From Dehalococcoidia bacterium (GTDB taxonomy: Bacteria > Chloroflexota > Dehalococcoidia > SZUA-161), in the NCBI GenBank assembly GCA_030619685.1, contig JAUXAX010000005.1, forward strand, positions 1 to 64,000: 64,000 nucleotides of DNA, written 5' to 3'. A model generated the notes under the pieces. The model saw only the letters and a program-made list of their open reading frames with translations, searched no databases and was not told where the DNA came from. The translations under genes and the position numbers were made by a program. Positions within the stretch are counted from its first letter, which is position 1. Each line of letters opens with the position of its first letter. Positions 1 to 64,000 of the stretch are shown one piece after another.

Positions 1-755
1 TCAACAGTTGCAAGTTGCTCAACATCAGGCTTCCTTACTCCATAGATAAACTTTGCCAATTAAGCATCGAGCTTGTCCAGAAGTCAGGATATCAAGAGGA
101 TGTCTATTTACGCCCACTAGCCTACAAGAGCTCAGAAGCTCTGGGAGTCAGACTGCATGACCTCGAAGACGACTTTCTGATAATGGTCACGATATTCGGG
201 CCCTATCTAGACGCTACGAAGGGCATCAAATGTTCTATTTCATCCTGGCGAAGGATCGATGACAATATGATACCGCCACGGGGAAAGATCACTGGACTTT
301 ATGTAAATAACGCACTGGCAAAAACCGAGGCTATTGAAAATGGCTTCGACGAGGCCATCATGCTTACCTCTGATGGTCATGTGTCCGAAGGTAGTGGTGA
401 GAACATCTTCCTGGTCATTGATGGACAGTTGGTTACACCTTCCTGCTACGACAGAATCCTCATGGGAATCACCAGGGACACCGTTATACAACTGGCGAAG
501 GACGAGCTGGGCATAGAGATCGTAGAAAGGCATGTTGACCGCAGTGAGCTATATTTGGCCGAGGAGTGTTTCTTAACAGGCACAGCGGCTCACATAACGC
601 CAGTGGTTGAGATCGACCACCGCAAGGTGGGGGGAGGCACCATAGGAAAGTTAACCAAAGAGTTGCAAAAGCTCTATTTCGACGTGGAGTGCGGCAAGAA
701 CAAGAAGTATCTCCACTGGTGCACCCCAGCCTACGCGAAGATGGTCAGAGCCTGA
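1..755 (+). CDS. ilvE: Branched-chain amino acid aminotransferase, 5'-truncated by window edge
   Basis: The reading frame is open to the first base, so the start lies outside the window and roughly 60 N-terminal residues of a usual 300-residue protein are missing. The visible part shows the class IV PLP aminotransferase core: YLRPLAY, the PLP-binding lysine region PPRGKITGLYVN, the VSEGSGENIF motif, and GITRDTVIQLA followed by FLTGTAAHITPV. The family moves amino groups between glutamate and branched-chain 2-oxo acids in the last step of leucine, isoleucine and valine synthesis, in the cytosol. A D-amino-acid or aminodeoxychorismate-lyase relative is less likely given YLRPLAY and the TGTAAHITPV ending. 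Confidence 0.9.
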   Translation, partial: NSCKLLNIRLPYSIDKLCQLSIELVQKSGYQEDVYLRPLAYKSSEALGVRLHDLEDDFLIMVTIFGPYLDATKGIKCSISSWRRIDDNMIPPRGKITGLYVNNALAKTEAIENGFDEAIMLTSDGHVSEGSGENIFLVIDGQLVTPSCYDRILMGITRDTVIQLAKDELGIEIVERHVDRSELYLAEECFLTGTAAHITPVVEIDHRKVGGGTIGKLTKELQKLYFDVECGKNKKYLHWCTPAYAKMVRA

Positions 756-851
756 AAACCCGATCGAGGGCAGCATAGATTTATTAGCTATATTGCCCGT
801 CTATAGCCAGCTATTTACTTGCGGACAGGCATCTGCTTCGGGAATTTGAGA

Positions 852-2018
852 ATGGTACCGCAGAGCGCGTCAAACCCTTCGATGAACTCAGGACAAGCCG
901 TTGAACTCTCGCTAATAGCGCCCACCTATAACGAGAAGGAAAACATAACCCCTCTGGTTGAGAGACTACATAAAGCCCTATCGAAATACAGCTATGAGCT
1001 CATCGTTGTTGACGATAACAGCCCCGATGGCACCTCAGATCTAGCGAAGAGTCTCTCGTCACAGTACCCCCTCAAAGTCATCGTGCGCACGGCCGAGCGT
1101 GGTCTGGCTTCGGCAGTGGTTGCAGGATTTCACCAGGCGAGGGGACAAGTCTTAGGCGTGATAGATGCCGACCTACAGCACCCACCGGAGGCAATTCCTG
1201 CTCTGGTAGAAGCTATTAGAGGAGGAGCGGATGTAGCGATCGCGAGTCGCTACGTTGAAGGTGGTAGCATCGAAGGCTGGAGCACGAAGAGAGAGGTAAT
1301 TTCCAAAGGCGCAAAGGTCCTCGCAACCATTCTGTTGCCCTCAACCAGAAGAATCAAGGACCCCCTTGCAGGCTTCTTCCTGTTCAAGAGGGAGGTCATA
1401 GACGGCGCGGTGCTCACCCCCACCGGATACAAGATTCTGCTGGAGGTGTTGGTCAGAGGGAATGCCAGCCATGTAGAGGAAGTCCCCTACACCTTCAAAG
1501 AGAGGGAAAGAGGGGAGAGCAACCTAACCTTCAGGGAGCAACTGAACTACCTCAAACACCTTTCTCGCCTAGCATGGTATGACGGCGATGTAAAGAGATT
1601 CCTCAAGTTCTGCCTGGTCGGGGCGACTGGATTTGGTGTCAACATCGGGGTGTTCTGGCTCCTTACCAGGATTGCTGGCCTATATGAACCCTTGGACCTT
1701 GTAGCGCTCATCATCGCCCTAGAGATTTCCGTATTGTCCAATTTCGCTCTAAATGATCTCTGGACTTTCAGGGATAAGAGAACAGGCGGCCCCAAAGCTC
1801 TGGTAGTTCGCGCCGCTAAATTCAATACGGTAAGCGCAGGCGCAGTGGCTATTTACTACGCCGTATATACGCCACTTACGCGCCTCTTGGGGGTATACGA
1901 CCTCCTAGCCTTGTCCTTTGCCATTCTCGTCGGTCTAATCTGGAATTTCGTGATTAACTTCTTATGGACGTGGAGGACAAAGCCTCAAGGCAGACACTTG
2001 GATGAGATGAGTGAATAA
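852..2018 (+). CDS. Family 2 glycosyltransferase fused to a GtrA membrane domain
   Basis: About 388 residues. The N-terminal half is a GT2 polyprenyl-phosphate sugar transferase like DPM1/ArnC, with APTYNEKENI, VVDDNSPDGT and the metal-binding VIDADLQHPPEA. The C-terminal half (about residues 255-375) is a GtrA domain with four hydrophobic helices, ending each half-repeat with NDLWTFRDK and INFLWTWRTK. The fusion is expected to load a sugar onto a lipid carrier at the inner membrane face and help it flip. The ATG at 852 is preceded by GGAATTTGAG. An ATG at 882 or a TTG at 819 are alternatives. Residues before APTYNEK are encoded by a dispersed repeat, so the true N-terminus is uncertain. The stop overlaps the next start by one base (TAATG). 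Confidence 0.85.
   Translation: MVPQSASNPSMNSGQAVELSLIAPTYNEKENITPLVERLHKALSKYSYELIVVDDNSPDGTSDLAKSLSSQYPLKVIVRTAERGLASAVVAGFHQARGQVLGVIDADLQHPPEAIPALVEAIRGGADVAIASRYVEGGSIEGWSTKREVISKGAKVLATILLPSTRRIKDPLAGFFLFKREVIDGAVLTPTGYKILLEVLVRGNASHVEEVPYTFKERERGESNLTFREQLNYLKHLSRLAWYDGDVKRFLKFCLVGATGFGVNIGVFWLLTRIAGLYEPLDLVALIIALEISVLSNFALNDLWTFRDKRTGGPKALVVRAAKFNTVSAGAVAIYYAVYTPLTRLLGVYDLLALSFAILVGLIWNFVINFLWTWRTKPQGRHLDEMSE
875..898 (+). repeat. Copy of the CTTCGA...CTCAGGACAAGC dispersed repeat inside a gene start
   Basis: The sequence CCCTTCGATGAACTCAGGAC followed by AAGC matches one arm of the palindromic elements at 11369-11430 and 36216-36300. It supplies the ATG at 882 and several N-terminal codons of the glycosyltransferase. 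Confidence 0.6.
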
Positions 2019-2455
2019 TGGCTAGTAGTTTTTGGGAATATTTCGGGGAATATTCGCCGCTTGTCTTCTTCTCTTCCCTGGGTGTGCTGCAGATAGCAGT
2101 GGCGCGTGCTAACCTAAGGGGGCTGACATTCTTCAAGAAGCCTTTTCTCTGCTATCTTTTCGGTGCTGTGGCAATAGTAGGAGCCTTTGTCTGGTTCTAC
2201 GCCACGGGCGATCGCAATGCCGAGCCCCTGATCAGAATCGATGACGGCGTCAAGGTCTTCTTCGGGGAGACGGAATCCTTTGCCAGTTTTATGGCTGGCG
2301 CCGCTGGCGCTCTTATAGTTACAATCTTGCTTTCTTCCCTGTTGAACGCCAAAATGCCCAACCCTTCTCAGAAAGGAGTCCCTCAAGGCCTGAATGCTCT
2401 CAAGGAGATGACCTTCTTTCAGGCAATCACACGTAGGTTTGGGAAAGGGGGTTAG
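2018..2455 (+). CDS. Small membrane protein, first copy of a duplicated pair (unknown function)
   Basis: 145 residues with three or four hydrophobic segments: an N-terminal VFFSSLGVLQIAVA, a middle YLFGAVAIVGAFVWFYATG, and FMAGAAGALIVTILLSSLL. I do not recognise the family. It is clearly paralogous to the protein at 3181-3603. Shared features include LG-QIA-A-A-L-GL-FF at the N-terminus, YIFGA---AGAF-WF-A-G in the middle, and a C-terminal amphipathic stretch (LNALKEMTFFQAI here, IETLKETTLLGAI in the copy). Its start overlaps the glycosyltransferase stop by one base, so translation is probably coupled. In both copies a PAP2-like gene follows, so the two proteins probably act together in the membrane; that is inference. 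Confidence 0.75.
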   Translation: MASSFWEYFGEYSPLVFFSSLGVLQIAVARANLRGLTFFKKPFLCYLFGAVAIVGAFVWFYATGDRNAEPLIRIDDGVKVFFGETESFASFMAGAAGALIVTILLSSLLNAKMPNPSQKGVPQGLNALKEMTFFQAITRRFGKGG

Positions 2456-2520
2456 CCATCTCAGCACTCATATCCGCGGACGAAGCCGTATTCACCTGGC
2501 TCAACGGGCTAGTAGGCAAG

Positions 2521-3045
2521 GTGCCCGTCTTTGACAGGTTTATGCGCCTAATGGTGGACGACTGGTTTGTGCTTACATGCCTATCTCTGAGCATGATCGT
2601 CCTCTGGCTTGGCGCCCGAAGTTTGAGCCAAAGGGAGCGCAATCAAAGAGCGGTATGGGGTGCTGCGTGGGGTGTCGGCATTAGCTCTCTGTGGTACCAT
2701 CTTTTTAGAATCAACGATGTTTTCGACCGCGCCCGCCCATTGCTAGAGCCCCCGCTCACGTATGCGCGCACCGACCAATCATTCCCCAGCGAGGCCGCTG
2801 CGGTCGGCTTCGCCTTCGCCACCGCCGTCTGGATTGGCAACCGCAAGGCAGGGATAGCCCTTGGGTTCCTGGCCTTCCTCTGGGCTTTCGCGCGGGTTTA
2901 TTGTGGCGTTCACTACCCTTCGGACGTGATCGCCGGTGCGCTTATCGGGATTTTCACCTCTTTCCTTATGTTCTTCATATGGCGAATCCTCAAGTTCGCG
3001 CCCAATTCTTTTATCAGACTCCTTCAATGGCTACATCTTGCATAA
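2521..3045 (+). CDS. PAP2-superfamily membrane protein, first copy, with altered catalytic motif
   Basis: 174 residues from the only standard start, a GTG at 2521. It has the PAP2 phosphatase layout with RARP (motif 1), FPSEAA (motif 2) and ARVYCGVHYPSD (motif 3) among five hydrophobic helices. Known PAP2 enzymes remove phosphate from undecaprenyl pyrophosphate or phosphatidate at the outer membrane face. Motif 3 keeps its Arg, His and Asp, but the motif 2 histidine of PSGH is alanine here, so activity is doubtful. Similarity to the second copy (3606-4202) extends upstream of GTG into about 20 in-frame codons (ADEAVFTWLNGLVGK), where no ATG, GTG or TTG exists. A non-standard start such as ATC at 2458, just after GGGGG, may be used. 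Confidence 0.75.
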   Translation: MPVFDRFMRLMVDDWFVLTCLSLSMIVLWLGARSLSQRERNQRAVWGAAWGVGISSLWYHLFRINDVFDRARPLLEPPLTYARTDQSFPSEAAAVGFAFATAVWIGNRKAGIALGFLAFLWAFARVYCGVHYPSDVIAGALIGIFTSFLMFFIWRILKFAPNSFIRLLQWLHLA

Positions 3046-3180
3046 CACATGTAAAATATAACAAGCCGCGACGCGGCAGGTACACCTTTTGAGGAACCCA
3101 GCCAATCTCATATCACGCCTGCTCAACTCTGTAGGCAATAAGAGGATCGAGTTGGAACTGATCAAAAACACGGAGGCAGC

Positions 3181-3603
3181 ATGGCTACCACCGCTCTAGA
3201 CTATTTCTTACTTGTAGCTGTTGGATCCCTAGGGACTATACAGATTGCAGCCGCTTATGCAGGGCTTAAGGGGTTATCCTTTTTCAGGAGGCCGCTGGCG
3301 GGGTACATATTCGGCGCCCTGGTCACTGCCGGAGCCTTCTCGTGGTTCTTCGCTATCGGAAACCGAAGCGCTCCATCCAAAATAGAAGGAGCCCAGCAGC
3401 TAGAACTATTTCTGGCTGGAGCTATAGCAGCTTACATAATTACCGCAGCTATCTCGTCTCTCATCAAATACCGGCTCTCGTTTCAGGAAACAGCGCCTCA
3501 CGGTCGTGAACAGACCAATCCGAGAGGAATAGAAACGCTGAAGGAGACCACCCTACTGGGTGCCATCAGGAGCATTCTGAAGAGAAAGCAGGAGGATCGA
3601 TAA
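3181..3603 (+). CDS. Small membrane protein, second copy of the duplicated pair
   Basis: 140 residues starting at an ATG preceded by CGGAGGCAGC. It has three or four hydrophobic segments and aligns along its length with the protein at 2018-2455, differing mainly in a shorter middle loop. The C-terminus is basic (KRKQEDR) and probably cytoplasmic. It ends two bases before the second PAP2-like gene, repeating the order of the first pair. The function is unknown. A membrane partner for the PAP2-like protein is the simplest guess. Confidence 0.75.
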   Translation: MATTALDYFLLVAVGSLGTIQIAAAYAGLKGLSFFRRPLAGYIFGALVTAGAFSWFFAIGNRSAPSKIEGAQQLELFLAGAIAAYIITAAISSLIKYRLSFQETAPHGREQTNPRGIETLKETTLLGAIRSILKRKQEDR

Positions 3604-3605
3604 CA

Positions 3606-4202
3606 ATGCCCCCCGGGGGTCAAATGTCAGAGTGGGTAACCCAATTTGTGGGCAGTGTACCGGGCTTTGATGATTTCGTGAGGCTAATGACCAACGACTT
3701 CTTCATTCCGGTGACCATATACCTCATCATGCTCGGCCTCTGGGCGGGATACCCCGACCCCACACGTCGTGAGCATCTCCAGAGAACCCTAATGAACGCT
3801 TGCATAGCCGTTGTGCTGGCCAGCATTGTTTTGCACTTACTCAACCTCCATGACTTCTGGCCGCGGCCCTATGAATTGCTGGAGAGCGCTGCCCATGCGA
3901 TGCGGACACTTCACTACCCCTCCGGCGATCCCTCATTCCCTAGTAATGTCGCTACCGTGTCCTTCGCTGCTGCCACTGGAGTCTGGCTGGGTCATCGCAA
4001 GGCGGGGATCGTCCTTTACGTCTTGGCCATCATATGGTCTCTATCTCGTTTCTACGCCGGGATGCACTTCTTTGTCGACATCGCTGGTGGAGCTGCCCTC
4101 GGCATACTCACAGGCTTTGTGGTCACCAAGGTGGTCATGCCCAGGATCGAACCCTTTCCGACATTGGTTTTGAGGGTAGCAAGATTTCTCTATGTCGCCT
4201 GA
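3606..4202 (+). CDS. PAP2-superfamily membrane protein, second copy, with altered catalytic motif
   Basis: 198 residues from ATG 3606, with GGAGG ten bases upstream; ATG 3624 (MSEWVTQF) is an alternative that aligns better with the first copy. PAP2 landmarks are WPRPYE (motif 1), SFPSNVAT (motif 2) and SRFYAGMHFFVD (motif 3). As in the first copy the motif 2 histidine is replaced, here by valine, while motif 3 Ser-Arg, His and Asp are intact. The gene follows its membrane partner by two bases. It converges with the radical SAM gene, leaving six bases between the stops. Function could be lipid-phosphate binding, or a phosphatase using a different general acid. Confidence 0.8.
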   Translation: MPPGGQMSEWVTQFVGSVPGFDDFVRLMTNDFFIPVTIYLIMLGLWAGYPDPTRREHLQRTLMNACIAVVLASIVLHLLNLHDFWPRPYELLESAAHAMRTLHYPSGDPSFPSNVATVSFAAATGVWLGHRKAGIVLYVLAIIWSLSRFYAGMHFFVDIAGGAALGILTGFVVTKVVMPRIEPFPTLVLRVARFLYVA

Positions 4203-4208
4203 TGCAGG

Positions 4209-6074
4209 TTATTCCTCTGCCGCTGCCGGCCCTTCCCGTTTAGGGGTAGCGATTAGCTCCTTGTATTTCTTCTGGCATTTATCTTGGCTATTGTGGAGCC
4301 CGCAGAGGTTGCAGGGGCCAGTGCTACAATTAGGAGTTTCCCGCCCCAGCCTGGTGCGCTCGTACTCCCGCTTGAGAAAGCCAGGGTCGATCCCGGTATC
4401 TATATGAGCCCAGGGCAATACCTCCTCCAGAGAGCGCTCCCTGCAGGCATAGGAATAGGGATCGAGACCCTGTTCACTGAAAGCGTTCTGCCATTTCTCA
4501 TAGCTGTAATGCTCGCTCCAGGCATCGAACTTGCATCCCAGCTTCCACGCGCTTTGGATCACCCCAGCCAGTCGCCGATCACCACGCGACAACACCCCCT
4601 CAAGCAAACCCACTTCAGGGTCCTGCCATGAGAGACGAACCCCTACCTTCTTCAACCCAGCCCTAAGCACCTGCTGTCTTGCAGCCAACTCCTGCTGAGA
4701 GGCCTGAGCCACCCACTGAAAGGGCGTGTGAGGCTTGGCGATAAAGGTAGAGGCGTTAATCCTTATGTTAATTCTCCCCTTGCCTATATTCCTTATTTTG
4801 CGCACTAGAGAGACTATGCCCTCTATGTCACTGAGGGTCTCAGTGGGCAGACCGATCATGAAGTAAAGCTTGATGCTTCTCCAACCCCGCTCCCAGGCAG
4901 TCTCAATAGTTTGCAGTATAGCCTCCTCGGAAATACCTTTGTTAATCGCACGGCGCAGGCCCTCCGCCCCTGCCTCTGGGGCAAAGGTGAAGCCCGACCT
5001 CTTTCCATCCCGAAAAGAATCGGCCAGTGCCACCGAGAACGTATCGAGACGCAGGCTGGGCAGCGATAATATGAGCTTGTCCCCCCTGTGCCTCCGCGAC
5101 AGAGTATCGACCAGATTTGAGATACCCGGGTAATCGCTGGTGCTCAAGGAAAGTAGTGATATCTCGTCATAGCCGCAGTTCCTCACCAGGTCGTCTACCG
5201 CCTTGACCACTTCCTCCTGAGTCCGCTCCCTCACCGGGCGGTAGATCATGCCTGCCTGACAGAAGCGGCACCCCTGATGGCAGCCGCGCTGGATCTCGAC
5301 CGCAGCCCGGTCGTGGACCACTTGAAGGTAGGGCACGATGGGTCGAGTCAGCGGCGGAGGCAGCCTATCCACAACGCGCCGCTCAATGGCAGGCTTCGCC
5401 TCAGCAACTGTGGGACTTACTGAAGCCACGGTACCATCAGACTGATAGTCGACCGTGTAGAAGCTGGGCACATAGATCCCCGGTATTTGGGCCGCCTCTC
5501 GCAATAGCTCATGCTTCCGCCCTGTCCCCTCCCTTTTCCACCTTCGAAACACGTTCAGAAGCTCCAAAACCACCTCTTCACCCTCACCAACCACGAAGAG
5601 GTCAATGAACTCCGCCATCGGCTCGGGATTGAGAGCGCAACCCCCCCCGGCGATCACCAGTGGCAACGAGTCGCCTCTTTCAGCAGCCACAACCGGTATC
5701 CCCGCCAGGTCAAGCAGATTGAGCACATTGCTGTAGGTCAGCTCATAGCCCAGTGAGAAGCCGAAGATATCGAAGTCCTTAACCGGCCGCTTCGATTCCA
5801 GGCCGAAAAGAGGAATGCCCTCACGGCGCATCTCGGCCTCCATATCCGCCCAGGGAGCGAAGGCCCGCTCTGCAAGCACACCGGGCTGCTGGTTCAGCAG
5901 GTCGTAGATAATGGCCAGTCCCAGATTGGACATCCCAATCTCGTAGAGGTCGGGATAGGAGACAACGACCCTTATCTCGGTTGACTCCCAGTCCTTGACC
6001 ACGCTGTTCCATTCCCCGCCGCTATAACGGCCGGGCTTGGTTACTCTGGGGAGAACACTATCGAGATCTACCAT
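4209..6074 (-). CDS. Radical SAM protein with B12-binding-like N-domain (TIGR03960 type)
   Basis: About 621 residues. The N-terminal half is a B12-binding-like Rossmann region (SYPDLYEIGMSNLG, FGFSLGYELTYSN). The radical SAM core follows with the [4Fe-4S] motif GCHQGCRFC (cysteines near 265, 269 and 272) and SLLSLSTSDYPG. A cysteine-rich tail (GPCNLCGL) closes the protein. This matches the conserved uncharacterised family TIGR03960, which in many bacteria is paired or fused with a DUF2344 domain; no DUF2344 partner is seen here. I chose ATG 6074 because GAGG sits six bases upstream and family members start at this point; the longer ATG 6101 lacks a ribosome site. The exact reaction is not known. 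Confidence 0.85.
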   Translation of the reverse strand: MVDLDSVLPRVTKPGRYSGGEWNSVVKDWESTEIRVVVSYPDLYEIGMSNLGLAIIYDLLNQQPGVLAERAFAPWADMEAEMRREGIPLFGLESKRPVKDFDIFGFSLGYELTYSNVLNLLDLAGIPVVAAERGDSLPLVIAGGGCALNPEPMAEFIDLFVVGEGEEVVLELLNVFRRWKREGTGRKHELLREAAQIPGIYVPSFYTVDYQSDGTVASVSPTVAEAKPAIERRVVDRLPPPLTRPIVPYLQVVHDRAAVEIQRGCHQGCRFCQAGMIYRPVRERTQEEVVKAVDDLVRNCGYDEISLLSLSTSDYPGISNLVDTLSRRHRGDKLILSLPSLRLDTFSVALADSFRDGKRSGFTFAPEAGAEGLRRAINKGISEEAILQTIETAWERGWRSIKLYFMIGLPTETLSDIEGIVSLVRKIRNIGKGRINIRINASTFIAKPHTPFQWVAQASQQELAARQQVLRAGLKKVGVRLSWQDPEVGLLEGVLSRGDRRLAGVIQSAWKLGCKFDAWSEHYSYEKWQNAFSEQGLDPYSYACRERSLEEVLPWAHIDTGIDPGFLKREYERTRLGRETPNCSTGPCNLCGLHNSQDKCQKKYKELIATPKREGPAAAEE

Positions 6075-6146
6075 TCTTGGCCTCAAAAGAACAGTTAACA
6101 TTATAGCTTTGTCCCACTACCAGCGCAAATTACGGACTGAATGGGC

Positions 6147-6175
6147 TTGACTTCCCCCACTTCAAGGCTTAGTCT
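6147..6175 (+). promoter_or_regulatory. Possible promoter for the VTT-domain gene
   Basis: TTGACT and TAGTCT are separated by 17 bases, and the ATG lies ten bases past the -10. The -10 is weak. Confidence 0.4.
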
Positions 6176-6184
6176 AAACTCGCC

Positions 6185-6838
6185 ATGAGCTACCAAGAGC
6201 TGGATGAGCCCCTTGAGCAAGCGGAAGGCCTGCCAATCGCAGATGAAGTGGATGAAGCGCAGCCGGCTCAACCAGAGGCAAAGCTCTGGAGCAGAAAGCA
6301 GCTCAAGTACATAGTGCTGCTGGTGGCCGGCACTCTGGCCATGATACTGGTGAGCATACTCGTCCAGAAGCCGACGAACCCTCAGGAGTACATTGAAACC
6401 TCAGGCTACGCGGGCGTATTCCTCATGGGCGTCATTGGCAGCGCCTCCCCCATCTGGCCTTTGCCCGGCTCGTGGGCAGCCTTTGTCGCGGCCGGGTTAG
6501 GACTGAATCCATTTCTGATAGGACTGGCAGCGGGCGTGGGGGAACCCATAGGGGAGCTTTCCGGCTATACCGCGGGCTATGGCGGGCAGATAGTGGTCAA
6601 AAGATGGAAGAGGTATGATCAAATAATGAACTGGATGAGGAGACACGGTGGTCTCACCATATTCATTGTCTCCGCGATACCCAACTTCTTCATCAAGCTA
6701 GCCACTATCGCTGCGGGCTCCCTCCGCTATCCCTTGTGGAGGTTCTTCATCTACTGCTGGGCGGGAAAGACTGTCAAGTCCCTTGGTTTTGCCCTCGCCG
6801 GCGCCGGGCTTTCTGGCTGGATTAGGTCGCTGTTCTAG
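6185..6838 (+). CDS. VTT/DedA-like (SNARE-associated) inner membrane protein
   Basis: 217 residues. An acidic N-terminal tail of about 40 residues (DEPLEQAEGLPIADEVDEAQ) precedes a first helix (YIVLLVAGTLAMILVSILV). The VTT-fold region then reads GSASPIWPLPGSWAAFVAAG, GVGEPIGELSGYTAGYGG and FIVSAIPNFFIKLATIAAGS. VTT/DedA proteins are lipid scramblases or carriers needed for membrane homeostasis. The glutamates and the re-entrant proline-glycine loops typical of the fold are present. The gene stands alone, divergent from the radical SAM gene. Confidence 0.75.
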   Translation: MSYQELDEPLEQAEGLPIADEVDEAQPAQPEAKLWSRKQLKYIVLLVAGTLAMILVSILVQKPTNPQEYIETSGYAGVFLMGVIGSASPIWPLPGSWAAFVAAGLGLNPFLIGLAAGVGEPIGELSGYTAGYGGQIVVKRWKRYDQIMNWMRRHGGLTIFIVSAIPNFFIKLATIAAGSLRYPLWRFFIYCWAGKTVKSLGFALAGAGLSGWIRSLF

Positions 6839-6933
6839 CTAACCTTTTGGCCTCTTCAAACCTCAGCGCAGATTGACCCCAAAAGCGACCTGCTGTAAAA
6901 TCATGTCAGCATTTCTTTTACGAGGATAGGCAA

Positions 6934-7410
6934 ATGGAGATATTGCTCATCTCGCTGGTCCTGGCGCTGGTGGTAGTCGTTCTAGTATTGCTCCTCAGAC
7001 CGAGGAAGGTGGAGGTCCCCGCCATAGAGGACCTGGAGAAGAAGCTCCGCTTCGCCCTGGCCTCCGCCGACTCGGTGAAACAGGTTCAAGAGATCCTGGA
7101 GGACCTGCCCAGCGACCTCTTGCACTCGATAACGAGGAGTCTGGGTAAGAGGACCGGGAAGTTGAACGAGCTGATGGCCACCTTCGAGCTGACTCAATAC
7201 GACAGGCTCTTCTACCTCGGGGATCCCATCGACTTCGTGGGCATCAAGTATGATGAGGGCGTGGACTTCATCGAGGTCAAGACGGGCAGGTTCCGCCTGA
7301 CGGAGGACGAGAGGAAGCTGAGGGAGCTTATCGAGGCGGGGCGGGTGAACTACGTCCCGCTGATGGTTGAGCGCATCGGCATCGCCAAAGAGGTGGAAAC
7401 GGGGGAATAG
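6934..7410 (+). CDS. Membrane-anchored Holliday-junction-resolvase-like nuclease (PF10107 type)
   Basis: 158 residues. One N-terminal transmembrane helix (residues 2-22, very hydrophobic) is followed by about 60 polar helical residues. A C-terminal PD-(D/E)XK-like core then reads GDPIDFVGIKYDEG and FIEVKTG, resembling the family annotated as related to archaeal Holliday junction resolvase. The Asp and Glu-x-Lys catalytic residues are visible. The Shine-Dalgarno is GAGGATAGG. It ends eight bases before the TPR gene and lies upstream of uvrB, so a DNA-repair link is possible but unproven. Confidence 0.7.
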   Translation: MEILLISLVLALVVVVLVLLLRPRKVEVPAIEDLEKKLRFALASADSVKQVQEILEDLPSDLLHSITRSLGKRTGKLNELMATFELTQYDRLFYLGDPIDFVGIKYDEGVDFIEVKTGRFRLTEDERKLRELIEAGRVNYVPLMVERIGIAKEVETGE

Positions 7411-7418
7411 GGGGTAGA

Positions 7419-8282
7419 ATGGCCGAGATACCTCGCTACATATTTCGCGCTGTGGGGTGGTTTCAGCGACTGCGCCGCCTGTTGCAGAGGGAAAAGACGA
7501 TAGCGTTGAAAGATGTGGGGCTGTCGCTGGAAAACTTGAAGAAATTATTGGAGGAACAACTAGCCAAGGAGACAGACCCTGAGAAAAGGCAGGCCATTCA
7601 AGATAGATTGGAAGAAATATGCGCGGCGCAACGAGGTTACTATATGGCCAGGCTAGAGTCAGGTCTTGAGCGAAGCGGCATCCGCCCATACGACGCACTC
7701 GTGGCGAACGGTAAGGGTATTCTGCAGCCTGAGAACAAGGCCAAGCTCACTGAAGCAGTAAAGCGCCTTGAACTCCTGCCGCCGCCACCGACGGCGGAAC
7801 ACTTTATGGCCTCAGCCACTGCCAAGTATGCTCTGAAGCGATACGACGAAGCTCTCGCTGACTACAATAGAGCGCTGGAGCTGAGGCCCGATTACCCCGA
7901 AGCACTCAACAACAGGGGCAACACCTTTGACGAACTTGAGCGCTACGATGAGGCCCTCGCTGACTACAACAGGGCCATTGAGCTAAGGCCCGATGACCCC
8001 GTAAAACTCAAAAACAGGGGCACCAGCTACACTAAAATGGAGCGCTACGATGAAGCCCTCGCTGACTTCAACAAGGCCCTCGAGCTAAAGCCCGATTACG
8101 CCGGTGCGCTGTACAATTTGGCCTGCCTTTTCTCACTGACTGACAGGCCAGATGAGGCCATTTCCCACCTGGAGAAGGCGATAGGGATGGGTGAGAAGTA
8201 CCGCCAAGATGCAACAAAGGATAGCGACTTCGACAACATTCGGGATGATCCCCGCTTTCGCAAGCTAATCGAAGCGGCTTAG
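7419..8282 (+). CDS. Tetratricopeptide-repeat protein
   Basis: 287 residues. The first 120 are predicted helical and partly coiled ([20 protein letters not shown]). At least three near-identical TPR units of 34 residues follow, each with [17 protein letters not shown], and then a diverged fourth unit ([21 protein letters not shown]). The tail [17 protein letters not shown] is a common ending of TPR proteins. TPRs bind peptides and assemble complexes; no enzyme domain is seen. The gene is two bases upstream of uvrB and probably in the same transcript as the nuclease-like gene. Confidence 0.8.
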
Positions 8283-8284
8283 CC

Positions 8285-10255
8285 ATGCCAGAGTTCAGAA
8301 TCGTCTCCGACTTCGGACTCACCGGCGACCAGCCCCAGGCGGTGGAGAAGCTCGTCGGGGGGCTTGAGAAGGGCTGCAAGCAGCAGACACTTCTCGGCGT
8401 GACCGGCAGCGGCAAGACGTTCACTATGGCTAACGTCATCGAGCGGGTGCAGCGCCCCACGCTGGTCCTGGTTCACAACAAGACCCTGGCGGCACAGCTC
8501 TGCTCCGAGTTCAGAGACTTCTTCCCCGAAAATGCCGCAGAGTATTTCGTCAGCTACTACGACTACTACCAGCCCGAGGCCTATATACCGCGCACCGACA
8601 CCTACATCGAGAAGGAAATCGATATCAACGAAGAGATCGACAAGCTGCGCCATGCCGCCACCCGCGCTCTCTTCATGAGACGCGATGTCGTCATCGTGGC
8701 GTCGGTATCCTGCATCTACGGCCTGGGAGCCCCGGACGAGTACTACAGCTTCGTGGTGAGCCTCTCAAAGGGGGAGAAACGGAACAGGGACCGTCTCGTC
8801 CGCCAGTTGGTCGACATGCAGTACGAGCGAAACGATGTGGACTTCACCCGCGGACGGTTCCGCATCCGGGGCGATACCCTGGAGATACAGCCCGCCTACG
8901 AGGAGCTGGCGCTGCGCATCCAGTTCTGGGGCGATGAGGTAGAGCGCATCCTGGAAATCGACCCGCTCACCGGGGAGCTGCTTGCCGAGCGAGAGCAGAT
9001 AGATATATACCCCGCCAAGCACTTCGTAACCTCCTACGACAAGCTCATGGCTGCCATCGAGGACATAAAGGTCGAGCTAGAGGAGCGAGTCACCGAGCTA
9101 AAGGGCCTGGGCAAGCTGCTCGAGGCCCAGCGGCTTGAGGACCGCACCAACTACGACATCGAGATGCTACGGGAGTCGGGCTATTGCACCGGGGTTGAGA
9201 ACTACTCCCGCCATCTCGCCCGCCGTCCCCCGGGGAGCCGGCCGTGGACGCTTCTGGACTACTTCCCCGATGATTTCCTGCTCTTCGTCGATGAGTCACA
9301 TATGAGCCTTCCACAGGTTAGAGGCATGTACCATGGAGACCGCTCCCGCAAGGAGACCCTTGTGGAGTACGGCTTTCGCCTCCCCTCGGCTCTGGACAAC
9401 CGGCCGCTGAACTTCGATGAGTTCGAAGGTCACATCAATCAGGCTATCTATGTCTCGGCAACACCAGGCCCCTATGAATATCAACACAGCGCCCAGGTAG
9501 TGGAGCAGGTGGTTCGCCCCACTGGGCTCATCGACCCCACCGTTGAGATCAAGCCTACCCGGGGACAGATCGACGACCTCCTCGATCAAATCAAGACCCG
9601 AACCGACCGTGGCGAGCGCTGCCTGGTCACCACCCTGACCAAGAGAATGGCTGAGCAGCTTGCCGATTACCTCAGGGAGATGGAGATAAAGACCCATTAC
9701 CTGCACTCGGAGATTGACACTCTGGAGCGAGTAGAGATACTACGTGACCTCCGACTCGGCGTCTACGATGTGGTGGTGGGTATTAACCTCCTCCGCGAGG
9801 GATTGGACCTGCCCGAGGTAAGCCTGGTTGCCATCCTCGATGCCGACAAAGAGGGATTCTTGAGGTCAGAGGGCGCGCTCATCCAGACCATGGGCCGTGC
9901 TGCTCGTCACATCGAGGGGCATGTTATGATGTACGCCGATACGGTCACCGAGTCCATGCGCCGCGCCATAGACGAGACCAACCGCCGTCGCAAGATTCAG
10001 TTAGCCTATAACCAGGAGCACGGCATCACACCGCAGGGCATCAGGAAAGCGATCAAGGGCATCACGGATCAACTCAAGGCAGTAGCCGAGACCCGCGCCC
10101 AGTACACCGTGGCAACGGATATGCCCAAGGACGAGATCACGCGCCTGATCAAGAATCTGGAGTCGCAAATGAAGACTGCCGCCAGGAACCTTGAGTACGA
10201 GAAGGCAGCCCTTATCAGGGACCAGATTCTAGACCTCAGAAAAGAACTAGTTTAG
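8285..10255 (+). CDS. uvrB: UvrABC system protein B
   Basis: 656 residues, a normal UvrB length. The Walker A motif GVTGSGKT lies at residues 38-45. The beta-hairpin region is [13 protein letters not shown], the DEAD-like box is VDESH, and the helicase motifs SATP and [14 protein letters not shown] are present, with QTMGRAARH for motif VI. The C-terminal UvrC-binding UVR domain is present ([19 protein letters not shown]). UvrB opens DNA at lesions found by UvrA and recruits UvrC in nucleotide excision repair. It starts two bases after the TPR gene. uvrA and uvrC are not in the window. Confidence 0.98.
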
Positions 10256-10262
10256 CATTATG

Positions 10263-10368
10263 GTTAACCGCAGAATTCACTCTGACCTCTCCCGTTCGGC
10301 TGAGCTAACGGCCGAACCCTTCGGGGGGAGGAGCCGGTGTGAGGATTTTCGCAAGATACTATAATTGG
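10263..10368 (+). repeat. Intergenic repeat, GTTAACC...GATACTATA family, copy 1
   Basis: This element begins GTTAACCGCAGAA and ends GATTTTCGCAAGATACTATA. A second copy at 15751-15873 shares both ends and a C-rich/G-rich stem in the middle. In this copy the G-rich strand (GGGGGGAGGAG) provides a strong Shine-Dalgarno for the GTG at 10339. Confidence 0.6.
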
Positions 10369-10536
10369 ATGGGGTCTGGCGATTTGGAAAAGGAAGAGAC
10401 CAAACAGGAACGCCGCGAGGAGAAGCTGCGGAAGCGGAGAGAGGGGATGCTCCAGCACGGCCGCAGCCTGGTTCGAGTATACAAGGACGCCATCCTCAAG
10501 CGAGTCAGGCAAGTGCGCAGAAAAGGAGCTGGTTGA
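10339..10536 (+). CDS. Small basic helical protein (unknown)
   Basis: 65 residues, extremely charged, with a run of Arg/Lys/Glu (ETKQERREEKLRKRREG) and a basic tail (ILKRVRQVRRKGAG). It looks like a nucleic-acid-binding or coiled helical peptide; I do not recognise the family. The GTG start follows GGGGGGAGGAG, which belongs to the intergenic repeat. ATG 10369 is an alternative without a ribosome site. The stop overlaps the TTG start of the deacetylase-like gene (TTGA), a sign of translational coupling. Confidence 0.6.
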   Translation: MRIFARYYNWMGSGDLEKEETKQERREEKLRKRREGMLQHGRSLVRVYKDAILKRVRQVRRKGAG

Positions 10537-11354
10537 AAAAAACAGGGATATTCTTTCTCTATCTTATCGGCGAAAGGCTCAGCGATTTCCCCCAGGGACT
10601 AGAGGGCATATTGGATAAGCCTAACATCAGCTTTTATGAAGCTTTCTACGAAGTGACGCCAACCCCCGAAGAGCTGCTGCTAAAGGTCCATTCGCCCCAG
10701 ATGATAGAGGGGGTGAAACAGACTATCTATTACGAGACAGCCCTGTACTCAACTGGCGGCACAGTCCAGGCTGCTGAGAGGATCTGGCGCCAGGAGATAG
10801 ATAACGCCTTCGTTTTCACCGGAAGCGGCGACCACCACGCAGGCAGAGACTATTTCGGCGGAGGCTGCCATTTCAACGGCGCTGCCTTAGCCATAGCGAA
10901 CCTGAAGGAACAATTCGGGGCGAGGAGATTCGCCATCCTCGACACCGATTCCCATCACGGCGACGGCACCAGAGACATATTCAGGGACGACGAGGATGTC
11001 CTCCACGTCTGCCTTTGCAACCAGAACCAGGACAACGGCACCAACGTCGACATCGCAATCCCCTACTCGATATCCGACGAGGAATACCTCTCCAGGCTGG
11101 AGGCCGCATTTGCCCCCCGCGTCACCGCATTCAAACCGGAAATCATCTTCTGGGAATTCGGATATGACGCCACCAGCGGTGATTACGGCAGTAAGGGACT
11201 CTCCCCTGACTGCCACCCGAAGATAGCCAGAATCGTGACTCGAGCAGCGGAGGATGTTTGTCAGGGGAGGATGGTAGCCATACTCTGCGGGGGCAGCAGA
11301 CGCGATATAGCCCGCTACTGCATCCCTAAGATAATAACCTGCCAGGCGGAGTAA
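10533..11354 (+). CDS. Divergent histone-deacetylase/acetylpolyamine amidohydrolase-like protein
   Basis: About 273 residues from a TTG that overlaps the previous stop and has AGGAG four bases upstream. HDAC-fold landmarks are visible: SGDHHAGRDYFGGGCHFNG (histidine pair at 101-102), DTDSHHGDGTRDIF (zinc ligands expected at Asp139 and His141), FGYDATSGDYG for the third zinc ligand region, and CGGSRRDIARYC near the end. The family removes acetyl groups from lysines or polyamines with a zinc-bound water. The protein is shorter than the usual 310-370 residues, and the GFCFNN and EGGY motifs are altered, so the substrate cannot be guessed. Confidence 0.8.
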   Translation: MKKTGIFFLYLIGERLSDFPQGLEGILDKPNISFYEAFYEVTPTPEELLLKVHSPQMIEGVKQTIYYETALYSTGGTVQAAERIWRQEIDNAFVFTGSGDHHAGRDYFGGGCHFNGAALAIANLKEQFGARRFAILDTDSHHGDGTRDIFRDDEDVLHVCLCNQNQDNGTNVDIAIPYSISDEEYLSRLEAAFAPRVTAFKPEIIFWEFGYDATSGDYGSKGLSPDCHPKIARIVTRAAEDVCQGRMVAILCGGSRRDIARYCIPKIITCQAE

Positions 11355-11368
11355 CATTCACCCTCGTA

Positions 11369-11430
11369 CTTCGACAAGCCTGTCCTGAGCGGAGCCGAAG
11401 GGAGCGAAGCCGAAGGGCTCAGGACAAGCT
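11369..11430 (+). repeat. Palindromic CTTCGACAAGC...GCTCAGGACAAGC element
   Basis: CTTCGACAAGCCTGTCCTGA and GC are followed, 26 bases later, by GCTCAGGACAAGC, forming an imperfect hairpin with an internal direct repeat AGCCGAAGGG. Related sequences occur at 875-898 and 36216-36300. It lies between the deacetylase-like gene and the atp promoter. Confidence 0.75.
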
Positions 11431-11517
11431 CTAACCTCTCCCTTCACGGCTCACGCGCAACTTCTTAGCGAGTTTTATATGACAGAGGCCGCGGGTTGCG
11501 GGGTGACACCTCCAGAG

Positions 11518-11547
11518 TTGAGCCCTATCTCCAACATGTGATATAAT
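11518..11547 (+). promoter_or_regulatory. Promoter of the atp operon
   Basis: A perfect -10 TATAAT (11542-11547) with an extended TGA in front is preceded by TTGAGC 18 bases upstream. The expected start near 11554 leaves only about 12 bases before the first ATG. Confidence 0.75.
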
Positions 11548-11565
11548 CCTCAAGGCTTGGGAGCT

Positions 11566-11808
11566 ATGGGGAGAAGGTGGGCGGACGTAACCAGATTTGT
11601 AGGAATTGGGTGGTACATCGCTGTCTGTATACTCCTTGGGGTGTTGGGAGGACGCTGGCTGGGACAAAAGCTGGATGGCAGCGGCACCGAGGCTATATTC
11701 ATTATTCTCGGATTATGCTTGGGGTTGGCAGTAGCCTTCTTCGGAGTGTATCGTATGCTCAGGCCGATTATGTCAGAGAAGCAAAACAACGGCAAGGGAA
11801 ATAACTAG
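11566..11808 (+). CDS. ATP synthase accessory protein AtpZ/AtpI-like
   Basis: 80 residues with two transmembrane helices (GIGWYIAVCILLGVLGGRWL and AIFIILGLCLGLAVAFFGVY), matching the AtpZ/AtpQ-like F0F1-ATPase subunit family (PF09527) that heads many atp operons and aids assembly of the membrane sector. ATG 11566 is preferred; TTG 11557 is an in-frame alternative. The operon promoter lies just upstream. The stop overlaps the atpB GTG by one base. Confidence 0.85.
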   Translation: MGRRWADVTRFVGIGWYIAVCILLGVLGGRWLGQKLDGSGTEAIFIILGLCLGLAVAFFGVYRMLRPIMSEKQNNGKGNN

Positions 11809-12770
11809 TGCCCAAACTAGGTCTCAAGAGCAAGGTAGCAATTGGCATCTTTGCTGCTCTTCTACTAATGATAATTGGGGGCCTCTTTTTCCCCGCCCCC
11901 CGACCAGAGATCCACCTCTCTGCCAACTATGGTGGTGAATCACCCGAGCCCTTCTACAGACTGGGCCCCATCTATGTCACCAATACTCTCATCGCCTCGT
12001 GGATCAGCATCTTGGCGCTGATAGGCTTTTTCTATTTCGCTACCCGCAAGATGAAGCTTGTTCCCAGGGGCTTGCAGAACCTTGCAGAGACAGTTCTCGA
12101 GATGCTGCTCGGTTTTGTGGAAGGAGTAGCGGGTAAGGAAAACGGGCGTAGATTCTTCCCTGTCATAGCCACCATCTTTCTGTTTGTGATTATGAATGCC
12201 TGGATGGGGCTCCTGCCGATATTCAATGTCATAGGCACAGGGCACATAGGAACCTCCGACACCCTCTTCTGGGGGGAGTATAGTGGGTTCATAGTAAAAA
12301 CGGCTCTATTCCGACCGGCCAATACCGACATCAATGTCCCTCTTATGCTGGCGCTGGTCTCGTTCATCTTCGTGGAGTATTGGGGAATCACCTCTGTCGG
12401 CTTTCGCCACTATGCAGGCAAGTTCTTTAGATATGGGCAGTTGTTCCAGGGGCTGAGGCAGCTCATAAGGGGCCGGATCAAGTCCGCGGTGGGTGTACTC
12501 TTCTACGGCGCTATAGATGTCTTCGTTGGCGTTCTTGAGCTGGTCAGTGAATTGGTGCGCATCGTCAGCTTCACCTTCCGTCTCTTCGGCAACATGACAG
12601 CAGGAGAGGTACTGCTGCTCATGATGGCCTTTCTCATTCCCGTTGTAGTTGCCGTGCCCTTCTACGGCTTGGAGATGATCCTGGGCTTTATCCAGGCGCT
12701 CATCTTCGCTGGATTGACCCTGGTCTTCGCCACCGTGGCAGTTACCCCTCATCACGCCGATCCTGAATAA
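11808..12770 (+). CDS. atpB: ATP synthase subunit a
   Basis: 320 residues from a GTG overlapping the previous TAG. It is the proton-channel subunit of Fo. The essential arginine lies in SELVRIVSFTFRLFGNMTAGE, followed by the final helix GFIQALIFAGLTLVFATVAV. An N-terminal helix and a periplasmic segment with PEIHLSANYGGES precede the core. An insertion of about 25 residues before the essential helix (FQGLRQLIRGRIKSAVGVLF) makes it longer than the usual 250-290 residues. It is followed by atpE after 23 bases. Confidence 0.95.
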   Translation: MPKLGLKSKVAIGIFAALLLMIIGGLFFPAPRPEIHLSANYGGESPEPFYRLGPIYVTNTLIASWISILALIGFFYFATRKMKLVPRGLQNLAETVLEMLLGFVEGVAGKENGRRFFPVIATIFLFVIMNAWMGLLPIFNVIGTGHIGTSDTLFWGEYSGFIVKTALFRPANTDINVPLMLALVSFIFVEYWGITSVGFRHYAGKFFRYGQLFQGLRQLIRGRIKSAVGVLFYGAIDVFVGVLELVSELVRIVSFTFRLFGNMTAGEVLLLMMAFLIPVVVAVPFYGLEMILGFIQALIFAGLTLVFATVAVTPHHADPE

Positions 12771-12793
12771 AGAATCCTGAAGGAGGTTAAGGA

Positions 12794-13021
12794 ATGGACG
12801 CAGAAGCTATGAAGATGCTAGGTGCAGGACTGGCTATGGGCCTGGGTGCCTTGGGGCCGGCGCTCGGGATTGGGATTTTGGGATTTGGAGCCATGCAGGC
12901 GCTGGGGCGCAACCCCGAGGCCAGGGGAGCGATCATGACCAACATGATCCTGGCTATCGCCTTCGCTGAAGCCATCGGGATTTATTGTCTGATCGTAGCC
13001 ATCATCCTTGGTATGCTATAA
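12794..13021 (+). CDS. atpE: ATP synthase subunit c
   Basis: 75 residues in two helices joined by the polar loop RNPEA (39-43). The proton-binding carboxylate is Glu59 in AFAEAIGIYCL. The residue after Glu59 is Ala rather than Ser/Thr, and the first helix has Ile where sodium-type rings carry Gln, so the ring is probably proton-driven. The ribosome site is AGGAGGTTAAGG. These c subunits form the rotating ring in the membrane. Confidence 0.96.
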   Translation: MDAEAMKMLGAGLAMGLGALGPALGIGILGFGAMQALGRNPEARGAIMTNMILAIAFAEAIGIYCLIVAIILGML

Positions 13022-13091
13022 GCAGAGCGCGTCACTGTGACATTTGCAAAAGAGGCAGCTATTCCCTAGGTTATTCGAAGGGAGTTCCATA

Positions 13092-13664
13092 ATGAGGCAG
13101 CGCATTGGTCTCGCCATCATGATTATCTCGCTCCCGCTGCTGCTTAGCGGTTGTGCTGCTATGGGCGAACTCGGCATGAACTGGCACGGCCTGCTGGGGC
13201 AGTTCATAAGCTTCGCCATACTGCTAGCAGTTCTCGCGTTTTTCGCCTATAAGCCCATCACCAGGATGCTCGACGAGCGCTCCCAGCGGATTAAGGAAAG
13301 CATGGATCAGGCCGACTTCATCAAGCAAGAGACAGCGAGAACCGAAAAAATGGTGCAAGAGCAGCTAGCAGAGGCGCGTAAGCAGGGCCAAGACGTAGTG
13401 GCTCAAGCACAAGAGATCGGGGAGCGGCTCAAAGAGGAAGCACGGCAGCAGGCAAGACAGGACGCCGAGGCCATTGTCACCAGGGCTCGGAGCGAAATTC
13501 AAGCGGAGAGCGAGGAGGCTATGGCCCAACTGCGCAAAGAATTCGTTGAGGTAGCCATTCAGGCTGCAGAGAAGGTGATCAACAGGGCCCTGGATAGGGA
13601 AGCCCATCGGCAGCTTATCGAAGAAACGTTGGAAGAAAGCACCGATTTAAAGAAGGAGGGTTAG
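13092..13664 (+). CDS. atpF: ATP synthase subunit b, with an N-terminal lipobox
   Basis: 190 residues starting at ATG 13092 behind GAAGGGAG. After a short signal-like helix comes LLLSGC (Cys21), which fits a lipoprotein processing site. The usual b-subunit membrane helix (QFISFAILLAVLAFFAYKPI) and long coiled coil (ERSQRIKESMDQADFIKQE onward to about 180) follow. Subunit b is the peripheral stalk tethering F1 to Fo. A lipid-anchored b subunit is known in some mycoplasmas but is not the norm. The stop overlaps the atpH GTG by one base. Confidence 0.95.
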   Translation: MRQRIGLAIMIISLPLLLSGCAAMGELGMNWHGLLGQFISFAILLAVLAFFAYKPITRMLDERSQRIKESMDQADFIKQETARTEKMVQEQLAEARKQGQDVVAQAQEIGERLKEEARQQARQDAEAIVTRARSEIQAESEEAMAQLRKEFVEVAIQAAEKVINRALDREAHRQLIEETLEESTDLKKEG

Positions 13665-14200
13665 TGGCAAGAGTCGCTTCTGCCAAGCGGCACGCACAGG
13701 CGGTATTCCAGCTCGCCCTGGATAGCAACGAGGTGGAGTTGTGGCGATCCCAACTGAAGACCATTGCCGCCACCTTAGGCGATCCCCAGCTAGCAACGAT
13801 TCTAGAAAATCCCAGGATCCACCTCAGCGACAAGGTACAGCTAATAAGTAAATGCCTTCCCGAGCTCAACGAGCTTGCTCTGAACTTCGCCTACCTGTTA
13901 GTGGCAAAGCAGAGGATGAGCATATTAGACCAGATAGTAGCTGAATACGAACGCATGGCCGATGCCCACCAGGGTCTGGAGCATGCGGAGGTGACCGCCG
14001 CTATTCCTCTCGATGAGGAAGACAAAGAGAAGCTGGCCAGGCGTCTGGCTACGATGACCGGGAAGCAAATAGTGCTCGCCGCTGATGTCGATCCCGCTAT
14101 CATTGGCGGCTTCGTCGCCAGGGTCGGCGATAAGCTAATCGATGGCAGCACCAGGGCAAGGCTCGAGGCCCTCAAGCAGAAACTGGTCCAAGCAACATAG
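13664..14200 (+). CDS. atpH: ATP synthase subunit delta
   Basis: 178 residues from a GTG that overlaps the atpF stop, with AAGGAGGG upstream. It has the OSCP/delta fold: an N-terminal helical bundle (SAKRHAQAVFQLALD) and the conserved C-terminal ending VDPAIIGGFVARVGDKLIDGS. Delta caps the alpha3beta3 head and binds the b stalk. atpA follows after 40 bases. Confidence 0.95.
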   Translation: MARVASAKRHAQAVFQLALDSNEVELWRSQLKTIAATLGDPQLATILENPRIHLSDKVQLISKCLPELNELALNFAYLLVAKQRMSILDQIVAEYERMADAHQGLEHAEVTAAIPLDEEDKEKLARRLATMTGKQIVLAADVDPAIIGGFVARVGDKLIDGSTRARLEALKQKLVQAT

Positions 14201-14240
14201 GTGAGGAACTCGGTAAAGCACGAGAGAAGGAGTAGAAGAG

Positions 14241-15755
14241 ATGGCACGAGCTCAAGATATCGCTCACGTTATCAGGCAGCAGATAGAGCAGTTCGGCACT
14301 ATGGTGACGGCAATTGACGTGGGCACTGTGGTCGAGGTGGGCGATGGCATCGCCCATATTCACGGGCTCGCTGGAGTCAAATACAACGAGTTGCTCGAAT
14401 TCCCCCATGGAGTAATAGGGCTAGCGCTCAACCTTGAGGAGGACAGCGTCGGCGCCATCCTACTCGGCGAGTATTCCGAGATCAAAGAGGGCGATGAGGT
14501 AAGATGCACCGGGCGAATCGTAGAGGTGCCGGTGGGTGACGGACTCATTGGTCGGGTGGTGAACGCATTGGGCCAATCCATCGATGGCAAGGGGCCGATC
14601 AATTACCAGAAAACCCTCCCCGTAGAACGGGTAGCACCCAATGTGGTGCTCCGCACGTCGGTAGATACACCGGTGCAAACCGGCATCAAGGCTATCGACA
14701 GCATGATTCCCATTGGGAGAGGGCAAAGAGAGCTAATCATCGGCGACCGCTCCACTGGAAAAACCGTTATCGCCATCGATACCATTATCAACCAAAAAGG
14801 CGGTGACCTTATCTGCATCTATGTGGCCATCGGGCAGAAATCCTCCAAGGTGGCACAGACAGTGGCGACACTGGAGAACTACGGAGCCATGGAGCATACC
14901 ATCGTGGTTTCGGCCAACGCCTCCGACCCCGCCGCCTTGCAGTATCTGGCACCCTACGCAGGCTGTGCGATGGGCGAGGAGTTTATGGAGCAAGGGCGCG
15001 ACGCCCTGATCATCTACGATGATCTCTCCAAGCATGCCTGGGCGTATCGGCAGATCTCGCTGCTCCTGCGCCGTCCTGCAGGACGTGAGGCTTATCCCGG
15101 AGACGTCTTTTACCTTCATTCACGCCTTCTTGAGAGGGCGGCAAAATATAATGCCGACCACGGCGGTGGCTCGCTGACCGCCCTGCCCATCATCGAGACC
15201 CAGGCCGCCGACATCTCAGCCTATATTCCGACTAACGTCATCTCCATCACCGACGGCCAGATCTACCTGGAAACCGACCTGTTCAATGCCGGAATAAGGC
15301 CTGCGATGAATGTCGGACTCTCTGTATCACGGGTTGGAGGCTCTGCTCAGACTAAGGCTATGAAGAAGGTGACGGGCAGGCTTCGCCTCGACCTCGCCCA
15401 GTATCGAGAGATGTCGACTTTTGCCCAGTTCGGCACCGCCGATCTGGACAGAGCAACAAGAGCGCAGCTTGAGCTGGGGCAACGAATTACAGAGGTGCTC
15501 AAGCAGACGCAGTATGCACCCGTGCCCCTGGAGAAGCAGGTGATGCTTCTCTACGCGGTAACCAATGGCTATCTCGACGATGTCCCCGTGAATAGCGTCA
15601 GCTCCACCGAGCATGAGTTCCATAGGTTTATGGAGACCAATCACCCCGAGATAGGCAAGGCTATCGCTTCGGAGAAGGATCTGAGCGGTGATACCGAGGA
15701 GGCGTTGAAGAAGGCCATCACCGAGTTCAAACAGACAGTGTCCCATAATAGTTAA
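14241..15755 (+). CDS. atpA: ATP synthase subunit alpha
   Basis: 504 residues, standard length. Visible motifs are the Walker A GDRSTGKT, the alpha-type [39 protein letters not shown] and the arginine-finger region [20 protein letters not shown]. It forms the non-catalytic nucleotide-binding part of F1. The stop codon lies inside the GTTAACC that opens the next intergenic repeat. Confidence 0.98.
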
Positions 15756-15873
15756 CCACAGAACTCCTTGCAATTCTCCCTCCCCCTTCGGGCTGAGCCT
15801 GAGGACGAAGCCTGGCGGGAGGGAGTTAGAGGGAGAGGGATTTTGGGGATATTATGCGAGATACTATAGTAGT
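15751..15873 (+). repeat. Intergenic repeat, GTTAACC...GATACTATA family, copy 2
   Basis: It lies between atpA and atpG. It starts GTTAACCACAGAA, contains a stem CTCCCTCCC / GGGAGGGAG around a CTTCGGGCTGAGCC loop region, and ends GGGATTTT...GCGAGATACTATAG. The same ends flank a different stem at 10263-10368. It could modulate atp mRNA stability. Confidence 0.6.
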
Positions 15874-15896
15874 TAGTGTGAAGAAGGTTTAAATAA

Positions 15897-16754
15897 ATGA
15901 TCCCTATCCGTGTCATCCGCCGCCGCATCCGCTCCATCCAGAGCACGGCCAAGATCACCAGAGCCATGGAGATGATCGCTGCCTCCAAGATGAGACGGGC
16001 CCAACTCCGGGTGCTGGCAGCACGCCCCTATGCGGAAAAGATGCATGAGGTTGTAGCCCACCTTGCTGCCCAGGCCGAACCAGGTGAGGAGCTTCATCCG
16101 CTACTTCAACGCAGGGAGGTCAAACGCATTGGCGTTGTTCACATCGCCGCCGACCGCGGTCTTTGCGGCGGCTTGAATGCCAATGTCAACCGAATGACAG
16201 TGAACTTCATTCTCGAGAAGAGTATGCCCGCTGCCTTGATCGCCATAGGGCGGAGAGGTAGAGACTTTATGTCAAGATATGGCCAGGATATCCTTGCCGA
16301 ATTCACACAGCTTGGAGACCAGCCTTCCCTGCTTGATACCATCCCTATCTCACGCGTGGTCATCGATGATTATACGAACGAGACCATCGACCAGGTTTAC
16401 TTGGCTTATACTCAATTCATCACCACCGTCAACCAGCAGCCAATGCTCCAGGAACTTCTGCCCATCCAGCCGGCGAAGATGGAACGTCCAGAGGACCTGC
16501 AGTATATCTATGAGCCGTCGGCCCCGGCGGTCCTTGAACACCTCCTCCCCCGCTACGTCGAGATGCAAGTCTACCACGCTATATTGGAATCCATCGCCAG
16601 CGAGCAATCGGCGAGGATGGTTGCCATGCGCAATGCTACCGACAACGCCAACGACATGATTGAGGACCTGACGCTCATTCTCAACAAAGCGCGCCAGGAG
16701 CTAATTACCAATGAGCTTCTCGATATCGCCGGAGGGGCGGCAGCGCCAGTTTAG
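15897..16754 (+). CDS. atpG: ATP synthase subunit gamma
   Basis: 285 residues. The N-terminal helix IRSIQSTAKITRAMEMIAAS and the C-terminal helix MRNATDNANDMIEDLTLILN form the antiparallel shaft; the globular part contains HIAADRGLCGGLN. Gamma is the rotor of F1. The distance from atpA (141 bases) is filled by an intergenic repeat. The following gene is not an ATP synthase subunit. Confidence 0.97.
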   Translation: MIPIRVIRRRIRSIQSTAKITRAMEMIAASKMRRAQLRVLAARPYAEKMHEVVAHLAAQAEPGEELHPLLQRREVKRIGVVHIAADRGLCGGLNANVNRMTVNFILEKSMPAALIAIGRRGRDFMSRYGQDILAEFTQLGDQPSLLDTIPISRVVIDDYTNETIDQVYLAYTQFITTVNQQPMLQELLPIQPAKMERPEDLQYIYEPSAPAVLEHLLPRYVEMQVYHAILESIASEQSARMVAMRNATDNANDMIEDLTLILNKARQELITNELLDIAGGAAAPV

Positions 16755-16817
16755 GCGTTATAGACGATGAACATGCTCAAATCGTTGAAGGCGTAGTGAT
16801 CTAGTTGTAGCAATTAC

Positions 16818-17177
16818 ATGAAGTTTGGATTTGAAGACCTGGAGGTCTGGCATTTAGCTTTAGAAGTGATAGATGGGGTCTATGGCATTGCCGACAAGTT
16901 CCCGCCCATGGAGTTGTATAACCTAACTTCACAGGTGAGGAGGGCAGCTATCTCGATTTCTCTAAACATCGCTGAGGGAAGCGGAAGGCATCACAAAAGG
17001 GATTTTGCAAGATTCATTCGGCTATCTATAGGCTCGCTTTTAGAAGTGGTCGCCAGTTTGAAGATTGCAATCAGACGAAATTATCTTACGCAGGCGGAGT
17101 ACGAGATGACGGTATCTCCTCTCCTTGAAAAGCTTTACTTCAAGCTAATTGCTCTGGAGAAATCCCTGTTGGTTTGA
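16818..17177 (+). CDS. Four helix bundle protein (S23/IVS-encoded family) inside the atp operon
   Basis: 119 residues matching the TIGR02436/PF05635 four-helix-bundle family, which was first seen encoded by 23S rRNA intervening sequences. Typical markers are FEDLEVWHLALEV, LTSQVRRAAISISLNIAEG and FIRLSIGSLLEVVASLKIA. These proteins form pentamer-like bundles and are linked to mobile or diversity-generating elements; their role is unclear. It sits between atpG and atpD on the same strand, which is unusual, so it is probably a later insertion tolerated in the transcript. The ribosome site is weak. Confidence 0.9.
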   Translation: MKFGFEDLEVWHLALEVIDGVYGIADKFPPMELYNLTSQVRRAAISISLNIAEGSGRHHKRDFARFIRLSIGSLLEVVASLKIAIRRNYLTQAEYEMTVSPLLEKLYFKLIALEKSLLV

Positions 17178-18638
<1,461 letters not shown>

Positions 18639-18723
18639 TAGGGCTAGGACAATTGCGCAGGCGAGTGGCTCGACAGCGTCCTGGCATCCCATAGGGAGCA
18701 CTTGACTGTCTGAGAGCGAAATA

Positions 18724-19152
18724 ATGCCAAAAATAGGTTTTGAGATCGTAACTGCGGAGGGAGTGGTTTACTCCGACGAGGTCGATGTCGTAGTAGCACC
18801 GGGAATCGAAGGCCAACTTGCCATACTCCCAAACCACGCCCCCCTGATGACCATGCTGCAGCCCGGCGAGCTCATGGTAAGAAAAGATGGTGAAGAGCAA
18901 TCGATTTTCGTCAGCGGTGGATTTCTGGAGGTGCAGGGAAATAAGGTGACTGTGCTGGCCGACACCGCTGAGAGGGCTGAGGAGATCGACACCGCGCGCG
19001 CCGAGGAAGCGAGACTGCGCGCTGAGCAGATGATCACCATGCCCCCTTCAGAGGCAGATGGCGCTCGAGCTCAAGCAGCGCTGCTCCGCTCGTTGATGCG
19101 GATCAGGGTGGCAGAGAAAAGTAGAAAGAGAAAGCCTAGAGGTCAGCTCTGA
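18724..19152 (+). CDS. atpC: ATP synthase subunit epsilon
   Basis: 142 residues. The N-terminal beta-sandwich starts FEIVTAEGVVYSDEVDVVVA and contains GIEGQLAILPNHAPLMTMLQPGE. The C-terminal part is a helical hairpin rich in Ala, Glu and Arg (EEIDTARAEEARLRAEQM) ending in a basic tail. Epsilon joins the rotor and can inhibit ATP hydrolysis. It closes the operon and converges with rex, with about 70 bases between. Confidence 0.95.
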   Translation: MPKIGFEIVTAEGVVYSDEVDVVVAPGIEGQLAILPNHAPLMTMLQPGELMVRKDGEEQSIFVSGGFLEVQGNKVTVLADTAERAEEIDTARAEEARLRAEQMITMPPSEADGARAQAALLRSLMRIRVAEKSRKRKPRGQL

Positions 19153-19225
19153 TCATATGAACTGAGGTCTCGGCTGCGTCCAGATCAGCTTCCCGTAGCT
19201 ATCCTGTTGAACTCACCAATTGCCC

Positions 19226-19864
19226 CTAGCCAACATCATCGTGACTTCTGGTCAAGTAATATGTCATGCTCTGTAGAGCCAGCACCGGGTCAATCCCCTC
19301 CAGCCGTACCCCTGGGGGCACTTTACCAGAGATCGGAGCATAGTTCAGAATAGATCTAACCCCACTTTGAACCAACCTATCAATAACCTCTTGTGCCTCA
19401 AACGAGGGCACTGCGACAATGGCTATATCCACCTTCTTCCCCTTAACCGTTGCCTCGAGCTCGGCCATATCCCGAACCGTCACGCCACTGACCTTTCTTC
19501 CGACCATATTACGCTCTTTGTCGAAGGCAGCAACCACCTTGAAGCCCCTGGGGACAAAACCCTTGTAGTCCATAATAGCCCTCCCCAGCCGCCCCACTCC
19601 AACAACCGCCATACGCCACTGTCGATCGAGTCCCAGAATCTGGCTCAGTTCGCCAAGCAGCAGGGCCACGTTGTAACCTCTCCCCCGCCTGCCAAATCTC
19701 CCAAAGTAGCTCAAATCCTTCCTGATCTGGGCTGGTGCTATCCCCAAACGGTCTCCCAAATCCCTGGAATTGACAATGGCGATACCCTCCTTGTGCAACT
19801 CAGTCAGCGCCCGAACATACATTGGCAACCTCGATACAACCACTTCTGGAATCTGTCTCTGCAT
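19226..19864 (-). CDS. rex: Redox-sensing transcriptional repressor Rex
   Basis: 212 residues. The N-terminal winged helix carries IPEVVVSRLPMYVRAL and the recognition region GIAPAQIRKDLSYFG. A Rossmann domain follows with VGVGRLG (residues 89-94) and the C-terminal domain-swap helix. Rex senses the NADH/NAD+ ratio and represses respiration and fermentation genes. The ATG is preceded by GAGGAAAAGG. It is the last gene of a minus-strand run that starts at the M50 protease. No clear Rex operator was recognised in the window. Confidence 0.95.
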   Translation of the reverse strand: MQRQIPEVVVSRLPMYVRALTELHKEGIAIVNSRDLGDRLGIAPAQIRKDLSYFGRFGRRGRGYNVALLLGELSQILGLDRQWRMAVVGVGRLGRAIMDYKGFVPRGFKVVAAFDKERNMVGRKVSGVTVRDMAELEATVKGKKVDIAIVAVPSFEAQEVIDRLVQSGVRSILNYAPISGKVPPGVRLEGIDPVLALQSMTYYLTRSHDDVG

Positions 19865-19890
19865 CTACCTTTTCCTCAACGCGGACCTAA

Positions 19891-19911
19891 AACCCTTGCC
19901 CCCCAAGGGTT
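19891..19911 (-). terminator. Hairpin after the channel-like gene
   Basis: AACCCTTG and CAAGGGTT form a perfect 8-bp stem. Read on the minus strand it overlaps the TAA of the channel gene and is followed by TTTAGG, so it is a weak intrinsic terminator or attenuator ahead of rex. Confidence 0.45.
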
Positions 19912-20485
19912 ACGATGGCTCTTGTTTAAGCTGATCTAGACGGGTCTCGATAAGCCCCACTGCAGTCTCTCTAAGCGTTTCCAACTCATCAGCAGACAGC
20001 TCTTCTAGTATCCCCAGATTGTATTGGACGGTGGTAATGATCTGTCTGGTGGGATGCTGCCTGGGGCGCAGGAAGTAGCTAGTGACACTGGCAATTATGG
20101 CTCCAAAGAAAATTATGGTTCCCACAACCATCCATATACTGCCAATAATATGCCCAGCCCCTGTTACAGGTATATCAGCCATGCCTGTGGTTGAAAAAGC
20201 TGTTACTCCCCAATATAGAGCGCTACCATAGGAATGTATCGTTGACTCGCTAGCTCCCCGCTCGGCAAAGTATAACCCCACTGAGAAAAGCAGCCATAGC
20301 ACAACAAGCACCGATACGATAGGCAGGAATGGTGTTTGGGTCACTATCTCCTTGATGAATCTGAATATCTCGGGCACATTGGGGGCCAAGCGGAGCCTTC
20401 TCCGTGCTCTCCTCTTCCTGCGAAGCACCCTGTCTCCTGGTCGAATTGGTGGTATCGGCTCGAAAGGCTGTTGTTCTGCCATCAC
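19910..20485 (-). CDS. Two-helix ion-channel-like membrane protein with degenerate filter
   Basis: 191 residues. A basic N-terminal region (RRKRRARRRLRLA) precedes TM1 (FLPIVSVLVVLWLLFSVGLYFAERG). A pore-loop region SALYWGVTAFSTTGMADIP and TM2 (IGSIWMVVGTIIFFGAIIASV) follow, then a soluble helical tail. The layout fits the two-TM potassium channel domain (Ion_trans_2), but the filter TVGYGD reads TTGMAD, so potassium selectivity is unlikely. Function is unknown. It lies just downstream of gmk, where rpoZ is found in many bacteria. Confidence 0.65.
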   Translation of the reverse strand: MMAEQQPFEPIPPIRPGDRVLRRKRRARRRLRLAPNVPEIFRFIKEIVTQTPFLPIVSVLVVLWLLFSVGLYFAERGASESTIHSYGSALYWGVTAFSTTGMADIPVTGAGHIIGSIWMVVGTIIFFGAIIASVTSYFLRPRQHPTRQIITTVQYNLGILEELSADELETLRETAVGLIETRLDQLKQEPS

Positions 20486-20500
20486 GAAGTCATCCTCCTT

Positions 20501-21130
20501 CTATTGATCTCGTAACTCAATGTGCCGTGCCTTTACCCGGCATTTCTCAGCGGTGATAATAGACTCGATCTGAGAGACGGCAAGCTCCACCTGTCCTTCG
20601 TGATTGACCACCACATAGTCAAACAAAGTCAAGCTCCTCATCTCCTCCTGAGCAGCCTTCTTCCTCAACTCCAGGTCAACACCAGATTCGGTCTTGCGTT
20701 GCCTCAGTCGCCCTTCCAAATCGCTCATTGAAGGTGGAGCCACGAAGATGAACACAGCCTCAGGGAGGACGTTCTTGATCGTAGCCGCCCCTTGAACGTC
20801 CACCTTGACTACCACATCCAGTCCCTCAGCTAGAGCCTGCTGCACCTGGCGTTTTGGCACCCCGTAGAGATTGCCATAGACATTGGCCCATTCCATGAGC
20901 TCGCCCTTCTCTATCATCCGGTCAAACTCAGACTTGGAAACAAAGTGGTAGTCCCTTCCATCAGTCTCCCCCCGGCGCTGAGGTCGGGTGGTTGCCGTCA
21001 CCGCGAAATACAAAGGATATCTGACCTCTTTCATCGCATCGATGACAGCATCCTTGCCCACTCCAGAAGGACCAGTGATAACGATGAACAAGGGGTTTCC
21101 CCCTGAGCCCAGCTTGTTCCTTTTCACCAC
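20501..21130 (-). CDS. gmk: Guanylate kinase
   Basis: About 209 residues from GTG 21130 (GTG 21127 is equally possible), with a GAGG site just upstream. The P-loop is GPSGVGKD (20-27), with Asp in place of the usual Ser/Thr after Lys. The GMP-binding region TTRPQRRGETDGRDYHFVS and VDVQGAATIK are intact. The enzyme phosphorylates GMP to GDP. It follows remA by ten bases, a common arrangement (remA-gmk). Confidence 0.95.
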   Translation of the reverse strand: MVKRNKLGSGGNPLFIVITGPSGVGKDAVIDAMKEVRYPLYFAVTATTRPQRRGETDGRDYHFVSKSEFDRMIEKGELMEWANVYGNLYGVPKRQVQQALAEGLDVVVKVDVQGAATIKNVLPEAVFIFVAPPSMSDLEGRLRQRKTESGVDLELRKKAAQEEMRSLTLFDYVVVNHEGQVELAVSQIESIITAEKCRVKARHIELRDQ

Positions 21131-21140
21131 TTCCTCATGC

Positions 21141-21401
21141 TTATTTAGCTTCAATCCCTCGGCTTGCAACCAGCCTGCCAGCAATGGTCTCGGGGCCAAT
21201 AGCAACAAGCACAATATGTCCACTATCCATAACTAAAACCGCTTTGGTCTTCCTGCCGCTGGTCAGATCTACCAGAAGCCCTTCGCTTTTTCCCACTTGC
21301 ATCATACGCTTGATAGGTGCTGATCCCGGCGAAACAATAGCAACAACCTTATTTATCGCCACGACGCTACCGAAACCTACATGAACCAATTCCGTGCTCA
21401 C
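21141..21401 (-). CDS. remA: RemA/DUF370 regulatory protein
   Basis: About 86 residues from GTG 21401, chosen because AAGGAGAGG sits a few bases upstream. The family signature is HVGFGSVVAINKVVAIVSPG, then SAPIKRMMQ. RemA in Bacillus is a DNA-binding regulator of matrix genes; in other phyla the role is unknown. It is placed between aroA and gmk, with short gaps on both sides. Confidence 0.9.
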   Translation of the reverse strand: MSTELVHVGFGSVVAINKVVAIVSPGSAPIKRMMQVGKSEGLLVDLTSGRKTKAVLVMDSGHIVLVAIGPETIAGRLVASRGIEAK

Positions 21402-21428
21402 TGTCCTCTCCTTAATCTGGATTAGCAC

Positions 21429-22721
21429 TTAGCTACTGGCTAAACTTAGATTCTCTAAGTCCTGCCAGAATGTGGGATATGATATATCCGCCACTTCAGC
21501 ATTGTCAATCTCTGTTTCCCCCTCGGCAATAAGCGCAGCTATCCCAAGCATCATAGCCAGGCGATGGTCTCGGTGACTATCGCAACTAGAGCCACGCAGC
21601 TTCTTCCCTCCATGAATGACCATACCATCGGGAAGCTCCTCCACTTCAGCACCCATCTTCAAGAGCTCCCCTACTGTGGCACTGATCCTGTCGGTCTCCT
21701 TTACTCGAAGCTCTCGAGCATCTCTTATTGCCGTTCTTCCTCGAGCTACAGAGGCAGCTAAGGCGATTAGCGGGATTTCATCGATCAGCCGGGGGATAAG
21801 ACCTCCTCCGATTTCTACGCCGGTGAGAGCGCTGGAATGCACTTCCAGATCAGCGACAGGCTCCCCATTCAATACACGCTCATTCCGCACTATCAGATCG
21901 GCCCCCATCAAGCGCAGCACATCGATGATACCGCTCCTAGTAGGATTGATGCCTGTGTTCAGCAGTCGGATGCTGGCCTGAGGATGAACGGCACCCGCAA
22001 CGAGCCAGAAAGCAGCAGAGCTGATGTCGCCGGGGATGATCAGGTCCACAGCCCTCAAGCGGCTGGGAGAGAGAATGATAGTATCAGCCGCCACCTCAAT
22101 CTCAGCTCCCATTGCCTTGAGCAATCTTTCGGTATGGTCTCGAGAGGGCATCGGCTCCCTAACTATGGTATCTCCCTTGGCGAAGAGAGCAGCCAGCAGA
22201 AGTGCAGATTTTAGCTGGGCGCTGGCAACTGGGAGTTGATAGCGAATCCCGTGGAGTTGTCCTCCCTTGATCACCAACGGCGCCCGAGAATCACCGCTCC
22301 GTCCCCAAATGCGAGCCCCCATGAGCCTGAGCGGCTGAATCACGCGGCTCATGGGACGGGAGCGCAGCGACTGGTCACCAGTGATAACCGAGAGGAACGG
22401 TTGTGCTGCGAGCAGACCCGTGAGGATGCGCATGGTGGTGGCACTGTTCTCGGCATCGAGCACATCCTCAGCCTCTTTCAAGCCCTCTTCGCCCATCCCC
22501 CGAACAAAGAGCTCCCCAGCCTCACCAGACTCTATTCTCACCCCCAATGCCCGCAGGCAGCCTACTGTGGCAAAACAGTCACCAGCTTGTGAAAAGTTGC
22601 TGACCCTGGCATTACCCTGGGCTATGCTGTTTAAGATGACGGCACGATGGGAAATCGACTTGTCACTGGGAGGATAAATCTCACCATCCAGGGCGCGAGT
22701 GGCTCTCACTCTCTTCTTCAC
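21429..22721 (-). CDS. aroA: 3-phosphoshikimate 1-carboxyvinyltransferase (EPSP synthase)
   Basis: About 430 residues from GTG 22721, which overlaps the tyrA TGA (GTGA) and has GGAGGAGG upstream. The substrate sites SDKSISHRAV and GDQSLRSRPMSRV are present, with RVKETDRI and DHRLAMMLGIAAL towards the end. The usual NAGTAMR/NSGTTMR motif reads ENSATTMR, placing Ala where glyphosate-sensitive enzymes have Gly. The enzyme makes EPSP for chorismate synthesis. Other shikimate genes are not in the window apart from tyrA. Confidence 0.96.
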   Translation of the reverse strand: MKKRVRATRALDGEIYPPSDKSISHRAVILNSIAQGNARVSNFSQAGDCFATVGCLRALGVRIESGEAGELFVRGMGEEGLKEAEDVLDAENSATTMRILTGLLAAQPFLSVITGDQSLRSRPMSRVIQPLRLMGARIWGRSGDSRAPLVIKGGQLHGIRYQLPVASAQLKSALLLAALFAKGDTIVREPMPSRDHTERLLKAMGAEIEVAADTIILSPSRLRAVDLIIPGDISSAAFWLVAGAVHPQASIRLLNTGINPTRSGIIDVLRLMGADLIVRNERVLNGEPVADLEVHSSALTGVEIGGGLIPRLIDEIPLIALAASVARGRTAIRDARELRVKETDRISATVGELLKMGAEVEELPDGMVIHGGKKLRGSSCDSHRDHRLAMMLGIAALIAEGETEIDNAEVADISYPTFWQDLENLSLASS

Positions 22722-23581
22722 TGACCCTCCTCCTGCCGCCACCTTTCCCTTGCTTCCCGGGCGCGAGCAAGTGCATCCCTAAGCCCCTCTCCATCCTGCT
22801 CTATCAGGGCGCGATATTTCACTAGTTCCTCAATGTAGCAGTCTATCCAACGGATGATCTCCTCCTGATTACTGAGACATATATCTCGGTTCATCTCCGG
22901 GTTCCCTGAGGCCAGACGCGACAGATCTCGATAGCCTCCAGCCGCAAGCTTAGCCATCTCTAGCCAGGAAGGGCTCCCCATGGTATTGGAGACAAATGCT
23001 GCGGAGATCAACATAGGGAGATGACTGACCCCAGCCACTAGCTTATCATGCACCTTAGGATCGATGAAGAAAGGCCTGGCTCCAATCGCCTTCACCAGCG
23101 CTTCGAGTGTTTGCACCGCTCTGGGGGTTGCACTTGGGGCAGGACAGAGGCAGTAAACGCAGTCTCGAAAGAGATCGGGATTAGACTCACTAATGCCCGA
23201 GGTCTCTTTGCCCGCCATGGGATGACCCCCGATGAAGCTAACATTGCGCGGCAGATATTCATCCGCCCACTGCATGACCTTTGCTTTGGTGCTGCCGGTA
23301 TCGGTGACCACGCAGTCAGGGGAAACATGAGCAGATATCCGTTCCAGCACTGCTCTGATAGTCATCACAGGGGTAGCTATGATGACCAAATCCGCCCCTT
23401 CCACAGCAGATGTCAGGTCTTCGGCACCCCGGTCAATAACACCGCTCTCCTTTGCTCTAGTCACTGTCTCCGAGCGCTGGCTGAACCCTACTATCTCCGC
23501 CTCCATGGCTACTGACCTCTTTGAGGCCAACGCCAGTGACCCTCCAATTAGGCCAAGTCCTATTATCGCTATCCTTTGCAA
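22718..23581 (-). CDS. tyrA: Prephenate/arogenate dehydrogenase
   Basis: 287 residues. It starts at TTG 23581 with GAGGTG four bases upstream and immediately enters the Rossmann motif IIGLGLIGGSLALA. Family motifs FIGGHPMAGKETSGI and GVSHLPMLISAAFV are present. No chorismate mutase or ACT domain is fused. The enzyme oxidatively decarboxylates prephenate or arogenate on the way to tyrosine. It lies nine bases after the M50 protease gene and overlaps aroA. Confidence 0.94.
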   Translation of the reverse strand: MQRIAIIGLGLIGGSLALASKRSVAMEAEIVGFSQRSETVTRAKESGVIDRGAEDLTSAVEGADLVIIATPVMTIRAVLERISAHVSPDCVVTDTGSTKAKVMQWADEYLPRNVSFIGGHPMAGKETSGISESNPDLFRDCVYCLCPAPSATPRAVQTLEALVKAIGARPFFIDPKVHDKLVAGVSHLPMLISAAFVSNTMGSPSWLEMAKLAAGGYRDLSRLASGNPEMNRDICLSNQEEIIRWIDCYIEELVKYRALIEQDGEGLRDALARAREARERWRQEEGQ

Positions 23582-23589
23582 TGGGCACC

Positions 23590-24291
23590 TCAGATATTGA
23601 ATCCCTGCCCCACAAAAAGGCGGCTAAATAGATCTACCGGGAGTATCAATACGTCCCACAAAAGCCCGGTGAAGTAGCCAAGAAAGAGGACTACCAGCAA
23701 GACCATGGGGCCGTACTGCTCCATTCGCGCCAGGGCATAAGCCTGGCGCGAGGGCAGAACACCAACAGCGACCTTGAACCCATCCAAAGGGGCAAGCGGG
23801 ATAAGATTAAATACCGCCAGGATTAGGTTGAATAGGATGACGTAACCTATCAGAATAGCAGCAACCGAGCCCCATTCAAAGTCATCAGCATATAGACGGC
23901 CAGGTGATTGCCAGCCTACCACCCCTGCTCTTATTAGCGCGCCGAATAAGGCGGCTACGACAAGGTTAGACAAGGCTCCAGCCGAAGCTACCAGCGCCAT
24001 TCCTTTCCTCGGGTCTCGACCCAGAAACCGATAGTTCACGGGGACGGGCTTACCCCAACCAATGCCCACCAGAAAGATCATCAATGTGCCCAAAGGGTCG
24101 AGATGCCTAATAGGGTTTAATGAGAGCCTCCCCAACCTCTTCGCTGTGGGATCGCCCAGCCAGTTCGCTACCAGCGCATGGCCAAATTCATGGACGGTTA
24201 TCGCAACCAGCAAAGCTACAGTGACAATCCCCATAAGCGAAAAGAACACCGCGGGGTACTCTGTCAGCAACCCTAGATTGCGAAGGAGCAT
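23590..24291 (-). CDS. Site-2 protease family (M50) membrane metallopeptidase
   Basis: 233 residues. The zinc site HEFGH is at 34-38 in the first membrane helix and the third ligand is in NLIPLAPLDG (162-171). About five to six hydrophobic helices follow the FtsH-like minimal S2P layout without PDZ domain. Substrates are unknown. It is first in the minus-strand run that includes tyrA and aroA. A TATAAT with an extended TGC (24313-24318 on the minus strand) lies about 22 bases upstream of the ATG. Confidence 0.9.
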   Translation of the reverse strand: MLLRNLGLLTEYPAVFFSLMGIVTVALLVAITVHEFGHALVANWLGDPTAKRLGRLSLNPIRHLDPLGTLMIFLVGIGWGKPVPVNYRFLGRDPRKGMALVASAGALSNLVVAALFGALIRAGVVGWQSPGRLYADDFEWGSVAAILIGYVILFNLILAVFNLIPLAPLDGFKVAVGVLPSRQAYALARMEQYGPMVLLVVLFLGYFTGLLWDVLILPVDLFSRLFVGQGFNI

Positions 24292-24312
24292 AGAAATTAC
24301 TCTTGGTGAGCT

Positions 24313-24318
24313 ATTATA
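24313..24318 (-). promoter_or_regulatory. Extended -10 element upstream of the M50 protease gene
   Basis: On the minus strand TGTGCTATAAT forms an extended -10 without a good -35. The start would leave a leader of roughly 15 bases. Confidence 0.5.
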
Positions 24319-24363
24319 GCACAGTTCCTCCTACCCTAAAATTCGACTGCTTTGAGCCTCTAC

Positions 24364-24392
24364 TTGACAGCACATTCCCAACTTGTTAGACT
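24364..24392 (+). promoter_or_regulatory. Promoter of the small membrane export gene
   Basis: TTGACA and TAGACT are spaced by 17 bases, 32 bases upstream of ATG 24424. Confidence 0.65.
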
Positions 24393-24423
24393 GCGCCAAG
24401 CTGCCTTCCCACGAAAAGTACAC

Positions 24424-24954
24424 ATGACTCTGGCAAATTTTTTTCAAGTTTTCTTTACCGCCGCCGCTCCCATATCGGAACTCCGGGGGGCCATACCGCT
24501 CGCGATACTGGACCTGGACATTTCTTGGCCTATTGCTTTCCTAGTCGCGTTTGCGGGCAATTTGCTGCCGGTGCCCTTTCTGCTGCTATTCCTCGGCCCT
24601 GTCTCCAGACTCCTGAGCAGGATAAAGGTGTTCGAGACAATAATCAACTGGATCTTTAGGCTTTCGAGACGACGGGGAGGCATCGTCGAAAGATACGGGC
24701 TGCTTGGGTTGGTGCTCTTCGTAGCTATTCCCTTGCCTATCACTGGAGCCTGGACCGGCTCAATTGTCGCTTTTCTCCTCGGGCTGAGCTTCTGGCGTGC
24801 CTTTCCCTGTATTGTTCTGGGGGTAATCATTGCAGGGGTAATAGTCACCACTCTAACTGTCATTGGTTGGTGGGGAGCGTTAATTGCCGGGATTGGCCTC
24901 GCCGCCCTAGCTATTATGGGATTGCGCAGGACTTGGAAGCAAACTCACCGCTAG
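24424..24954 (+). CDS. COG2426/small multi-drug export family membrane protein
   Basis: 176 residues from ATG 24424; an upstream in-frame TTG at 24352 lies before the promoter and is not used. The protein has TAAAPISELRGAIPLAI at the start and GLVLFVAIPLPITGAWTGS in the middle, which are hallmarks of the Sm_multidrug_ex family (PF06695). There are about five hydrophobic helices. The family name comes from limited data; the transport role is not proven. It is divergent from the M50 gene. Confidence 0.8.
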   Translation: MTLANFFQVFFTAAAPISELRGAIPLAILDLDISWPIAFLVAFAGNLLPVPFLLLFLGPVSRLLSRIKVFETIINWIFRLSRRRGGIVERYGLLGLVLFVAIPLPITGAWTGSIVAFLLGLSFWRAFPCIVLGVIIAGVIVTTLTVIGWWGALIAGIGLAALAIMGLRRTWKQTHR

Positions 24955-25020
24955 CTTGGGGCCTGGCCAGGGATTCAAATCAGCAAAGAAATACCATATA
25001 CTGTAGGGGGAGGCAGCCCA

Positions 25021-25512
25021 ATGAGACTTGATTTCATCACCGCCCTGCGCCGAAATCACGCCATAGAACATGCCACCGCAGCAGTGCTGGTGGCCAAGAT
25101 AAGACCAGGAACCAGGCTGGTGGGGAGAGCAACCACCGATGGGTTCTATATCTATGGAGACGCCCCTACTGAAGCAGTATCCCAAGCCGCTGAAGAAGGA
25201 CTCACCAGGCTGAAGCAAGGTGAAGATAACCTGGCAGTATCACCGCTCTGTGGAACGAATCTTGCAGTAGCAGCGCTGCTTGCAGGGCTGGCATCAATGC
25301 TGGCAATGAGGGGCAAAAACAGAACCGCTCAGCTGCCCAATGTCCTTCTGGCGACACTGGCAGCGATTGTCCTAGCTCAACCACTGGGCAGGCTGGCTCA
25401 AAAACATGTCACGACCTCGACCGATGTCGCTGCTGTCAATATCGCGGAGGTCACTTCCAAGGGCAAGGGAATGCGCACTCGCCACAAGATAAGAACCCTG
25501 CAAGGCCGTTAA
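25021..25512 (+). CDS. Membrane protein resembling DUF6391
   Basis: 163 residues. It opens with RRNHAIEHATAAVLVAKIRP and then GRATTDGFYIYGDAPTEAV, a pattern I associate with DUF6391 proteins of Cyanobacteria and Chloroflexota. Two hydrophobic helices follow (NLAVAALLAGLASMLAM and LPNVLLATLAAIVLAQPLG), and the C-terminus is basic. The function is unknown. The start ATG has GGGGGAGG upstream. Confidence 0.65.
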   Translation: MRLDFITALRRNHAIEHATAAVLVAKIRPGTRLVGRATTDGFYIYGDAPTEAVSQAAEEGLTRLKQGEDNLAVSPLCGTNLAVAALLAGLASMLAMRGKNRTAQLPNVLLATLAAIVLAQPLGRLAQKHVTTSTDVAAVNIAEVTSKGKGMRTRHKIRTLQGR

Positions 25513-25723
25513 TTAAGCACCAAATCCGAAGCACGAAATTCTAAACAATGTCAAAACTCAAAAATAAGAGGGCAAAATTACTATCAGCAAGCGTTGCCAC
25601 TCCTGTGGCAACGAATTCTTCGTCGTGACCGGAGTCACGACGCTACCGGCTTCGTCTTTTCCTTTTGTATTTTGATATTTGAATTTGTTTAGTGCTTAGA
25701 GCTTAGTATTTAGAATTTCCCTA
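25513..25723. repeat. AT-rich inverted element with two internal hairpins
   Basis: The outer arms are related inverted sequences (AAGCACGAAATTCTAAACAA on the left, and its counterpart read backwards from 25723). The centre has two perfect 9-bp stems with four-base loops: 25592-25613 (CGTTGCCAC tcct GTGGCAACG) and 25621-25642 (CGTCGTGAC cgga GTCACGACG). No gene fits here. It may be a MITE-like element. Confidence 0.7.
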
Positions 25724-25759
25724 TATAGATATAGCACAAGTATTTATGTCGCCGTACCC

Positions 25760-26761
25760 TTAGCCGGCAAGAAGCTCTTTGACCTTCTGGATAAACGGAG
25801 GCAGCACCTTGCGGTAATCGCCAACCACCCCATACTGGCACACCTTGAAGATGTTGGCGTCTGGGTCTTTGTTTATGGCGATCATGTTCTTCGACCCCGA
25901 GCACCCCGCCAGATGCTGACTAGCTCCTGAATTCGCCACGCCGATATAGAGGGTCGGAGTAACAAGCTTGCCCGTGAGCCCCACCTGAGCGGTCGTCGGC
26001 ACCCATCCCGAGTCACAAGGTGGCCTTGTTGCTCCTACAGCTCCACCCAAAAGCTTGGCCAGCTCGTGAAGCTGCGCGAAGGCCTCAGGCCCACCCATAC
26101 CCCTTCCCCCAACCACCACAACCTCGGCGTCCTCAAGCTTTACCCCCTCAACCTCCTCCTTGACTTTCTCCAACCATTTTACCCTTATCATAGAAGCATC
26201 TAACCCAGCATCGAAGGCGACCACCTCGCCTTTCCTGGAGTCGTCCTTTTGCAGAGGCTCCATGCATTTTGGCCTGACCGTCGCCATTTGAGGCCGAGTC
26301 TGCTCACAGACTATTTCTGCTAGAGCATTCCCACCGTACACTGGCTTCGTTTGCACCATCAGTTTTGTATCGGGGTCAATCCTCAGCTCCAAGCAGTCAG
26401 TTGTGAGCCCCGTGCCTAATCTAAACGCCAGCCTCGGCGCCAGGTCACGCCCCATAGAGTTCTGACCCATCAACAAGATATTAGGCGTAGTCTGCTGGCA
26501 AAGCTTTTCCATCACTGCCACATATGAGTCGGTTACGTAGTCCTTGAGCAGAGGGTTTTCGACAACATAAACCTTGTCCGCTCCAAAGCGGATAGCCTCC
26601 TCAGCCAGACCACCGACTTTCTCTCCCATTAGCACCGCTGCCAACTCTTCGCCAAGATCATCAGCGAGCTTCCTGCCGATTCCAAGCAGCTCCAAAGTCA
26701 TCGCAGCCAGATTCCCATCCACACACTCTCCGCAGACCAGAACCCCTTTATTATCAGCCAT
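25760..26761 (-). CDS. etfA: Electron transfer flavoprotein alpha subunit
   Basis: 333 residues. The C-terminal FAD domain carries GRGMGGPEAFAQLHELAKLL, ATRPPCDSGWVPTTAQVGLTG and AINKDPDANIF, all typical of EtfA/FixB. The usual GISGAIQH reads ANSGASQHLAGC. EtfAB carries electrons between acyl-CoA-type dehydrogenases and the quinone pool or ferredoxin. Starts at ATG 26761 behind AGGAGG, 34 bases after etfB ends. Confidence 0.95.
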   Translation of the reverse strand: MADNKGVLVCGECVDGNLAAMTLELLGIGRKLADDLGEELAAVLMGEKVGGLAEEAIRFGADKVYVVENPLLKDYVTDSYVAVMEKLCQQTTPNILLMGQNSMGRDLAPRLAFRLGTGLTTDCLELRIDPDTKLMVQTKPVYGGNALAEIVCEQTRPQMATVRPKCMEPLQKDDSRKGEVVAFDAGLDASMIRVKWLEKVKEEVEGVKLEDAEVVVVGGRGMGGPEAFAQLHELAKLLGGAVGATRPPCDSGWVPTTAQVGLTGKLVTPTLYIGVANSGASQHLAGCSGSKNMIAINKDPDANIFKVCQYGVVGDYRKVLPPFIQKVKELLAG

Positions 26762-26795
26762 CTAGTTTACCTCCTGATCATCCTTAGATGTTGCA

Positions 26796-27596
26796 TCATA
26801 TTAGCTTTATTTCCCTGAGTTTGAGAGCCAATTTGAACGCCGTCTCCTCCTCGTTTTCACCCTCGATAATCTCGCATTTGGCCTCCCTAACGGGGATGAA
26901 CAGCTTAAGCATCTTGGTCCGCGCCCCAGCAGCCCCGAGCTTAGACGTCTCAGCGCCGATTTCCTGGGCATTCCAGCCAGGAACCGTCTTCTTAGCAGCG
27001 GCCATGATCCCTTTGAGGGTAGCATACCTGGGCTCACCAAGCTCGCTACTCACCGTTATTAGCGCAGGTAGCGATACCTCAACCACTTCATAGCCATCTG
27101 GTAGCACTCGCTCCACCCTGATCCTACCGTCACTTGCCTCGATTTTCTTGGCTACCGTCACGTTGGGTATACCCAGGATCTCAGCGATACCAGAGCCGAC
27201 CTGACCTGCATCGAAGTCCCCCGCCTGCCTGCCACAGCAGATGAGGTCGAATTCTCCCACCTTCTTTATCGCTTGAGCCAAGGCATAGGCGGTTGAGGCA
27301 CTATCTGAGTTGTCGAACGAACTATCATTGAGCAAGAATGCCTCATCTGCGCCCATTGATAATGTGTGCTTTAACACCTTCTCAGCCGATGGTGCCCCCA
27401 TACTAAGCACCGTCACCTTGCCCCCATAAGCATCCTTCAGACGAAGAGCGGCTTCAACCGCTTGCTCGTCGAAGGGGCTGATTACCGGAGGTGTGTCCTT
27501 GGCTGGAACAGCCCGCATCGCCACGGGATCAATGCTGAAAGCGGCAGCAGGGGTTTCGGGATCAGGAATCTCCTTCACACAGACAATCGAATCCAC
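26796..27596 (-). CDS. etfB: Electron transfer flavoprotein beta subunit
   Basis: About 266 residues from GTG 27596, behind AGAGGAGGG. Key stretches are IVCVKEIPDPE, the AMP-binding region DLICCGRQAGDFDAGQVGSG and VERVLPDGYEVVEVSLPALI. It forms the heterodimer with the adjacent EtfA. The upstream promoter 27673-27701 should drive both genes. No dehydrogenase or EtfQO partner is adjacent; an enoyl-CoA hydratase is encoded at 43.9-44.7 kb. Confidence 0.95.
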   Translation of the reverse strand: MDSIVCVKEIPDPETPAAAFSIDPVAMRAVPAKDTPPVISPFDEQAVEAALRLKDAYGGKVTVLSMGAPSAEKVLKHTLSMGADEAFLLNDSSFDNSDSASTAYALAQAIKKVGEFDLICCGRQAGDFDAGQVGSGIAEILGIPNVTVAKKIEASDGRIRVERVLPDGYEVVEVSLPALITVSSELGEPRYATLKGIMAAAKKTVPGWNAQEIGAETSKLGAAGARTKMLKLFIPVREAKCEIIEGENEEETAFKLALKLREIKLI

Positions 27597-27672
27597 AGTC
27601 TTCCCTCCTCTAGGCACAAAAAATGGCTTTCTCTACGCAAACTGGATTGAAGCGGTGTTAGAGCCGCTTACA

Positions 27673-27701
27673 AATTTAGCATAGAGCCAATCGAGTGTCA
27701 A
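27673..27701 (-). promoter_or_regulatory. Promoter of etfBA
   Basis: On the minus strand TTGACA and TAAATT (extended by TGC) are 17 bases apart. A second TTGACA faces the other way at 27717-27722 with a poor -10 (TACAAA), so the region may be divergent. Confidence 0.65.
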
Positions 27702-27876
27702 GCGAGGGCGGGACACTTGACAAACTCGACAAGAAGTGTTACAAATCTTGCAGTCCGCCAATAAGCAAACTGAGTAGGGACTTCTCTGATCATTTCAGTT
27801 GATATCTGGAGAATTGCCAGTCCGTTAGTCCCTATGGACTGACAATGGATATGAAGCTCGGGAAGCACGGTGAGGT

Positions 27877-28611
27877 ATGAATTGGCTTGACGCAGTGATC
27901 TTCCTTATCCTGGCCGTTACTACGTTCATCGGCTTCAGGCGGGGACTAGCAAAGACGGCTCTCCCTCTGTTGGGAATAATCTCGGGTGTTGTCCTAGCAG
28001 GGGTATTCCATGGCTCTATGGCAGATTGGCTATCCTCCTGGCTGAGAAGCGAGAATCAGGCCAGAGTTGCTGCCTTCATCATTATCCTTGTCCTCTTCGT
28101 AACTGTGGGGCTGTTATTGCTTGTGCTGCTGCGTAAATCCCTGCGTATATTCCGTTTCGGATGGGGAGGGCTTACAAAGACTGTTCTGCCACTGGTCGGG
28201 ATTCTGTTGGGTCTGGCCCTGGCAGGACTCTTCTACGACTCCCTGGCGGATTCCCTATCTTCCTGGCTCGAAAGCCCCAACCAGGCCACAATAGTTGCCT
28301 TCCTCATAATCTTTATCGTGGTTATGGTGGCATCAATCGAACTGTACTTGATACTCTCCTCACTTGGTCAGAAAGCCCCCAAGATGCCGCTGGTGGGCTG
28401 GGCAGATAGACTGGGCGGAGTGATCTTCGGCTTAGCAATCGGCGGTGTAATCTCAGGTGCCATTCTATCCCTGATTGCCAAGTACTCCTCACCAGGGATG
28501 GAAGCGACGATTGGAGATTCTGGACTCGCTGCCTTCTTCCTTGATCAGTTCCCCTTTGTGCTCCACCTGCTTCCCAAAGAGTTCGATACGGTGCGCCAGT
28601 TTTTCGGCTGA
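27877..28611 (+). CDS. CvpA-like membrane protein with internal duplication
   Basis: 244 residues, almost entirely hydrophobic helices. It begins MNWLDAVIFLILAVTTFIGF followed by RRGLAKT, the CvpA hallmark. Residues 26-75 and 101-150 repeat each other (KT-LPL-GI---V-LAG-F--S-AD-LSSWL-S-NQA). The C-terminus (GWADRLGGVIFGLAIGGVIS) matches the normal CvpA end and the neighbour at 28705. CvpA proteins are linked to colicin V production and envelope homeostasis. The GTGAGGT upstream acts as ribosome site. Confidence 0.75.
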   Translation: MNWLDAVIFLILAVTTFIGFRRGLAKTALPLLGIISGVVLAGVFHGSMADWLSSWLRSENQARVAAFIIILVLFVTVGLLLLVLLRKSLRIFRFGWGGLTKTVLPLVGILLGLALAGLFYDSLADSLSSWLESPNQATIVAFLIIFIVVMVASIELYLILSSLGQKAPKMPLVGWADRLGGVIFGLAIGGVISGAILSLIAKYSSPGMEATIGDSGLAAFFLDQFPFVLHLLPKEFDTVRQFFG

Positions 28612-28704
28612 GGTTGCCAAATACACTTATTGACCCAATTTGGCGCAGCAATATCAATGTGTTAGAATTGATTTCGAATCGTTGCTGGAGGCAGCAGAAC
28701 AAAC

Positions 28705-29205
28705 ATGAATTGGCTAGATGTAGTACTCATTCTCATACTTGTCCTGCCTATGTTCATCGGCTACAGAAGAGGATTGATACGAACCGTCGTACCGCTGGTA
28801 GCAATAGTCCTGGGCATCATCATAGCAGGACGCGCCTACGATGACTTAGGAGGCTGGTTTCACCCCGGTTTGCTCAAAAGCGAAGCTCAGGCCAACATAG
28901 TCGCCTTCGCTATCATCTTCATCCTGTTCATGGCGGCAATGACGGTAGTATCCAGTCTGCTGCATAGATTTCTCAACCTGCTGCTTATGGGCTGGGTCGA
29001 TAAAGCAGGCGGGCTAGTCTTCGGTTTAATCATTGGTGGGGTAATTTCCGGTGCCATTCTATCCCTGGTCGCCAACTCCTTCCCAAGCGTAGAACCTACA
29101 TTTCAAGAATCCACACTTGCTGCTTTCTTACTCGACAAATTTCCATTCGTGCTCTATCTTCTGCCCCCAGAGTTCGAAGAGGAAGCGAGCCGGATTTTTG
29201 ACTGA
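28705..29205 (+). CDS. CvpA family membrane protein
   Basis: 166 residues, the usual CvpA length. It starts MNWLDVVLILILVLPMFIGY and RRGLIRT, and contains GWVDKAGGLVFGLIIGGVISG. It is a close paralogue of the preceding protein without the internal repeat, so the two arose by tandem duplication followed by expansion. It has about four transmembrane helices. The function in this organism is unknown. Confidence 0.8.
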   Translation: MNWLDVVLILILVLPMFIGYRRGLIRTVVPLVAIVLGIIIAGRAYDDLGGWFHPGLLKSEAQANIVAFAIIFILFMAAMTVVSSLLHRFLNLLLMGWVDKAGGLVFGLIIGGVISGAILSLVANSFPSVEPTFQESTLAAFLLDKFPFVLYLLPPEFEEEASRIFD

Positions 29206-29316
29206 GGAACCTGATATATTCTTTATGACAAAGATTACAATGGAGAGCAAAGCAGACACAGTCTTCTGCTCCCTTCGCGTCACTATTTCACTCCAGTTGA
29301 AAGAGCGCGATAATCC

Positions 29317-30033
29317 ATGAAAGCACAGTATTTACATGAGTGGCAAATGACGCCCGATCAAGCCAAGCAAATACAGCGAGACCTGGCGGCGATGGTTTCC
29401 AGGCGAAACGAGGTAGGTGACGTCTTCCTAGTCGCAGGAGTCGATATCTCTGCACCTAATTCCGAAGGGTTTGCACGAGCAGCAGTTGCCGTCCTTGCTT
29501 ATCCTGAGCTGAAATTGACGGAGGCTAAAGTCATCGAGCAACAGGTCACCTTCCCCTATGTTCCCGGACTTCTCTCATTTAGGGAGTCCCCTCTGATCCT
29601 TGCTGTCTGCGAAAAGCTGAATACCGACCCCGACCTGATCCTCGTGGACGGCCAAGGCATTGCCCATCCCAGAAGGTTGGGGCTGGCCTCACATCTGGGG
29701 CTGCTATGGGACAAACCAACCATAGGCTGTGCCAAATCCAGGCTATGCGGTGACCATCAATTAGTGCCGCCAGAGCCAAGCTCCTACGCCGAGATCATCG
29801 ACAATAGCGAGGTGATAGGAGCAGCGCTTCGCACCAAACAGGGAGCAGCTCCAATCTACGTGTCGATAGGACACAAGGTAGACCTGCAAGCTTCCATAAG
29901 CTGGGCGCTACGCTGCTGCCGCGGCCTGCGACTGCCAGAGCCCACAAGACTGGCACACCTGGCTGCTAGCGGGCATCTCAAAGCCACAGGAGCAGAAGAA
30001 ACCACATCACAGCTAAGGCTCAAGCTATTTTAA
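29317..30033 (+). CDS. nfi: Endonuclease V (deoxyinosine 3' endonuclease)
   Basis: 238 residues. The catalytic acids are seen in AGVDIS and LVDGQGIAHPRRLGLASHLG, with PYVPGLLSFRE and the C-terminal VGAAL-like stretch VIGAALRTK in place. Endonuclease V nicks DNA one base beyond deoxyinosine and starts repair of deaminated adenine. It is followed after 29 bases by prfB. Confidence 0.95.
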   Translation: MKAQYLHEWQMTPDQAKQIQRDLAAMVSRRNEVGDVFLVAGVDISAPNSEGFARAAVAVLAYPELKLTEAKVIEQQVTFPYVPGLLSFRESPLILAVCEKLNTDPDLILVDGQGIAHPRRLGLASHLGLLWDKPTIGCAKSRLCGDHQLVPPEPSSYAEIIDNSEVIGAALRTKQGAAPIYVSIGHKVDLQASISWALRCCRGLRLPEPTRLAHLAASGHLKATGAEETTSQLRLKLF

Positions 30034-30062
30034 ACCTAAGGCCTAGTGCTAGAGAGGGCAAC

Positions 30063-31161
30063 ATGGAGGAACAGAAGCAGAAACTAGAGGACCTGAAGGG
30101 CCGCATCTCCAATACGCTGGTGCATCTTTGACGTCCCTGCAAAGGAAAAACAGATAGCCCAGCTTGAAAAAGAGACCTCCCAGCCCGACTTCTGGCAGGA
30201 TCAGGAGAAGGCACAGCAGACCATGCGCCAGCTCTCTTATCTGAGGGAAGTAGTGACCACCTGGCGTGATCTAGATGAAAAGGTTACCGACTTAGCCACT
30301 TTGATCGATTTGTCCCTTGCTGAAGAAGATCGCTCCCTGGAAGAAGAGATCTCCCACGAAATAGAAAGCGTCGAGCATTCCCTCGAAGATCTCGAATTCC
30401 AATTGCATCTAGGCGGCAAGTACGACCGCAGAGGAGCCATGCTGGCGGTACACGCAGGCGCCGGAGGCACCGAATCCCAAGATTGGGCCCAGATGCTGCT
30501 CAGAATGTACCTTCGGTGGTCAGAACAACATGGCTACCACACTGAGGTTATCGAGAGCTCACCGGGAGAGGAAGCGGGAATAAAAAGCGCCCTCATCGAA
30601 ATTGAGGGGGATTACGCTTATGGATACCTTGAGGGAGAGCGGGGGGTACATAGACTGGTTCGCATCTCTCCTTTCGATGCCTCTCACGGCCGCCATACTT
30701 CCTTCGCTTTGGTAGAGGTTATGCCAGCGGTGGAAAGCGGAGTCGATGTCACCATCGACCCCGATGACCTCAAGGTAGAGGCCTTCCGCTCCAGCGGTCC
30801 CGGTGGTCAGCATATGCAGAAAACCAGCAGTGCGGTTCGCCTGACGCACCTACCCACTGGACTCGTGGTTACTTGCCAGAACGAGCGCTCACAGTATAGA
30901 AACAAGGAGACGGCTATGCGGGTCCTCCGCTCCCGCCTCCTTGAGCTGGAACTGGAGAAGAAAGCCGCTGAGCAGGCAAGACTAAAGGGAGAACACGTCA
31001 CCGCCGAATGGGGCAACCAGATTCGGAGCTATGTGCTCCACCCCTATAAGCTAGTTAAGGACCATCAAACAGGGTATGAAACCAGTGATCCCTCCGCCGT
31101 CCTCGACGGCGGACTTGACGAGCTGCTCAAAGCATACTTGAGATCCAAGGTACGAGGTTGA
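30063..31161 (+). CDS. prfB: Peptide chain release factor 2, with programmed +1 frameshift
   Basis: The ATG at 30063 opens 22 codons that end CTT TGA at 30126-30131. Reading then resumes +1 at GAC 30130, giving about 365 residues in total. CTTTGAC is the standard RF2 autoregulation site, and GGTG lies three bases before CTT as the internal Shine-Dalgarno. The recognition motif SPF (HRLVRISPFDASHGRHTSF) and catalytic GGQ (GPGGQHMQKTSSAVR) are present. RF2 releases peptides at UGA and UAA; low RF2 favours the shift. The stop overlaps the next ATG (TGATG). Confidence 0.96.
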
Positions 31162-32441
31162 TGAAAAGGCTCATTCCCCTTTTTCTTGCACTCTTTCTTC
31201 TCCTCACTGCTACCCTTGGGGCAGTTCAGGCTCAAGAGGGAATATCAACATCATCCACCACTGAGGTTCAATTCCCCACCGAACTAACCTTCAATCTGAG
31301 AGCAGAAAGCGCTGCCGACGTCACCCAGATATTCCTCCGCTACAAAGTAGATAAGATAACTACCGTCAAGGTGACCAGCGTCGTTCAACTTGAATTCGAT
31401 CCTGCTCCCCTGGTCGAGGCGAGTTGGACCTGGGAGATGAAGAAGATGCTCGCCAGCCTCCCCCCAGGGACGGAGATTCAATATAGCTGGAGGATACAAG
31501 ACGCTTCTGGCAACCAACTTGAGACTGCCTGGGAGACCGTCCAATTCAATGATGATAGCCACTCCTGGGACATCTTGACAGAGGATGATGTAACCCTGTT
31601 TTGGTACGAAGGGGGACTGCCCTTCGCCCAGGCGCTATTGAATGCCGCCACTGAGGCGCTGGAGAGACTGGCTGGCGACACGGGAGCACATCTTGAACGA
31701 CCAGTAGCGGTATACGTTTATGCCAGCTCCCAAGAGCTGCGCGACGCCACGCTATATCCTCAGGAGTGGGCGGGAGGGCTCGCCTTTCCTCAATATGGCA
31801 TTCTAGCCCTAGGAGTAGAACCGGCTGATCTTGCATGGGGGAAGGGGGCCACAGCTCACGAAATGGCCCACTTGCTGACCTACCAGATGACCTATAATCC
31901 CTACACCGATATACCGACCTGGCTCAACGAAGGGCTATCGATGTACGCTGAAGGCGATCTAGGACCCAGTTTCAAGTCTTCACTAGATAGGGCAATATCT
32001 GAGGACAGCCTTATCTCGGTTCAAACCATCTCCAGCAATTTCCCCACCAACGTCAGCGAAGCAAGGCTCTCCTATGCAGAGAGCTACAGCCTTGTCGAAT
32101 TCCTCATCGACCGCTACGAGAGGGAGAAAATGCTACACCTTCTGAGCATCTTCAAGCAAGGCTCAACCTACGATGACGCACTTCTGGAGGTATACGGCTT
32201 CGATACCGCAGGCTTAGATGATTTGTGGCGTGAAAGCTTAGGCCTCGAGCCTCGGCCTTCGCCCTCACCCACCCCCCAAACCACGCCAACAGCAACGCCC
32301 AGCACCGGACTATTCGACTGCCAGGCGGCGTCCTCCACAGCAAGCCACAGCGGTCTTAGCGGGCTTGGCGCACTGGGTTTACTGTTAATGCCCGGTATCA
32401 GCGAGATCATTCACCTGAGAGTACGGAGAGGTAGGAAGTGA
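31161..32441 (+). CDS. Secreted, membrane-anchored gluzincin metallopeptidase (peptidase MA-like)
   Basis: 426 residues. A signal peptide (MKRLIPLFLALFLLLTATLG, cleavage after AVQA) leads to a beta-rich domain. The zinc site is HEMAH at 233-237, with the third ligand in NEG at 256-258, as in peptidase-MA-like proteins (PF13485). A Pro/Thr/Ser linker (PRPSPSPTPQTTPTATP) and a C-terminal helix with a basic tail (RVRRGRK) anchor it to the membrane. It probably acts on the outer face. It overlaps prfB and the next gene, so the three are co-translated. Confidence 0.85.
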   Translation: MKRLIPLFLALFLLLTATLGAVQAQEGISTSSTTEVQFPTELTFNLRAESAADVTQIFLRYKVDKITTVKVTSVVQLEFDPAPLVEASWTWEMKKMLASLPPGTEIQYSWRIQDASGNQLETAWETVQFNDDSHSWDILTEDDVTLFWYEGGLPFAQALLNAATEALERLAGDTGAHLERPVAVYVYASSQELRDATLYPQEWAGGLAFPQYGILALGVEPADLAWGKGATAHEMAHLLTYQMTYNPYTDIPTWLNEGLSMYAEGDLGPSFKSSLDRAISEDSLISVQTISSNFPTNVSEARLSYAESYSLVEFLIDRYEREKMLHLLSIFKQGSTYDDALLEVYGFDTAGLDDLWRESLGLEPRPSPSPTPQTTPTATPSTGLFDCQAASSTASHSGLSGLGALGLLLMPGISEIIHLRVRRGRK

Positions 32442-34006
32442 AAAGGAAACTGCGGCTGTTGCCGCAAATCGTTTGCGCCTTAATCGTGCTGCTATTCCTC
32501 GCCACAGGCTGCGACTCAGGTGCAACCCTGACTCTCTTTGACGTGGCCCCGTTAACGCTCGATCCAGCGGTAGCGCGATCAGAGACATCAATAACGTACA
32601 TTGTCGAGATCTTCAGTGGGTTAGTTAGCTTCGACCCCGAACTCAATCTGACGCCCGACATTGCAAGAAGCTGGGAGATAAGCAGCGATGGAAAGACCTA
32701 TACCTTCCACCTGCGTGACGGCGTGAAGTTCCACAACAGGAGAGAACTCACCGCCAGTGATTTCAAGTACTCAATGGAACGTGCCTGTGACCCATCGACC
32801 GGCTCCCAGACCGCCGAGACTTACCTGGGCGATATCGTTGGCGTAGAGGAGAGACTATCAGGGGAAGCCGACGAAATCAGGGGCATCAAGGTGATCGATA
32901 ACTCTACCCTCGAGATCACGATAGATGCCCCCAAGGTGTATTTTCTGTCAAAGCTAGCCTATCCCGTCGCCTATGTTGTCGACCAAGCGAACGTGGAATC
33001 GGGAATACACTGGTGGCAAAACCCCAACGGCACTGGACCATTCCAGCTCAGGCAATGGCAGGAGGACGATTTCATAATACTAGAGAGAAATAGCCTTTAC
33101 TATTTGGAACCGCCCAGGATAGAACATGTCGTCTATCGGCTTTGGGGGGGAGTGCCAATGAGGATGTACGAGACCGGCGAAATCGATGTCACCAACGTTT
33201 ACCTCGGCGACATCGAGAGGGTGCTCGATCCAGCCAACCCATTGAATGAGGAACTCACCATCACCCCCGAACTCAGCCTCCTTTCTATAGGCTTCAACTC
33301 GGCCAAGCCGCCCTTCAACGACGCCAAGGTGCGCCAGGCGTTCTGCCATGCCATAAACAAGGGCAAGATAGTCAAGCTCGTCCTCAAGGATCTGATGAGC
33401 ACAGCCCATGGCATACTGCCCCCCGGCATGCCCGGCTACAACGAGGATATTCAAGGACTAGCTTTCGACCCAGAACGAGCGAACCGGTTGCTCGCAGAAT
33501 CAGAATATGGAGACGCCGCCAACCTACCACCCATCACCCTGACCTCCTCAGGCAGAGGCTCAGCCTCTAACCTGGAGGCAGCCTTGGTTGACATGTGGCG
33601 ACGCAATCTCGGGGTAGAGGTGGAGATAAGACAACTGGAGCCAGAGAAACACCCCTACCTTATCATGCAAGAAAAGGACGAACTGTTTGTCCTTGGCTGG
33701 GGTGCCGATTACCCCGACCCACAGAATTTCCTGGACGTACTGTTTCACACTGGCACCAACGACAACATCGGTGAGTATAGCAACTCTGAGGTTGATGCTT
33801 TGCTTGAAGAGGCCCGAGAGGAAAGGGATGTCACTGCCCGAATGAACCTTTACCAACAAGCCGAGCAGATAATTGTCGACGATGCCGCCTGCCTGCCCCT
33901 ATACTTCGACGTTAGCTATACGCTGGTCAAACCCTATGTTGAGAACCTACCCCTCACCCCATTGTGGATACCCCGTTTGAAGTACGTCTCTATTGAGCTG
34001 CACTAG
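32438..34006 (+). CDS. ABC transporter solute-binding lipoprotein, family 5 (peptide/nickel type)
   Basis: 522 residues from a GTG overlapping the previous stop. The lipobox is LATGC (Cys25). The family 5 signatures are LTPDIARSWEISSDGKTYTF, HLRDGVKFHNRRELTASDF, then GTGPFQLRQW and the C-terminal AEQIIVDDAACLPLYF. Such proteins bring oligopeptides, nickel or other solutes to an ABC permease. No permease or ATPase genes are nearby, so it either works with a distant transporter or has another role with the adjacent peptidase. Confidence 0.9.
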   Translation: MKRKLRLLPQIVCALIVLLFLATGCDSGATLTLFDVAPLTLDPAVARSETSITYIVEIFSGLVSFDPELNLTPDIARSWEISSDGKTYTFHLRDGVKFHNRRELTASDFKYSMERACDPSTGSQTAETYLGDIVGVEERLSGEADEIRGIKVIDNSTLEITIDAPKVYFLSKLAYPVAYVVDQANVESGIHWWQNPNGTGPFQLRQWQEDDFIILERNSLYYLEPPRIEHVVYRLWGGVPMRMYETGEIDVTNVYLGDIERVLDPANPLNEELTITPELSLLSIGFNSAKPPFNDAKVRQAFCHAINKGKIVKLVLKDLMSTAHGILPPGMPGYNEDIQGLAFDPERANRLLAESEYGDAANLPPITLTSSGRGSASNLEAALVDMWRRNLGVEVEIRQLEPEKHPYLIMQEKDELFVLGWGADYPDPQNFLDVLFHTGTNDNIGEYSNSEVDALLEEAREERDVTARMNLYQQAEQIIVDDAACLPLYFDVSYTLVKPYVENLPLTPLWIPRLKYVSIELH

Positions 34007-34125
34007 GGGATATGCTTCGACAAGCGAGGATTTACTGTTCATAAACCCGCTTAGCAGGACGCATAGAACCCATACAGGACAAGCACATACATCCGGAGCG
34101 CAAATGTGCTATGGAGGAACGGCGC

Positions 34126-34389
34126 TCAGCTTTTCTCTCGTTCAGTATTATTCTTGATATCAGTGAGGGTTTCATTCATGCGGAAAAACAGGATAGTTAT
34201 CTCACAGACCACCCTCCAATAAACTGGACCAACAAAAATGTACAATAGCCCAAGCAACCTCGCGCCGACTTCATCCGCAGTTGCCAAGACCACAATCCCA
34301 ACAATTATGGCTACTGCGACGCCTATCCAGAAGATAATCTGGATAATAACTGGTGTAATCATCTTCCTGAATGATAAAAAGTCATCCAT
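34126..34389 (-). CDS. DUF4282-like small membrane protein
   Basis: 87 residues with two transmembrane helices. The start DDFLSFRKMITPVIIQIIFW is characteristic of DUF4282, followed by IGVAVAIIVGIVVLA, a short loop, and LLGLLYIFVGPVYWRVVCEI. The tail is polar (NETLTDIKNNTEREKS). The function of the family is unknown. It stands alone between the binding protein and the lipid synthase gene. Confidence 0.75.
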   Translation of the reverse strand: MDDFLSFRKMITPVIIQIIFWIGVAVAIIVGIVVLATADEVGARLLGLLYIFVGPVYWRVVCEITILFFRMNETLTDIKNNTEREKS

Positions 34390-34447
34390 TATTCACTCCT
34401 TTCTTGTTGGTAGAAGAGTCGGGAGGTTCGCGCAAGACTTCACAATT

Positions 34448-35044
34448 CTATCTCTCCCTCAGCTGCTGCCATACATGGAACAGGCGCTGCCACGCGACTA
34501 GATTAGCCAGCACCGCTATTATCCACAATACCACCAGCATCTGATTGAAGATGAGGCCAATTGCCAGCACGATAACCCTTTCGGGACGGGTAAATATCCC
34601 AACCTCACACGTAAGCCCCAGTCCCTCAGCCCTTGCCCTCACATAGCTCGTCATCATCGCTCCCACCAGTCCAGCACCAACCAGCACCAGCTCTTGATGA
34701 GAGCCTTGATTTGCGTAGTAGGCTAATAAGCCCAAGAACAGCGCTGCCTCCGAGAAGCGGTCGAAAGTGGAATCGAGCAGGGCGCCAAATCGCGTGCTGC
34801 GCCCGCTGGCGCGAGCTAATGCCCCATCGAGTAGATCGAAGGCTCCCGAGAGTAGCACCAGAAAACCGCCCAGAAAAAAGTGGCCTGCGGACAGTATCCA
34901 GGCCACACCAAGAGCCAGTAATAAGCCAAAAACAGTCAAAACATTAGGGCTTAGCCCCGTTTTGGCCAGCAACTCCGCTGGGAACCTACTAGCGCGCAGA
35001 GTCAAGGAATGCCGTGCCTTGGCAAGCTGTGGAAATTTCCTCAC
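34448..35044 (-). CDS. CDP-alcohol phosphatidyltransferase (likely phosphatidylinositol-phosphate synthase type)
   Basis: 198 residues from GTG 35044. The motif D-x2-DG-x2-AR-x8-G-x3-D-x3-D is complete: Asp70, Asp73-Gly74, Ala77-Arg78, Gly87, Asp91, Asp95. It is flanked by five to six helices. The family joins CDP-diacylglycerol to an alcohol phosphate at the membrane. The neighbouring PimA-like transferase and inositol-phosphate synthase make inositol phosphate the likely acceptor, as in Actinobacteria. The start overlaps the end of the glycosyltransferase gene by 56 bases. Confidence 0.88.
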   Translation of the reverse strand: MRKFPQLAKARHSLTLRASRFPAELLAKTGLSPNVLTVFGLLLALGVAWILSAGHFFLGGFLVLLSGAFDLLDGALARASGRSTRFGALLDSTFDRFSEAALFLGLLAYYANQGSHQELVLVGAGLVGAMMTSYVRARAEGLGLTCEVGIFTRPERVIVLAIGLIFNQMLVVLWIIAVLANLVAWQRLFHVWQQLRER

Positions 35045-36185
35045 TAATCACCCCGGAGCGACCTTTTAGCAGCTCCTGGTAATAATTCATTACTTGCTGG
35101 GCAACTTTCTCCCAGCTATAATCACCAGCCTTTACCTTACCCATCTCCCCCATTCTTTCCCTCAGCGACCCATCCTGAAGCAACTGAAGAATAGCGCTGG
35201 CTAATGCTTTCTCATCCCGGGGCTCGACTAGCAAGCCATCAACACCATCATTGATAACAGCAGCATAGCCTGCAATATCCGAGGCAACGGTTGGCTTCCC
35301 AGCAGCCATTGCCTCCAGCAACACCAGTCCGAAGCTCTCCCACTTGGTAGCAGGTGAACAGAAGATATCAGCGCTCTTGTAGTAACGAGGCAGATCCTCA
35401 TAAGACACGTAACCAGCGAAAACAACGTCTCTTAGATTACGCTTGGCGGCAATCTTTTGATACTTCCGATACGAGCGGTCCCGAGGGCCGACCACGATGA
35501 GCCGACATTGAGGCAACTCCCTCTTAACTTTCTCATAGGCCCCAAGTAAGTACTTGAAACCCTTTCTTTTCTCCATCCTACCGACAAATAGGATGTTCAA
35601 CTTGCCATCGAAGAATTGCTCAAGTGGGGTCACCTGACGGGAAAAGTGCGGAAGGTCAATGCCATTGGGAATTATCGTGTAATCACCCGGGAAATACCTG
35701 CTGACGAACTCCATTGCTGCGAAAGACACCGCTATTCTGCCATCGAGCTTGTTGAACCATCGATTTAGACATATCGGTTTCCAGAAAGAATAACCCCAAC
35801 TTCTGCTGCGACAGGCATGGAATGTGCCCACGGTGAGTTCCTGCGATGCATGATGCAACACGGCTGTGGCAAGAGTTGGCATCAAGGGCTCGTGGATATG
35901 GATAACGTCGAACCTCTCTCGTCTAAGCATATCCCTGATACCATTGGAGAAAACCAATCCCGGCGATATGGGGCTGCGGACAACGGAGCCGCTGGCATGA
36001 ATCGGCACTGGCCTGCCAAAGACGATGACATCTCCATTTTTCTGCGTTTCCTGAGGCCTAGAGGAGGGGGCAATAACTTTCACCTCGTGTCCCATGCGGA
36101 TAAAATTCTCCTCGAGGTGGGAGATATGGGTATTCACCCCGCCCGGGTAAGCATAGTCATAAGGGGAAACCAAAGCTATCTTCAT
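34989..36185 (-). CDS. Family 4 glycosyltransferase, PimA-like
   Basis: 398 residues. The N-terminal domain starts KIALVSPYDYAYPGGVNTH, like phosphatidylinositol mannosyltransferase PimA. The donor-binding domain has FVGRMEKRKGFKYLLGAY and the GT4 loop ESFGLVLLEAMAAGKP. Such enzymes add mannose or another hexose to a phosphoinositide on the cytoplasmic face. Context with a CDP-alcohol phosphotransferase and inositol-phosphate synthase supports a glycosylated PI product; the sugar donor is not determined. Ribosome site AAGGGG precedes the ATG. Confidence 0.87.
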   Translation of the reverse strand: MKIALVSPYDYAYPGGVNTHISHLEENFIRMGHEVKVIAPSSRPQETQKNGDVIVFGRPVPIHASGSVVRSPISPGLVFSNGIRDMLRRERFDVIHIHEPLMPTLATAVLHHASQELTVGTFHACRSRSWGYSFWKPICLNRWFNKLDGRIAVSFAAMEFVSRYFPGDYTIIPNGIDLPHFSRQVTPLEQFFDGKLNILFVGRMEKRKGFKYLLGAYEKVKRELPQCRLIVVGPRDRSYRKYQKIAAKRNLRDVVFAGYVSYEDLPRYYKSADIFCSPATKWESFGLVLLEAMAAGKPTVASDIAGYAAVINDGVDGLLVEPRDEKALASAILQLLQDGSLRERMGEMGKVKAGDYSWEKVAQQVMNYYQELLKGRSGVISEEISTACQGTAFLDSAR

Positions 36186-36215
36186 AGTCCCCTTGTTCCA
36201 AGAATAAAGGCTAAT

Positions 36216-36300
36216 CCGTTCGCCCTGAGCCGGTCGAAGGGCCGTTCATGGTTCGACAAGCCTGTCCTGAGCGGAGCCGAAGGGCTCACCACGAACGGCA
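36216..36300. repeat. Palindromic CTTCGACAAGC-type element, full-length copy
   Basis: The outer arms are CCGTTCGCCCTGAGC and GCTCACCACGAACGG. Inside are GTTCGACAAGCCTGTCCTGA and GCGGAGCCGAAGGGCTC, identical to part of the element at 11369. It fills the gap between the glycosyltransferase and inositol-phosphate synthase genes. Confidence 0.75.
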
Positions 36301-36351
36301 TCTGGCATATCAATTCTCATCATTCGTTGATGGGCACTCGCTCATGTGAGT

Positions 36352-37482
36352 TTATTTTCGCTTCCGCCGCTTTATCACTGTGCCGCCAGCAGTGGTCGCT
36401 GGCCCTTCAGCCAGGCTTCCGGCAATGAACTCTGCGGTCGCCTTTCGAGCTTCCTCATCTGTGTACTGGACTGGAGGGGATTTCATAAAGTACGCAGAGG
36501 GGCCCTCGAGAGTCCCACTCAGGCCCCTGTCCAAAGCCAGCTTGCAACACCTTATTGCGTCAATAACCACGCCCGCCGAATTAGGACTGTCCCACACCTC
36601 CAGCTTAAGCTCCAAATTCAACGGCACATCGCCAAATGTGCGCCCTTCCATCCGAAGATGACACCACTTCCGGTCTTCCAGCCAGGGTACATAGTCGCTG
36701 GGGCCGATATGGATATTACCTGGGCCAAGGTCATAGTCAAGCTGAGAGGTTACGGCAATTGTCTTGGATATCTTCTTCGACTCTAATCGCTCCCGTTCAA
36801 GCATATTGTAGAAATCAGTGTTGCCCCCGAAGTTCAACTGGTATGTCCTCTCCAGCTTGACTCCGCGCTCGCGGAAAAGCCTAGTGAGCACCCGATGGGT
36901 AATAGTTGCGCCCACCTGAGATTTGATATCATCACCAATGACCGGCAAACCTGCATTCTTGAAACGATTTTGCCAGTATTTCTGGCGAGCAATGAACACT
37001 GGAACACAATTAATAAAGCTGCAGCCTGCAGCGAGGATCTGCTCCACATACCACTTGGTGGCCTCCTCACTGCCTACGGGGAGGTAACTCACTACCACAT
37101 CGGTCTCTTTATCTTTGAGGATCTTAATGATTTCCGCAGTGGAGCCGGGTGCCTTGGTGATAATCTGGGAAAGGTATTTTCCCAGCCCGTCATGGGTCAT
37201 ACCTCTTTCCACCACCACCCCAGTGGAGGGAACGTTGCAGAACTCGATGGTATTGTTTGGCGGGGCTGATATGGCCTCAGATAGATCCTTGCCCACCTTA
37301 TTGCGATCTATGTCGAAGGCAGCTACAAAGTCGATATCTCCTACATGATAGCCACCCAGATTGACATGCATCAGCCCTGGAACGAAGTCATCCCCAGAAG
37401 CGTTCCGATAGTAATATACCCCTTGAACTAATGATGAGGCACAATTTCCAACTCCAATTATAGCCACATTTATCTTGCCCAA
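36352..37482 (-). CDS. ino1: Inositol-3-phosphate synthase
   Basis: 376 residues from TTG 37482, with AAGGAG upstream. The NAD-binding start [18 protein letters not shown] and the core [25 protein letters not shown] and PSDYVPW match the short bacterial/archaeal type of myo-inositol-1-phosphate synthase. It converts glucose-6-phosphate to inositol-3-phosphate. It lies upstream of the PimA-like and CDP-alcohol genes on the same strand, supplying their head group. The tail is basic (KRRKRK). Confidence 0.93.
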
Positions 37483-37521
37483 GTTCTAGCGCTCCTTTCC
37501 TCTGGCAGTAGGAAGGCAGAC

Positions 37522-38226
37522 TTGCCTAAGAGAGAACCTTATGCTATTCTCGATGCCGCAAAGATGCTTTATGATTTCCATACACACACATGTATAAGCG
37601 ATGGCGCCCTATCACCACTAGAACTGGTGAGAAGGGCGCTCATCAATGGTTACCATGCTATTGCGATAACTGACCATGTCGGTATCGGATACCTACAAAG
37701 GCTGATCACCGAGATCACCGCGGATTGCGCCCTGGCCCAAAAGCACTGGAGAATCACCGCCATCCCTGGAGTTGAACTCACCCATCTACCCGCAGCAGCG
37801 ATCGCCGAAACCGCAAAGGCAGCCAAGGAAATGGGTGCTAGTCTTGTGGTGGTTCATGGTGAAACCACCGCCGAGCCCGTTGAGCCAGGCACCAACTTGG
37901 CCGCGGCAAGTTGCCCACACGTCGATATCTTGGCACATCCAGGATTAATAACTCTCGAAGAAGCAAAACTTGCAACTGCCAACGACATCTACCTTGAAAT
38001 CACCGCGAGAAACCAACACTCTTCAACTAACAAACACATTGCCCAAATTGCTCGCCTAGCCGGAGCAAAGCTCCTTGTCAACTCAGATGCACACAGCGAA
38101 CTCGACCTACTCACTCCCGAGCTAGCCTATTCTATTGCCAAAAGCGCCGCGCTTACCAACAGTGAAATTGCAGATGCACTCCAACACAACTCACTCGCCC
38201 TTATCAACAAGCTGCTCCCAGAGTGA
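37522..38226 (+). CDS. PHP-domain phosphoesterase
   Basis: About 234 residues. The PHP metal-binding motifs are DFHTHT, AITDHVG, ELTH, HPGLI and NSDAHSELD. The TTG at 37522 follows AGGAAGG; ATG 37564 (MLYDFHTHT) is the start suggested by relatives but lacks a ribosome site. PHP proteins of this size include histidinol phosphatases and small nucleotide phosphoesterases. There is no histidine operon nearby, so a specific substrate is not assigned. Confidence 0.85.
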   Translation: MPKREPYAILDAAKMLYDFHTHTCISDGALSPLELVRRALINGYHAIAITDHVGIGYLQRLITEITADCALAQKHWRITAIPGVELTHLPAAAIAETAKAAKEMGASLVVVHGETTAEPVEPGTNLAAASCPHVDILAHPGLITLEEAKLATANDIYLEITARNQHSSTNKHIAQIARLAGAKLLVNSDAHSELDLLTPELAYSIAKSAALTNSEIADALQHNSLALINKLLPE

Positions 38227-38254
38227 GCTGTATCGGAATCCCATAACTCAACAC

Positions 38255-38395
38255 CTAGCCCCTTCCGATTCTAAATACCGTTGTCCCGCATCTACCGCAC
38301 CTGCCTTTTGTCGCGGGCTTACCATTCTTAAGTGTAACTTGGGCCGGGCTCTGAATATCAACCTTTTTTCTGCATTTAAAGCAATACGCCTGCAC
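38255..38395 (-). CDS. DUF5679-type zinc-ribbon mini-protein
   Basis: 46 residues from GTG 38395, behind GGGGGTGAG. The sequence reads VQAYCFKCRKK..., then VTLKNGKPATKG and RCGRCGTTVFRIG. Two CxxC pairs (Cys5/Cys8, Cys33/Cys36) form a zinc ribbon, and the arrangement fits DUF5679, a short family common in Chloroflexota. A nucleic-acid or protein contact role is possible. It sits between the PHP gene and truB on the minus strand. Confidence 0.8.
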   Translation of the reverse strand: MQAYCFKCRKKVDIQSPAQVTLKNGKPATKGRCGRCGTTVFRIGRG

Positions 38396-38449
38396 TGTCT
38401 CACCCCCTTTCTAGTCGGTAAAGACTATACACATGTAAAATGCCAAATG

Positions 38450-39358
38450 TCAAGCTTTGCCAGTCCTTTTTGCGAAAACCTTCCTTGGCCGCCAGCAACC
38501 TCGAACCTCATCATAGCGCAGAATAGCGACAAAGCGCCGATCATGGGAATAAGCCCGACACAGCCCTTCAGAGGGCCAGTCTTCCTGTGCCAGCTCTAGG
38601 GGACGCCCGTTAACTATCGCACGCTCGTCGTCATCACCGACGGTCACGGCTGGCAAATGAAGGACAGCTACATCGATGGGGTAGAGTAGCTTGGCCCACC
38701 GGCCTTCTCTGAAAGCATCCTCAATCTGCGAGATAGTGACTGCATCACTTATAGAGAAAGGCCCGCTGCTAAGGCGGACCAAGTGTCTGAGATGGGCACC
38801 GCAACCCAGCTTTCCCCCCAAGTCATGGGCCAGTGAGCGGATATAAGCCCCCTTGCTGCATTCCACCTCCAAAGTGAGCAAAGGAGGCTGCCATTCTAAT
38901 ATCTGAATACGAGAGAACTCGACCTTCCTGGCTGTTCTCGGCAGTTCGATGCCGGCTCGAGCCCACCGGTAGAGAGGTACCCCCCGATGTTTGACTGCGC
39001 TGTACATCGGTGGGATCTGCTCCACAAGCCCGCTGAAAGACGCTGCGGCAGCCTCGACCTCTCCCTGGGTTAGTGCCGAGGCATCGCTCCTTCCAGTAAC
39101 CTTGCCAGTAGCATCATACGTATCCGTAGATATGCCCAGCTCAATCTCAGCGCGATAAGTCTTCCCGGCCTCAGCCAAGAACTCAACCAACCTTGTCCCT
39201 TGCCCAAGGCAAATCGGCAGCACACCCGTGGCTTCAGGGTCCAGGGTCCCCCCATGCCCTACCCTCCGCTCTCCACTCAACCTCCTCACAGCAGCGACAA
39301 CGTCAAAAGAGGTTGCGCCTCTGGGCTTGTCCAGGTTTAGGATGCCGTCAATAGCCAC
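38450..39358 (-). CDS. truB: tRNA pseudouridine-55 synthase
   Basis: 302 residues from a GTG. The catalytic aspartate is Asp40 in GHGGTLDPEATGVLP. Other TruB features are NLDKPRGATSFDVV, EQIPPMYSAVKHRGVPLY and CSKGAYIRSLAHDLG, with a C-terminal PUA-like part. It makes pseudouridine at position 55 of the tRNA T-loop. It is the last gene of the nusA-infB operon, two bases after rbfA. Confidence 0.96.
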   Translation of the reverse strand: MAIDGILNLDKPRGATSFDVVAAVRRLSGERRVGHGGTLDPEATGVLPICLGQGTRLVEFLAEAGKTYRAEIELGISTDTYDATGKVTGRSDASALTQGEVEAAAASFSGLVEQIPPMYSAVKHRGVPLYRWARAGIELPRTARKVEFSRIQILEWQPPLLTLEVECSKGAYIRSLAHDLGGKLGCGAHLRHLVRLSSGPFSISDAVTISQIEDAFREGRWAKLLYPIDVAVLHLPAVTVGDDDERAIVNGRPLELAQEDWPSEGLCRAYSHDRRFVAILRYDEVRGCWRPRKVFAKRTGKA

Positions 39359-39360
39359 CT

Positions 39361-39729
39361 CTAGTCTGCTTCACCAAGACTGTCACCAGGAGCCACCTCA
39401 TTGATCAATCCAAGAAGGTGACTCCCCCGCTCGATAGACTCATCCCGTTGGAAGTCTAGCTGTGGAATATGGCGCAACGAAAGACGCTCGCCCAAGCCAC
39501 GACGCAGAAACCCAGCGGCTGCAGCGAGCCCTTCTTCTACCTGCCTCTTCTCCTCCTCGGAGCCCATAACGCTGACAAAAACCTTGGCATGCCGGAGGTC
39601 AGGGGATGTATCTACCTCGGTTACACTCAACAAACCGCCAAGCCTGGGATCCCTGATCTCACGCATAAGTAGATCACTTATCTCCTTGCGTATAAGGTCA
39701 TTGACCCTGGCTATGCGTCGAGTACTCAT
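39361..39729 (-). CDS. rbfA: 30S ribosome-binding factor A
   Basis: 122 residues from ATG 39729, chosen because GGGGTGGG is immediately upstream and family members start MS-RR--RVNDLI. The KH-like core contains DPRLGGLLSVTEVDTSPDLRHA and KVFVSVMG. RbfA helps 16S rRNA maturation, especially in the cold. It sits 22 bases after infB. Confidence 0.95.
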   Translation of the reverse strand: MSTRRIARVNDLIRKEISDLLMREIRDPRLGGLLSVTEVDTSPDLRHAKVFVSVMGSEEEKRQVEEGLAAAAGFLRRGLGERLSLRHIPQLDFQRDESIERGSHLLGLINEVAPGDSLGEAD

Positions 39730-39751
39730 CCCACCCCTATCTTGACTAGGT

Positions 39752-41563
39752 TCAGTCTGCCTTCTCTCTTCTATAGGGCTCGATGATATCGCCAATTTCG
39801 AATTCCGAGAAGCCCTCGATACCTATTCCACACTCAAACCCAGCCGTTATATCCCGAACGTTTTCCTTGAAATGCTTCAGGCTCGCGATAGACGATTCAT
39901 GGATAGCCTCACCATTGCGAAGAACCCTGGCCTGTGCCCCGCGGCTCACCTTCCCATCAGTCACATATGCACCTGCTATCTTGCCCGGCCTCACGCTGAA
40001 AACAGCCCTTACCTCGGCATGACCTTCTACGACATCCATATAGGTCGGCTCCAGCATCCCAGCGAGCGCCTTCTCGATATCCTCAACCACGTTATATATC
40101 ACTTGGTAGCAACGGATATCAACGCCCTCGGAGTCAGCAAGGAGTTTGGCTCCAGGCTCTACACGTGTATTAAACCCAATGATAATCCCCTGGGAAGCAA
40201 TGGCTAGCATGACATCGTTTTCGGTAATGTTACCGCTCCCTGAATGGACAATCCTCACCTTGACTTCATCGCTCTCCAGTCGCTCCAAAGAACTCCTTAT
40301 AGGTTCGAGGCTCCCCTGGACATCAGTCTTCAGAATTATGTTAAGCTCCTTCACTTGCCCTGTCTGAATCCGAGCGAAGAGGTTGCTTAATCTGGGAGCC
40401 CTGGACGCGCTTACTCTTCCCCCCTCCCTTTGCCGCCGCTGTGCCTCGGCTCGCGCCTCCTTTTCGCTACGGACCACCGCGAGGGAGTCCCCTGCCTGTG
40501 GGACGCTGCTCAAACCTAGAACCTCGACAGGCATGGATGGCTCGGCTTTCTTTACCCGTTTGCCTTTGTCATCAAACATGGCTTTTATCTTGCCCGAAGT
40601 CTCACCGACTACCACGTTATCGCCGATGTTGAGTGTGCCTGTTTGCACTAAGACCGTAGCTAAAGAACCTTTGCTACTATCCAAGCCTGCTTCAACGACC
40701 GCCCCAAAGGCTGGCCGTGTAGGATCAGCCTTGAGCTCTTGGATTTCAGCCACGATAAGCAGGTTTTCCAGAAGGTCAGAGATACCGTCCCCCAGTTTGG
40801 CTGAGACCGAGACACAGACAACATCCCCACCCCACTCCTCAATGAGTAGGCTGTTATCAGCGAGTTGCTGCTTGACTCGATCCGGGTTAGCATCTTGCTT
40901 ATCGATCTTGTTAATTGCCACCACGATGGGCACCCCTGCGGCCCGGGCATGGTCAATAGCCTCCAGCGTCTGCGGCATCACCCCATCATCAGCAGCAACA
41001 ACCAGAATCGCAATGTCGGTGACCTTTGCCCCTCGAGCCCGCATCGCGGTAAAGGCCTCATGCCCAGGAGTGTCCAGGAAGGTGATCTTCTGATCGTGGA
41101 TTTCCACTTGGTAGGCACCTATGTGCTGAGTGATTTTCCCGGCTTCGGTGTCGACGACGTTGGTCTGCCGGATGGCATCCAGGAGTTTGGTTTTGCCATG
41201 GTCAACATGTCCCATAATGGTCACTACTGGAGGACGTGGTTGCTGAGCTGCACTATCCTCCCCTGTAAAGCGATACTTTTCAACTGTCTCTCCAGGAGCT
41301 TCCGGCTCCTCCTTGGCCTCATAGCCGAGGTCAGCTGCGACAATCGCCGCGCTGTCGAAGTCGATGGCCTGATTGATGCTGGCCATAATACCGCCACGCA
41401 TCAGACATTTGATCACCTCAATGGCACTGACTCCCAAAGTATCCGCCAGTTGCTTTACCGTCAGCGCGCGAGGGATAACAACCTCTGTTTTGGCCCCTGA
41501 CCTACTGGCAACCTGGCCTTCGGCCATCACAACATCCTCATCTCTCCCAACTTTTCGCTTCAT
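39752..41563 (-). CDS. infB: Translation initiation factor IF-2 (short form)
   Basis: About 603 residues from ATG 41563, behind AAGGAG. A short IF2_N domain (LTVKQLADTLGVSAIEVIKC) is followed directly by the G domain with MGHVDHGKT, DTPGHEAF and NKIDKQDANP. Domains II-IV follow, with the fMet-tRNA-binding C-terminus (RNGEAIHESSIASLKHFKEN). The long charged N-terminal region found in many bacteria is missing, as in other short IF2 proteins. It loads initiator tRNA on the 30S subunit. Confidence 0.97.
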   Translation of the reverse strand: MKRKVGRDEDVVMAEGQVASRSGAKTEVVIPRALTVKQLADTLGVSAIEVIKCLMRGGIMASINQAIDFDSAAIVAADLGYEAKEEPEAPGETVEKYRFTGEDSAAQQPRPPVVTIMGHVDHGKTKLLDAIRQTNVVDTEAGKITQHIGAYQVEIHDQKITFLDTPGHEAFTAMRARGAKVTDIAILVVAADDGVMPQTLEAIDHARAAGVPIVVAINKIDKQDANPDRVKQQLADNSLLIEEWGGDVVCVSVSAKLGDGISDLLENLLIVAEIQELKADPTRPAFGAVVEAGLDSSKGSLATVLVQTGTLNIGDNVVVGETSGKIKAMFDDKGKRVKKAEPSMPVEVLGLSSVPQAGDSLAVVRSEKEARAEAQRRQREGGRVSASRAPRLSNLFARIQTGQVKELNIILKTDVQGSLEPIRSSLERLESDEVKVRIVHSGSGNITENDVMLAIASQGIIIGFNTRVEPGAKLLADSEGVDIRCYQVIYNVVEDIEKALAGMLEPTYMDVVEGHAEVRAVFSVRPGKIAGAYVTDGKVSRGAQARVLRNGEAIHESSIASLKHFKENVRDITAGFECGIGIEGFSEFEIGDIIEPYRREKAD

Positions 41564-41587
41564 CCACAAGCTCCTTCACCGCCAAGC

Positions 41588-41902
41588 TCAGGGCAATATC
41601 TCCTTCTCCCCAACGAGTTTAGGCATGGCCTTGCTGTACGCGATAAGCTCGGCATGCTGCCCCGACACAATCTCAGACTTCAGCGCGTATTGAAGCCTTT
41701 TCCTCTTTAATCCTATCTCCCAGCATTCCTGACGCCTACAGAGATATGCGCCTCGCCCCGCCTTCTTCCCCCTAGGGTCTATCTCCAGACCACCCTGCGG
41801 TGTCCGTACAATCCTCACCAGCTCCCATTTCGGTCTTTTCCCCCTGCAAGCGATGCAAGTGCGCTCTGGTACATGTTTGGGACGCTCTTGAGACCTTGTC
41901 AT
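41588..41902 (-). CDS. ylxR: YlxR (DUF448) RNA-binding protein
   Basis: 104 residues. The family motif PERTCIACRGKRPKWELVRI and the ending GRGAYLCRRQECWEIGLKRK match YlxR/RnpM, which sits between nusA and infB in many bacteria and has been reported to regulate RNase P activity in Bacillus. The ATG follows the nusA TAG directly. Confidence 0.93.
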   Translation of the reverse strand: MTRSQERPKHVPERTCIACRGKRPKWELVRIVRTPQGGLEIDPRGKKAGRGAYLCRRQECWEIGLKRKRLQYALKSEIVSGQHAELIAYSKAMPKLVGEKEILP

Positions 41903-43591
41903 CTACTGACTTTCACTCTCCCCCGAAAGATCCTCGTACGCATCATCCACGACCAATGTGCTGGTCTTTCGGCCCCTCCGGTCCTTACTATCCTCCAACT
42001 TCTCCTCCCTGGAAGGCTTCTTCTTCCTACCCTTCTTTTTGCTCTCAACCCCAACGGCCCTGGCACCGAAGATATCCTCGGCAAACCGAATTTGAGGCTT
42101 CTCAGAAGGCTTTACCTCCTCGGGAGTTGGTTCATAGGGAACCAATACCTCTTCCTCCACTTCCCCTGCCGGCTCCAATACCTCCTCGGAGATTGTCTCA
42201 ACTTCACCCCAAGGTGATTCTACCTCCTCCGTCGGTGTAGGACGCAGGTCAAGCGCTCCGAGTCGCTCCCTCACCTCGTTCAGCGACTTCTGGCCGAAGC
42301 CCCTCAGCCCAAGTAAATCTTTATCGCTCTTCTCCAGAAGCTCTCCAACCTTGGTTACGCCGCTTCCAAGCAGCAAGTTAAAGGTGCGCACTGAAAGGCC
42401 AAGTTGTTCCAGCGGGACCTTGTATTGCTCCCGAGGGATAGCAAGAATAAGTGGCTTCTCTACCCCCTCTTCCACTCCCTCCCCAGTCAAAACAGCCTCC
42501 ACTGGCTCCTTCCCCGGCACTGCAGGCTTCTCTTCTCCTGCGGCTACCCTCTCCGCCTCAGCAGCGGTGGTGCTCTTTATATCAATTCTCCAGCCAGTGA
42601 GCCGTGCGGCGAGTCTGGCGTTCTGTCCCTCCTTCCCGATTGCCAGGGAGAGTTGGCCGTTAGGCACAACAACCACTGCGGTATTCTCTGCTTCATTGAC
42701 ATCTACGCTAACCACCTGAGCAGGGCTCAGCGCATTGGCAATAAAGACCTTAGGGACAGCATCCCACTGGATAACATCTATCCGCTCGCCATTAAGCTCA
42801 TTAACTACGTTCTGGATCCTGACACCTCGCAGCCCAACGCAGGAGCCTACAGGGTCCAGTCCCTCTTGCTTTGCTGCGACCGCTACCTTACTGCGATAGC
42901 CAGCTTCCCGGGCAATGGCCTTAAGCTCCACGTTCCCGTTATAAATCTCAGGGACTTCCAACTCGAACAGGCGGCGTACCAGATTCGGGTGCGAGCGTGA
43001 CACTATGAGACGTGGCCCTCTATTTGTTCGATTTACCTCCAGCAGGTACAGTCTAAGCCTTTGTCCCACGCGGTAACGCTCATTCCGCACCTGCTCACCT
43101 CCAGGAAGCATACCCTCAGCTTTGCCCAGGTCGATGACAACCTGCCTAGGCTCTATCCGGTGTACCACCCCGCTGACGACATCTCCTTCTCGATCGATAT
43201 ACTCCCCGAAGATAAACTCGCGCTCAGCTTCCCGGAGACGTTGCAGCACTACCTGCTTAGCAGTTTGCGCCACGATTCGCCCAGCATGGAAAGAGGTGGT
43301 CTCGAAGGAAATTGTTTCGTCCAGTTGGGCATCCTTTCTTAGCTTTCGAGCCTCGGCCAGCGATATCTCCTGGTAAGGGTCTGTCGGCTCCTCCACCACG
43401 ATCTTAGCAGTATAGACCTTAACATCACCACTAACGGGGTGGATCTTCACCGAGATGTTTTGGCGCGCCCCGATCTCGTCCTTCTTGAAAGCAGTGACCA
43501 GTGCCGCCTCAACCGCTGCAAACACCACTTCCTTAGGCAGGTTCCTCTCTGCAGCTAACTGGGTAATGGCAAGTAGAAAATCGGTTTTCAT
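41903..43591 (-). CDS. nusA: Transcription termination/antitermination protein NusA
   Basis: 562 residues. An N-terminal domain, an S1 domain ([20 protein letters not shown]) and two KH domains ([38 protein letters not shown]) are followed by an acidic repeat-like region and a helix-hairpin-helix segment ([20 protein letters not shown]). The final 90 residues are charged, acidic then basic ([15 protein letters not shown]), longer than in minimal NusA. rimP, often upstream, is absent. A promoter and a hairpin-U tract lie in the leader. Confidence 0.96.
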
Positions 43592-43635
43592 CTTGCCCTA
43601 ACCTCCTTTTGGAGCGCTGCTTTCCCTCAGCCAAC

Positions 43636-43659
43636 AAAAAAGTGGGTAAAACCCACTTT
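43636..43659 (-). terminator. Intrinsic terminator/attenuator in the nusA leader
   Basis: On the minus strand AAAGTGGGT, a TTT loop and ACCCACTTT are followed by three more T (six in a row), then GTTGG. It lies between the nusA promoter (43680-43708) and the nusA ATG, so it may attenuate the operon. Confidence 0.65.
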
Positions 43660-43679
43660 GCTCCCGTCTCTGTAGACGC

Positions 43680-43708
43680 AGTATAGCACTTTTTGAGCTA
43701 GAATGCAA
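43680..43708 (-). promoter_or_regulatory. Promoter of the nusA-infB operon
   Basis: On the minus strand TTGCAT and TATACT are spaced by exactly 17 bases. The predicted start near 43673 gives a leader of about 80 bases containing the hairpin. Confidence 0.75.
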
Positions 43709-43876
43709 CCCCTTGTACTCGTTCGTTACCGCCAATTTTTAGACGGTCGAATTCCAGTCGGTGCAATATCCTTTGCCTTCCTTCATCCTAGGAATGGCTT
43801 GTTTTCCTACTCCGGGATCTGGGAGCCCTCTTTTTTTCCAACTCCACCGACTGAAGTGTCACAGAATCAGTCCACG

Positions 43877-44659
43877 CTACCTTCCTGGGAATGCTGGCGG
43901 TCGCCTTTCGATAAACGCCTTTATCCCCTCAGCCATATCCTCTGTGGTGCCATGTCCGGTCATAGCCAGCATCTCCATCTCCAGGCCAGCATCGAGACTG
44001 CTTTCCATTCCGCGATTGACCAATCTCTTAACAGTCTTTAGAGCCATCGGGCTCTTGCCCAGTAGCTTCGTTACTAGCTCGTTAGTTGCCTCCTCCAGTT
44101 TATCAGCAGGAACAACCTTGTTGATCAGCCCAAGCCTTTCTGCCTCAGCAGGAGAGATCCTATCACCAGTATAAAGAAGCTCTTTTGCTTTCCTAATGCC
44201 AATAAGGCGAGGCAGTCTCTGGCTAGCGCCGCCGCCAGGCACTAGCCCATAATTGGCGTGCTGGTCAGAGAGCTTAGCCTCCTCAGCAGCGATTGCCAAG
44301 TCACAAACCATAACCAACTCCAGACCGCCGGCGTAGGCCATGCCGTTTATTGCCGCTATCACTGGTACGCTCAGGTTCTCGATAGCGCTGAACACCTTGT
44401 TCCAGAGCCGGAGGAAGTAGTCCCGAGGTTTGTCGGGAGGAATAGCAGCTATGCCTGTGAGGTCAGCGCCTGTGCAGAACGCCCTCCCAGTAGCGGTAAT
44501 CACCACGACCCTAACCGAAGAATCATTCTCGATATCCTCCAACGCTGCCCACATCTCCTGGAGCGTCTTGACGTCCAGAGCATTGAGCACATCGGGGCGG
44601 TTCAGGGTTATCTTAGCCACTCCCTCCTTCTTCTCAAAAACTATGTTGCCGAACTCCAT
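43877..44659 (-). CDS. Enoyl-CoA hydratase/isomerase family protein
   Basis: 260 residues, usual crotonase size. The oxyanion-hole stretch GRAFCTGADL and NGMAYAGGLELVMVCDLAIA carry one catalytic glutamate. The second site reads YGLVPGGGASQRLPRLIG, typical of this superfamily. The C-terminal helix ends FIERRPPAFPGR. The family hydrates or isomerises acyl-CoAs in fatty-acid or aromatic degradation. It may feed electrons to EtfAB, but this is inference. It is a single gene with ribosome site GGAGG. Confidence 0.9.
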   Translation of the reverse strand: MEFGNIVFEKKEGVAKITLNRPDVLNALDVKTLQEMWAALEDIENDSSVRVVVITATGRAFCTGADLTGIAAIPPDKPRDYFLRLWNKVFSAIENLSVPVIAAINGMAYAGGLELVMVCDLAIAAEEAKLSDQHANYGLVPGGGASQRLPRLIGIRKAKELLYTGDRISPAEAERLGLINKVVPADKLEEATNELVTKLLGKSPMALKTVKRLVNRGMESSLDAGLEMEMLAMTGHGTTEDMAEGIKAFIERRPPAFPGR

Positions 44660-44772
44660 TGGCTACCTCCTGCTGGGTTAAAGACGTAGACAATTCTCGC
44701 TTTGATCAGTGGTCACTATACGAACGAAACCCCATGAACAACATTGTGGTGACAGGACGCGCGGTGAGAAGG

Positions 44773-45444
44773 TCAGGGCAGGTTCTCCCCACTATTGCCC
44801 TTCAAAAGAATGGCTACTTTGCGAGCTTCGCCTTGCCCTATGCTCTGGGTGGTCACATAGGGATCATCTCTCAGTTCCAGGTGAATAATCCTGCGTTCAC
44901 CGGCAGGCATAGGCTCCAGGGTTACTGATCTACCAGTAGATCTCACCTGATCTGCCAAGCGCCGGGCCAGGAGTCGCAAAGACTCGTAACGCCGTTGCCG
45001 ATACCCCTCAACATCAACGACCACTCCGACACGAGATCTAAGACGCCTGCCGACAATAAGGTTAACCACATACTGCAGTGAAAAAAGGGTCTCACCACGT
45101 CTCCCGATGAGGATGCCTAGGTCCTCGCCCTCTACGTCCAGCGAGATGATAGCTTCATCACCACTGCCTTTTGCCTCCAGGTTAACGCTCGCAGATATCT
45201 CCACCAGAGATAGGAGAGCCTCCAAGACCTCTTTGGCCATACCTCCAACATCAACGTCCTCGGTGGACAATAGTCCTAGCGGCGTCACCTTCACCGTGAC
45301 CTCTTCTGAGCCTAGCCCAAAGAGACCACCCCTTCCCTTCTTAAGCACAACTACCTCTACCTCAGAGCGGCTCAGCCCCAGTTGAGCTAGAGCGAGATCA
45401 ACGGCTTCTTCTTCGGAATTTGCGCTTATCTCGATGCTTTCCAC
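44773..45444 (-). CDS. jag: Jag/KhpB RNA-binding protein (SpoIIIJ-associated)
   Basis: About 223 residues from GTG 45444, chosen because AAGAAGG lies six bases upstream. It has an N-terminal Jag_N domain (ISANSEEEAVDLALAQLGL and GLFGLGSEEVTVKV), a KH domain (LGILIGRRGETLFSLQYVVN) and an R3H domain (LEPMPAGERRIIHLELRDDP). Jag proteins bind RNA and are encoded beside yidC. The start overlaps the end of yidC by 47 bases, so translation is coupled. Confidence 0.93.
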   Translation of the reverse strand: MESIEISANSEEEAVDLALAQLGLSRSEVEVVVLKKGRGGLFGLGSEEVTVKVTPLGLLSTEDVDVGGMAKEVLEALLSLVEISASVNLEAKGSGDEAIISLDVEGEDLGILIGRRGETLFSLQYVVNLIVGRRLRSRVGVVVDVEGYRQRRYESLRLLARRLADQVRSTGRSVTLEPMPAGERRIIHLELRDDPYVTTQSIGQGEARKVAILLKGNSGENLP

Positions 45445-46438
45445 TATGAACCTTCTTTCGAGGGGAACTCGCATCAGCCCCAACAGCTCCCTCTCCTTCA
45501 GAAACCGTGCTACCTGCCTCAGCCTCCTCTAGCTGCGGGGCCTCAATGCCACCACCTCTCCCACCCCTCCCCGAGGTTCCCATATTGCCTTGCGGGATAT
45601 TAGCCGGCTGCGGTAACCCTCCTCCTTTTAGAGAAGCCAGAGAGGGGACCCGCAAAGTACCCCAGCCAGACACGCGGTATTGTATCACTATACTTATGAG
45701 GTTAGTGAATACCCAGTACAGAGAGAGTCCACTGGGAAATGTCAAAGCGAAGAAGCCGAACATCAGGGGCAGCATCCACAACATAACGCGACTCATAGAC
45801 TGTTGTGTGGGGTCAGCGGACGGCTGCGTGGACATTTTCTGTATTACCCACATACTTGCCGCTACCAGTATAGCCATGACGATATGCCCGCTGCCAAGAT
45901 CAAGCCAGAGGAAGTGGCTATTCAGCGGCACCTGTTCCTGAATTGGCGCCCATGAATAGAGCTGTTTTGATAAGCCAAGAAGGTTTTCGGGAGCTATACC
46001 CAGACCTTGTATAACCGCCTGGTAAAGTGCGATCCAGATGGGAAGCTGCACCAGCATAGGAAAGGCACAGCCTAGGGGATTCACTCCGTATTCCTTATAG
46101 AGCTTCATCGTCTCGTCACCGAGTCGCTGCCTGTCCTTGGCGTATTTCTTTTGCAGTTCCTTCATCTTAGGCTGTATCGCCTGCATTGTCTTGGCGGAAT
46201 GCAGCTGCCTTACGGTGAGCGGGAAAGTAACCAAGCGGATGATAATGGTGAGTACGATAATAGCAAGCCCGAGGCTGCCGAAGAGATACCCGGACAGCAG
46301 GGTTAGGAAGTTCAACATAGGTCGTAGGAGTACGAGGTCGAAGAGGCCTACTATCTCTGTCATTCCCACCACCCCGGAGACAATGAGAAAAATCAGCACT
46401 ACTAAGAGCAGGAGAACAATAGTCCTAGCTTTAGGCAT
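45398..46438 (-). CDS. yidC: Membrane protein insertase YidC
   Basis: 346 residues, Gram-positive-like short form without a large periplasmic domain. The conserved helix IVLTIIIRLVTFPLTVRQLH carries the groove arginine. The cytoplasmic hairpin KELQKKYAKDRQRLGDETMK and NPLGCAFPMLVQLPIWIALY are intact. The tail is glycine-rich, then acidic, then very basic (RDKRKFRRRSR). YidC inserts proteins such as AtpE into the inner membrane. It is in the rpmH-rnpA-yidD operon. Confidence 0.96.
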   Translation of the reverse strand: MPKARTIVLLLLVVLIFLIVSGVVGMTEIVGLFDLVLLRPMLNFLTLLSGYLFGSLGLAIIVLTIIIRLVTFPLTVRQLHSAKTMQAIQPKMKELQKKYAKDRQRLGDETMKLYKEYGVNPLGCAFPMLVQLPIWIALYQAVIQGLGIAPENLLGLSKQLYSWAPIQEQVPLNSHFLWLDLGSGHIVMAILVAASMWVIQKMSTQPSADPTQQSMSRVMLWMLPLMFGFFALTFPSGLSLYWVFTNLISIVIQYRVSGWGTLRVPSLASLKGGGLPQPANIPQGNMGTSGRGGRGGGIEAPQLEEAEAGSTVSEGEGAVGADASSPRKKVHSGKHRDKRKFRRRSR

Positions 46439-46452
46439 AGCTTTCCTCTATA

Positions 46453-47649
46453 TCAGTCAACATCACTTAGCGAAACGCTCCATTTCATTTGACCAGTCTC
46501 ACCATCGAAGGCATAGAGGGTGTTGTCATGCCGACCATTTATGTAGACCAGACCAGCAGCGGCAGCAAGAGGAGCAAGAATGCTACTCTTAAGTTCACGC
46601 TGCCACTTCTCCTCCCCATTCTCCAAGTCGATACCATAGACCTTGGCTTTCTCTTTGTCCACTTCAGACGCCACCACTAGCACATCACCCACTATAACAG
46701 GAGATGACCTAATCTTACCCCCGGTGGGAAAGGGGTTAGGAGACCATTGGGACGTCAATTCCCCACTCTCAGCATCGAGGGCATAGACGTTGTGATCCAG
46801 GGAGGCTGCATAAATGATCCCATCATTATAAAGAGCCTCAGACCAAAACCAGTTTCTCGCCTCGTCGAAGACCCACTCTTCGGCGCCAGTGCCGGCGTTC
46901 ACCGCATAGAACTTACTGTCGAAGGAGCCAAAGTAAAGGACATCCTCCACAATCAGCGGTGGCGAGGCAATGCCTCCACCGGTTTTGAAGGGCTTCTCCC
47001 ATTTGAGTTCACCTGTGTCAGCATCTATAGCGTACAGCTTGTGATCCAAAGACCCAAAGTAAACCACGCCATCCTGGACTACAGGTGTTGACACTATCTT
47101 GTCCCCGGTCGGGTAAGGCTCAAAGCCGCGTTTCGCCTTACCCGTGCTTACGTCTACAGCATAGAGCTTCCCATTGGAGGAACCAACGAACAGGGTGTCG
47201 TCAGCAACAGCAACGCCGCCAACAATAGCGCCGTCAGTGTCAAAGGGCTCTTCCCACACCTCGTCCCCGTACTCAGCATCGATAGCATAGACCTTTCCAT
47301 TGTAGGTCGTAATATAGACCGTATCATTGCCTATCGCTGGAGGACCGTAGACCGCCCCAACCGAAAATTGTCCTGCTCCAGCACAGGTAAAGATACCACC
47401 TGTCGTCTTCTTCTCCGGCTTCCACACCCACTCGCCATCAGGCTTGTATGGAACCCCCTTGTCCTCCTGGCGAGCAGAGACTTCGAGACGAACAACCCTG
47501 CCGTCCATGGAACCAACAAACAGTGTGTCTCCATCTACCACAACCCCAGGCCACCCCCTGGGGCCAATGCAGCCGGAAAGAGCCAAAACAGCAAGGGAAA
47601 TGGCAATGACAATGGGTTTCGTCGATCTAGTTCGTTTGATGTCAAACAT
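46453..47649 (-). CDS. PQQ-like beta-propeller lipoprotein
   Basis: 398 residues. The N-terminal lipobox is LSGC (Cys27). The rest is a repeated beta-propeller with blades of about 40-50 residues such as DTLFVGSSNGKLYAVDVSTG and DGVVYFGSLDHKLYAIDADT, similar to PQQ-binding or BamB repeats. There is no alcohol-dehydrogenase catalytic domain. By analogy with BamB it may act as a scaffold on the outside of the membrane. Its placement between yidD and yidC suggests a link to membrane-protein biogenesis. Confidence 0.85.
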   Translation of the reverse strand: MFDIKRTRSTKPIVIAISLAVLALSGCIGPRGWPGVVVDGDTLFVGSMDGRVVRLEVSARQEDKGVPYKPDGEWVWKPEKKTTGGIFTCAGAGQFSVGAVYGPPAIGNDTVYITTYNGKVYAIDAEYGDEVWEEPFDTDGAIVGGVAVADDTLFVGSSNGKLYAVDVSTGKAKRGFEPYPTGDKIVSTPVVQDGVVYFGSLDHKLYAIDADTGELKWEKPFKTGGGIASPPLIVEDVLYFGSFDSKFYAVNAGTGAEEWVFDEARNWFWSEALYNDGIIYAASLDHNVYALDAESGELTSQWSPNPFPTGGKIRSSPVIVGDVLVVASEVDKEKAKVYGIDLENGEEKWQRELKSSILAPLAAAAGLVYINGRHDNTLYAFDGETGQMKWSVSLSDVD

Positions 47650-47699
47650 TCAGAAAACCACTAGCAAATGGGCAGAACAGAACAAGGCAAGGAAAGAGG

Positions 47700-47909
47700 T
47701 CAAGGCACAGGGTCCACACCACCTTTGCCCAGGGGATGACAGCGGCAGATTCGCTTTGCAATCAGCCAACCACCCTTTGCCACGCCATATCTCTCAATCG
47801 CCTCATGGCCATATTGGGAACAAGAGGGCACAAAACGACACGAAGGGGGCGTGTTTGCAGAAATTGCCACCTGATAGAACCTTATTAAGCTTAATGCAAA
47901 CCTCTTCAT
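47700..47909 (-). CDS. yidD: Membrane protein insertion efficiency factor YidD
   Basis: 69 residues with the full family signature [33 protein letters not shown] and [15 protein letters not shown]. YidD has an amphipathic N-terminal helix and assists YidC-dependent insertion. It starts two bases after rnpA ends. Confidence 0.95.
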
Positions 47910-47911
47910 AC

Positions 47912-48274
47912 CTATGCCCCACCCATTCGCTTGACTTCGCTCTCATCTGCCAGAATTTGAGCCCGGCGGAGCAACACCACCACTGCTGCCGCTACCTGGT
48001 GATAATCCGCTGCTGCTGCCCCGTTACGGGCAATAAACACAATGTCCCACCCTGGCTTACTCGGGGTCGATCCTGCTGCCTCGCGCAACAACCTCTTTAC
48101 CCTGTTGCGCACCACCGCCTTACCCAAGCGTTTCCCAGCCACGAATCCGTATCGGTTCCACCCAAGACCGTTAGGCGCCGCCCTGAGAACGACAAGATCA
48201 CACGCCCACGTTTCCCCATGTTCACGAATCTCGGCAAACTGTGAGTTTCTCCTCAGCCTCTCCTCTTTGCCCAT
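47912..48274 (-). CDS. rnpA: Ribonuclease P protein component
   Basis: 120 residues. The RNR motif is in [20 protein letters not shown], and the N-terminus [19 protein letters not shown] is typical. It binds the RNase P RNA to mature tRNA 5' ends. It follows rpmH by 18 bases, the universal order. Confidence 0.95.
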
Positions 48275-48292
48275 TCCCCCACTGCAGCAATC

Positions 48293-48430
48293 CTATACCG
48301 CAAGCCGGTGGCGACCCTTCAGCCGTCTCCGTTTCAAAATCATCCGGCCGCCCCGGGTCGCCATGCGGGCGCGGAACCCATGCTTACGTTTCCTGCGAAT
48401 TTTCTTCGGCTGATACGTTCGCTTCGGCAT
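48293..48430 (-). CDS. rpmH: 50S ribosomal protein L34
   Basis: 45 residues: [19 protein letters not shown], then [20 protein letters not shown] and RHRLAV. This is a canonical L34. It is first in the operon rpmH-rnpA-yidD-propeller-yidC-jag and lies directly behind a strong promoter. dnaA, often upstream of rpmH, is not here; a metal-dependent hydrolase is encoded instead. Confidence 0.97.
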
Positions 48431-48454
48431 CTCTTACCGTCTTGCTAAACTGAT

Positions 48455-48484
48455 ATTATACTTTATCCCGTTCTCGGCTGTCAA
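48455..48484 (-). promoter_or_regulatory. Strong promoter of the rpmH operon
   Basis: On the minus strand a perfect TTGACA and a perfect TATAAT are separated by 18 bases. The expected start near 48448 leaves a leader of under 20 bases before the rpmH ATG. Confidence 0.85.
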
Positions 48485-48500
48485 TTTGGAAGCACGCCGC

Positions 48501-49154
48501 CTAGAGAGCGTGCTTTAGCACCATGATCTCAGTCGCTTCCGGGAGACGCTCCAACCTCAACTCCACTTCACTGGAATCCAAGCGCTTGACCCCGGACTTG
48601 CCTTTGAGAAACTCATCCACCCCGGATGTGGGAAAAGCGCACTTATCAGTTTTATAGTGCATGGGGATGACTACCCTGGGCTTGATCTTCTCGCAGACCT
48701 GGGTGGCTCCTGCCGGATCGATGGTCGGCCCACCACCTGTAGGAACTAGCAGAATATCGACCTGCCCAATTTGGGCAACTTGATCCTCCGACAGCTGATG
48801 GCCAAGGTCTCCCAGGTGGCAGACTGTGATCCCATCCACCGTGAAGCAGAATATGGTATTGGGACCCCGCTGCTTGCCACTGGAGGTATCATGAAAGCTT
48901 GACACTCCCTTGAATTCGACCCCCTTGGCCTTTTGGCTGCCGCTGCCAGTCACCAGTTGAGGGGAGCCTTTGACCGCCTCAGCATAGTTATGATCCTCGT
49001 GCTGTTTATGACTAAGCACCACGACGTCTGCAGCCTCCTCTATTCTGCCATATCTCAAGCCATATGCCCCAGGCTCATAGGGATCGGTTATGATCCTCGT
49101 GCCATCCTCCGCAGTGATCACAAAAGCTGCGTGTCCAAGCCATTTGACCTTCAC
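48501..49154 (-). CDS. UlaG-like metal-dependent hydrolase (MBL fold)
   Basis: 217 residues from GTG 49154, behind AAGGAGGT. The COG2220 pattern is visible: KVKWLGHAAFVI, DPYEPG, LSHKQHEDHNY, CHLGDLGHQLS and VVIPMHYKT. The usual HxHxDH zinc motif reads HKQHEDH, shifting the first histidine by one position. Relatives include UlaG lactonase and other phosphodiesterase-like hydrolases; the substrate here is not assigned. It may be co-transcribed with pepA (33 bases upstream). Confidence 0.85.
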   Translation of the reverse strand: MKVKWLGHAAFVITAEDGTRIITDPYEPGAYGLRYGRIEEAADVVVLSHKQHEDHNYAEAVKGSPQLVTGSGSQKAKGVEFKGVSSFHDTSSGKQRGPNTIFCFTVDGITVCHLGDLGHQLSEDQVAQIGQVDILLVPTGGGPTIDPAGATQVCEKIKPRVVIPMHYKTDKCAFPTSGVDEFLKGKSGVKRLDSSEVELRLERLPEATEIMVLKHAL

Positions 49155-49187
49155 AATAGAACCTCCTTAATAAGGCTTCCGTAACAC

Positions 49188-50699
49188 CTATTTTGACTGC
49201 TCTTCAGCGAGAGCCAAGGCGAGATTGACCAGCGTTCTTACCCCGACCCCCGTTGCCCCTTTAATCAGATAAGCTTGTTCCTTCTTAATGAACGAAGGCC
49301 CGGCGATGTCCAAATGGACCCATGGCGTACCCTCACTGAACTCAGCCAGAAACTGGGCAGCAGTGATAGCCCCTGCATACCTACCCCCTGTGTTCTTGAC
49401 ATCAGCGACTTCGCTCTTGTTCTGCTCCTTATACTCCTCATACATCGGAAGCTGCCAAATCTTCTCCCCGGCCTCCTCACCAGCCTTAATCACCTTGGCC
49501 ACCAGTTCCTGATCATTACCAAGAGCGCCACTACAGATATCGCCCAGGGCTATACGGCAGGCACCGGTCAGCGTAGCCACATCTACTAGGGGCGAGAGCC
49601 CCAGCTTCCTGGCATAGCTGAGGGCATCGGCCACCATCAACCGCCCTTCGGCATCGGTACTGACTACCTCTATTGTCTTGCCATTCATCGCCCTGAGGAC
49701 GTCCCCCGGTTTGAGTGCAGCGCCTCCTGGGAGGTTCTCCGCCGCCGGCACGAGACCTGTAACATTAATCCCGGGCTTGAGTTCAGCGATGGCTCTCATA
49801 GCAGCGATGACCGCGGCACCACCCGCCATATCGCCCTTCTGCTCGTCCATACTCTCGGAAGGCTTGATCGAGATACCTCCCGAATCAAAGGTCAACCCCT
49901 TGCCGATCACACCCAACGGCATCGCCGCAGGATCACCCCCCCGATAGCCCATAGTAATGAGTTTAGGGGGCTGCCTGCTACCTTGGGCAACACCCAAGAG
50001 CGCCCTCATCCCCAACTTCTCCATCTCCTCTCGCTCAAGTACATTGAACTCCAGACCCCAGTCACCAGCAATACCCCGTGCCACTTCAGCCATATCAGAG
50101 GGAGTCATACAGTTAGCAGGCTGATTGATCATATCCCGGGCAAGATTGGCGGCCTCGGCCAGTACCCTACCACGGTTAACACTGCCCTCCAGGAGAGGTA
50201 GCTTGCTTTCATCCCGCTCCACTATCAGCAGTTCCTCAATGTCTCCATGCTCCGGCTCCTTGGTGATATGCTTACGGAATTCATAAAGGCCGAGGATACT
50301 CCCCTCCGTTAGAGCTTGAACAGCTCTCCCCACATCCATGCCACCTGCCCCTGTCCCATGGACAATGGTTGCCACTCGTTTGGCACCAACCTTCCTCAAG
50401 AAACGACATGCCGTTGCCATTACCCCGCGAATGGAGTCATAGGTGAACTTCTCTTGCTTACCCAACCCCACCACTGCCACCCGCTCCGGCTCCATCTTAC
50501 CCATCGTGTGGATCAGCGTAACCTCGTTGAGCTTGCCCTTGATCTCGCCATCGCCGATAAGCTGACTTATAATCCCGCCTAGCGCTTGATCGACAGCGCC
50601 AGTGGCGCCACCGGGATGCTCGACCCCTTCGAAGAGGTTAACTATAGCAGCATCAACCTTAACCTTGGTTATGTCACCGGAGATAACCCTTACCTCCAC
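49188..50699 (-). CDS. pepA: Leucyl aminopeptidase (M17)
   Basis: 503 residues from GTG 50699, behind AAGGAGG. The M17 catalytic core is intact: GKGLTFDSGGISIKPS, KGDMAGGAAVIAAMRAI and STDAEGRLMVADALSYA. The N-terminal macro-like domain spans about residues 1-160. The enzyme removes N-terminal amino acids with two metal ions and in some bacteria also binds DNA. Confidence 0.96.
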   Translation of the reverse strand: MEVRVISGDITKVKVDAAIVNLFEGVEHPGGATGAVDQALGGIISQLIGDGEIKGKLNEVTLIHTMGKMEPERVAVVGLGKQEKFTYDSIRGVMATACRFLRKVGAKRVATIVHGTGAGGMDVGRAVQALTEGSILGLYEFRKHITKEPEHGDIEELLIVERDESKLPLLEGSVNRGRVLAEAANLARDMINQPANCMTPSDMAEVARGIAGDWGLEFNVLEREEMEKLGMRALLGVAQGSRQPPKLITMGYRGGDPAAMPLGVIGKGLTFDSGGISIKPSESMDEQKGDMAGGAAVIAAMRAIAELKPGINVTGLVPAAENLPGGAALKPGDVLRAMNGKTIEVVSTDAEGRLMVADALSYARKLGLSPLVDVATLTGACRIALGDICSGALGNDQELVAKVIKAGEEAGEKIWQLPMYEEYKEQNKSEVADVKNTGGRYAGAITAAQFLAEFSEGTPWVHLDIAGPSFIKKEQAYLIKGATGVGVRTLVNLALALAEEQSK

Positions 50700-50892
50700 T
50701 TCGCCCTCCTTTTTCAGCTGGATCTCTCATTGCTTCGAGAATAGATTCTGCCCCCTTTGCCCCAGATGGGGAGGGTTTACTTTGTGGATAATATCGAAAA
50801 GGCGACACAATTGCAACACACTGAAGGGGAACATTACCAGCACCAAAACGCTTACGTGGTCTTCAAGCTAAGAGACTGCTCAGCAGCAGTAG

Positions 50893-50919
50893 GGTGGGTG
50901 TAGCGTAGCGAAACCCACC
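50893..50919. repeat. Hairpin GGTGGGT...ACCCACC between pepA and GT2 genes
   Basis: A 7-bp perfect stem with a 13-base loop (GTAGCGTAGCGAA) lies at the 3' end of the GT2 gene. Without a clear T tract it is only a possible terminator. Confidence 0.45.
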
Positions 50920-50941
50920 ACTCACTCTTAATGCGTTTTAT

Positions 50942-51646
50942 CTAACGCGGAGGACGAAAGCGCACCCGGAGCAGGCCCTTTATATCCTCCCAGGCGGTCT
51001 TAGCAATGTGCACCCTGGTATCCTCATCCTCCACCCATTCCACAGGCACATCTTTGATGCGATAGCCTTTCATCCCCGCGAGGAGCAGGAGCTCGGTATC
51101 AAAAAACCAGGCCTGATCCCTGATTAAGGGTACAAGCTCCTGAGCCACATCGCGTTTCGCCGCCTTAAAGCCGCACTGAGCATCGCTGAAACTGGGACGG
51201 AACATTGCTTTAATCAGCAGATTATAGCCGCGTGAGGCCACCTCCCGCTTCAGGCTGCGTTTTACCCTGGACCCTTTCATCAGGCGAGAGCCAACAGCGA
51301 TGTCATAACCCTCGTCGAGGGCACGGATCAACTCTGGGAGGGCATCCAGCTTCGTTGAGAGATCGACATCCATGTAGGATACTGCATCCGCATCGCTCTC
51401 CAGCCATGCCTTCCTCAAGGCACGGCCACGCCCCTTTAGCTCCAGATGTATGTATCGCACATCAGGGTACTCCTGGGACAGGTCCTTAGCAACAGCCAAC
51501 GTCCCGTCAAGGGAACCGTTATCGGCGATAACAATCCGCCAGCGGCACGAGAGATTCTCAGCGAGAAAATCCCGCAGGACAGCCACGCTGCGAGCCAGGG
51601 CCTTTTCCTCATTATGAACAGGGACAACAACATCAACGCTGTTCAT
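50942..51646 (-). CDS. Family 2 glycosyltransferase (polyprenyl-phosphate type)
   Basis: 234 residues without membrane helices. The GT2 motifs are VVVPVHNEEKALARSVAVL, ADNGSLDGT, SYMDVDLSTKLD and SDAQCGFKAAKRDVAQELVP. This is the ALG5/dolichyl-phosphate glucosyltransferase-like group, which charges a lipid carrier with sugar. The gene follows the HEPN-like protein by 25 bases. It differs from the GT2-GtrA fusion at 852-2018, so the cell has at least two lipid-linked sugar routes. Confidence 0.88.
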   Translation of the reverse strand: MNSVDVVVPVHNEEKALARSVAVLRDFLAENLSCRWRIVIADNGSLDGTLAVAKDLSQEYPDVRYIHLELKGRGRALRKAWLESDADAVSYMDVDLSTKLDALPELIRALDEGYDIAVGSRLMKGSRVKRSLKREVASRGYNLLIKAMFRPSFSDAQCGFKAAKRDVAQELVPLIRDQAWFFDTELLLLAGMKGYRIKDVPVEWVEDEDTRVHIAKTAWEDIKGLLRVRFRPPR

Positions 51647-51670
51647 TGTCTCGCCCCTTCTTCAGCTGTT

Positions 51671-52453
51671 TCAGGCACTCTCAGCCAAACCAAGCACCTC
51701 GCAAATTTCGGCCACGAGCAAGTATGTTAGTAAAACGCAACGCTTGGCTTCTTTCCTCGTTGTACCAGGATCGTGTCTACGAGCGGTCGCATAACGATTC
51801 AACTTGTCCAGAAGATCACGAAGTTCTTTGCCACTCTCTCCTGCGCGAATGGCTTGTTCAAGCTTCTTTTCAAAATGAGCCGAACTTGGGACGTCCTCAT
51901 TCAACATAGAGGCGTATTCTGGCTTGTAGACGGCATTAGCAAACGACCTCAGCGCTGCCTGACAACTAAGAGCTACACCTGACCAGTTATCCTCGGGCTG
52001 GTCAATCCAAACCTCGTCGTAAGCCTTTTTCAGATAGGCGACCACGTCTGGATAGACCGTGCTTATCCTGCTATCAACGAATTCCCGCCGTTCGTATGCC
52101 AAACCCGTGGGAAAGTCATGCTTCTCATCGTAATACCTGAAAGCAGACTCCATTAAATGGACAGTATCCAGTGAATACACCGTCGTAGCCCCTTCGAAGC
52201 CAGAAGACCGAACCATGCCACCCTCAACATAGCCCAGTTTTGCTAACTCACCAAAACATTCTGCATCAGTTGTCAGCCTAGACTCCTTTGAACTTGCGGC
52301 AGGTTGAATCAAGGCTTCGGGAGCTTTGCCTCGTCCGCCATATACCTTCACCTTGAAGCGCCTCGACTGCTCCTCCCGAGGTAAGTTTCTCTCGATCTCC
52401 ACGAGTTGAAATAGTATTGTTTCGTCATGCGGTGACAATTGTGATTGTTCCAT
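51671..52453 (-). CDS. Unrecognised protein with a HEPN-like C-terminal domain
   Basis: 260 residues from ATG 52453, behind GGAGGAG. I do not recognise the N-terminal 100 residues, which end in an apparent winged-helix or mixed fold. The C-terminal 130 residues are helical. They contain CQAALRSFANAVYKP and then LNRYATARRHDPGTTRKEAK, where R-x6-H resembles the catalytic motif of HEPN ribonucleases and DUF4145-like proteins. HEPN proteins act in toxin, defence or RNA-processing roles. No obvious antitoxin partner adjoins; it is embedded in a purine/galT transcript. Confidence 0.5.
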   Translation of the reverse strand: MEQSQLSPHDETILFQLVEIERNLPREEQSRRFKVKVYGGRGKAPEALIQPAASSKESRLTTDAECFGELAKLGYVEGGMVRSSGFEGATTVYSLDTVHLMESAFRYYDEKHDFPTGLAYERREFVDSRISTVYPDVVAYLKKAYDEVWIDQPEDNWSGVALSCQAALRSFANAVYKPEYASMLNEDVPSSAHFEKKLEQAIRAGESGKELRDLLDKLNRYATARRHDPGTTRKEAKRCVLLTYLLVAEICEVLGLAESA

Positions 52454-52470
52454 CGCCAAGCTCCTCCCCT

Positions 52471-53559
52471 CTAAACCAGCAGACTTTCCCTCACCACCTG
52501 CGCAACATCAAACGGGTCACTGGAGATGACGCTCGAGGCGTAAAGCTCCATGCTTCCGATATCTGAGGCCTTGCTTTGGGGGTTGCCACGATCAACAAGA
52601 CGAGCAATCACTGGAAAGCCCCTCCAATCCTCCTCCACGGGGGCAATGGGAGGCAGATAGAGAGCGGCATTGAAAGAGGTCACCCCCATCCGGTCACGGA
52701 AACAAGCCAAAACTTCATAGAGCCTTTCCTTCAGCGACCTGCCAAGCTCCTGCGCTATTAAGACAACCTCCTTCTCCTTGACAGGCGTCAGGTACGCCAT
52801 AACCCTGACCCCATCTTTCTCGAAACCACAGCCCAGCGCGCGGTGAACGCGGTATAGGTCGTCGAAATAGCTCGCCCCGTATTGGTCTCTGTAAGAAAGG
52901 GCAGCACGCCGAAGTTGCTCGACCTTGGCATAGTGCCTCCGCCTACCAAGCATAACCTGCGCATGCCCATGCGGTATGGAAGCGCCTGCTCTCCCTCCAC
53001 AGTTCCACATGAAGAAGAAGTGCCTGGCCGCAGGGTCGGTGGTGTGCGCTTTCTGCGCCCATCTCCAACCTGTATCGATGTAATCGATCACCTGTTCTCT
53101 GGTGAACCGAAGCGAGTTAGGCTCTCTGAAGATTATCACGCCATGAAAGCCCTCGTACTTCGCAACATTGCTGGCAGTGATACAGTGCTTCCCCCTAACC
53201 CGCCCAAAGGTATCCTCCGGCGTCGTAGCTAGTGGGTCGTGGAACAGTTCATCCTGTAGCTCTTCCGTCTCTAAGGGCTCGCAAACAAGGCTTTCTCCCT
53301 CAGGCCGGCTCGCCCGCAGTTGATTGAAAAGCGCCTCCTCCAGAGTAACCAAGTTCGTGACCCGAACAATCTTTTGCTCCAGAGTTCTATCCACCGAGCC
53401 AAAATGCGCCTCAATCCAGGGCTTCATACTCTGCGGAGGCTTTAGCTGCCCTTTAGCTACGCCAATCTGGTAAATGCGTTCAAAGAGCTCCTTTTCGGCC
53501 ATAGGAAGGGAGGCAACAACAGTGTCCAGATTGGCAATTTCAGCTTCAGTCCCAGACAC
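52471..53559 (-). CDS. GalT/HIT-superfamily nucleotidyltransferase
   Basis: 362 residues from GTG 53559. The HIT-type active site is SIPHGHAQVMLG, in the position of the HPHGQ of galactose-1-phosphate uridylyltransferase. Other shared segments are GVIIFREPNSLRFTREQ and FFFMWNCGGRAGAS. It probably transfers a nucleoside monophosphate between sugar phosphates or to ATP. It is less than GalT-like in the N-terminal half, so an ATP adenylyltransferase role is possible. It follows purH by eight bases. Confidence 0.7.
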   Translation of the reverse strand: MSGTEAEIANLDTVVASLPMAEKELFERIYQIGVAKGQLKPPQSMKPWIEAHFGSVDRTLEQKIVRVTNLVTLEEALFNQLRASRPEGESLVCEPLETEELQDELFHDPLATTPEDTFGRVRGKHCITASNVAKYEGFHGVIIFREPNSLRFTREQVIDYIDTGWRWAQKAHTTDPAARHFFFMWNCGGRAGASIPHGHAQVMLGRRRHYAKVEQLRRAALSYRDQYGASYFDDLYRVHRALGCGFEKDGVRVMAYLTPVKEKEVVLIAQELGRSLKERLYEVLACFRDRMGVTSFNAALYLPPIAPVEEDWRGFPVIARLVDRGNPQSKASDIGSMELYASSVISSDPFDVAQVVRESLLV

Positions 53560-53567
53560 ACCAAATC

Positions 53568-55112
53568 CTAATGTCTGAAATGTCGGACGCCGGTGAAGAC
53601 CATAGCGACATTGTATTTATTCGCAGTCGCTATGGTTTCCTCATCCCTGACCGAGCCCCCGGGCTGGATGATGGCGGTAGCCCCACCTTTAGCCGCCAGC
53701 TCAACGCCATCGGGGAAGGGGAAGAAAGCGTCAGAACCGACTACACTCCCCTGACTGCGCTCGCCAGCCTTTTCCAGGGCGATTTTCACGCTTGTCACCC
53801 TGTTTGGCTGCCCTGCGCCCATACCCAAAATCATGGAGTCCTTCACCAACACGATAGCATTTGACTTGACGTGCTTCACTGCCTTCCAGGCAAATAGCAG
53901 GTCCCTTAACTCCTCCTCGGTAGGCTCACGCTGGGTCACGGTACGCAAGCTCAGGCCGCCCTCAGGCAGGGAATCTGACGTCTGAACGAGAAAGCCACCA
54001 CCAACTCGACGAAAGTCTAATGTAGATAGAGCCTCTTTACCAGGACCACCCCCCTGCGAGCCCATGGCGAGGATACGGAGGTCTCGCTTCTGCTTAAGCA
54101 AGTCAAGCGCCTTCTCTTCGTAATCAGGAGCTATGATCACCTCGTAGAAAGTCTTGGCGATCTCCTGAGCGATAGCAAAGTCCACCGGCCTATTCAGCGC
54201 AACTATTCCACCAAAGGCAGACACAGTATCCCCTGAAAGGGCACGTCTGTAGGCCTCGGCAAGATTCTGATGGGAAGCCAAGCCACAGGGGTTAGTATGC
54301 TTGATAACAGATACCGTGGGAGCCTCAAAATCGGTGGCCGAGCTCCAGGCAGCATCGGAATCAAGGATATTGTTGAAGGAAAGCTCCTTGCCCCAGAGTT
54401 GTTTTGCTGAGCTTATGCCACTAACTAACCCACCCGCCACCTCCTCTACATAGAAAGCAGCCTCTTGATGAGGGTTCTCGCCATACCTCAGATCGTATCT
54501 CTTCCTGAGTGCGATGGTCGCCTCATCGGCGAATCCCTCCTCACCACGACGTAGGTATTGAGCGATAACAGTATCATAAGCGGCAACATGTTGGAAAGCC
54601 TTCTGTGCCAGTCTCTTTCGCTCCTCCGCGGCCACTCCTCCCCGCCGAAGCTGCCCCACAAGTGATTCATAGTCTGCGGGATCAACAACCACCAGCACAT
54701 CGGGGAAGTTCTTGGCCGCAGCGCGAATCATCGCCGGCCCGCCGATGTCGATATTCTCCAACGCCTCATCCAAACCCACTCCCGGCTTAGCTACGGTCTC
54801 CCTAAAAGGATAGAGATTCACCGCCACCAAGTCGATAAAACCCATCTTGTTTTGCTCAAGCTCAGCGACATGGGCAGTGAGACTTCGCTTGGCCAATATC
54901 CCACCATGCACCGCGGGATGCAACGTCTTCACACGACCATCCAAGATCTCAGGGAAACCAGTCAACTCGCTAACGCTGTGCACCGATACGCCCGCCTCCG
55001 TGAGCGTTTTCTTGGTACCCCCAGTGCTGTATAATTCGAAGCCAGTCTCTTCAAGACCACGGGCGAAATCGACCAAACCCGTTTTGTCGGAGACACTTAA
55101 GATAGCACGCAC
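53568..55112 (-). CDS. purH: Bifunctional AICAR transformylase/IMP cyclohydrolase
   Basis: 514 residues from GTG 55112, behind GAGGAGAG. The N-terminal cyclohydrolase (MGS fold) has [19 protein letters not shown] and [16 protein letters not shown]. The transformylase domain has [23 protein letters not shown] and [18 protein letters not shown], ending FTGVRHFRH. It carries out the last two steps to IMP. It is next to the deleted purM and to purF. Confidence 0.97.
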
Positions 55113-55124
55113 AAATCTCTCCTC

Positions 55125-55637
55125 TCATGTTTTTTTCGACTGAGGGAATTCCCCACAGGCTGGGCAATCCCAAGAGACAATCACCCGTTCCTTCCCTCTA
55201 CCCTCCACCACCTCACCTATGAGCCTGGCCTCTGGAGCAGAAGCGATAATCTCTTCAACACGGCCCGGCGAGCAAATAAGGACCATCCCGATCCCCATAT
55301 TGAACACACGATACATTTCGCCTTGCTCGGCACCACAGGTGAAAATGTCGTTTACACAATGATTGACCAGGTCAATGCCGATGGTGTCGTGTCGGTCGAG
55401 GGCGATAGCGATCTTGACCTTGGTCCCCACCCCATCAACGCTGGAAACCAGGACCGGCTCTTTGTAGCCTGAAAGCTGAAAGAGCCCGGCAAAAGCCCCG
55501 ATATCCGTCAAAACCTCGGAGCGGAAAGTGGCACGGGCCTTTCTCTTGATAAGCTCCACTGTCCTGCTGGCGGCATCTATGTCCACACCAGATGCAGCGT
55601 AGGCAGTTCCTTGGGTTTTCTTAGTTTCCCGTCCCAC
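55125..55637 (-). pseudogene. purM: AIR synthetase (purM) with an internal in-frame deletion
   Basis: The frame encodes 170 residues instead of about 340. Residues 1-103 match the N-terminal part of PurM ([53 protein letters not shown]). The text then jumps to the PurM C-terminal region ([25 protein letters not shown]). About 180-190 residues between these parts are missing, with the join near 55320-55331 in frame. The missing segment includes the rest of the ATP/FGAM-binding domain, so the product is probably inactive. The cell would need another purM. A collapsed assembly cannot be excluded. It lies between purF and purH. Confidence 0.85.
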
Positions 55638-55670
55638 TGAAGTGTCTCTTTCGTTGAAGCTAAGCGCAAC

Positions 55671-57068
55671 CTAGCCTGCGTCGGGGAACGTCTCCAGAGC
55701 AAGCTTATCCATCTCGAGCTGAACGGGCATCGGATAGTCTCCGGTAAAGCAAGCAAGGCAAAAGCTCTCCTTGGGTAGACCCACAGCCTGGATCAAACCG
55801 TCTATGCTAAGATAGCCCAGAGAATCAGCACCTATGAACTCGGCAATCTCAGGAACCGTCTTGTGGGCAGCAATGAGCTCTCGTCTCGTGGCCATGTCGA
55901 CGCCAAAGAAGCAGGGGTAGCGAATCGGAGGGGCACAGATACACATATGCACCTCACTGGCACCTGCCCTCCGCAGCAAGTTGATAACCTGAGGTGTAGT
56001 GGTGCCGCGAACAATACTGTCGTCGACCACAACCACCCGCTTCCCCGAAAGCACCTCAGGCATGGGATTAAATTTCAGCTTGACCCCGAGGTCTCGTAGC
56101 CGTTGCTCTGGCTCGATGAAGGTACGCCCCACATAGCGGTTCTTGAGCAGACCCTCAGAAAACGGGATGCCGGAAGCCCACGAGTAGCCGATACCGGCTG
56201 CGGTAGCCGAGTCGGGAATGCCTATGACCAAGTCGGCATCCAGCGGATACTCACGAGCCAATTGCGCCCCCATAGCTTGGCGCGCCGGGTAGAGGCGGCG
56301 ACCGCTGATCATGCTATCGGGGCGAGCAAAGTAGATAAACTCAAATATACAGAGCGCCCTTCTCCTCGCTTTCCTCACCCTAAAGCTATTAACCCCCGCC
56401 TCATCAATGAGAACCACCTCTCCAGGATCGACCTCGCGAAGAAACTGCGCCCCGAGGTGATCCAGGGCACAGCTCTCCGATGCCAGAACCCAGCCTCCAT
56501 CAAGAGACCCCAGACAAAGGGGACGCACCCCCATAGGATCGCGAACCCCAAGCAGTTTATCCCGGGTCATAATCACCAGGCTATACGCACCCTGGAGCCT
56601 GCCCATAGTATGCTTTATCTTCTGGATCAGGTCCTTCCCCGGAGAGGAAACGAGCAGATGAGCGATGACCTCAGAGTCTGAGGAGGTGGAAAAGGTATAA
56701 CCCCTTTCCTCTAGCTCCCTGCGCAGGTACTCAGCATTGACGATGTTGCCATTGTGCGCCAGCGCCATATCTCCTGAAGAGCTAGACACCATTATCGGCT
56801 GTGTATTGAAGATGCGGTTTGACCCTGTTGTGGAATACCGATTGTGCCCGATGGCGATGCTGCCCCGTAGTTGGTCTAGAGTCGCCTCATTGAACACCTG
56901 GGCCACAAGCCCCATGGCTGCGTGCAATCGAATCCGGCTCCCATCGGCAGTGGCTATGCCCGAGCTCTCCTGCCCACGGTGCTGTAAGGCATAGATACCA
57001 AAAAAAGCAAGGCGAGCTACTTCGTCCCCTGGGGCATATACACCAAAGATACCGCAAGACTCGCGCAA
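55671..57068 (-). CDS. purF: Amidophosphoribosyltransferase
   Basis: 465 residues from TTG 57068, behind GGAGAAGGA. A four-residue propeptide (MRES) leads to the Ntn nucleophile Cys5. The glutaminase domain has LQHRGQESSGIA and GHNRYSTTG. The PRPP-binding loop is VVVDDSIVRGTTTP. C-terminal cysteines in ESFCLACFTGDYP fit the iron-sulfur type of Bacillus. It commits PRPP to purine synthesis. It is first in the purF-purM-purH-galT-like run. Confidence 0.97.
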   Translation of the reverse strand: MRESCGIFGVYAPGDEVARLAFFGIYALQHRGQESSGIATADGSRIRLHAAMGLVAQVFNEATLDQLRGSIAIGHNRYSTTGSNRIFNTQPIMVSSSSGDMALAHNGNIVNAEYLRRELEERGYTFSTSSDSEVIAHLLVSSPGKDLIQKIKHTMGRLQGAYSLVIMTRDKLLGVRDPMGVRPLCLGSLDGGWVLASESCALDHLGAQFLREVDPGEVVLIDEAGVNSFRVRKARRRALCIFEFIYFARPDSMISGRRLYPARQAMGAQLAREYPLDADLVIGIPDSATAAGIGYSWASGIPFSEGLLKNRYVGRTFIEPEQRLRDLGVKLKFNPMPEVLSGKRVVVVDDSIVRGTTTPQVINLLRRAGASEVHMCICAPPIRYPCFFGVDMATRRELIAAHKTVPEIAEFIGADSLGYLSIDGLIQAVGLPKESFCLACFTGDYPMPVQLEMDKLALETFPDAG

Positions 57069-57357
57069 TCTAGTTCCTTCTCCCCAAGAGATCGCTCATC
57101 TCATCGGGCCTTCCTCACTGATTATATCCCCAATAGACTTGAGGGTCAATCTCATGTAGCCCTTGGTTTTCCTCCGTCATGATCGCCAATAAAAGTGGTG
57201 ACACCGGGTTCGCATGTGAGACTTTTCTTCACGCTTTCCCGGTCAACGCTCCGCTTACTGTCAAAACGAACCGCAAGCTGCCTGCTTCCGTCGGGCCTGC
57301 GATTGCCTGGCAAAGCGCTGATTCTTGTGAGAGTCCTGTGCTATAATCGGAGGTGAG

Positions 57358-57636
57358 ATGACGGGTGAAACAAGCGGGCTTATGGTAGAAAACCGGGGAT
57401 CTGAGAAGTCCACAGAGATAGCTTTTGAACTGCCCATTTTGGATAGGGTGGCTCATTTCTTGGAAAACGTTGGTGCTGCTTCCACCAAAGCTACGTAGGA
57501 GCAACATAAACAGGCTCGCAAATGCCCTGTTTGAGCACATCATTATCGAGCATAATAAGGTTGTCGGAGTTAGGCCGAAGGCAGAACTGCGACCATTCCT
57601 TAGGTTGTCATATGAGGAGCATCTAAAAGTCCCACA
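57358..57636 (+). pseudogene. Frameshifted C-terminal remnant of a serine site-specific recombinase
   Basis: In one frame, ILDRVAHFLENVGAASTKAT ends at a TAG (57496). In the +1 frame the sequence continues INRLANALFEHIIIEHNKVV then GVRPKAELRPFLRLSYEEHL. Together these resemble the C-terminal end of large serine recombinases (FLENVGAAW---T-EQRN-LA--LFE-I-I---KVV-V-P-PELRPF). The part before 57436 is not recognised. A TATAAT and GGAGGTGAG stand before the ATG at 57358. The catalytic resolvase domain is missing. It marks mobile-element debris. Confidence 0.65.
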
Positions 57637-58139
57637 TGCGAATCGGGTTGATTTCAGATACGCATATCCCTGACGCGGCGAAGGCGATTCCTCCCCAGGT
57701 GATGGAGGTTTTTAGCGGGGTAGACCTGATTCTACACGCCGGGGATATATATATCGTTTCCGTGTTGGACGAACTGCAGAGTATAGCTCCGGTGCTTGCA
57801 GCTAGAGGTGACGACGACTACGAGATACGAGATGAACGCGTGCAGGAGATGCAAAACCTGACCATTGAGGGTCTTACCTTTTATGTAGTACACTCTTCTC
57901 AGTACTGGGCCCGTGACCTGATTGAACGCCCAGAAAGGCATAATCTTGCGCAGGCACCCGATGTCATCGTCTTTGGGCATACCCACAGGGATGTTGTGCA
58001 AACCGTCGGAAAGTCCCTCCTGGTTAACCCCGGCAGCGCAACCTTACCCTACTATCAACTAAGGTTAGGCACCGTAGCCCTTGTTGATATCAACGCAGGC
58101 AAAGTTGAGGCACATATCGTCGAGCTTGGAAGAATCTGA
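57636..58139 (+). CDS. YfcE/MJ0936-type metallophosphodiesterase
   Basis: 167 residues. Metal-binding motifs are ISDTHIP, LHAGDIY, RGDDDYE (GNCD-like), VVHSSQ and FGHTHRD. The small calcineurin-like fold fits phosphodiesterases of the YfcE group. The ATG lies in the end of the recombinase remnant, so an earlier insertion may have replaced its upstream region. It probably hydrolyses a phosphodiester in the cytosol; the substrate is unknown. Confidence 0.88.
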   Translation: MRIGLISDTHIPDAAKAIPPQVMEVFSGVDLILHAGDIYIVSVLDELQSIAPVLAARGDDDYEIRDERVQEMQNLTIEGLTFYVVHSSQYWARDLIERPERHNLAQAPDVIVFGHTHRDVVQTVGKSLLVNPGSATLPYYQLRLGTVALVDINAGKVEAHIVELGRI

Positions 58140-58157
58140 AGGCATAGGCCGAATCCA

Positions 58158-58622
58158 ATGTCAGAGGAACACAGCCCCCTTGAAAGAGATGCCGGACCCA
58201 GAGGCCGCGATGCCCAGGCGCGTGCGGCATTGCGGAGAGAACGGTTCTATAATCTAGTCATGAAGGCCATTGGCAGCCTGCCACCGGAATTTCAGGATAA
58301 GCTGGAGAACCTCGATGTAGCTGTGGCGGACTGGCCGACCCCATCGCAACTCGCCCAGTCTAAGATCAGGAGCCGTTTTGGGCTGCTGGGGCTTTATGAA
58401 GGCGTGCCTCATACCAGGCGAGATAGAGGCTATGGGATGGTGCTGCCCGACAAGATAAGCATCTTCCGCAGACCAATCGAAGCTCGGTGCCACTCCTGGG
58501 GTGAGATTGAAGAGGAGATTAGAAGAGTGGTGCGGCATGAGATAGCACATCACTTTGGAACTGGTGAGCAAAGATTGCGGACAATTGAAAGCAACAGGCG
58601 CAGAAAGAGCCACACGCGCTGA
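58158..58622 (+). CDS. Zincin-like metallopeptidase (PF06262/DUF1025 family)
   Basis: 154 residues. The zinc site is RHEIAHHFGTGE near the C-terminus, preceded by LLGLYEGVPHTRRDRGYGMV and the family pattern VAVADWPTPSQLA. The family is a minimal zincin of about 110-130 residues with unknown substrate. The N-terminal 35 residues are charged and extra to the family core. After the zinc site the chain ends quickly in a basic tail (NRRRKSHTR). It follows the phosphodiesterase by 18 bases. Confidence 0.85.
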   Translation: MSEEHSPLERDAGPRGRDAQARAALRRERFYNLVMKAIGSLPPEFQDKLENLDVAVADWPTPSQLAQSKIRSRFGLLGLYEGVPHTRRDRGYGMVLPDKISIFRRPIEARCHSWGEIEEEIRRVVRHEIAHHFGTGEQRLRTIESNRRRKSHTR

Positions 58623-58729
58623 ATTAGCTTCGAGAGCTATGGCTCCACACCCCTTGATGTCAGCGGCCAAAGCCCCCGTCGGGGGTGTGCTAATGATTGC
58701 TGCTAGACACAACCTCATTGCAGCTTTGC

Positions 58730-58758
58730 TTGACACCGACGCCAGCTTTTGCTATTCT
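58730..58758 (+). promoter_or_regulatory. Promoter of the tRNA-Ala/tRNA-Arg pair
   Basis: A perfect TTGACA and TATTCT are spaced by 17 bases. The start would be near 58765, about 80 bases before tRNA-Ala. Confidence 0.75.
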
Positions 58759-58842
58759 CATAAATGCCAGTAGTCTGAAAGGACCGCTCTCGAGGCATCG
58801 AGTGATAAAGCTGGCTTTTATTATCATTTAGAGGGTGAAAAC

Positions 58843-58918
58843 GGGGATATAGCTCAACTGGGAGAGCGCTGCGTTCGCATCGCAGAGGTCGGGGGTTCGA
58901 ATCCCCCTATCTCCACCA
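58843..58918 (+). tRNA. tRNA-Ala (anticodon CGC)
   Basis: 76 bases including encoded CCA. The acceptor pairs GGGGATA with TATCTCC (one G-U). The anticodon arm is CTGCG TTCGCAT CGCAG, giving CGC. The T arm is GGGGG TTCGAAT CCCCC. Confidence 0.95.
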
Positions 58919-58959
58919 AAGGTAGTATTCAGGGGCACCGGTTAAAAAGTGTGAAAAGA

Positions 58960-59035
58960 GCCCCTGTAGCTCAGAGGATAGAGCAGCGGTTTCCTAAACC
59001 GCGTGTCGGGTGTTCGAGTCACCCCAGGGGTACCA
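58960..59035 (+). tRNA. tRNA-Arg (anticodon CCT)
   Basis: 76 bases including encoded CCA. The acceptor pairs GCCCCTG with CAGGGGT. The anticodon arm is GCGGT TTCCTAA ACCGC, giving CCT. The T arm is GGGTG TTCGAGT CACCC. Mobile-element fragments lie next to its 3' end. Confidence 0.95.
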
Positions 59036-59049
59036 TACAATATATTGTG

Positions 59050-59372
59050 CTATGGGTGCTGGTTCCGCCGTTCCCGATCCTGAGCTCTGGCCGACTCGTC
59101 TGCTCCAGCCCACCCACCACCCCCACCGCCGGCCGACGCTCCTTCAAAGTGAGTGCGCGGAACCCATCTCAACTGTTCCAGGATGGACGCCATCGTTGCC
59201 CGAATTTCCTCCTCGGTGACCACTCTAGAAAAGTCCAACCGAGGCAACTCCGCGACGAAAGGGTCGGGAAGAAGCGGGTGCTTCAGCACCGCCCGCCGCT
59301 CGCCAAGCTTGGGCAGGTATTCCATCTGCTCCCTGGTCAAAGACAAGGCCTGGCCTACGGCTCTTATGCACT
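59050..59372 (-). pseudogene. Fragment resembling the C-terminal tail of a conjugation/HerA-type ATPase
   Basis: The minus-strand frame starts after a stop near 59372. It reads AVGQALSLTREQMEYLPKLG, ERRAVLKHPLLPDPFVAELP and RLDFSRVVTEEEI, ending with a glycine-rich low-complexity tail. The pattern of LT--Q---L--L--G-AV---P--PF-VE-P followed by DF is found near the ends of FtsK/HerA/VirB4-like ATPases. No P-loop is present. Its position directly after tRNA-Arg fits a decayed integrated element. The assignment is tentative. Confidence 0.4.
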
Positions 59373-59602
59373 AACCCTCTGACGTCCGGAAAACCAGAAA
59401 CGTGCCTCTCAGCATTGGCGAGTAGCTAACATTTAGCTAACGAACTCACCGGCACGGGGTGTCACTGAACGGGAGCGATTTGTCCCTGATGCCCTGCCGA
59501 TTTCACTTGATAGCCACTATCCCATCACCCACATGGGCTAACTTGGACAGTAGCTAATAGTACAGAAGTACCAGATCGAGAGGAAACGATAACTTAAGTT
59601 GA
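59373..59602. other. Non-coding stretch with repeated TAGCTAA
   Basis: No gene is seen. TAGCTAAC occurs at 59423-59430 and 59434-59441, and TAGCTAAT at 59551-59558. The number is too small to call iterons. Confidence 0.4.
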
Positions 59603-59631
59603 TTGACAATTGCTGCCTTTTTCGCTATCAT
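59603..59631 (+). promoter_or_regulatory. Strong promoter upstream of the small hypothetical gene
   Basis: A perfect TTGACA and TATCAT are spaced by 17 bases. The transcript would begin near 59638, at the edge of the palindrome. Confidence 0.75.
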
Positions 59632-59640
59632 TGTGGTTAG

Positions 59641-59669
59641 GAACTAGTCCCGGTCACCTGGACTAGTTC
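59641..59669 (+). promoter_or_regulatory. 10-bp palindrome at the transcription start (operator or leader hairpin)
   Basis: GAACTAGTCC and GGACTAGTTC are perfect inverted repeats around CGGTCACCT, followed by TCTGTTCTTT. It could bind a repressor dimer or form a leader terminator. Confidence 0.6.
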
Positions 59670-59688
59670 TCTGTTCTTTACGAGGTGA

Positions 59689-60003
59689 GTGGCCAAGGGC
59701 AGCGGGCGCTGGCAGGACAGTGGGACAGGGCCGTGGGATGCACGATGCGGTGTCAACCCCACTACTTTACGCGCGAAGGTCCTGCGGAAGCCCGGATATT
59801 GGATCTCGAAGCCGTCTTTCGGGGTAGTTGTCATGAACGGGCTACTACTGGAAAAACTGATAGAAGAGAAGCAGCGTCTCAGAACGGAACTGGTGCAAGC
59901 TCAATCCATGCTGCACTTGGTCGATGACCGCATATTAGAAGAGCTGCTAATGGAAGTCCAGAGCAGTGATGAGCCTGTCGTAAATAAGGTAGACCAGGGC
60001 TAG
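59689..60003 (+). CDS. Small hypothetical protein with helical C-terminus
   Basis: 104 residues from GTG 59689, near GAGGTGA; ATG 59833 (MNGLLLEKLIEEKQRLRTEL) is an alternative giving 56 residues. The first half is rich in Gly, Trp and Arg and is not recognised. The second half is a likely coiled coil (LLLEKLIEEKQRLRTELVQA and LVDDRILEELLMEVQSSDEP). It has its own strong promoter and palindrome and converges with the tubulin-like gene (16 bases apart). The function is unknown. Confidence 0.5.
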   Translation: MAKGSGRWQDSGTGPWDARCGVNPTTLRAKVLRKPGYWISKPSFGVVVMNGLLLEKLIEEKQRLRTELVQAQSMLHLVDDRILEELLMEVQSSDEPVVNKVDQG

Positions 60004-60019
60004 AATAACTTTCCCGTGG

Positions 60020-61090
60020 TTACGGTGTTGCTTCCTCGCTCCTTAGCCGTACCCCTAGCCTGGTGCTCTCAGAGTACCCGGAAAGCAGCACCACAGCAGC
60101 TACGGAATCCCACCCTCGAATCGGACAGTCCCCACCTCTGACTTCACTAGTTGCTATCGAATCCTCCAGCCAGCTCTTGGCATGGGAGAAGCCCTCCATA
60201 TTCAGCTCGTCTGGAGGTCCAGCAATAATCATTAGCGCCTTTTTAGCCTGCTTTATGTCGCACTCGCCGGTTAACCTTAGAGTAGCAGCGTTCCTTACGG
60301 CTGTGTAGCACCTCTGGGCTGGACTTAGCTGGTCCATCGAGTTCTTCTTCCTAAAGAAAAGGAACCTGTCACGAGCACTCTTGGCCTTCATTTCTGAATA
60401 TCCGATGTAGCTGAACCCGTGCCAGGAGTTTATGATGTCAGAGGCATCAATCACCTTTATGCCGACCCTGTCATTCGCTGTCTCTCCGGCACCCAGCATC
60501 AAGGGGAATGGCTTCACCAACTCGTAGTTCATTTTGCTGTAGCTTGTCTGCAGCGCGAGCCCCTCCTTTTTCCAGACATCGTTGTCAAACAAAAGAATGC
60601 CATTGACTATCCCATCAACCTCTTGTAAGCACTCGATGGCATTCGAGGCCATCAGCTTCCCCTCGTCCTCAGACGGAAGAATGCCAATCAAGTAGATCGG
60701 CTCTTCGTAGACCTCTCTCAGCCTAGTAATGATAACTGGCGCCCCACCAGATCCGGTACCTCCTCCGAGACCGGCAACGACTATAAAGGCATCTACATGG
60801 TGGACACCTTTCTCCGTAACCGCATGCAGAATCGAATGGAGCCCCTGCTTGGCGGTTTTCGCTCCCACTTTTCGATTGAGCCCCACTCCGTGACCCTTCA
60901 CCACCGTTTGGCCAACAAGAATTCTGTCCTTCTTCTCTATTGTTTGCAGTCCTAGCAGGTCGGCTTGCGCCGAGTTAACAGCTAGGGCGAAAGGAACTAT
61001 ACCCTGATGCCGGCCCCACCTGCTGTGATACGTCAACAGGTCAGCAATCCGCCCCCCAGCTTGACCGATACCGATAACTCCAATCCTCAT
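60020..61090 (-). CDS. Tubulin-superfamily GTPase of CetZ-like type
   Basis: 356 residues from ATG 61090, chosen because GGAGG lies seven bases upstream. The N-terminus IGVIGIGQAGGRIADLL is the first nucleotide-binding loop. VNSAQADLLGL, LVGQTVVKGHGVG and the tubulin signature GGGTGSG (109-115, in VAGLGGGTGSGGAPVI) follow. Then come ILPSEDEGKLMASNA, LLFDNDVW and a T7-region MNYELV with an acidic residue. These stretches resemble archaeal CetZ more than FtsZ (which reads NTDAQ-L, GA-PEVG, INVDFADV). Such GTPases polymerise into filaments that shape cells. No partner gene is adjacent; it lies among element remnants. Confidence 0.85.
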   Translation of the reverse strand: MRIGVIGIGQAGGRIADLLTYHSRWGRHQGIVPFALAVNSAQADLLGLQTIEKKDRILVGQTVVKGHGVGLNRKVGAKTAKQGLHSILHAVTEKGVHHVDAFIVVAGLGGGTGSGGAPVIITRLREVYEEPIYLIGILPSEDEGKLMASNAIECLQEVDGIVNGILLFDNDVWKKEGLALQTSYSKMNYELVKPFPLMLGAGETANDRVGIKVIDASDIINSWHGFSYIGYSEMKAKSARDRFLFFRKKNSMDQLSPAQRCYTAVRNAATLRLTGECDIKQAKKALMIIAGPPDELNMEGFSHAKSWLEDSIATSEVRGGDCPIRGWDSVAAVVLLSGYSESTRLGVRLRSEEATP

Positions 61091-61275
61091 CTTTGACCTC
61101 CACATCCATGATTTTGTGTCTCTGAGTTTCTCGCGTTCTCATCAAGAGAAGTTGCTATACCGTAGAGTAACTTGTTTAAAAGACGGAAAGAATCCCGCTT
61201 TCGTACTAGTCTATCTAGTGCTTTCGTCATGCTATGGTTCGCTGTAGAAGGGGTGCGGTTTTGCCCGTTGAATGA

Positions 61276-61491
61276 TGTGAGCGGAGCACACTAACCGGTC
61301 TTTGCAACGAAGCCATGATTCTCCTCTTGTTAGACACAGGGCTTCGCTGTGCAGGGCTGGTAGGTCTCGAGATGAACGACCGATTTCTCAGAGACCATCG
61401 CCTAAAGGTGATGGGTAGAGGCCAGAAGGAAAGGATAGTGTCATTCGGTGATCGAACTGCGAGAGCGCTGCTTCGGTCATCTGCGCTCTAG
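61276..61491 (+). pseudogene. Fragment of a tyrosine recombinase/phage integrase
   Basis: The frame reads STLTGLCNEAMILLLLDTGL, RCAGLVGLEMNDRFLRDHRL and KVMGRGQKERIVSFGDRTAR, ending in TAG at 61489. This matches the box I region of XerC/D-like integrases (LL-DTGLR-SEL--L---D, V-GKG-KER-VP) with the catalytic Arg of TGLR. The usual Glu after it is Gly and the HxxR and Tyr motifs are absent. The fragment overlaps the stop of the TPP enzyme gene by three bases. Confidence 0.8.
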
Positions 61492-63215
61492 GCGACATAT
61501 AGTTCCTTGTACAGCTCGGTCAACTTTCTCTCCTGGTCCATGAGGTAGTAATTCACAAAGGTGAATATAGAGTGATCGATCCTGACATCCAGCACAGCGG
61601 GCAACCCCGAGTCGAAGGCTCTTTCCAATGCTGGCCGGATTTCTTCGGGGTCGGTCACCAGCTCTCCGTAAGCACCCAGACTCTCCGCATACTTGTCATA
61701 TCTCGCGTTTTCATTCAATTTGCCGCAAACATCATGGTAGTTGCCGAGCTCCTGGCAGTGTCTGACTGCACCCCACTGGCAGTCATTACCTACCACAACC
61801 ACGATTTGCTTGTTGTTTCGCACAGCCGTATCGATTTCGCTCGCATTGAACAGGAATGATCCGTCTCCCTCGATAACGAGGACTTTCGCATCCGGCTTTG
61901 CTGTCTTAACACCAATTCCGAAGGGAATGCCTCCTCCTAAATGCCCTAGCGGGCCGCCCAAAGCCGACACGAAACTGCCTGGGAAGCTGGCACAGAATTG
62001 AGGGACGATGTGAGACTGTATTTCCCCTCCATCCGCTACGAGGTATGCGTCCTTACCCAAAAACTCGCAAATCTCCTTCCCCAGTCTTCTAGGATCAATG
62101 GGTTTACTCGAACTTGAGGCTCCCGAGCGGAAAATATCCCAGACGGATTCTGCGGTATCCCTCACCCTCCTGACCCACTCTGTCTCCTCGCGTTTCCTCC
62201 CAGAACTCCCGAGAGCTTCATTCGCTGCCTCGATTAGCTGTGTAAGGACAGCCTTGGCATCTCCCCATATCCCGATATCGATGGGTCTATTTCTACCGAT
62301 CTCGAATGGTTCGATATCCACAGAAATCACTTTTACGTCGGGTGCAAACAAAGTGCCGCTGCCATAGCTGAGTATTTCCCCAAATCTCACGCCGATCGCA
62401 AGAAGTACGTCGGCTTCTGATATGGCCCCAAAGTCGTAAGCAACAATGCCACCGCAAAGAGGATGGTCGTCTGGCATTGCCCCTTTTCCCTCAAAGGCGT
62501 AACACACCGGTATCTTGAGAAGCTCAGCAAACTGTATTAGTTCTTGCGAAGCACCCGACCAAAGGACTCCGCTCCCAATTAGTATTGCCGGCCTCTCAGC
62601 CTCCAATAGCCATTTCAGAGCTTTTCTCACCAGCGCCGGCTCCCCGTAAGGGCGCGCGCTGGTCCTATACTTCTCCGGAGGCATAATCTCGGCTCGCTCC
62701 TCTTTTGCCTTCAACAAAATCGTGTCATCGGGGAAATCCAGTAGCACAGGGCCTTTGCGACCCGTATTGGCATACCTAAACGCTGTAGCTACATATTCTG
62801 GTATGCGATGTGTCGCCGTACAGTAGCCTCTCCACTTCGTAATACTCCTGAACATGTCTCCAGAGTCGAATTCTTGAACAGATCCCTTTCCCTCAAAATA
62901 GTGTGGTGTATGAGCGCAAATACCGACAACCGGTGCGCAAGTGTACCAGGCAGCGGCCATGCCTGACGCCATGTTGATCACACCTGGGCCTGATGTAACC
63001 ATGGCCACTCCAGGGCCCTGAGTGGCCATGGCGTAGCCGGTTGCGGCGTTTGCCACTGCTTGTTCATGTCTCATATCTATGAGCTCAATACCTTCGTCTA
63101 CGCACGTATTGTATATTGATATCAGGCTTGGGCCACCACACAGGGTAAAGACCGCTTTTACACCCTCATTCTTTAATGACCTGCCGACAAGTGCGCTCCC
63201 AGCTACTTCTGTCAT
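61488..63215 (-). CDS. Acetolactate-synthase-like thiamine pyrophosphate enzyme
   Basis: 575 residues from ATG 63215, chosen because GGAGG sits five bases upstream. The three TPP-enzyme domains are visible. The N-terminal one has the catalytic Glu in DMRHEQAVANAATGYAMA, and the middle domain has ERPAILIGSG and ISVDIEPFEIGRNRPID. The C-terminal TPP site is IEGDGSFLFNASEIDTAVRN then VVGND. It resembles large-subunit acetolactate synthases, oxalyl-CoA decarboxylases and sulfopyruvate-type enzymes. No small regulatory subunit follows, so branched-chain synthesis is not assured. Confidence 0.85.
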   Translation of the reverse strand: MTEVAGSALVGRSLKNEGVKAVFTLCGGPSLISIYNTCVDEGIELIDMRHEQAVANAATGYAMATQGPGVAMVTSGPGVINMASGMAAAWYTCAPVVGICAHTPHYFEGKGSVQEFDSGDMFRSITKWRGYCTATHRIPEYVATAFRYANTGRKGPVLLDFPDDTILLKAKEERAEIMPPEKYRTSARPYGEPALVRKALKWLLEAERPAILIGSGVLWSGASQELIQFAELLKIPVCYAFEGKGAMPDDHPLCGGIVAYDFGAISEADVLLAIGVRFGEILSYGSGTLFAPDVKVISVDIEPFEIGRNRPIDIGIWGDAKAVLTQLIEAANEALGSSGRKREETEWVRRVRDTAESVWDIFRSGASSSSKPIDPRRLGKEICEFLGKDAYLVADGGEIQSHIVPQFCASFPGSFVSALGGPLGHLGGGIPFGIGVKTAKPDAKVLVIEGDGSFLFNASEIDTAVRNNKQIVVVVGNDCQWGAVRHCQELGNYHDVCGKLNENARYDKYAESLGAYGELVTDPEEIRPALERAFDSGLPAVLDVRIDHSIFTFVNYYLMDQERKLTELYKELYVA

Positions 63216-63406
63216 TTCGACCTCCAAGAGTTGGTTTGCTTCAGCCCACCCAGGGTAGACTATAACGTCTCCGCATGTCAAATAGGGAGTCTTTTCCGAG
63301 CACAGCATAATCCAAAGCACATACCTGACAAAACTAGGTCAATATTCGTTATACATATAGAAAACACACACGAACCCTTGGTTCTCAGACATTAGGGAGG
63401 GCAACG

Positions 63407-63958
63407 ATGATGTTCCATCACGAACGCGGTCAGATGCAGCTGTCGGTGGTGGCTATGGCAAACAACGGGATAATGCCTGAACCTGAGGCCTCGGCGGAGC
63501 TGGTCGAAACGCTCAGAGAAGCAGACGAAGCTCTCCAGTTTTCACACAAGAGGACCGTCTCCAAACTCTGGGATTGCTACGCCGAGATGCTCAGAGAAGT
63601 AGACGAAGCTCTCCAGATTGCATACGAGAGGACTGTCTCCGAACTCCGGAATTGCTACGTCGAGATGCTCAGAGAAGTAAACGAAGCTCTCCGTATTCTA
63701 TACGAAATGCCCATGTCCGGACTCTCGACTTACTACGCACCAATTCCCAGAGAGTTGAACGAAGGACCTCTTAGTCAATGTGAAATCGCCCAGTTGGAAC
63801 TCTGGAGTCCCTCAATCGAAACGCTCAGCAAGCCAAACGAAGCTCTCGGGAGGGCAGAACCTTTTTCTGAGCTGGTGGCAGCAGTGGAAAGCAACGACCT
63901 ACTCAAAGAATACGGGAGCCCAATCTACGGACGGGCTGTTGGTTTCTCTCTAAACTGA
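63407..63958 (+). CDS. Protein of five 26-residue tandem repeats (unknown)
   Basis: 183 residues. After a 30-residue lead, five 26-residue units occur: ETLREADEALQFSHKRTVSK..., EMLREVDEALQIAYERTVSE..., EMLREVNEALRILYEMPMSG..., PIPRELNEGPLSQCEIAQLE... and ETLSKPNEALGRAEPFSELV.... The first three are near identical and predicted helical; the last two have decayed. I recognise no known family. The ATG follows GGGAGGGC. It is divergent from the TPP enzyme gene. Confidence 0.65.
   Translation: MMFHHERGQMQLSVVAMANNGIMPEPEASAELVETLREADEALQFSHKRTVSKLWDCYAEMLREVDEALQIAYERTVSELRNCYVEMLREVNEALRILYEMPMSGLSTYYAPIPRELNEGPLSQCEIAQLELWSPSIETLSKPNEALGRAEPFSELVAAVESNDLLKEYGSPIYGRAVGFSLN
63511..63900 (+). repeat. 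78-bp tandem repeat, five units
   Basis: GCTCAGAGAAG-type starts fall at 63511, 63589, 63667, 63745 and 63823, exactly 78 bases apart. Identity is high in the first three units and falls in the last two. The period is a multiple of three, keeping the frame. Confidence 0.85.
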
Positions 63959-64000
63959 TGGATAAGTCCTTTGACGCATTGCATTGCGCAACCGAGCTGT

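Follow-up and report, generated by a model that had tools for sequence, protein, structure and literature searches.

The gene on the minus strand near the end of the window, the 64-kb stretch of DNA analysed here, encodes a true CetZ, a GTPase of the tubulin superfamily, in a bacterium of the class Dehalococcoidia. CetZ is called "archaea-specific" (PMC11621097, 2024) and "specific to the archaea" (PMC9856176) in the accessible text of these two papers. The host of the present gene is not an archaeon, which is a statement on the range of the family and not on a property of the protein.

The similarity of the window protein to CetZ is far beyond chance. Its CetZ_C domain (PF21011) scores 139.1 bits against a cut-off of 21.6 over residues 184–350 of the 361-aa frame and lies beside a tubulin GTPase domain. 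The Pfam scan returned only CetZ_C, Tubulin and a sub-threshold Tubulin_2 match, with neither FtsZ_C nor the tubulin-type C-terminal domain of BtubA/B and tubulin among them, and the NCBIfam FtsZ model gives 82.7 against a cut-off of 295.2. At 24 diagnostic columns, picked from 18 rows each of archaeal CetZ and Dehalococcoidia FtsZ with the window protein left out, the residue is CetZ-type in 18, FtsZ-type in none and neither in six. When the predicted fold was compared with known structures (VIA-align, best 50 matches listed), CetZ structures took ranks 1 to 3 (Z 44.7, 43.1 and 37.0), with FtsZ at 34.9 or below. TubZ (4ei7) is found among the Foldseek matches (E 7e-21); its absence from the best 50 VIA-align matches listed excludes nothing. 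In PHROGs, the GTPase domain matches phrog_17961 (unknown function, 4.6e-8) and PhuZ (2.2e-5). Identity, domain and fold thus carry the CetZ assignment, and not the tree. An earlier note, made on the letters of the window, had read the translation as CetZ and not as FtsZ, TubZ or BtubA/B, and had proposed a structure prediction as a check of the tubulin fold and the T7 loop; domain, fold ranking, diagnostic columns, the aligned T7 acids and the host data all agree with it. The motifs that it quoted, GGGTGSG included, are present in the translation; it gave no strand.

The protein shares the superfamily fold and the GTPase signature with the FtsZ of the host lineage, and relatives of the host encode a separate FtsZ besides CetZ. 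With TubZ and PhuZ it shares the superfamily, but it has CetZ_C, and no phage or bacterial-plasmid relative was found: none of the phage records matches it, and the 29 plasmid records that do are all haloarchaeal. CetZ1 of Haloferax volcanii (PDB 4b46), on the other hand, is of the same family and differs in its archaeal host.

The ORF listing of the window gives the open frame as 60020–61105 on the minus strand (361 codons), while the plus strand over the same stretch contains many stops in that frame. The first in-frame ATG, at 61105, would add five residues to the protein. We prefer the ATG at 61090 as the likely start, because the N-terminus that it yields (MRIGVIG) aligns with those of relatives and a GGAGGT stands in front of it; a similar GGAGGT precedes cetZ in three related loci (L001, L002 and L003). 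In alignment A1, GGGTGSG is invariant or nearly so, D215 is invariant and D218 nearly invariant; the two acids align with residues of Haloferax CetZ1 which we take to be catalytic. The features of the locus are collected in the table.

Features of the cetZ locus (positions in the window)
Feature	Position	Strand	Remarks
cetZ	60020..61090	-	356 codons + stop; most likely start ATG at 61090
Ribosome-binding site GGAGGT	61096..61101	-	5 nt before the cetZ ATG
T4 loop, tubulin signature GGGTGSG	60746..60766	-	residues 109-115; from translation and sequence
T7 loop acids D215, D218	60437..60448	-	from alignment with Haloferax CetZ1 D215, E218
Convergent small open frame downstream of cetZ	59833..60003	+	56 codons + stop
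tRNA-Arg(cct)	58960..59035	+	
tRNA-Ala(cgc)	58843..58918	+	
Thiamine-pyrophosphate enzyme, upstream gene	61488..63320	-	about 0.4 kb from cetZ

All 24 frames of at least 60 aa between 57 and 64 kb were searched against Pfam and ten frames against PHROGs; the part from 1 to 57 kb was read as an ORF list. The families above the cut-off in 57–64 kb are PurF-type domains, a metallophosphoesterase, a zincin-like peptidase, thiamine-pyrophosphate enzyme domains and the two CetZ domains, and PHROGs gave nothing beyond the two GTPase-domain matches of CetZ itself. The integrase and recombinase remnants among which the gene had been placed were therefore not found in these 24 frames. The convergent frame downstream of cetZ has no Pfam or PHROGs match, and the nearest relative (genome G245, locus L004) has the same DNA behind its own cetZ. 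The thiamine-pyrophosphate enzyme gene, whose flanks in five relatives were included in the DNA comparison with the window, is not thought to be part of the CetZ system. Further upstream, at 63407–63958, a 183-aa frame with near-repeats looks coiled-coil-like and has no Pfam family above the cut-off. With a GC content of 0.53, cetZ is no different from the window as a whole (0.538 ± 0.021 in 1068-bp tiles), which gives no sign of recent import.

For the UvrB encoded in the window, the identities are 95% with a 540-aa fragment from G245, a genome of the class Dehalococcoidia, 89% with G002 and 84% with G209; G001 has a full copy at 77% and, in addition, a partial match at 87%. The window CetZ is 81–85% identical to the CetZ of five loci (L001–L005), four of them from Dehalococcoidia MAG records and one from a Chloroflexota MAG record. 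L001 is part of G001 and L003 of G002, and L002, L004 and L005 probably belong to G209, G245 and G065, respectively. One of them (L001) is on a 2.1-Mb single-contig Dehalococcoidia chromosome. When 393 Dehalococcoidia genomes were searched with a 21-sequence profile, 105 had matches at E <= 1e-30. Eleven of these carry the subfamily of the window CetZ, nine at E <= 1e-127 (in G049 cut at a contig edge) and two as fragments at contig edges (G245 and G065). In the remaining 94, the best E values range from 1e-43 to 2e-82, with one to five copies per genome, and the copies placed in trees form a divergent group, with the exception of that of G144; G245 holds both kinds. In a Chloroflexota sample, CetZ_C occurs in 22 of 301 genomes, and all 22 also belong to the class set. 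The organism-named matches in two lists of the best 120 each are Dehalococcoidia or archaea, most matches having no name. The search in related Chloroflexota which the earlier note had proposed thus finds the same subfamily. The description as a single gene holds for the window and misleads for the lineage. The idea that many Chloroflexota carry the gene vertically as an FtsZ variant, which would have spoken against a CetZ, is right in part, in that the gene is indeed carried vertically by many of them, as a CetZ and not as an FtsZ variant.

The divergent CetZ-like proteins are about 400 aa long and, like the window protein, exceed the CetZ_C cut-off, with 12–16 of the 24 diagnostic columns CetZ-type (8 rows); however, they branch apart from the window's subfamily. 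They are widespread in the class, e.g., in G015, G051 and G099 (L042, L043, L054, L070–L072), and occur also in genomes with a single contig spanning the whole 1.4–1.5 Mb. Sparse, paraphyletic CetZ-like groups of Chloroflexota-Dehalococcoidia that match the CetZ C-terminal model have already been reported in the accessible part of PMC9871819, and are probably these divergent proteins. Two other observations concern single genomes: the 353-aa CetZ of G144 (4.0 Mb; L023/L091) has a very long branch and groups with haloarchaeal CetZ in a quick tree, reflecting either transfer or misbinning, and G001 and G002 (L010–L013) have two more weak tubulin-domain matches each, in frames of 453–926 aa, besides FtsZ and CetZ.

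The relationships within the family were analysed with a careful tree of 64 rows chosen from the fetched sequences, TubZ rows being left out of all trees. In this tree the bacterial subfamily is a single clade (27 rows, 100/99). Its closest neighbours are Conexivisphaerales, Hecatellales and rows without a name, with which it makes up a 33-row group (95/96); a 17-row clade (100/100), in which the rows with a name are euryarchaeal, stands apart. Among the archaeal rows with a name, the closest are two Thermoproteota-type CetZ, P0087 of Hecatellales, which is 54% identical to the window protein, and P0111 of Conexivisphaerales; both have archaeal hosts. In AU tests, done on a 38-row set, a group of the window protein with three haloarchaeal CetZ was rejected (p 3e-67), which rules out a haloarchaeal donor; this and the nearest rows do not fit the picture of CetZ as mainly euryarchaeal that the earlier note had given. 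The window protein groups with archaeal CetZ (54 rows, 99/94), in line with the CetZ reading for which a phylogeny had been proposed as a check, but the AU test retains a clade of the window protein with FtsZ (p 0.21). This is probably an effect of the FtsZ branch, which is very long (3.9), so that the FtsZ root says little. The 64-row tree favours a bacterial clade nested inside archaeal CetZ by way of the 33-row group, and an archaeal CetZ clade that excludes the bacterial proteins was not rejected either (p 0.25). An archaeal donor is the simplest reading; since the AU tests leave alternatives, the direction from archaea to bacteria is a parsimony argument and not a proof. Likewise, a joint clade of the canonical and divergent Dehalococcoidia CetZ was not rejected (p 0.19), and two independent acquisitions can therefore not be claimed. 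Inside the bacterial clade there is also a CetZ group without host assignment (P0083, P0086, P0092, P0099, P0106, P0115 and kin), and no genome with a score pattern like that of this group stood out among the 393.

In relatives of the window, the subfamily is linked to a small two-helix protein, a linkage which is new. A small frame on the same strand directly follows cetZ in eight loci of three lineages and measures 68–82 residues overall, with lengths and gaps reckoned by the first start codon: it has 74–82 aa in L001, L002, L003 and L005, 76 aa in L087 and L088, where it overlaps the end of cetZ by 4 nt, and 68 aa in L085 and L086, where the overlap is 14 nt. The last two were found with a profile of the other six (E 1e-10 and 4e-11). 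The CetZ proteins of the three lineages are approximately 49–55% identical, and the deepest split in the bacterial clade separates some of these lineages from the others (P0076 being identical to the L088 CetZ). No partner follows cetZ in L089 (G012), L090 (G049) or L004 (G245). The partner has no Pfam family, its best matches (0.0087 and 0.062) being below the cut-off. Among the 38 relatives obtained in a protein search, five bear an organism name, in each case that of a Dehalococcoidia bacterium and never of an archaeon. The fetched flanks of haloarchaeal or divergent CetZ contain only unrelated hydrophobic frames and no partner, and no two-helix gene adjoins the divergent genes whose flanks were read. 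When an 8-row profile (A3) was run against the 393 class genomes, ten matches were obtained. Nine are below 1e-28 and all fall in genomes with the window's CetZ subfamily (9 of 11, with no match in G012 and G049); the tenth is marginal (G151, 3e-4, with a stop), and otherwise none of the 382 non-subfamily genomes matches (Fisher 1e-16, or 1e-15 with the marginal match counted). Eight of the nine strong matches are the profile's own sequences, so the weight of this test lies in the absence elsewhere and in the ninth, in G245. The predicted model of the partner has helices at 3–26 and 47–70, at low confidence (pLDDT 67.7, pTM 0.40). Basic residues at both ends in the alignment suggest a hairpin whose two termini are cytoplasmic. 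In carrying this gene, the bacterial relatives differ from CetZ1 of Haloferax volcanii.

Upstream of the partner-linked cetZ, L001 (8093-9864) and L003 (7027-9754) encode two candidate surface-layer components. One is a TIG-repeat protein, matched by Pfam in L003; the other has a collagen-like stretch that scores below the Pfam cut-off and what looks by eye like a membrane anchor at its C-terminus. A conserved operon with such S-layer-like genes, as in L001–L003, is not general: L087 has a transporter-like protein (by eye) in this place.

The window copy itself stands alone: a search of all 64 kb for a relative of the two-helix gene found none. The cetZ fragment of G245 in L004 shares the downstream flank of the window (59398–60701, in two pieces, 83% and 87% identical DNA). 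Another contig of the same genome (L226) has the C-terminal codons of a second CetZ, then the two-helix gene, then a hydrolase gene, the same that follows the partner in L001 and L003. G245 seems therefore to have two such cetZ genes, although mixed strains in this metagenome bin are possible; with one gene standing alone and the other linked to the partner, the window gene corresponds to the former. A 66-row tree places the window in an 18-row group (87/85), with L004 unplaced, and the partner-linked genes of G001, G002, G209 and G065 in a separate group of 27 rows (90/56); the supports for the two groups are moderate to weak.

The cellular setting was analysed in one fixed sample of 197 class genomes, scored for CetZ, transpeptidase, MreB and FtsZ. 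CetZ_C is present in 41, the murein transpeptidase PF00905 in 86, an MreB-grade match in 86 and FtsZ_C in 183; MreB-grade stands for E below 1e-100, a line set after the scores had been seen, and weaker matches to the MreB model occur in nearly all genomes. None of the 41 CetZ genomes has the transpeptidase (17.9 expected, Fisher p 1.3e-12) and none an MreB-grade match (Fisher p 1.3e-12), while FtsZ_C is found in 40 of them, the exception being G151. This combination is a new observation; the divergent proteins, too, are confined to transpeptidase-less genomes in this sample. Of the 11 genomes that carry the subfamily of the window, the sample includes nine. The genomes are incomplete drafts; an absence in any one of them says little. 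As 70 of the 111 transpeptidase-less genomes are without CetZ, the protein is not required in such cells. In the accessible part of PMC10284905, the loss of core peptidoglycan genes is placed at a single node. In an RpoB tree of 57 of the 60 searched genomes, built by a quick method from hand-picked rows of which five have the transpeptidase, CetZ occurs only inside a 38-row transpeptidase-less group (support 85), and the window's subfamily needs at least four changes. With wall loss as one old event, the correlation of CetZ with it becomes a clade-level match and is weakened as independent evidence. The match is real as a pattern and reflects one or few independent events. Overall, the host group of the window CetZ appears to have lost its peptidoglycan wall, and we infer that the window's own cell is wall-less as well.

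We propose, with a probability of about 55%, that the window CetZ is a filament-forming GTPase which acts under the membrane to shape wall-less cells and which in relatives is tethered by the two-helix partner. Given its GTP pocket, T7 acids and fold, the protein should bind GTP and form filaments. GTP-driven filaments would line the cytoplasmic membrane from the inside and would shape or stiffen cells bounded only by a membrane and a surface layer, much as CetZ1 does in haloarchaea. In the bacterial locus that looks ancestral, the downstream two-helix protein would probably tie the filament to the membrane; the window copy, as a stand-alone paralogue, might use a partner in trans if the genome has one, or do without. 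CetZ1 has a part in rod shape and motility in Haloferax, according to the accessible text of PMC11621097, and by analogy the bacterial CetZ may have a similar role. A wider history is possible, and we advance it tentatively: wall- and MreB-less Dehalococcoidia may have taken up an archaeal CetZ and joined it to a new two-helix membrane anchor, the resulting tubulin-based membrane cytoskeleton taking the place of wall and MreB, with a later duplication giving stand-alone paralogues, the window's included.

The filaments might instead place or build surface machines such as archaella or type IV pili and have no part in cell shape, which we regard as unlikely. The accessible parts of three papers speak for it: Dehalococcoidia and Anaerolineae acquired archaellum gene clusters by transfer (PMC12488501), CetZ1 has been linked to the positioning of archaella (PMC11621097), and haloarchaeal cetZ2 adjoins pilus genes (PMC9856176). 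Yet the 24 frames around the window cetZ contain no family of pili or archaella, a weak argument, since the neighbours in relatives were covered as selected proteins read by eye, with four scanned. Moreover, archaella are reported also from Anaerolineae in the same part of PMC12488501, but the CetZ_C genomes of the Chloroflexota sample all belong to the class set. An accessory role in division, with CetZ acting beside FtsZ at the septum of peptidoglycan-less cells, would agree with the side-by-side occurrence of the two proteins in the 197-genome sample. FtsZ has membrane tethers, which the partner beside cetZ resembles in kind. We consider this role quite improbable, as other means of division must suffice in the transpeptidase-less genomes without CetZ, and no division family lies in the 24 frames around the gene.

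It is very improbable that cetZ is a mobile gene of recent arrival, which might serve to segregate plasmids or phages, as the earlier note had suggested. The patchy subfamily, with its changes on the RpoB tree, and the two tRNA genes about 1 kb from cetZ would fit it, tRNA genes being a usual neighbourhood of integration. Against it stand the lack of an integrase or any other mobile gene in 57–64 kb, the phage and plasmid records described above, the ordinary GC, the bacterial clade of its own, the downstream flank shared with the nearest relative and, for the transfer of a lone gene, the spread over 11 genomes and the single-contig chromosome. As for archaeal contamination, the named genome records are metagenome-assembled, but the UvrB match, that same chromosome and the distribution in the class refute it for practical purposes.

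In the literature covered, which took in few subscription journals and preprints, no experiment on a bacterial CetZ was found. The accessible CetZ literature likewise yielded no mention of the two-helix partner, which has no name to search by, or of a link between CetZ and peptidoglycan loss; the accessible main text of PMC12488501 has no word beginning with tubulin or cytoskelet, and that of PMC7203096 no mention of CetZ.

The restriction of CetZ to genomes without transpeptidase and MreB-grade matches in our sample makes these bacteria a natural test of how a bacterial cell without a wall keeps its shape. To our knowledge, how archaeal CetZ reaches the membrane is an open question, and the two-helix partner would offer a candidate for what ties a CetZ to it. 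Finally, a bacterial CetZ would add a cytoskeletal gene to the archaeal parts found in Chloroflexota, such as the archaellum described in the accessible text of PMC12488501.
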